20,443 bases of DNA. Origin: a virus. The stretch spans positions 1 to 20,443 of the IMG/VR virus record IMGVR_UViG_3300017752_000232. One strand, given 5' to 3'. Position 1 is the first letter of the stretch. Every line of letters starts with the position of its first letter. The translations under genes and the position numbers were made by a program. Shown piece after piece: positions 1-20,443 of this stretch. Under the pieces are notes generated by a model. That model saw nothing but the letters and a program-made list of their open reading frames with translations. It was not told the origin of the DNA and ran no database searches.

Positions 1-864
1 AACTTAGCTGTAACAGATTCTTATACAGATGATCGAATGATCATGTTAGCAAATGCTTTCACGGGATCTCCTTCGTTAGATGTTGGACTATTGTTTAACA
101 GAGGCAATCAAGGTAATGCTGCTTTCTTCTATGATGAATCTGTTAATAGTTTTAAATTAGCAGATACTAAAGACCCAAATTCAAACACCTCTCTTTCTCC
201 TGTTTCATTGTCTAACTTAGCACTAGGTAAGCTAAGTTATGATGGCACTGATCTTAGCACAGCTATAGTTGATAATAGATCAGGAGCTATTTCTTCAGTA
301 TTTGCAACAAACCTGACAGCTTCTCGTGCGTTATCTTCCGACGGTTCAGGTAAGATTGCAGCCGCAACAACAACACTAGTCGAGCTTAATCACTTATCTG
401 GTGTTGGTAGTGCGGTTCAAACACAAATAAACACAAAAGACACTATTGCTAATGTAGCTTCTGCCAATACAGCGTTACATGCAAATGATTTTGTAACATT
501 TACTAGACTTAATGCTAACGTTAACGTTGTTTCAGCAAACGCTGTAGGTGCAGAGACTAGGCTTAATGCTAATCTTGACATTGTACAAGATAATGTCGCT
601 GCTCTGTCTGGTGGTGCAATTCTTTTAACCCCCTTTACAAATGTTAATACGTCTACATCAACTTCTAACGTTTTCTTTTTAGGTAAGCCTATAGGTACAC
701 CTGCTAACGTTCTTTTTGTCGCTATTGATGGTGTTCTTCAAGTTAAAGATGTCCCAGGTACCTCGAACAATGACTATGTTGTAACTGTAGCAAATAATAC
801 TATAGCACTAACAGACGCAAGTATCCCCGCTGGCCTAACTATTACTACTCAAATCGTATTCTAA
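1..864 (+). CDS. Fibre-like virion structural protein (5' end cut off)
   Basis: The reading frame is open from base 1, so the gene begins upstream of the window; 287 codons are visible. The product is rich in Asn, Ala, Thr, Ser and Val, with no long hydrophobic segment. The first part (DVGLLFNRGNQGNAAFFYDE) resembles repeats seen in structural proteins of marine T4-like phages. The middle has a fibre-like stretch (ELNHLSGVGSAVQTQINTK), then an 18-residue heptad-like repeat beginning TRLNAN. The C-terminal ~75 residues (FLGKPIGTP ... FVAIDGVLQ) look like a small beta-rich tip domain. I infer a tail fibre or other virion appendage; the exact role is not shown. The stop overlaps the next ATG by one base (TAATG), so it is translationally coupled to the radical-SAM gene. 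Confidence 0.75.
   Translation, partial: NLAVTDSYTDDRMIMLANAFTGSPSLDVGLLFNRGNQGNAAFFYDESVNSFKLADTKDPNSNTSLSPVSLSNLALGKLSYDGTDLSTAIVDNRSGAISSVFATNLTASRALSSDGSGKIAAATTTLVELNHLSGVGSAVQTQINTKDTIANVASANTALHANDFVTFTRLNANVNVVSANAVGAETRLNANLDIVQDNVAALSGGAILLTPFTNVNTSTSTSNVFFLGKPIGTPANVLFVAIDGVLQVKDVPGTSNNDYVVTVANNTIALTDASIPAGLTITTQIVF
502..609 (+). repeat. Two tandem 54-bp (18-codon) repeat units in the fibre-like gene
   Basis: A 17-base block starting ACTAG(A/G)CTTAATGCTAA occurs at 502-518 and again at 556-572, exactly 54 bases apart. It encodes TRLNAN followed by Asn/Val/Ala-rich residues in both copies. The units have diverged after the first six codons. In-frame repeats of this kind suit a trimeric coiled-coil or beta-helical shaft. 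Confidence 0.6.
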
Positions 865-1847
865 TGGAAAAAATAAAACAACTTACTACTGAGCTAACAT
901 TTAGATGTAATGCTAAATGTCCTGCTTGTCATCGGTGGAAACCTCTAAGAGTGAATCTTAATGACCCTGAATATACTATATCGTTAGATAGATTTAAGCA
1001 ATTGTTCAATCCAGAATTATTGCAAAATTTAGAGTGGCTTATGTTAAATGGCAATTTTGGAGATTCTATTATGAATAAGGAGTTTCGTGAAATCATTTCA
1101 TATGTTAAATCTCAAGGAACAAAACTTAAAATTCATACTAATGGTGGCATACATAATAAAGACTATTGGAATGATGTAGGCAATATTCTAACTAAAGATG
1201 ACATTATAAACTTTGATTTAGACGGTTTACAAGATACTCACCATATTTACAGAATAAATACAGAATTTGATAAAGTTTTTGCAAACGCGCAATCAGTAAT
1301 TAAAACAGCACGACCTCAAGTTCACTGGAAATATATTGTTTTTGAACACAACAAGCATCAAGTAGAAGAAGCTAGAGATCTTGCTAAAAAAACAGGATTT
1401 ACAACATTCTCAACAGTCAAAACATCAAGAGATATATTTGCACCAAAAACAGGTAATTTTGTTCATGCTAAAAAAACGGAACAGTACCAAGAAGCAGAGC
1501 GTAAAATTAACTGCATATGGAGCGACTGGGGCAAGTGGTATATTTCTCCAAATGGTTTAGTTTTTAGATGTTGTTGGACTGGGGGACATTATTTCGATAA
1601 ACAAAATGATCGTTTTTATTATCCTCCAGAGTTTGAACGACTTTTTAATGGATTTGACGTTCCCCTACAAAAAATTTTATCGTATAATTACTGGAATAAA
1701 CTTCAACAGTTTTTGCAGGGATATGATAGATCATTTAATTTGTGCAAATCTCAGTGTGGAAAGATAGTCTCATCCATAGAAAAACAAGAAGAAAATTTAA
1801 TAACAGGAAGTATTGCCAACGTTGGTTTTAATACACAGGAAAATTAA
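864..1847 (+). CDS. Radical SAM protein with SPASM-like C-terminal cysteines
   Basis: A 327-aa protein. Residues 15-22 hold the CxxxCxxC motif (C15, C19, C22) that binds the radical-SAM [4Fe-4S] cluster. Further family signs are IHTNGG at 90-95 and DLDGLQDTHHIYR at 118-130, both usual in MoaA/PqqE/SkfB-type enzymes. C-terminal cysteines at 217, 236, 237, 294 and 298, with ISPNG before C236, match the layout of a SPASM or twitch domain holding an auxiliary cluster. Such enzymes often modify peptides or proteins, but the substrate here is unknown. The gene starts in a TAATG overlap with the fibre-like gene without a clear Shine-Dalgarno sequence, and its stop overlaps the ATG of the 65-aa basic protein in the same way. 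This points to a co-translated trio. Confidence 0.85.
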   Translation: MEKIKQLTTELTFRCNAKCPACHRWKPLRVNLNDPEYTISLDRFKQLFNPELLQNLEWLMLNGNFGDSIMNKEFREIISYVKSQGTKLKIHTNGGIHNKDYWNDVGNILTKDDIINFDLDGLQDTHHIYRINTEFDKVFANAQSVIKTARPQVHWKYIVFEHNKHQVEEARDLAKKTGFTTFSTVKTSRDIFAPKTGNFVHAKKTEQYQEAERKINCIWSDWGKWYISPNGLVFRCCWTGGHYFDKQNDRFYYPPEFERLFNGFDVPLQKILSYNYWNKLQQFLQGYDRSFNLCKSQCGKIVSSIEKQEENLITGSIANVGFNTQEN

Positions 1848-2044
1848 TGAAAACAGTAAGCAAAATTGGAAAATTTAAGTTTTTAAGATTCCCTAATCAA
1901 GGTATTAGACGGAATGAGAAGATTAGAAAACTTGCCACTACAGGAAAATTAGGATATTCTACTCTTGAAAGTTACATTAACAAAGAGCGTAAGCTTGGAT
2001 ACCCAATCAAGTATTCTAAGCCTATTGGTTTTAAAAGGAAATAA
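1847..2044 (+). CDS. Small basic protein coupled to the radical SAM gene
   Basis: 65 aa, not recognised. It is very rich in Lys and Arg (MKTVSKIGKFKFLRFPN at the start, SKPIGFKRK at the end), with Gly and aromatic residues and no Cys. There is no signal peptide or membrane segment. The ATG overlaps the stop of the radical-SAM gene by one base, and the next gene starts two bases after its own stop with AAAGGA as ribosome binding site. It could be a nucleic-acid-binding or virion protein, or, more speculatively, a substrate or partner of the upstream radical-SAM enzyme. Confidence 0.7.
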   Translation: MKTVSKIGKFKFLRFPNQGIRRNEKIRKLATTGKLGYSTLESYINKERKLGYPIKYSKPIGFKRK

Positions 2045-2045
2045 T

Positions 2046-2654
2046 ATGAAAAAAGATGGACACACAGACGTAGCTTCTTCACTTAGAATGTGTAAAACAA
2101 TTATCGAAGATGCTAATGATATAGTTAACGCGTTACCACAAGATATGGAAGCGTCACTCCCAACTTGGTGGACTAATAAACTTGCTAAATGTTCTGCTAT
2201 GATGAACGGTGCTCGTGATTACTTAGTGTATTCTACTGATACCCCTTCACCAACATCAATGCCTTTTACTTTTGAAGAAATTCCTTCTGATCAGGTTGTT
2301 GTAGGCGATTTTAAGAGTAAGCATTTTGATATCTGTCCCTCTGCTGTGGCTTTGTATAAAGATATCGAAGCTTCTGATGAAGCAATCGAGTCTGCTATGT
2401 TACATGACATGTTATTTAAAGTAGAAAAAAAAGCAATTGCTGCTGATATGGCTACTCAAGAACAGGTTGATAAAGCTCAACACTATGCTGATATGATTAT
2501 GGAATTAGCAAAAGAAATGAATATGGTTGATGAGCATGATTACGTAGAAGATGTTCATATGGCTAAAATGAAAGAATTAGCTAAAGGCGATAATGAAGAG
2601 GAAGATGATATGCTTCCACCATCTGCTAAAATGGTTCTTATGGAGGGCTGTTAA
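2046..2654 (+). CDS. Acidic phage protein of unknown function, probably virion-associated
   Basis: 202 aa. The frame is open further upstream, but ATG at 2046 is chosen because it follows AAAGGA and sits just after the stop of the 65-aa gene. The N-terminal part (DGHTDVASSLRMCKTI ... SLPTWWTNKLAKCSAM) resembles a domain I recall from uncharacterised proteins in virion-gene regions of marine T4-like phages; a profile search is needed to confirm this. The C-terminal half is helical, Met/Glu/Asp-rich and very acidic (GDNEEEDDMLPP) and ends in Cys. It overlaps the following basic 64-aa gene by one base, so an acidic/basic pair is co-translated. The function is not known. Confidence 0.75.
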   Translation: MKKDGHTDVASSLRMCKTIIEDANDIVNALPQDMEASLPTWWTNKLAKCSAMMNGARDYLVYSTDTPSPTSMPFTFEEIPSDQVVVGDFKSKHFDICPSAVALYKDIEASDEAIESAMLHDMLFKVEKKAIAADMATQEQVDKAQHYADMIMELAKEMNMVDEHDYVEDVHMAKMKELAKGDNEEEDDMLPPSAKMVLMEGC

Positions 2655-2848
2655 TGCCTCTTAAGCGCGGTAGGTCTCAAAAAACCATATCAACAAATAT
2701 TAAAGAGCTAATGAAAAAACCCTCAAAAGCTCGTGCTAAAGGTGTAAGAACCCTAGCTAAAAAGACGGGTACTACTACTAAAGAAGCCCAACGTCGGCAA
2801 GCAGTGGCAATAGCACTTAGCTCGGCAGGGAAGAAACGTAAAAAATAA
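2654..2848 (+). CDS. Small basic phage protein (DUF6496-like)
   Basis: 64 aa. It starts MPLKRGRSQKTISTNIKELM and ends RRQAVAIALSSAGKKRKK. This begin/end pattern (basic 'KTIS-NIKEL' then 'QAVAIALS-AGK') is one I recall from many short phage proteins, probably DUF6496. About a third of residues are Lys or Arg. It has a good ribosome binding site (GGAGGG, 2642-2647) and a TAATG overlap with the acidic gene before it. It may bind DNA or the acidic partner; neither is shown. Confidence 0.75.
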   Translation: MPLKRGRSQKTISTNIKELMKKPSKARAKGVRTLAKKTGTTTKEAQRRQAVAIALSSAGKKRKK

Positions 2849-2910
2849 ATTTTGACATATATCTAAATATCTGTGAAAATACAACATAAAAACCCCTTAA
2901 GGAGAAAACT
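2849..2910 (+). promoter_or_regulatory. Candidate promoter ahead of the beta-helix gene
   Basis: This is the longest gap in the + strand block (62 bp). TTGACA (2852-2857) is a perfect sigma-70 -35 box, followed 17 bp later by GAAAAT (2875-2880; 4/6 match to TATAAT) with an upstream TG forming an extended -10 (TGtGAAAAT). The same stretch holds TCTAAATA (2862-2869), one base off the T4-type late box TATAAATA. Which of the two is used cannot be told from sequence. AAGGAGA at 2899-2905 is the ribosome binding site for ATG 2911. Confidence 0.45.
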
Positions 2911-3558
2911 ATGGCATTAGTCTATAATATTGGTGGCCCAAACCCAAACTTCAATACAATCGCAGAGATTGATTCGACAACTTTGACACAGGGCGACAAC
3001 ACAATTCAAATCTCTCCAGGTACTCATGCAGCACCTGCTTCCATTACTGCAACTGATCTTTGTTTCAGAGGTATGGGTAATCGCGATGACGTAATCATCG
3101 ATGGCGCCGCTGGCGGTGCATTAGGTGTTGCACTAAGTGATAGCTGTTCAGGCTCAATCACTTTTGAAAACCTAACAATTAAAGGTCAGGACAACGTATT
3201 AACTGGTAACCCAGCTGGTGCAAACGCTGCTGTTACTAAATCAGGTAATGACGACGTTCAGCTTATCTTCCGTAACTGTAAGTTTACTAACGCAGAACAT
3301 GCTGTTATTCATAACGGTATCCATGCTAACGCACTCGGTGTAACTCAGATTGAGATGCATTATTGTGACGCACAAGTTGATAAAGCTATTGTTTCAAATT
3401 CTAACGTATTTGCAACATTCTCAACTTTCGGAGCAAATGCTTATCATACAGCCGCAGGTGCAGCTACTCCATCAACAGCTATTAAAACTATGCTTTGTGG
3501 ACCAAACTCAGCTAACGTTGGTAACTCGACTGAAACAATTCTTGCAACAATTGCATAA
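2911..3558 (+). CDS. Right-handed beta-helix (pectin-lyase-like) virion protein
   Basis: 215 aa. It has the alternating short beta-strand pattern of a parallel beta-helix: NTIQISPGTH, SITATDLCFRGMG, DVIIDGAAG, SITFENLTIKG, VQLIFRNCKFTNAEHAVIHNG and IEMHYCDAQVDKAIVSNS. Each rung begins with a hydrophobic/N/C residue ladder, as in pectate-lyase-fold proteins. No catalytic residues can be assigned. There is no signal peptide; the Ala/Gly/Asn composition fits a virion surface, decoration or spike protein. It has a strong ribosome binding site (AAGGAGAAAACT then ATG) and possibly its own promoter. The next gene follows after 24 bases. Confidence 0.75.
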   Translation: MALVYNIGGPNPNFNTIAEIDSTTLTQGDNTIQISPGTHAAPASITATDLCFRGMGNRDDVIIDGAAGGALGVALSDSCSGSITFENLTIKGQDNVLTGNPAGANAAVTKSGNDDVQLIFRNCKFTNAEHAVIHNGIHANALGVTQIEMHYCDAQVDKAIVSNSNVFATFSTFGANAYHTAAGAATPSTAIKTMLCGPNSANVGNSTETILATIA

Positions 3559-3582
3559 TAATTCTATAAAAGGAGAATAATC

Positions 3583-3861
3583 ATGGCAATGATTTCAAAA
3601 TCTGCAAAACAACCAATGGAAGGTATCGCTTCAGCAGCTTATCCTTCTGATACCGCTGCAGGCTCTAACGGAGCTAACGTAACTGGTGGTATGAAAAAAG
3701 GTCAAGGTTCTATGAATGAAGGAGCACCAAAAGTTGGTGGTAATTACCGTACTGGTGATAACACTCCTGGTGCTCGTGGAGCAATGTCGAAGAGTGTTTC
3801 TGTAGCATCTGAAGACGTGACCAAAGGCATGGGTGGCAAAGTCATCAAAGACATGCGTTAA
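3583..3861 (+). CDS. Small Gly/Ser/Ala-rich protein, unknown function
   Basis: 92 aa, not recognised. It is low in aromatic residues and rich in Gly, Ser, Ala and Met (SNGANVTGGMKKGQGSMNEG at 28-47), so it is probably extended or disordered. The C-terminus (SEDVTKGMGGKVIKDMR) is basic. A strong ribosome binding site (AAAGGAGAATAATC then ATG) suggests high expression, as for structural genes. Its stop codon is part of the next gene's ribosome binding site (TAAGGAG). Confidence 0.75.
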   Translation: MAMISKSAKQPMEGIASAAYPSDTAAGSNGANVTGGMKKGQGSMNEGAPKVGGNYRTGDNTPGARGAMSKSVSVASEDVTKGMGGKVIKDMR

Positions 3862-3870
3862 GGAGTACTA

Positions 3871-4068
3871 ATGGCTAAAACATTATCAGGAGCCGAAGCG
3901 AGAGAAGGTACGACCGTTAATATCGGTGATAACCGTTACGGTCTCCGTGAAGAGTACGATCCGGCTAAAAAACGGGAAACTCTTGAACACTATCGTTCTG
4001 GCCACGACCTTACTATTAGAGAAGTAAAAAACCCTCTTACACAGACAGTTAGAACAGTAAAAAGTTAA
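3871..4068 (+). CDS. Small protein, unknown function
   Basis: 65 aa, not recognised, hydrophilic with mixed charge (MAKTLSGAEAREGTTVNIGD ... NPLTQTVRTVKS), without Cys or membrane segment. The ribosome binding site TAAGGAG (3859-3865) overlaps the stop of the gene before, and the stop overlaps the ATG of a 39-aa gene (TAATG). The position at the end of the virion block suggests a minor structural or accessory protein. Confidence 0.7.
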   Translation: MAKTLSGAEAREGTTVNIGDNRYGLREEYDPAKKRETLEHYRSGHDLTIREVKNPLTQTVRTVKS

Positions 4069-4187
4069 TGATTGTTCCAGAGGTTTTTCAACGCTCAATG
4101 CCGAAACCTAAGAAGAAAAAGAAAAAGGCTTTAAAAAAGCACGTAAAGGTTTCATTAAAAGAAATTTACGGATTAAAATCTAAGTAA
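4068..4187 (+). CDS. 39-aa lysine-rich protein at the end of the + block
   Basis: A short frame, ATG 4068 to TAA 4187, coupled by TAATG to the gene before. The product begins MIVPEVFQRSMPKPKKKKKK and ends VSLKEIYGLKSK; about 15 of 39 residues are Lys. It is accepted because of the tight coupling, which recurs throughout this window, and because the frame runs to just before the terminator. The last 8 bases overlap, tail to tail, the stop end of the opposite-strand methyltransferase-like gene. The function is unknown. Confidence 0.55.
   Translation: MIVPEVFQRSMPKPKKKKKKALKKHVKVSLKEIYGLKSK
4108..4140 (-). terminator. Weak candidate intrinsic terminator for the - strand block
   Basis: Read on the - strand, GCTTT-TTT-AAAGC (4140 to 4128) forms a 5-bp stem with a 3-base loop, followed by a T-rich tail (CTTTTTCTTTTTCTTCTT). 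It lies 40 bp past the last - strand stop codon, inside the Lys codon run of the 39-aa + strand gene. The stem has only two G-C pairs, so it is weak. Confidence 0.3.
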
Positions 4188-4746
4188 AGATTCCGTTTAC
4201 ATAAGAAGACTTATAAGGGGCGCAGGAATATATCTGCGCCCTGCTTGTTTTTATAATCTGTTCGTATATCTTATTTTCGTTTACATCTACTGATATAAAT
4301 ATCATATCTTCATCAGACATAAATGAGTAATCAAACTCTTCACCTGCACAACAATGAATTTTAAGGTTGTCTCTAGCAGGTGTTTCTGCAGTTATAATTT
4401 TTGCAAGCTTTGCACGTTTTTCTGATATTTCAATACCATGATAGTTAATATCAGGAAATCTACGATGCATATCAAATAGAGAATAAGGATATAAACCACA
4501 ACCTACTAATATAATATTTTTACAAAAAAGTAACTTTTTCTTTGATTTTTTATCTTCTATTGTTTTTAAAACCCATGAATGCTCTTTTTTAACATTATAC
4601 AATCTATAGATTTTATCATTTCTTTTTGCTTGTAGAACTGTTTGAAATTCTCCATTAGATATTGAGTTTTTCCAATTCTTTATACTCTTTTTAAGAAGTT
4701 CTTTTGTGTATTCTGATGATTTCATTTGTTGAATTTTCTGTGCCAT
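4180..4746 (-). CDS. Class I SAM-methyltransferase-like (Rossmann) protein
   Basis: 188 aa from ATG 4746. Residues 78-91 (IILVGCGLYPYSLF) form a glycine-rich SAM-binding loop, followed by YHGIEIS (102-108) with the acidic residue that usually contacts the ribose, and IFISVDVN near residues 149-156. The 'GCG-x-x-P-x-S' loop with a following Met-His helix recalls nicotianamine-synthase-like Rossmann enzymes as well as ordinary methyltransferases; the substrate is unknown. The start is uncertain: ATG 4746, ATG 4725 or TTG 4761 all lie within the end of the GT-B gene and none has a clear ribosome binding site, so coupling to that gene is likely. Residues 169-177 are encoded by the terminator hairpin of the opposite strand. 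Confidence 0.65.
   Translation of the reverse strand: MAQKIQQMKSSEYTKELLKKSIKNWKNSISNGEFQTVLQAKRNDKIYRLYNVKKEHSWVLKTIEDKKSKKKLLFCKNIILVGCGLYPYSLFDMHRRFPDINYHGIEISEKRAKLAKIITAETPARDNLKIHCCAGEEFDYSFMSDEDMIFISVDVNENKIYEQIIKTSRAQIYSCAPYKSSYVNGIFT
4218..4253 (+). terminator. Intrinsic terminator of the + strand virion block
   Basis: Perfect 8-bp G/C-rich stem GGGCGCAG (4218-4225) / CTGCGCCC (4234-4241) with the 8-base loop GAATATAT, followed by TGCTTGTTTTTA (4242-4253). It sits 30 bases after the last + strand stop codon. In the other direction the hairpin is followed by CTTATAAGTC, not a T-run, so it should act on rightward transcription only. The hairpin is also protein-coding on the - strand (residues R169-P177 of the methyltransferase-like protein). 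Confidence 0.85.
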
Positions 4747-5809
4747 TAAGATTAAACTCAAAAGGTTTAGGTTTGTTTTTTAGTACATAATTAAGTGTTT
4801 CTTCAAGTCTGTGAAACTCTTTATTGTTCAGTACTTTGAAAAAACCGTAAGGTTCAAATGCGTAAGCTCTAACAAATTGTTCTAGTTTATGACCATCTTG
4901 TCTAGGCACTATTATCGAAGGCACTTGACCTTTTAATATTTCCATAGTTGAATTATAACCCCCATAAGTGATAAAAGCAGCACACTTTTGAATCTTATGA
5001 CCTAATTTAGGTATATATTCAACAAAAATCATATTCTTTTTAACTGAGTTACCTGTTTTAAGATATCTATTTGCAACAGGCATGACAAAGTTGTAGTCGG
5101 GAAATTTGTGAGCAATTTTTGTAATCTCTTTAAATAGCAACATGCCTTCACTTTTATTTAAACCTGTGCTCACATATACAAGGTTATTTTCTCTTTTATG
5201 TTTAGTGATTGTTTCATCACAAACATAACCAGTATATATTATTTGATCTTTTAAATCGTCAATAACTTGGTATGAACTACCAGCTATTGTTCTATCACTA
5301 TACAGTGGTAGAATTTCTGGATCTCCGTGGACTAATATTTTATCAACATAGTATTTACAAGCTAAATTTTGTGTTTTATTTACCCAGTCTTTTAGTTGAT
5401 CATCGTGCGGATCGTCCCAAGGAAAATCTCTTATTGACACCACTATCTTTATGTCTCGTCTTTTACACTCTTCAAAATACTTAAATAATTCATCTGCGTA
5501 GTTGTGTCTGCAAAAAGGAAACCCCTCACTCACTAGCGTTTTTACTTTGTATTTATCTAATGTTTCTAAAAACTTTGAATACCTATAGTTTTGTAGATTT
5601 TCATTTTTTATAAATGCTGCTGGATTTTTACCTTGTGGAACACTAAAATCTTCTAAAAAAGATACACTTGGTACTGAGTATTTTAGAGGTGGTTTAAATA
5701 ACTGATTAATTATAACAACATCTTCATATTTGGCAGTATTTTCAGCTAATAGCTTAACCCTATTACTATGCCCTAAACCATACAAATACTGTGTTAAAAA
5801 TGCTATCAT
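4691..5809 (-). CDS. GT-B glycosyltransferase (MurG/COG4671-like)
   Basis: 372 aa. The start is ATG 5809, chosen because it overlaps the thyX stop as ATGA and follows AAGGAAG. The N-terminus MIAFLTQYLYGLGHSNR has the GT-B opening strand and Gly-rich loop with G-x-GH. The C-terminal domain has VEYIPKLGHKIQKCAAFITY and YGGYNSTMEIL (282-292), then PSIIVPR and HKLEQ, matching the donor-nucleotide site of Glyco_tran_28_C / COG4671 predicted glycosyltransferases. It transfers a sugar, from a UDP- or similar donor, to an unknown acceptor: virion protein, host surface or DNA are all possible. It overlaps the methyltransferase-like gene downstream by up to 56 bases. Confidence 0.8.
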   Translation of the reverse strand: MIAFLTQYLYGLGHSNRVKLLAENTAKYEDVVIINQLFKPPLKYSVPSVSFLEDFSVPQGKNPAAFIKNENLQNYRYSKFLETLDKYKVKTLVSEGFPFCRHNYADELFKYFEECKRRDIKIVVSIRDFPWDDPHDDQLKDWVNKTQNLACKYYVDKILVHGDPEILPLYSDRTIAGSSYQVIDDLKDQIIYTGYVCDETITKHKRENNLVYVSTGLNKSEGMLLFKEITKIAHKFPDYNFVMPVANRYLKTGNSVKKNMIFVEYIPKLGHKIQKCAAFITYGGYNSTMEILKGQVPSIIVPRQDGHKLEQFVRAYAFEPYGFFKVLNNKEFHRLEETLNYVLKNKPKPFEFNLNGTENSTNEIIRIHKRTS

Positions 5810-6474
5810 CTTCCTTGAGGGTAAAACCAACCTTCAGCAAAAGGAAAAATTTTAATGATCTCTTCTCCACAAGCTTTTGCGATTTCCATATGCTCTTTTT
5901 GCGTTCCATTAGTTTTTCTTAGGTCAATATAATGAATCCAAGAACGTAACGTACCATTCATATAGAGACGAGACTTCATTAATCCTTCAGGTAAAACAGC
6001 TCTTGCCTGTTCTTTGGCAATCCCTCTTTCTAGAGCCCAGTTATATGCTTTTACTGCTTGAAGCTTAACTAGATCTTGTTGTCCAAACCATTTTTGTTGA
6101 AGAGAATTATCATCTGTTTCTATTGAGTTCTGTCTGTTTTTTGTATCTTGAAGTCTTGCTTCTCTTTGATCCCAGCCAAGAGCATCGTCTGGGTTTGCAT
6201 ATCGTTGAGAAAATTCTTGAAAAGAAAAAGATCTGTGACGTAAAATTTGCCTAGCAATATCTCTTGTAGTTTCTATTTCTAAACAGGCAGAAACCATCTC
6301 AAAGGGAGACCAGTGGTTTTCCCTTATAAGATACTTCAATAATTTTGTTGAAGTTTCGTTATTTATTTGATTGTCTGGGTTTGAAACTCTAGCACAATAA
6401 GCAACTAAGTCTTCTGCATTGTCTACCCCAATCATATCAACTGGTTTTGAGTATGATATTAATCTAACCTTCAT
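5806..6474 (-). CDS. thyX: Flavin-dependent thymidylate synthase ThyX
   Basis: 222 aa. It makes dTMP from dUMP with methylenetetrahydrofolate, FAD and NADPH. The ThyX signature RHR-x7-S is at residues 79-89 (RHRSFSFQEFS). Other conserved blocks are NHWSPFEM (53-60) and ARAVLPEGLMKSRLYMNGTL, which carries the substrate-binding Arg residues. The start ATG 6474 gives the usual MKVRLISY beginning; ATG 6486 (adding MVST) is possible and lies closer to AAAGGA at 6495-6490. The gene overlaps the dUTPase-like gene before it and the GT-B gene after it, so it is in the middle of a coupled set. It acts with the ribonucleotide reductase to supply dTTP. Confidence 0.95.
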   Translation of the reverse strand: MKVRLISYSKPVDMIGVDNAEDLVAYCARVSNPDNQINNETSTKLLKYLIRENHWSPFEMVSACLEIETTRDIARQILRHRSFSFQEFSQRYANPDDALGWDQREARLQDTKNRQNSIETDDNSLQQKWFGQQDLVKLQAVKAYNWALERGIAKEQARAVLPEGLMKSRLYMNGTLRSWIHYIDLRKTNGTQKEHMEIAKACGEEIIKIFPFAEGWFYPQGR

Positions 6475-7048
6475 AGTGCTTACCATAAATCCTTTCAATT
6501 TTTTCTCTACTATACGAGTCTGTTTCCTTTTGTTTTTTACCTGGTTTTTTTATATGTACTTTTAAGTGTTTAATAAAAGTTTTTCCAGAATCAGTTTTCC
6601 AAGGAGATTCTTCTATCTGATCAACGTATTTTATTACCATTCTTGGTAGTTGCTTTGCAGTCATTTGTGCTATTTTTTGAGCAGGCTGTATGATTACAGG
6701 ATCATTATTTTTATTTTCTAAATTAATCCAAATTTCATTTCTAAACGTGTATGGAAAGTAAGTTACTCTTTCCGCCATCACTACACAGTGATTATATATC
6801 AAACCACTTAAACCATTTACTTCTAGTACGAAGTTAGGATTTATGAGTTGCGGATAAATTCCTGTTGGAAACGGAAATATTTCTTCAGGCTCTAAAGTAA
6901 CAGGTTCTTTTATACAAGCCCTAAGATGGTAATAAGGTTCTTTATGATTGTAAACATCAAAAGACCAACTTATTCCAAGTTCTTTTTCAAGCTCTCTAGC
7001 GATTGTGCTCTTTTCAATGTGAATCTCACAAACTTGTAAGTTTTTCAA
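6464..7048 (-). CDS. Divergent dUTPase-like protein
   Basis: 194 aa from TTG 7048, picked because GGAGAGG (7061-7055) lies six bases upstream; GTG 7090 or ATG 7084 would overlap the exonuclease gene more. The core follows the trimeric dUTPase order: PTGIYPQ (61-67), GLSGLIYNH (79-87), FRNEIWINLENK (102-113) and IIQPAQKIAQ (119-128). The usual catalytic Asp of motif 3 (x-[IV]-D-x-D-Y-R-G-E) is not seen; the matching stretch reads YFPYTFRNE. It has extra N- and C-terminal parts and no Gly-rich motif 5. It may be a diverged dUTPase/dCTP-deaminase fold protein, possibly inactive or with another role. The place directly before thyX fits dUMP supply. Confidence 0.6.
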   Translation of the reverse strand: MKNLQVCEIHIEKSTIARELEKELGISWSFDVYNHKEPYYHLRACIKEPVTLEPEEIFPFPTGIYPQLINPNFVLEVNGLSGLIYNHCVVMAERVTYFPYTFRNEIWINLENKNNDPVIIQPAQKIAQMTAKQLPRMVIKYVDQIEESPWKTDSGKTFIKHLKVHIKKPGKKQKETDSYSREKIERIYGKHYEG

Positions 7049-7868
7049 TTGGTTCCTCTCCACACTTTCCAGCCACAATCGCATCAACACAGTACTTTTT
7101 AAGATTAATTAGTTTTTCATTACGTATCAACTGATCGTGTCCAGCATTAAGGTTTTGAATATATTTAGACCTACCTTTAATAGGAAGAGCCTCTAAAAGA
7201 GAGTCTAGAGTTTTGTATTCACGTGCTAAAGCTTGAGCACGTTTAGGACCAATTCCCTCAATGCCCAAAATATTATCAGATTTATCTCCTTCAATAATTC
7301 TAGACAACATATATTCAGAGGGAGTTACTTCAAAATCTTCTGCCATGGTTTGTAGAGTGACTTCTTTTCTTCCAAAAATATTAAAAATAGAAATATTATC
7401 ATCTACTAATTGGTATAAGTCTCTATCTGATGATACAACCCAGGTATGATCATAACGATCAGAAACATTTTGAGTAATCCAAGCTAGTACATCATCTGCT
7501 TCTACACCTCTGAACTTTAGTACTTCTTCATCTAACTCTTCAGGTAAGCTATTTAGCACTGCAAAGAAATCTTCATATTTTTTGATCTCTTCTTCTTCTT
7601 GCGGTTTTTTACGAGTTCCTTTATATTCTTCATGCATATTCATTCTATAATATGATTTACCGAAATCAAAACATACTATAGTGCGTGCTGCCTCATATGA
7701 TTTAGCTAAAGATTGAATTGTGCGAATGAAGTCTGCTCCGAATGAAGCATAGTTAGGTCTTTGAAGCCATCTATACGATAAGTTATTGGCATCTATAATT
7801 AACAGATTATTATAAGTCGAATAGTCTGGCTCTTGCAAGTCTGCAAGGTCATTCCAAGATTTGGTCAT
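7026..7868 (-). CDS. 5'-3' exonuclease / flap endonuclease (T4 RNase H type)
   Basis: 280 aa. Its role is to remove RNA primers and 5' flaps in lagging-strand synthesis. The metal-binding acidic residues of the FEN/PIN family are in order: D26 (LLIIDANN), D68 (VCFDFGKSYYR), E123/D125/D126 (GVEADD), D148/D150 (SSDRDLYQLV) and D195/D198 (EGDKSDNI). They are followed by the helix-hairpin-helix LGIEGIGPKRA (201-211), which binds duplex DNA. Length and layout fit T4 rnh-type enzymes and bacterial Pol I 5' nuclease domains. The ribosome binding site AGGAGA precedes ATG 7868. It overlaps the dUTPase-like gene. Confidence 0.9.
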   Translation of the reverse strand: MTKSWNDLADLQEPDYSTYNNLLIIDANNLSYRWLQRPNYASFGADFIRTIQSLAKSYEAARTIVCFDFGKSYYRMNMHEEYKGTRKKPQEEEEIKKYEDFFAVLNSLPEELDEEVLKFRGVEADDVLAWITQNVSDRYDHTWVVSSDRDLYQLVDDNISIFNIFGRKEVTLQTMAEDFEVTPSEYMLSRIIEGDKSDNILGIEGIGPKRAQALAREYKTLDSLLEALPIKGRSKYIQNLNAGHDQLIRNEKLINLKKYCVDAIVAGKCGEEPIEKLTSL

Positions 7869-7904
7869 AGTTATCTCCTGTATTTATAAATAACTATAAC
7901 AATT

Positions 7905-8366
7905 TTAAGAGGACTGGGCAAGATTTGTTTGTTCTTTTATGGCCTGTAACCAGTCATCTAGTTTAGTTACTTTGAAGTGACAACCAAAAGATTTAATATC
8001 AATGTAGAACGGAACTTCTATGTCATCACTAAATGCAACAAAATCTTTAGACCTATTCCACCTAAATATTAGAAGAGGTTTCTTTTTCATAACTTCTGCC
8101 TCTCTTACTGTTTGTCTCCAAAAGTTAAGAATATCAGTAGTTTTAGATGTAAGAAGATTGTTCCACTGTAAGTCTTTGTAATGTTTACATTCGATAGCAT
8201 AAGGCCACCAAGCAGTGTCGTGAGGAGTCCAAATATCTCCTTTAAGATAGTCAATTGCACCAGATAGAGGAACTCTTCTAAATTCAACATCAAACTCATT
8301 ACTGAGTCTGGTTGCTATTTTTTGTTCGTATGCTGTGCCTTTAGCTTTACTTTTATTATGTGCCAT
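7905..8366 (-). CDS. Hjc-like PD-(D/E)XK nuclease, putative Holliday junction resolvase
   Basis: 153 aa. It starts with a basic KSKAKGTAYEQKIA segment with E14, followed by RRVPLSGAIDYLKGDI with D44 and AIECK with E59 and K61. This is the E...D...ExK active-site layout of archaeal Hjc-type resolvases and related phage nucleases. The position between PhoH-like and FEN genes, in a block with gp46/47 and a UvsW-like helicase, supports a role in branched-DNA resolution. The ATG overlaps the end of the phoH-like gene by 11 bases; the ribosome binding site is weak (TTGGA). A general PD-(D/E)XK nuclease is the alternative. Confidence 0.7.
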   Translation of the reverse strand: MAHNKSKAKGTAYEQKIATRLSNEFDVEFRRVPLSGAIDYLKGDIWTPHDTAWWPYAIECKHYKDLQWNNLLTSKTTDILNFWRQTVREAEVMKKKPLLIFRWNRSKDFVAFSDDIEVPFYIDIKSFGCHFKVTKLDDWLQAIKEQTNLAQSS

Positions 8367-9069
8367 CTAATCCAAGCTTATATTTAGCTATAATATATGA
8401 CTTTAGAAAGTCACTTCTAACAATATCGTCTATTCCAAATTCGACTGTAGAAAATTCTTCAAGAGACTTAATAATTTTCATAAAATTAAAGATACCTCGT
8501 TTATCGTTTTCACGAGTCAAATCTGTTTGCGTATAATCACCACAGAATATAATTTTACTATTTCTACCAACTCTCGTAATTATACTATCTAATTCATGAA
8601 AATTCAAGTTTTGACACTCATCAACAATGATAACAGCATTATTAATTGTTATACCTCTTATAAAAGAGGTACTCATAAATTTAATATTGCCTTGTTGTTT
8701 AAGAGCATCATAAGAGTCTTTAATACCAAAAAGCTCTCTACAGATTGACCTATAGGGAGCTTCGTAGATTGATACTTTTTCTTGTTCATCCCCAGGCAAA
8801 AAGCCTATATCTCTAGTAGATACTACTGATCTTACTATAAAAACATCATCATAAACTGTGCTAGGGTCTAATACTTCTTCTAAAGCTAAATACAGAGATA
8901 AGAATGTCTTACCAGTGCCTGCAATACCGTGTAAAAGTAAATGTTTATTCTCTTTATATGCATCATATATTATTTTTTGATTATCAGTAATTGGTTGGAT
9001 TGTTAGAAGATCATCTATTCTAACTTTTTTTAATGGTTTTCCGTTACCATTCCCGTTTCCGTTAGCCAA
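8356..9069 (-). CDS. phoH: PhoH-like ATPase
   Basis: 237 aa. Walker A is GIAGTGKT (48-55) and Walker B AVIIVDECQN (144-153, D149/E150), with STSFIRGITINNA between them and IIFCGDYTQTDL as sensor, the pattern of PhoH family P-loop NTPases. These are common in marine phages and often used as marker genes, although their role is unsettled (RNA or nucleotide metabolism). The start is TTG 9069 with AAGGAG nine bases upstream; no in-frame ATG occurs before residue 131. Residues 3-10 are a Asn-Gly repeat. The gene follows glutaredoxin by 17 bases and overlaps the Hjc-like gene. Confidence 0.9.
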   Translation of the reverse strand: MANGNGNGNGKPLKKVRIDDLLTIQPITDNQKIIYDAYKENKHLLLHGIAGTGKTFLSLYLALEEVLDPSTVYDDVFIVRSVVSTRDIGFLPGDEQEKVSIYEAPYRSICRELFGIKDSYDALKQQGNIKFMSTSFIRGITINNAVIIVDECQNLNFHELDSIITRVGRNSKIIFCGDYTQTDLTRENDKRGIFNFMKIIKSLEEFSTVEFGIDDIVRSDFLKSYIIAKYKLGLDGT

Positions 9070-9086
9070 GCGCTACTTCTCCTTAA

Positions 9087-9320
9087 TTATTGAGAATCGA
9101 GTTTTCCCGATTTCATTAGTTCAGTATAACCTCCAACATATGTTTCATCAATAAAAATTTGAGGGACTGATCTAGCATTGGGTACTACTTCTAATAATTG
9201 TTCTTTAGTCCACCCAGCGCCAATAATTTTTTCTTCGTAAGAAAGGTCTCTTTTCTTAAATTCGTGTTTGGCTCTCTCACAAAAAGAACAGTCTAACTTA
9301 CTCCAAATAATGATATTCAT
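9087..9320 (-). CDS. Glutaredoxin
   Basis: 77 aa, a full-length short glutaredoxin. Dithiol active site C11-S-F-C14, cis-Pro loop SVPQIFID (51-58) and the GG-YTEL glutathione-site segment near the C-terminus. It probably re-reduces the C-terminal cysteine pair of the phage NrdA, as T4 NrdC does for T4 NrdAB. The ribosome binding site AGGAGA lies before ATG 9320, overlapping the end of the SDR gene. Confidence 0.93.
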   Translation of the reverse strand: MNIIIWSKLDCSFCERAKHEFKKRDLSYEEKIIGAGWTKEQLLEVVPNARSVPQIFIDETYVGGYTELMKSGKLDSQ

Positions 9321-9321
9321 T

Positions 9322-9918
9322 TTATCTCCTATGATCTTTTATAGTAACATCTGACATGTAAGGATTATTAATTATATCAAGTATAATTTTTGCTACTTCT
9401 AGGGGTTCTACAAGAAAATCTAAATTTTTTGTATGACTTGATTTATGAAAGTTTGTATTAATTCTTCTAGGTCTAACTTCGACGAACCTAAATCTATCTT
9501 TTAAATCTTGTGTTACTGCTTTTGTAAATTTTGATAAACCACATTTCGTTGTGTAATATGTTGTGCTATTCTTTCTAAGATCTTCAACAATACCACTTGT
9601 AATATTAATTACAACCCCTGTATCATTTTGTTTTATGTAAGCATGAGTAAGTAGCATTGGTAAAAGTAAATTAACATTGATCTGACTTAGTATATCTTCT
9701 ACTAACATTTTTTCATAAGATTTACCTATGCCTAATTCGTGTCCGGCGTTGTTGATAAGTACGTCAATATTCATTAGATTAATATTACAAATATCTATTG
9801 GATTATCAAAGTTGTAAGTGTTTCTATTAATTTCTAAAACAGTATGTCCTACTTTTTTAAACTCTTCTTTTAAAGCTTTGCCAATACCTTTAGTAGTACC
9901 GGTGATTGCTATTTTCAT
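9322..9918 (-). CDS. Short-chain dehydrogenase/reductase (SDR)
   Basis: 198 aa. Classical SDR motifs: TGTTKGIG (6-13) for NAD(P) binding, NNAG (56-59), catalytic S108 (NITSG), and Y121-x3-K125. At 198 aa it is shorter than the usual ~250, with a small substrate-binding region. The substrate is unknown; reduction of a sugar-nucleotide, pterin or lipid carbonyl would all fit the family. It starts in a TAATG overlap with the MazG-like gene and ends just before glutaredoxin, so it is embedded in the deoxynucleotide operon. Confidence 0.88.
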   Translation of the reverse strand: MKIAITGTTKGIGKALKEEFKKVGHTVLEINRNTYNFDNPIDICNINLMNIDVLINNAGHELGIGKSYEKMLVEDILSQINVNLLLPMLLTHAYIKQNDTGVVINITSGIVEDLRKNSTTYYTTKCGLSKFTKAVTQDLKDRFRFVEVRPRRINTNFHKSSHTKNLDFLVEPLEVAKIILDIINNPYMSDVTIKDHRR

Positions 9919-10316
9919 TACAAATCGCCGTCTTTTCTATTCTCTGAGTAATGAACATCAAAACTTCCACCAGGATACCTTGCTTCTAGCTTTTTAACGT
10001 TTTCTGCGATAACTTCGTTGGGATCTAATTCTAGTGCACGACAAGCATTAATCCAGTACCAAATAATATCTCCTAGTTCACGTTTCATATGAAAAATAGT
10101 ATCATCGTTAAGAGGTTTACCTTGAAATACGCACTTTTTTACAATCTCACTAAACTCACCACCTTCAGAAGCTAACCCTATACTACCGGTCATAAGTAAA
10201 GCGATGTTTACTTTATTATCTAGTTCTTCTAGTTTCCTAGTCAAGTGAGTCGTAGCATTACTCTCAGTACTAGTCACAGCTCTTACAAAATCTTTATATT
10301 TATTCAAGTCAATCAT
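9918..10316 (-). CDS. MazG-like nucleotide pyrophosphohydrolase
   Basis: 132 aa. It has the MazG/all-alpha NTP-PPase metal site: E51, E54 and E57 in EGGEFSEIVKK, and E80 and D83 in RELGDIIWYW. These enzymes hydrolyse (d)NTPs to monophosphates and PPi. In cyanophages MazG has been linked to nucleotide recycling from host DNA or to alarmone levels; which applies here is not shown. The ATG overlaps the nrdB stop (ATGA) and its stop overlaps the SDR start (TAATG). Confidence 0.88.
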   Translation of the reverse strand: MIDLNKYKDFVRAVTSTESNATTHLTRKLEELDNKVNIALLMTGSIGLASEGGEFSEIVKKCVFQGKPLNDDTIFHMKRELGDIIWYWINACRALELDPNEVIAENVKKLEARYPGGSFDVHYSENRKDGDL

Positions 10317-11488
10317 AAAGAAAATCCTTTAAATGTATCTTTTGATACGTCTTGTTTTGTTCCTCCAATAATATAACTGGAGATTTCAGTTTCTTGAGGA
10401 GCTACTTGTACTTCTGCTCCAGAAATCCATTTTTGTGTCCAAGGTAGAGGATTAGCACGTGGAACCTTATAAGGGCTAGCAATTCCAATAGCTGTCATAC
10501 GTTTATGAGCAATCCACTCAACGTAATCAGAAAGAAGCTGTGCATTAAGACCAATCATTGAACCATCTTTAAATAAGTATTGAGCCCATTCTTTTTCTTG
10601 ATCAACTGCTTCAGTAAACATTCTAATCACTTCTTCTTCACATTCTTTTGCAATTTTGATAAAATCCGGGTCATCCTGCGGTAGAAGTTTTAAAATTTGT
10701 TGTGTTGATCCTAAGTGCACATTTTCATCACGAGCAATCAACTTAATAATTTTAGCATTTCCTTCCATTTTCTTAAGTTCTGCAAAAGCCCACGAGCAAG
10801 CAAATGATACATAGAATCGCACACCTTCAAGAATATTAACACTAGCCATGCATAAATATAGCTTCTTTTTTAAGTCATATAATGAAATAGACTTGTTACT
10901 ATTTCTTTGATATACTCCTAGCTTCATCCCATCTATAGGATCATCTTCTTCCGTAGATGTTACACTATGACTACCTTCCCCAAATAATTGATACCACTTA
11001 GTCATTTCAATCAAATCATCGTAATGATGTGATATCGAGTCAGCGCAATCTACGATCTCTTGAATATCCATCATTTCATCAAACACTTTAGATGGATTAG
11101 CGTAGATATTGCGAATAATATGTGTATACGAACGTGAGTGAATAGTCTCTGAAAAAGTCCAAGTGATAATCCAGTTTTCTAGTTCTGGTAATGATACGAT
11201 AGAACCAAAGCTTTCAGCAGGTGCTCTACCTTGTACTGAATCTAATACGATCTGACGTTTTAGATTAGACGTAAAAATATGCTGTTCATGGTCAGTTAAG
11301 TTTTTGAAATCAGACGCATCACGAAGAATATCAACTTCTTCTGGACGCCAGAAAAAACCTAACTGTTTATCCGTAAGTTTATCAAATGCTCTATACTTAA
11401 GAGTATCGAATCGTTGCATCCCAAGTTCATCATCAAAGAACATTTTAGACGTAGTGTGGTCATATGAATTTGTGTTTAGTACTGTCAT
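10313..11488 (-). CDS. nrdB: Class Ia ribonucleotide reductase, beta subunit NrdB
   Basis: 391 aa. It carries the di-iron/tyrosyl radical cofactor that starts radical chemistry in NrdA. Residues match E. coli NrdB with an offset of one: D83, E114, H117 and the radical Tyr Y121 (SETIHSRSYTH), then the second iron-ligand motif ARDENVHL. The C-terminal QVAPQETEISSY block is conserved. Compared with what I recall of E. coli NrdB, there are about 18 extra residues after GEGSHSV (rich in Asp/Glu, then MKLGVYQRNSN) before SLYDLKKKLYLC. The ATG is nine bases after nrdA, with AAGGAA overlapping the end of nrdA. Confidence 0.95.
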   Translation of the reverse strand: MTVLNTNSYDHTTSKMFFDDELGMQRFDTLKYRAFDKLTDKQLGFFWRPEEVDILRDASDFKNLTDHEQHIFTSNLKRQIVLDSVQGRAPAESFGSIVSLPELENWIITWTFSETIHSRSYTHIIRNIYANPSKVFDEMMDIQEIVDCADSISHHYDDLIEMTKWYQLFGEGSHSVTSTEEDDPIDGMKLGVYQRNSNKSISLYDLKKKLYLCMASVNILEGVRFYVSFACSWAFAELKKMEGNAKIIKLIARDENVHLGSTQQILKLLPQDDPDFIKIAKECEEEVIRMFTEAVDQEKEWAQYLFKDGSMIGLNAQLLSDYVEWIAHKRMTAIGIASPYKVPRANPLPWTQKWISGAEVQVAPQETEISSYIIGGTKQDVSKDTFKGFSL

Positions 11489-11497
11489 TGTTTTTCC

Positions 11498-13780
11498 TTA
11501 TAGAACGCAACTTTCACAGTCTGCGTCATCGATTTGTTCTTGTGGTAGTTCATCAAGCTTGCTTATGTCAATCTCACCCTGACCATCAAAGGTATTAAAA
11601 TAGTATAGTTGTTTACCACCATATTTATAAAACATTAATACATCTTGTATCATGGTGCTTAATGGTATTTTTTCATCATCAAAGAATGTTGGATTGTACG
11701 AGGTATTAACAGAGATACCTTGATCAATATATTTTTGTAGTACAGCACATATTTTCAAATACCCCTCTGGTGATTTTTGGTCCCAAAGAAGGTTATATTT
11801 TGAACGTAGTTTATGTATACCAGGAACTACTTGTTTTAGAACTCCGTCTTTAGATTGTTTGACGGAAACAAAAGATCTAGGTGGTTCAATACCGTTGGTA
11901 GCATTAGCAATTTGCGCTGAAGTTTCAGAAGGCATTAGTGCCATTAGTGTAGAATTTTTGATTCCCCACTCCATAATATCTTTACGTAGTCCTCCCCAAT
12001 TTTGTCTCTCTACGTGAGGGACTAACTCATCAATTTCTTTTTTACGAGTATCTATAGGCATAAGTCCTTGGCTATATTTAGTCTCTGTAAATCCAGATGG
12101 AGCTACTTGTTCTTTTGCTAGATCAGCTGATGCTTTAATTAAGTAAAAACTCCATGCTTCGGCATACTCATCTAATAGCTCTAAGTTTGGTTCTTCATAG
12201 TTTGTATTATTTTTTGCTAACCAATAAGCTAGATTAATAATACCTACACCAAGAGGTCGCCTTTTCATAGTAGCATTTCTAGCTGCTTTTACAGGATAAT
12301 CTTGATAGTCTAACAGCGCGTCTAAACCTCTAACAGCAAGCTCACAAGGTTTTGCAAAGTCCGAAGGTTTATTGATTTTACCCCAGTTAATAGCACTAAG
12401 AGTGCAAAGAGCAATTTCACCTTCTTCATCGTTAAAGTCTTTAAGTGGTTTTGTAGGCAAATCAATTTCACAACAAAGATTAGATTGATGCACTGGAGCA
12501 ATTTTTTCTATAAAAGAAGAGTGTGTATTAGCATGATCAACATTCATTAGATAAATACGTCCAGTGTTCTTACGTTCTTCCACAAACTGAGAGAATAGTT
12601 CAATTGCTGGAATTGATTTTTTACGAATATTAGGATGAATTTCAGCTTTTTCATAAAGGTACTTAAACTCGTCTTGATCATTAAAGAATGATTCATACAA
12701 ACCAGGAACGTCTGAGGGTGAGAAAAGGGTGATGTTATCACCAGATAAGAGACGCTCATACATTAGTTTATTGAACTGTATTCCGTAATCCATATGTCGA
12801 ACCCGATTATCTTCTGTGCCTTTATTATTTTTTAACACCAAGAGATCTTCAACTTCATAATGCCAGATTGGATAGTACAAGGTGGCGGCACCATTTCGCA
12901 CACCGCCTTGAGAACAGGATCGTGTCGCACTTTGAAACATTTTATAGAACGGAATAACTCCTGTATGGTAAGCGTCTCCGCTACGAATAGGACTTCCGAG
13001 TGCGCGGATTGCTCCAGCTCCGATGCCAATACCTGCTTTTTGACTAACATATTTAACAATACTACTAGTAGTAGCATTAATACTGTCAAGCGAATCGTCC
13101 GTTTCAATGAGAACGCATGAGCTAAACTGTCTTTGTGGAGTACGTACACCAGCCATAACAGGAGTAGGAAGGCTAATATCGAATGTAGATACAGCATCAT
13201 AATAGTCCTTTACCCACTTAAGTCTTGTATCTTTTGAATAAGACTGAAATAGTGTCATTGCAATTAGCATATACGCCATTTGTGGGGTTTCATAAATTTG
13301 CTTTGTGACACGATTCTGTACCAAATATTTACCACGCCACTGCTCCATCGCAGCGTAAGTGAGTGCATCATCTCTCTGGTGCTTTATGTAAGAATTTAAT
13401 TTGTTGAATTCGGCTTTGCTATAAGATTCTAGAATTTGAGAATCATAAAAACCTTTTTCTACATTCTTTTCTACTAGTTCTTTTAAATGCCAAGGATCAA
13501 ATTGACCGTATACCATCTTTCTCAAGTGATAGTTTATTAGTCGCCCAGCTACCCATTGGTAGTTTGGTGATTCTTCTGAGATAAGATCCGCTGCTGATTT
13601 AATAAGAGTTTCTTGAACATCTGAAGTCTTGATGCCATCGAAAAACTGAACTTGACTATGGATTTCAACCTCACTTGGACTAACTCCGTTGATATCTTCA
13701 CAAGCGTAAAATACTACTTTGTGTAACTTTTCAATATCAAGAGACGCACGCGATCCATCACGTTTTACAACTTCAATCAT
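11498..13780 (-). CDS. nrdA: Class Ia ribonucleotide reductase, alpha subunit NrdA
   Basis: 760 aa, matching the family length. It reduces NDPs to dNDPs. The N-terminal ATP-cone (VVKRDGSRASLDIEKL) is present, so dATP feedback control is possible. Active-site residues: C222 and C459 (redox pair), N434, C436 and E438 in NLCCE. The radical-transfer Tyr pair is Y726/Y727 and the C-terminal shuttle cysteines are C755/C758 (CESC). No intein or intron is seen; the frame is intact. AAGGAA stands before ATG 13780, ten bases after the gp46 stop. Confidence 0.97.
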   Translation of the reverse strand: MIEVVKRDGSRASLDIEKLHKVVFYACEDINGVSPSEVEIHSQVQFFDGIKTSDVQETLIKSAADLISEESPNYQWVAGRLINYHLRKMVYGQFDPWHLKELVEKNVEKGFYDSQILESYSKAEFNKLNSYIKHQRDDALTYAAMEQWRGKYLVQNRVTKQIYETPQMAYMLIAMTLFQSYSKDTRLKWVKDYYDAVSTFDISLPTPVMAGVRTPQRQFSSCVLIETDDSLDSINATTSSIVKYVSQKAGIGIGAGAIRALGSPIRSGDAYHTGVIPFYKMFQSATRSCSQGGVRNGAATLYYPIWHYEVEDLLVLKNNKGTEDNRVRHMDYGIQFNKLMYERLLSGDNITLFSPSDVPGLYESFFNDQDEFKYLYEKAEIHPNIRKKSIPAIELFSQFVEERKNTGRIYLMNVDHANTHSSFIEKIAPVHQSNLCCEIDLPTKPLKDFNDEEGEIALCTLSAINWGKINKPSDFAKPCELAVRGLDALLDYQDYPVKAARNATMKRRPLGVGIINLAYWLAKNNTNYEEPNLELLDEYAEAWSFYLIKASADLAKEQVAPSGFTETKYSQGLMPIDTRKKEIDELVPHVERQNWGGLRKDIMEWGIKNSTLMALMPSETSAQIANATNGIEPPRSFVSVKQSKDGVLKQVVPGIHKLRSKYNLLWDQKSPEGYLKICAVLQKYIDQGISVNTSYNPTFFDDEKIPLSTMIQDVLMFYKYGGKQLYYFNTFDGQGEIDISKLDELPQEQIDDADCESCVL

Positions 13781-13789
13781 TTGATTTCC

Positions 13790-15616
13790 TTACTGTATAG
13801 AACTAATGTTATCTTCTTTGACGATAGAGATTTTATCTATCAGGGGGTGGGTAAAGTCATGAGATATTAAAAACACATTTAGATTAGTCTCAAGTTGTAG
13901 AACTTCTATAAGCTTTTCTTTTCCTTCATCATCAAGAACGCCTGTAATCTCGTCCAAAAATAAAAGATTTACACTACTGCCTCCAAGCTTTGAAAGCAAG
14001 TTTCTAATAGCCAATAGAATAGATGTTTGAATCCTACTAAATTCACCGCCAGATACAGTTTCAATAGGTGTTGAGATTCCATTATTGATAACAGAGATGT
14101 TTAGTTTCTCTTTATCAAGTTTAAACTCAACTTGGAACTGACCATCACTTAAAAGAGATAAGTAATAATTTATAGAGTTTTCTAACTCTTTAGTTAAATT
14201 CTCTAACTTAAACGCTACGATACCGGATGTACTGAAGGCTTTTTTAAGAATATTTAAAGAATTTATCTGATTTGATTTAGTTAATGTAGCATCTTTTACT
14301 GAATCTTGTCTAATTGAAAAATCATTTTTTTGGTCGATTAGTGCGTCTACTCTGGCATTATGAATTCCAACTTCTTTATTGTGTTCTTGTGCCTTGTTTG
14401 CTGCTTCTAGTTGTAATCCGTAGTCTATTTTTAGTTTATGAATTTGATCTTTTATATCCCCAATATTTGGATAATTAATAGCTACAGTGTTATCGATAAG
14501 CTGTGTTAAGTGTTCAAATCTTTCAATGTTTCTTTTATTTGTTTCATAAGTTCTCTTTTTATTATCTATATCTTTAATCTCATTAGACCATTTCGTAGCC
14601 TTTATAAGATCTTCGCTTTGTAGAGTTTTATTAGTATCTAACTGATCTTGTAAATCAGCTTTTACTTTTTCTAAATGTGATGTATCGATAGTTTGACCAC
14701 AAGAAGGGCAGACATCGTTTACCCTAATATTAGCGATATCGTTTTCAAGTCTTACGATATCACGCTTACATACATTAATATTTTCTTTTAAAGATTGATA
14801 ATCTTCCCAGTGTTCAAACTCAGCAGGAGCTAATAACCCAGCATCAAATGTAATAGCATTTCTTTCTTCTATGTACATATTATTCTTATCAATTTTTTTA
14901 CAGGTTGTTTCATAGTCAGTTAACTCTTGCTGTAATACTCCTATTTTCTGTTGTAGAATTTCATCTACAGATGGAATTTCTTTTTCAAATTTTTTGTCAG
15001 GAATACTAGTAATAGACATAAAATCTTCAATAGTTTTCAATTCACCCTGTAATTTAATAAGTTCTTTATCAACTTCAGATGAGCGTGCTTTTATAGTTTC
15101 TCCTACAGCAATATACTTTTCTAGATTAAATAGATTGATTAAGAATTTTTTACGATTGGCATCAGTAGCTCTTAAAAACTCTAGTAAATCCGTAGAAGAT
15201 TGATAGGTCAGTTGAGAAAATACTTCAAAATCTAATCCTAATATTTCTGAAAGCATTTTATACGTATCTAAAACTTTATGATCAGAAACATCTTTACCAT
15301 TTTCTAGTAGTTTTACTTTTGTTTGAGCACCAGTTCTGGTGACGGATACTACATAATCTTTATCATCAGCAGCAAAAGTAAGTTCTGAATTCCAGTTCTT
15401 TTCTTTTGACCAACGATTAAGTATGTCAGCTTTTTTGATTCCTTTGATGTTCTTATTAAAAAGTGTTTCTTGAATAATCATAGCAATAGATGACTTACCA
15501 CTACCATTAGGAGCAGTTAGTTGTGATATCTTTGCTTTATCGAGATTAATAACATTATTTTTCCCATAAGAAAACATGTTGGAAAATTTAAGTTCTTTAA
15601 GAGTAATTTGGCTCAT
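13790..15616 (-). CDS. gp46/SbcC-like recombination nuclease ATPase subunit
   Basis: 608 aa. SMC/Rad50-type layout: Walker A APNGSGKSS (35-43), long coiled-coil arms with a zinc hook CPSC at 303-306, ABC signature VSGGE (521-525), Walker B LLFLDE (551-556) and H-loop SHD. With gp47 it forms the Mre11/Rad50-like complex that resects double-strand ends for recombination-dependent replication and host DNA breakdown. The start ATGA overlaps the stop of the PP-loop gene, so the two subunit genes are separated by an inserted enzyme gene. Length is close to T4 gp46. Confidence 0.93.
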   Translation of the reverse strand: MSQITLKELKFSNMFSYGKNNVINLDKAKISQLTAPNGSGKSSIAMIIQETLFNKNIKGIKKADILNRWSKEKNWNSELTFAADDKDYVVSVTRTGAQTKVKLLENGKDVSDHKVLDTYKMLSEILGLDFEVFSQLTYQSSTDLLEFLRATDANRKKFLINLFNLEKYIAVGETIKARSSEVDKELIKLQGELKTIEDFMSITSIPDKKFEKEIPSVDEILQQKIGVLQQELTDYETTCKKIDKNNMYIEERNAITFDAGLLAPAEFEHWEDYQSLKENINVCKRDIVRLENDIANIRVNDVCPSCGQTIDTSHLEKVKADLQDQLDTNKTLQSEDLIKATKWSNEIKDIDNKKRTYETNKRNIERFEHLTQLIDNTVAINYPNIGDIKDQIHKLKIDYGLQLEAANKAQEHNKEVGIHNARVDALIDQKNDFSIRQDSVKDATLTKSNQINSLNILKKAFSTSGIVAFKLENLTKELENSINYYLSLLSDGQFQVEFKLDKEKLNISVINNGISTPIETVSGGEFSRIQTSILLAIRNLLSKLGGSSVNLLFLDEITGVLDDEGKEKLIEVLQLETNLNVFLISHDFTHPLIDKISIVKEDNISSIQ

Positions 15617-16467
15617 TTAAATCTTTCCCAGGTAATAAATGGTTCATACGGAATATGACCATTAAATTCATTTATCTTATCTAAAATCTTAGAAATATAA
15701 GGTTGAGAAAACTCCCAACCAGTAAGTTTTGGTCTTCGTTTTAACTCTTTATATTCACAAAATATAAACTCAGAGTCTTTATTGCCTGCTTTAGTTCTGT
15801 CATAGTTTGCTGCATACCAACAAAAAATAGGCTCTAGAGAGGTAAACGTAAAAAATCTTTTTCTCACATTGATAGCATACTTAACCATGTTTGGAGAGTC
15901 TTCTTGCCAGCCTATTCCTATAGTATCATGAAAGTCTGGATTGTGTCCAGAGAAGATGATAATCTCTTCGGGGTTTACATAGTTGAATAGGTGAGTGAGA
16001 GCCATTTGAGAGTATGAACGAACAAACTGCCCGCATTCTATAGCTTGTTGAATAGTACTTTCTATAAATTCATCGAATGAGAGCTTTATTATTTTGTAAG
16101 GTATGTCACGATCTTTGCACCACTTAACTGCCCAAATAATATCACCCTGATTCATACCATCAAATAGAGATAAAATTAATACTCTAAAACGGATTCCGAG
16201 ATGATAGAAAGTTTCAGCTGTCGCTTCTGAATCAATACCTCCGCTCATGGTAATTACATAATCACCCCTATGATGAAAATGAAATTTGAGAGCAAGAGAA
16301 CTGAGATCATATCTAAATTTAGAGCTTCTATGTTTATATTCTGGTATAGACACCTTTACGTGATCAGTTATAGTACCCCATTCAAAATCTGCAGGTCGCC
16401 ACCAACTACCATTAGAATATTCCCAATAAGTTCTATTACATTCTAAGGTCAAGACTTTTAAACTCAT
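15613..16467 (-). CDS. PP-loop (N-type ATP pyrophosphatase) family protein
   Basis: 284 aa. The PP-loop SGGIDS is at residues 75-80 after the strand YVITM, followed by the Rossmann-like strand RVLILSL and an IIIFSGHNPD motif (about 173-182). This is the HUP/adenine-nucleotide-alpha-hydrolase arrangement seen in asparagine synthetase B, QueC, GuaA and related enzymes, which adenylate a substrate. No glutamine amidotransferase domain is present. The N-terminal 60 residues (NGSWWRPADFEW) are of unknown fold. The exact reaction is unknown. The gene overlaps gp47 by 32 bases and gp46 by four. ATG 16467 lacks a clear ribosome binding site, so translation is probably coupled to gp47. Confidence 0.72.
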   Translation of the reverse strand: MSLKVLTLECNRTYWEYSNGSWWRPADFEWGTITDHVKVSIPEYKHRSSKFRYDLSSLALKFHFHHRGDYVITMSGGIDSEATAETFYHLGIRFRVLILSLFDGMNQGDIIWAVKWCKDRDIPYKIIKLSFDEFIESTIQQAIECGQFVRSYSQMALTHLFNYVNPEEIIIFSGHNPDFHDTIGIGWQEDSPNMVKYAINVRKRFFTFTSLEPIFCWYAANYDRTKAGNKDSEFIFCEYKELKRRPKLTGWEFSQPYISKILDKINEFNGHIPYEPFITWERFK

Positions 16468-17401
16468 CTAAGACTGTGGTTACATCTGCAACTTTAATGT
16501 GGTTGAGATATATTTCTAGCTCTTCATAGATTGTTTTGTTTTTGAGATTAAGTGTTACATCTTCTTGTGGTTTTTCTACTACTTTCTTATCTAACAGCTC
16601 AGAACGGTCAATTTTAGATAGTTGATCAATGTTACCTTTTACCTCATAGATCACATGATGACGATCGTCTGACTTCATCTGATCTCCTGCTTGAATTGTA
16701 CGGCGAACAAGTTTAGGTAGATCTAGATCATAAAACTCACGACTATAGTTTGAAGAATCAATAAAATCATAGATATCTACTCCATATTGTCTTTTTTCAT
16801 CACGATCAAAAGTAGTATTTACCGGAGAACCAGGATAGTAACAGTTAGTGTCATTATAACGATGATTAAAGTGTAGATCGCCAAGTAAACACAAGCCCCA
16901 AGGTGCGAGACGGGAGAAATCATATTCCGGCGTAATATGTGGCGGAACTTCTCCTCGAATGTGTGTAACGAGTATATCACCTGGTACCGGTGTTGGTAGA
17001 TTGTCCGTTTGAACTTCGCCATACGGGAAAAACTGGAACGATACGTCTCGGATAGTCGCACGTCCGTTTCTAGTAAATACCACCACGTTCTCATTCTTGA
17101 TAGCATTTTTCTCAGTAAGATGCTCAAAGAAAGATTCTCCTTTTCTAGTAGCTTCGTGATTGCCGGGGATGATGAATGTAGGAATTGAGACCGAATTGAT
17201 ATAGCTCAAAAACAAAGAGATTTCATCTGGCTCTGGTTTTTTATCAAAGATGTCTCCAGCAATTATATGCACATCCACGCGTTGTTCTAGTGCGATTAAT
17301 TTACGAAACATCTCACGAAATCTAGACGTTTGCCAATCGACTGGGACTTTCTTTTTGTGAAGATTTATATGCCAATCTGCACTACATAAAATTTTTAACA
17401 T
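16436..17401 (-). CDS. gp47/SbcD-like recombination nuclease subunit
   Basis: 321 aa, Mre11-type metallophosphoesterase. Motifs: CSADWH (D9, H11), AGDIFD (D50), PGNHE (N81-H82-E83), VTHIRGE and LLGDLHFNH. Together they bind two metal ions for the nuclease reaction. Partner of the gp46-like protein in end resection. AAGGAA precedes ATG 17401. Upstream lies the 168-bp GC-rich non-coding island rather than a coupled gene, so this gene may have its own control or transcript start. Confidence 0.93.
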   Translation of the reverse strand: MLKILCSADWHINLHKKKVPVDWQTSRFREMFRKLIALEQRVDVHIIAGDIFDKKPEPDEISLFLSYINSVSIPTFIIPGNHEATRKGESFFEHLTEKNAIKNENVVVFTRNGRATIRDVSFQFFPYGEVQTDNLPTPVPGDILVTHIRGEVPPHITPEYDFSRLAPWGLCLLGDLHFNHRYNDTNCYYPGSPVNTTFDRDEKRQYGVDIYDFIDSSNYSREFYDLDLPKLVRRTIQAGDQMKSDDRHHVIYEVKGNIDQLSKIDRSELLDKKVVEKPQEDVTLNLKNKTIYEELEIYLNHIKVADVTTVLDEFKSLDLRM

Positions 17402-17569
17402 TGACGTTCCTTTTCAAGTATGCTAATTTATGTTTGTTAGCTAGTGAACAACGTAACACCGCAGGTGAAGAGCTGTTGAACAAGGTTTGAACCACTGTTT
17501 TCTAGCTTGAGTCTCGGAGAGACGCAGCCGTGGCAACGGAGTTGCCTTAGCGTCACGTCACTCCTGTGT
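17402..17569. ncRNA. GC-rich structured non-coding island, candidate RNA or cis element
   Basis: The largest gene-free gap (168 bp). 68 of 130 bases at 17441-17570 are G or C, against 19 of 60 in the coding stretch just after it (17581-17640). Stems seen: GGCAAC-GGA-GTTGCC (17532-17546, perfect 6 bp), GTCTC-GGA-GAGAC (17511-17523, perfect 5 bp), GGAGAGAC / GTCACTCC (17516-17523 with 17557-17564, one A-A mismatch), GACGC / GCGTC (17521-17525 with 17550-17554), CACC-GCA-GGTG (17457-17467), AGCTAG / CTAGCT (17439-17444 with 17502-17507) and GCTAA / TTAGC (17422-17426 with 17437-17441). Several are mutually exclusive. No tRNA fold, T-tail or credible reading frame was found. The strand is undecided; it could be a small RNA, a 5' leader of gp47, or a DNA element such as an origin. 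Confidence 0.45.
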
Positions 17570-18217
17570 CTAGATTTCAAGGTATTGAAAATCTTGTGTA
17601 TACCACATAGCAAAAGTATATCTCTCACCTTTAGTTACTTTCGTAACACCGTGTACAAAGTCATCATTAGAAGGAAATAGCAAAAGAGTGTTTGCTACGG
17701 GTCTATAGGACCAATCTAGTCTAGGAAAATATATATCTCCACCTTCATATATATCATTGATGTAGTATATACCAGACCAAGTTCTAAACGATGTTGGGTG
17801 ATTAGTTTTATCTCCATCAGGCCAAGAATTGTCGGAGTGTGCTGTCATTTCTCTACCTGTTTCCCAACGAGTTAATTCTGTATTATCAGGAAAATGTAAT
17901 TCCTTAGTATACTCATGGATTAGATGTTGTCCTAAAAATCTACATATATTCATGTAAGATTTGAAGGTAAATCTAACTTGATTCTGAGAATCTAGTAATT
18001 TAAATGGGATAGTTCTTCCTGCAAATTCTTTAATCGTTTGAGACTTCATAAAATATTCATTTTTAAATAAATGTTTATTTGCATCTAAAACTCTACAAAG
18101 AGTAGGCCAGTGGTATTCATCATCAAAAACTTCTTTTCTGATGATGATTTTATTTAGACATTCCTGACGCTTATCCCCAGTAATCGGTTCAAGCTGGTAT
18201 GTTTTAACCTCTTCCAA
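17570..18217 (-). CDS. 2-oxoglutarate/Fe(II) oxygenase, prolyl-4-hydroxylase type
   Basis: 215 aa. The iron ligands H127-x-D129 (AHSDN) and H189 (FVHGV), and R199 (GERYTF) for 2-oxoglutarate, are in place, with the typical GGDIYFP strand (159-165). P4H-like oxygenases are frequent in marine T4-like phages; the target is not known. The start is TTG 18217, seven bases after AGGA (18228-18225); no in-frame ATG exists before residue 57. It overlaps the GT-A gene by 14 bases. The stop codon at 17572-17570 forms part of a short stem (TCTAG/CTAGA) that closes the GC-rich island. Confidence 0.88.
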   Translation of the reverse strand: MEEVKTYQLEPITGDKRQECLNKIIIRKEVFDDEYHWPTLCRVLDANKHLFKNEYFMKSQTIKEFAGRTIPFKLLDSQNQVRFTFKSYMNICRFLGQHLIHEYTKELHFPDNTELTRWETGREMTAHSDNSWPDGDKTNHPTSFRTWSGIYYINDIYEGGDIYFPRLDWSYRPVANTLLLFPSNDDFVHGVTKVTKGERYTFAMWYTQDFQYLEI

Positions 18218-19016
18218 TAATCTTTCCTACATCACCTTCAAAAGTATAGCTTCCGACATGATTTAATTTAGTGTTTGGATCTAACCAAATCTCTCCACCA
18301 AGTTTTTGCCATCTACGACAAAAAGTATAGTCTTCTGATAGATAACGATTATCATCAGGATCTAACCATGTGTCAAACAAAGCGTAACAGTATTTATTAA
18401 ACTTTTCATCTATATTTGAATCATTACGATAGTGTAGTTCAGGATATGCTAGCATCATTTTTTCAAATACTTCACGTTTTACTAAGAAAAACCCTGTTGA
18501 AGCATCGAGCACTTCTACAGCACCATTTTCTACACGAACTTGTTTATTCTCAATATCTTGAAATTTAAAATTGATAGCATATTGAATAGGGAGTGCTTTT
18601 TTAGGATAAGCAGCAGCCATAATTGGTTTGTCATATGCTAATGCTCTTAGAATAGAATCTGCATCAAACTCAATATCAGAATCAATAAACAGCAGATGTG
18701 TACAGTCTGATTCTAGAAACATTGCAGTAAGAATATTTCTTGCACGAGTTACTAATGATTCGTTTCGTAAGGTAGTTACCCTAAAATTGATACCATGCCT
18801 CATTAAAGTTTGAGAAGCACGAAACATTGATAAGAAATACTGATCTGTTAACATACCCCCATAACAAGGGGTAGCAAAGAAAACATTATGTTCTCTTAAT
18901 TTTTCTAAGTCAATTGTTGCTTGATTACCTTCAACAGTTTTAAAAGCACCGAAAGAGCGTTCCTTCGGTGCTTCTTTACCGTCAGCAGGTTTCATATCTG
19001 CTAAGGATTTTTTCAT
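18204..19016 (-). CDS. GT-A family glycosyltransferase-like protein
   Basis: 270 aa. The GT-A core is visible: FFATPCYGGMLTDQY as first strand, RNESLVTRARN and then THLLFIDSDIEF with the metal-binding D112-S-D114, followed by AAAYPKK, a STGFFLVKREVF acceptor segment and SEDYTFCRRWQKLG, where the ED may be the catalytic-base region. The first ~40 residues are charged and probably disordered. It transfers a sugar from an NDP-sugar to an unknown acceptor. TAATG overlap with the SSB gene; followed directly by the oxygenase, with which it may act on the same target. Confidence 0.82.
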   Translation of the reverse strand: MKKSLADMKPADGKEAPKERSFGAFKTVEGNQATIDLEKLREHNVFFATPCYGGMLTDQYFLSMFRASQTLMRHGINFRVTTLRNESLVTRARNILTAMFLESDCTHLLFIDSDIEFDADSILRALAYDKPIMAAAYPKKALPIQYAINFKFQDIENKQVRVENGAVEVLDASTGFFLVKREVFEKMMLAYPELHYRNDSNIDEKFNKYCYALFDTWLDPDDNRYLSEDYTFCRRWQKLGGEIWLDPNTKLNHVGSYTFEGDVGKIIGRG

Positions 19017-19675
19017 TATGCTAAGTCATCCACATCTTCTACAGGTTTAAATTCGTCAGAAACATCTCCAGCGAAATAGGCGGTGTTTTGAAGTAACCAT
19101 TCTTTTTGCTCATCATAAGTTTGACGCTTATAAATCTTACTTAACTCAAATAGCTCAAGCTCTTTTTCTGCATCTGTAAGAGGTGCATTATTACGTGCTG
19201 GAATAATTGAGTATTTTACGTTTTGTGGAAGTGGCCCTGTCTTCTCTTTTTTAATAGTAATATCATAACCATTAGCAGCGTCTGCAGGATTTCCATAATC
19301 AGGATTTGTTGCATAATCTACAATTTGAGAATAGATTGTAGCACGAAGGTCAAATAATTTAATTTGTCCATCTGAACGATCAATCACATTACAAACGTAA
19401 GAGAACTGAGGTTTATCTGAATAGATAGCTTCGTCAAGTTCTTTGAAAGGGTCAGGAGCTGAATTATCAAAAGATTCATTCTCACGACTAAATTGAAGAC
19501 ATTCTACAGGCATCTTCTTACCTTCTTTTGTTACTACCCAGTAGCAGTAACGGGGCATGACATCTCCAATTAACCTTACTTTAGTATCTCCGATACCCAT
19601 AGTAAGTCTTTGGATTTCTCTGCGTTGTTGATTGCCGGAGGTTTGTTTACCTTTGGCTTGATCCCATGCGACCAT
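19016..19675 (-). CDS. Single-stranded DNA-binding protein, gp32-like
   Basis: 219 aa. I recognise it as the gp32-like SSB of marine T4-like phages from overall pattern: a basic N-terminus (AWDQAKGKQTSGNQQRREIQ), a central OB-fold-like section (TKVRLIGDVMPRYCYWVVTKEGKK ...), and an acidic C-terminal tail (DEFKPVEDVDDLA) of the kind SSBs use to bind partner proteins. The T4 zinc-binding Cys/His set is not evident: only three Cys occur. The strong ribosome binding site (AAAGGAGAAAC before ATG 19675) fits an abundant protein. Neighbouring UvsW-like and gp46/47 genes support the call. Confidence 0.72.
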   Translation of the reverse strand: MVAWDQAKGKQTSGNQQRREIQRLTMGIGDTKVRLIGDVMPRYCYWVVTKEGKKMPVECLQFSRENESFDNSAPDPFKELDEAIYSDKPQFSYVCNVIDRSDGQIKLFDLRATIYSQIVDYATNPDYGNPADAANGYDITIKKEKTGPLPQNVKYSIIPARNNAPLTDAEKELELFELSKIYKRQTYDEQKEWLLQNTAYFAGDVSDEFKPVEDVDDLA

Positions 19676-19704
19676 TTTGTTTCTCCTTTGTTGAACGTTG
19701 GTTC

Positions 19705-20154
19705 TTAAGTGTAGGATTTCCTCGAAGCCGAGGACTCTGGTAAAAAATAAATTTTATCGCCTTTTGTATTTATATAAGGACTTTCTATCTCATTCTTTAC
19801 GTAGCTCTTAGCGATATAGTCTTGAGCTTCGCTAATTCTACGCATAGAAAGTAGCTGTAAGTATTCTATCTTTTTACTAATAGCTACATTATGTGTTAAA
19901 AACCAAGGGTTAGTAAAGTAACTCATTGGTTCTAATGTTTTGTAGTTGCAAACTAGCCTATCTTTTTTCTGCTCCAATAAGCCAGTGGTAAATAAAAACA
20001 GTGGAATATGGTTTATATTCAATGCTTTCATTAGTCCCTTAGTTGTTCTAGCATTATACAATTTAGTTTGTGCAAATGCCAAGACAAGAATTGCCGCTTG
20101 ATCTTTTCTTGCCTTTGCTACTAATTCATACCAATTAAAGTATGTAATATCCAC
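19705..20154 (-). CDS. Unknown protein next to the UvsW-like helicase
   Basis: 149 aa from GTG 20154 (MDITYFNWYELVAKARKDQA); TTG 20196 is an alternative but overlaps the helicase end by more than 60 bases. Not recognised. It has a hydrophobic strand (AILVLAFAQT), a NHIPLFLFTTG segment and a Ser-rich basic C-terminus (SSASRKSYT), giving an alpha/beta look. No Cys cluster, Walker motif or signal peptide. Between the helicase and the SSB gene, a replication or recombination accessory role is likely by context only. Confidence 0.6.
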   Translation of the reverse strand: MDITYFNWYELVAKARKDQAAILVLAFAQTKLYNARTTKGLMKALNINHIPLFLFTTGLLEQKKDRLVCNYKTLEPMSYFTNPWFLTHNVAISKKIEYLQLLSMRRISEAQDYIAKSYVKNEIESPYINTKGDKIYFLPESSASRKSYT

Positions 20155-20443
20155 GTTGTTTATACCACTCAAGACGTTTAGTTTGTTGTCTAGCAACTAT
20201 CCCACCAGATAACCACCAATCTACAATCATAGGGATTTGCTTATCAGGGTGTTCACGAATAATACGACCAACTCGCTGTTCAAGCTTAATAGGATTATTA
20301 GAAGGACAAGTAAGATACAATGTATCGAGCCTATGACAACTAATCCCTTCATCAAAAAGTTTTGTTGATAAGACTGCTTTATACTTTCCTCCAACCCCCG
20401 AAAGAACATCTTTTCTAGTTGATTCATCTGTTTCTCCAATTAA
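20135..20443 (-). CDS. UvsW-like SF2 helicase, C-terminal part (5' end cut off)
   Basis: The frame is open through the window's right edge, so only the last ~102 residues are visible. Motif V (AVLSTKLFDEGISC then LDTLYLT) and motif VI (QRVGRIIRE, with the arginine finger) of superfamily 2 helicases are clear, followed by MIVDWWLSGG and a basic tail ending RGYYIL. This fits T4 UvsW, an ATP-dependent branch-migration helicase that also removes R-loops at origins. Context (SSB, gp46/47, resolvase-like nuclease) agrees. A different SF2 helicase cannot be ruled out without the N-terminal part. Confidence 0.82.
   Translation of the reverse strand, partial: LIGETDESTRKDVLSGVGGKYKAVLSTKLFDEGISCHRLDTLYLTCPSNNPIKLEQRVGRIIREHPDKQIPMIVDWWLSGGIVARQQTKRLEWYKQRGYYIL

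Follow-up and report, generated by a model that had tools for sequence, protein, structure and literature searches.

A conserved non-coding element of hairpins and phased repeats in uncultured T5-like marine phages: a candidate site of replication initiation

Introduction

The way in which replication starts in T5-like phages is poorly known. In T5 and in the Vibrio T5-like phages, the gene encoding the origin-binding protein adjoins a large non-coding gap, presumed to be the replication start. T4-type phages carry mobile regulatory cassettes, the PeSLs (promoter-early stem-loop), which are multi-copy and place stem-loops between genes beside variable modules. The early promoters of phage N4 are short perfect intergenic stems with a C(GNA)G loop on the template strand, in which the stem sequence is free and the closing pair and the G..A are fixed; this type of loop lets the hairpins extrude from supercoiled DNA, G-N-A and G-N-N-A being stable DNA loops (PMC4496689). 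At the T4 origin oriE, a cluster of evenly spaced 12-nt direct repeats, whose role is unproven, lies at syntenic positions in close relatives, and RepEB has been implicated (PMC3016281).

We describe here an element of ~150 bp found in a 20,443-nt stretch of viral DNA (IMG/VR record IMGVR_UViG_3300017752_000232, hereafter the window). Its hairpins are like the N4 early promoters in stem, loop, and strand. Unlike these, two to three hairpins are clustered and followed by phased repeats and an AT-rich tract, and the element is antisense to genes in one lineage. Like oriE, it contains short direct repeats clustered at even spacing, but the description of oriE mentions no hairpin pair (PMC3016281), and for our element no candidate initiator gene was identified. 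Like the gap of T5 and its Vibrio relatives, the element is non-coding and accompanies the same replication module, although the element model matches nothing in the T5 or Vibrio genomes. Its placement beside variable genes recalls the PeSL cassettes, from which it differs by its single strong copy per record. A conserved non-coding DNA element that is comparable in length and likewise contains fixed clusters is also reported from different viruses (PMC3989284).

Materials and Methods

IMG/VR was searched with the D12 protein encoded downstream of the gap, yielding 80 loci, 35 of which have the ~150-bp block. Further copies came from two pattern scans using parts of the core, bringing the comparison to ~80 distinct copies; core invariance is partly by construction in the pattern-fetched copies, and the 35 D12-fetched copies are free of such bias. 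For the loop survey, the best palindrome with a 3-nt loop was picked in each zone regardless of its sequence in 51 distinct copies. DNA energy parameters score GNA and TNC triloops as equal, so that energy does not distinguish the strands, and a wobble-based strand test had few mismatches in the stems to score.

Results and Discussion

An earlier note on this sequence had singled out the gap at 17402–17569, between two minus-strand genes, as a GC-rich and highly foldable island and as the place in the window most likely to be something undescribed. The position and all the base counts were exact on recount, with 68 of 130 bases being G or C at 17441–17570, 37 of 60 at 17511–17570, and 19 of 60 in the adjacent coding DNA. 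GC content over 130 bases peaks here: of the 20,314 130-mers in the window, only 4 reach 68 G+C, all four at this place, and just 3 of 20,384 60-mers reach 37. As for foldability, the two perfect triloop hairpins are present as described (Table 1), but the gap as a whole folds no better than dinucleotide shuffles (z = -0.19 on the plus strand and -1.64 on the minus strand). What stands out is each hairpin on its own and the conservation, rather than the overall folding energy. The note had recognised no tRNA or known riboswitch; ARAGORN found no tRNA or tmRNA in the gap, and an Rfam covariance-model search gave no match. A nucleotide search with the gap gave no meaningful match among cultured phages, and none of those in the collection searched carries the element. 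A coding reading, based on an overlapping 63-aa ORF, was rejected because hairpin spacing and loop lengths shift by 1-2 nt among copies and the ORF is not conserved.

Table 1: Features of the element and of its surroundings, in window coordinates.
Feature	Position	Strand	Basis
Conserved non-coding element, whole block (~150 bp)	17417–17569	-	Column conservation over 79 copies drops just beyond these limits
Conserved 5' edge, AGAC.CA....TGACGT	17552–17569	-	Begins right after the upstream stop codon; kept beside unrelated upstream genes
Hairpin A, GGCAAC(TCC)GTTGCC on -, C(GGA)G loop on +	17532–17546		Stem covaries; 47/51 distinct copies have a C(TNC)G loop
Hairpin B, GTCTC(TCC)GAGAC on -, C(GGA)G loop on +	17511–17523		Stem covaries; 49/51 have a C(TNC)G loop
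Repeat 1, degenerate (TTCAAACC)	17484–17491	-	Precedes repeat 2 by 11 nt; conservation poor
Repeat 2 (TTCAACAGC)	17472–17480	-	Precedes repeat 3 by 11 nt in 80/80 copies
Repeat 3 (TTCACCTGC)	17461–17469	-	Overlaps hairpin C
Hairpin C (4 bp), CACC(TGC)GGTG on -, C(GCA)G loop on +	17457–17467		Overlaps repeat 3; compensatory change
Repeat 4 (TTCACTAGC)	17440–17448	-	21 +/- 1 nt after repeat 3 in 79/80 copies
AT-rich stretch ending in conserved TAGCA (AACATAAATTAGCATA)	17419–17434	-	TAGCA 21-23 nt past repeat 4 in most copies
Putative ribosome-binding site of downstream gene (AAGGAA)	17407–17412	-	Sequence; outside the conserved block; variable among copies
Downstream gene, SbcD-like / T5 D12 homologue (gp47 of the earlier note)	16436–17401	-	PHROG phrog_100, Pfam Metallophos, tblastn to Vibrio T5-like D12
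Upstream gene, 2OG-Fe(II) oxygenase-like	17570–18217	-	Other genes take its place in relatives

The proposal that the gap is something undescribed had been tied beforehand to its conservation in relatives, and our comparison uncovered a strongly conserved block with covarying stems. The note was right to rank this gap first in the window for such a feature. The upstream neighbors of the copies include oxygenase-like, radical-SAM-like, and glycosyltransferase-like genes (named mostly by eye), and downstream are found D12 (database-matched) and methyltransferase-, epimerase-, and dCMP-deaminase-like genes (named by eye). As the neighbors differ on both sides, the block is conserved by itself. 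With a sequence-only model, a single strong copy was found in 19 of 25 long records (one of 117 kb) and never two; the long D12-group relatives G021 and G022 had no recognisable copy. A pattern scan of GTDB contigs gave no match in bacterial genomes. The element itself is real, conserved, and structural. Separately, a hypervariable slot between the element and D12 was observed in L001, L003, L005, L008, L013, L016, L021, and other loci, with inserts that by eye are methyltransferase-, epimerase-, and radical-SAM-like.

The T4-like frame of the earlier note, in which the downstream gene was gp47, did not survive the comparison, and the context is T5-like. A relative encodes a DNA polymerase A that shares 41% identity with its counterpart in T5-type phages, and a T5-like (Demerecviridae-type) replication module is present (replicative helicase, primase, PolA, D10-like helicase, .., D12, D13), in a gene order that agrees with Vibrio phage Brizo and T5. 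Judged by these genes, the phages carrying the element are an uncultured T5-like marine lineage. T4-like traits are also present, namely a gp32-like SSB and a TATAAATA late-type promoter. A reading of ACATAAATTAGCATA as a T4 late promoter was rejected, as TATAAATA lies elsewhere. At window position 7888 on the minus strand, a T4-type late-promoter-like TTATAAATACAGGAG stands directly upstream of a 280-aa nuclease-like gene (7026–7868), the replication genes being T5-like. A query with the T5 origin-binding protein, which matches T5, Brizo, and JSF10, had no match in G001 (173 kb), G002 (117 kb), and six more marine records, possibly fragments, so that these phages would need another way to start replication.

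Covariation of the three hairpins was scored over 38 distinct copies. Ten of the 16 pairs are altered on both sides (69 cells), and the score of 0.294, against 0.074 in shuffles, was not attained by any of 500 shuffles, slid controls being much lower. Stem cells were paired in 92.8% of cases, with no one-sided changes and no wobble pairs in these copies. In a subgroup, hairpin C changes from CACC/GGTG to CAAC/GTTG, giving CAAC(TRC)GTTG, and the centers of hairpins A and B are 20-22 nt apart in nearly all copies. While the stems drift, the loops are fixed, the gene-sense strand having C(TNC)G and the plus strand C(GNA)G with few exceptions; among control hairpins with a 3-nt loop elsewhere in the same phages, just 9 of 338 have a loop of this type on either strand. 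Variants with a 4-nt loop read C(GNNA)G on the plus strand, such as C(GTTA)G, and retain the G..A. The hairpins are under selection, and the loop rule would be an evolutionary signature by which functional hairpins of DNA, as opposed to RNA, could be sought in other genomes. The GGA loops on the plus strand suggested a CsrA sponge, an idea given up since the middle base of the loop is variable (GTA, GAA, GCA). Upstream of D12 in L073 (4329–4590), an array of C(TNC)G or similar hairpins, including three CTAAACTTCGTTTAG copies, suggests hairpin duplication.

On the gene-sense (minus) strand, the TGACGT edge is followed by hairpins A and B, a variable spacer, the repeats, and the AT-rich tract ending in TAGCA. 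The direct repeats, TTCA(A/C)..GC, succeed each other at 11, 11, and 21 nt, a helical spacing as in iteron-type origins, which also have an adjoining AT-rich region as found here in the window and in the alignment. Repeats spaced in this way would suit a protein that binds duplex DNA. One candidate for a repeat shared with Vibrio phages, TTCACTAGCT, occurs twice in the origin-binding-protein gap of Brizo (and Ceto) and is absent from pVp-1, KIT04, Wyman, and JSF10; it was set aside as a coincidence.

More divergent copies were also recovered. L038, L056, L073, and G020 have the same plan with other stem sequences. The version seen in G001, and also in five loci related to it, lies within the cluster of structural genes and runs antisense to its neighbors there. 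It has two C(GNA)G hairpins and TTCA repeats spaced by 11 nt, and it stays near-identical while a neighboring protein diverges to ~60% identity. G001 has a second C(GNA)G hairpin pair at 77,963 (L221 17963–18046), upstream of a DNA ligase gene and without TTCA repeats.

The earlier interpretation, which offered an origin, a small RNA, or a leader, is partly supported, the origin being now the best guess and the two RNA roles being disfavored. A structured non-coding RNA, either a trans-acting small RNA or an mRNA leader, would also be marked by strong stem covariation and conserved unpaired sequence, and the main-group element is in transcribed orientation. We know of no stable RNA loop of the U-N-C or U-N-N-C kind. 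This is what the element has on the gene-sense strand, whereas the complement, G-N-A or G-N-N-A, is a stable DNA loop (PMC4496689). RNA stems as divergent as these would usually contain G-U pairs, and none was seen; the RNAalifold consensus retains just two small hairpins, in keeping with the shuffle and Rfam results. Because of the loop chemistry, the absence of wobble pairs, the helical repeat spacing, which fits duplex DNA, and the antisense copy in the G001 lineage, the element likely acts as DNA, and an RNA role appears very improbable. A recombination, nuclease, or packaging site would be made of DNA, its cruciform-prone hairpins being targeted by the SbcCD-like nuclease of the phage (D12/D13) and seeding breaks and recombination-dependent replication. 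D12, which is SbcD-like and annotated as "subunit of palindrome specific endonuclease," is encoded next door and followed by D13, and the highly variable genes between the element and D12 look like a hotspot. Ordinary phage mosaicism can, however, also yield variable genes, the loop and stem rules seem stricter than a hairpin nuclease requires, the phased repeats are left unexplained, and the G001-type element is ~18 kb from D12. A site of this kind seems improbable to us.

A complex transcription start for the downstream recombination/nucleotide operon would make use of both hairpins and repeats, with a unique promoter (TTCAC ... TAGCAT), phased activator sites, and hairpins that form a control region or are recognised directly as in N4. 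In the main group, a co-directional gene lies within a few tens of nucleotides downstream, a distance of 17 nt separates TTCACT from TAGCAT in the window, the upstream gene of L056 ends in a terminator-like hairpin just before the element, and the T5 annotation has many 75-bp promoters between such genes. The element has C-G closed GNA triloop hairpins on the template strand, as N4-type promoters do; the same scan of the N4 genome, used as a positive control, gave few matches, among them template-strand hairpins at 102, 573, and 4562, immediately ahead of early genes. Yet an N4-type virion RNA polymerase was not found in the eight records searched (possibly fragments), although the N4 control matched. 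The TTCACT–TAGCAT spacing is variable (~13-17), unlike that of sigma-70 promoters, the motif pair does not recur as a promoter elsewhere (121 element matches vs 7 scattered), and the G001-type copy has no apparent same-strand gene to drive. Among the rival readings a transcription start is the leading one, but we find it unlikely as the explanation of the element; in the main group, a promoter role may coexist with a replication role.

A site where phage DNA replication starts is, from the sequence comparisons, our best single guess, tentatively held, because the repeats, AT-rich tract, and hairpins are combined in an element that is near-single-copy and independent of its neighbors and, between lineages, of orientation, in phages where the T5 origin factor was not found. 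A phage or host protein would bind the three to four TTCA(A/C)..GC repeats, which, being separated by roughly one, one, and two turns of the helix, would all present the same face of it. Together with negative supercoiling, the bound protein could open the neighboring AT-rich stretch, while the two strong hairpins and the weaker third would extrude, with compact C(GNA)G loops securing their plus-strand arms. The extruded structure might then be recognised by the replication machinery (primase/helicase, SSB). Against a replication start count the promoter-like placement of the main-group element just upstream of a co-directional gene, the second G001 hairpin pair lacking repeats, and the missing copy in G021 and G022; no GC-skew switch was seen at the element, the skew tracking gene direction. 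If replication does start here, such a compact, conserved, single-site DNA element would be a concrete candidate for how T5-like phages begin replication. It is a more doubtful proposition that the element represents an undescribed class of phage site for starting replication, where C(GNA)G hairpins extruded by supercoiling, with free stems and fixed loops, act with phased repeats, the hairpin-recognition trick of N4 being used in an unrelated lineage without the T5-type origin-binding protein. In the Vibrio T5-like phages, the gap next to the origin-binding protein gene measures 0.7-1.1 kb (L272-L274 = MK895508.1 56489–57200; L278-L282) and contains conserved stretches such as CTCCCATGTT; it is possibly the origin of those phages.
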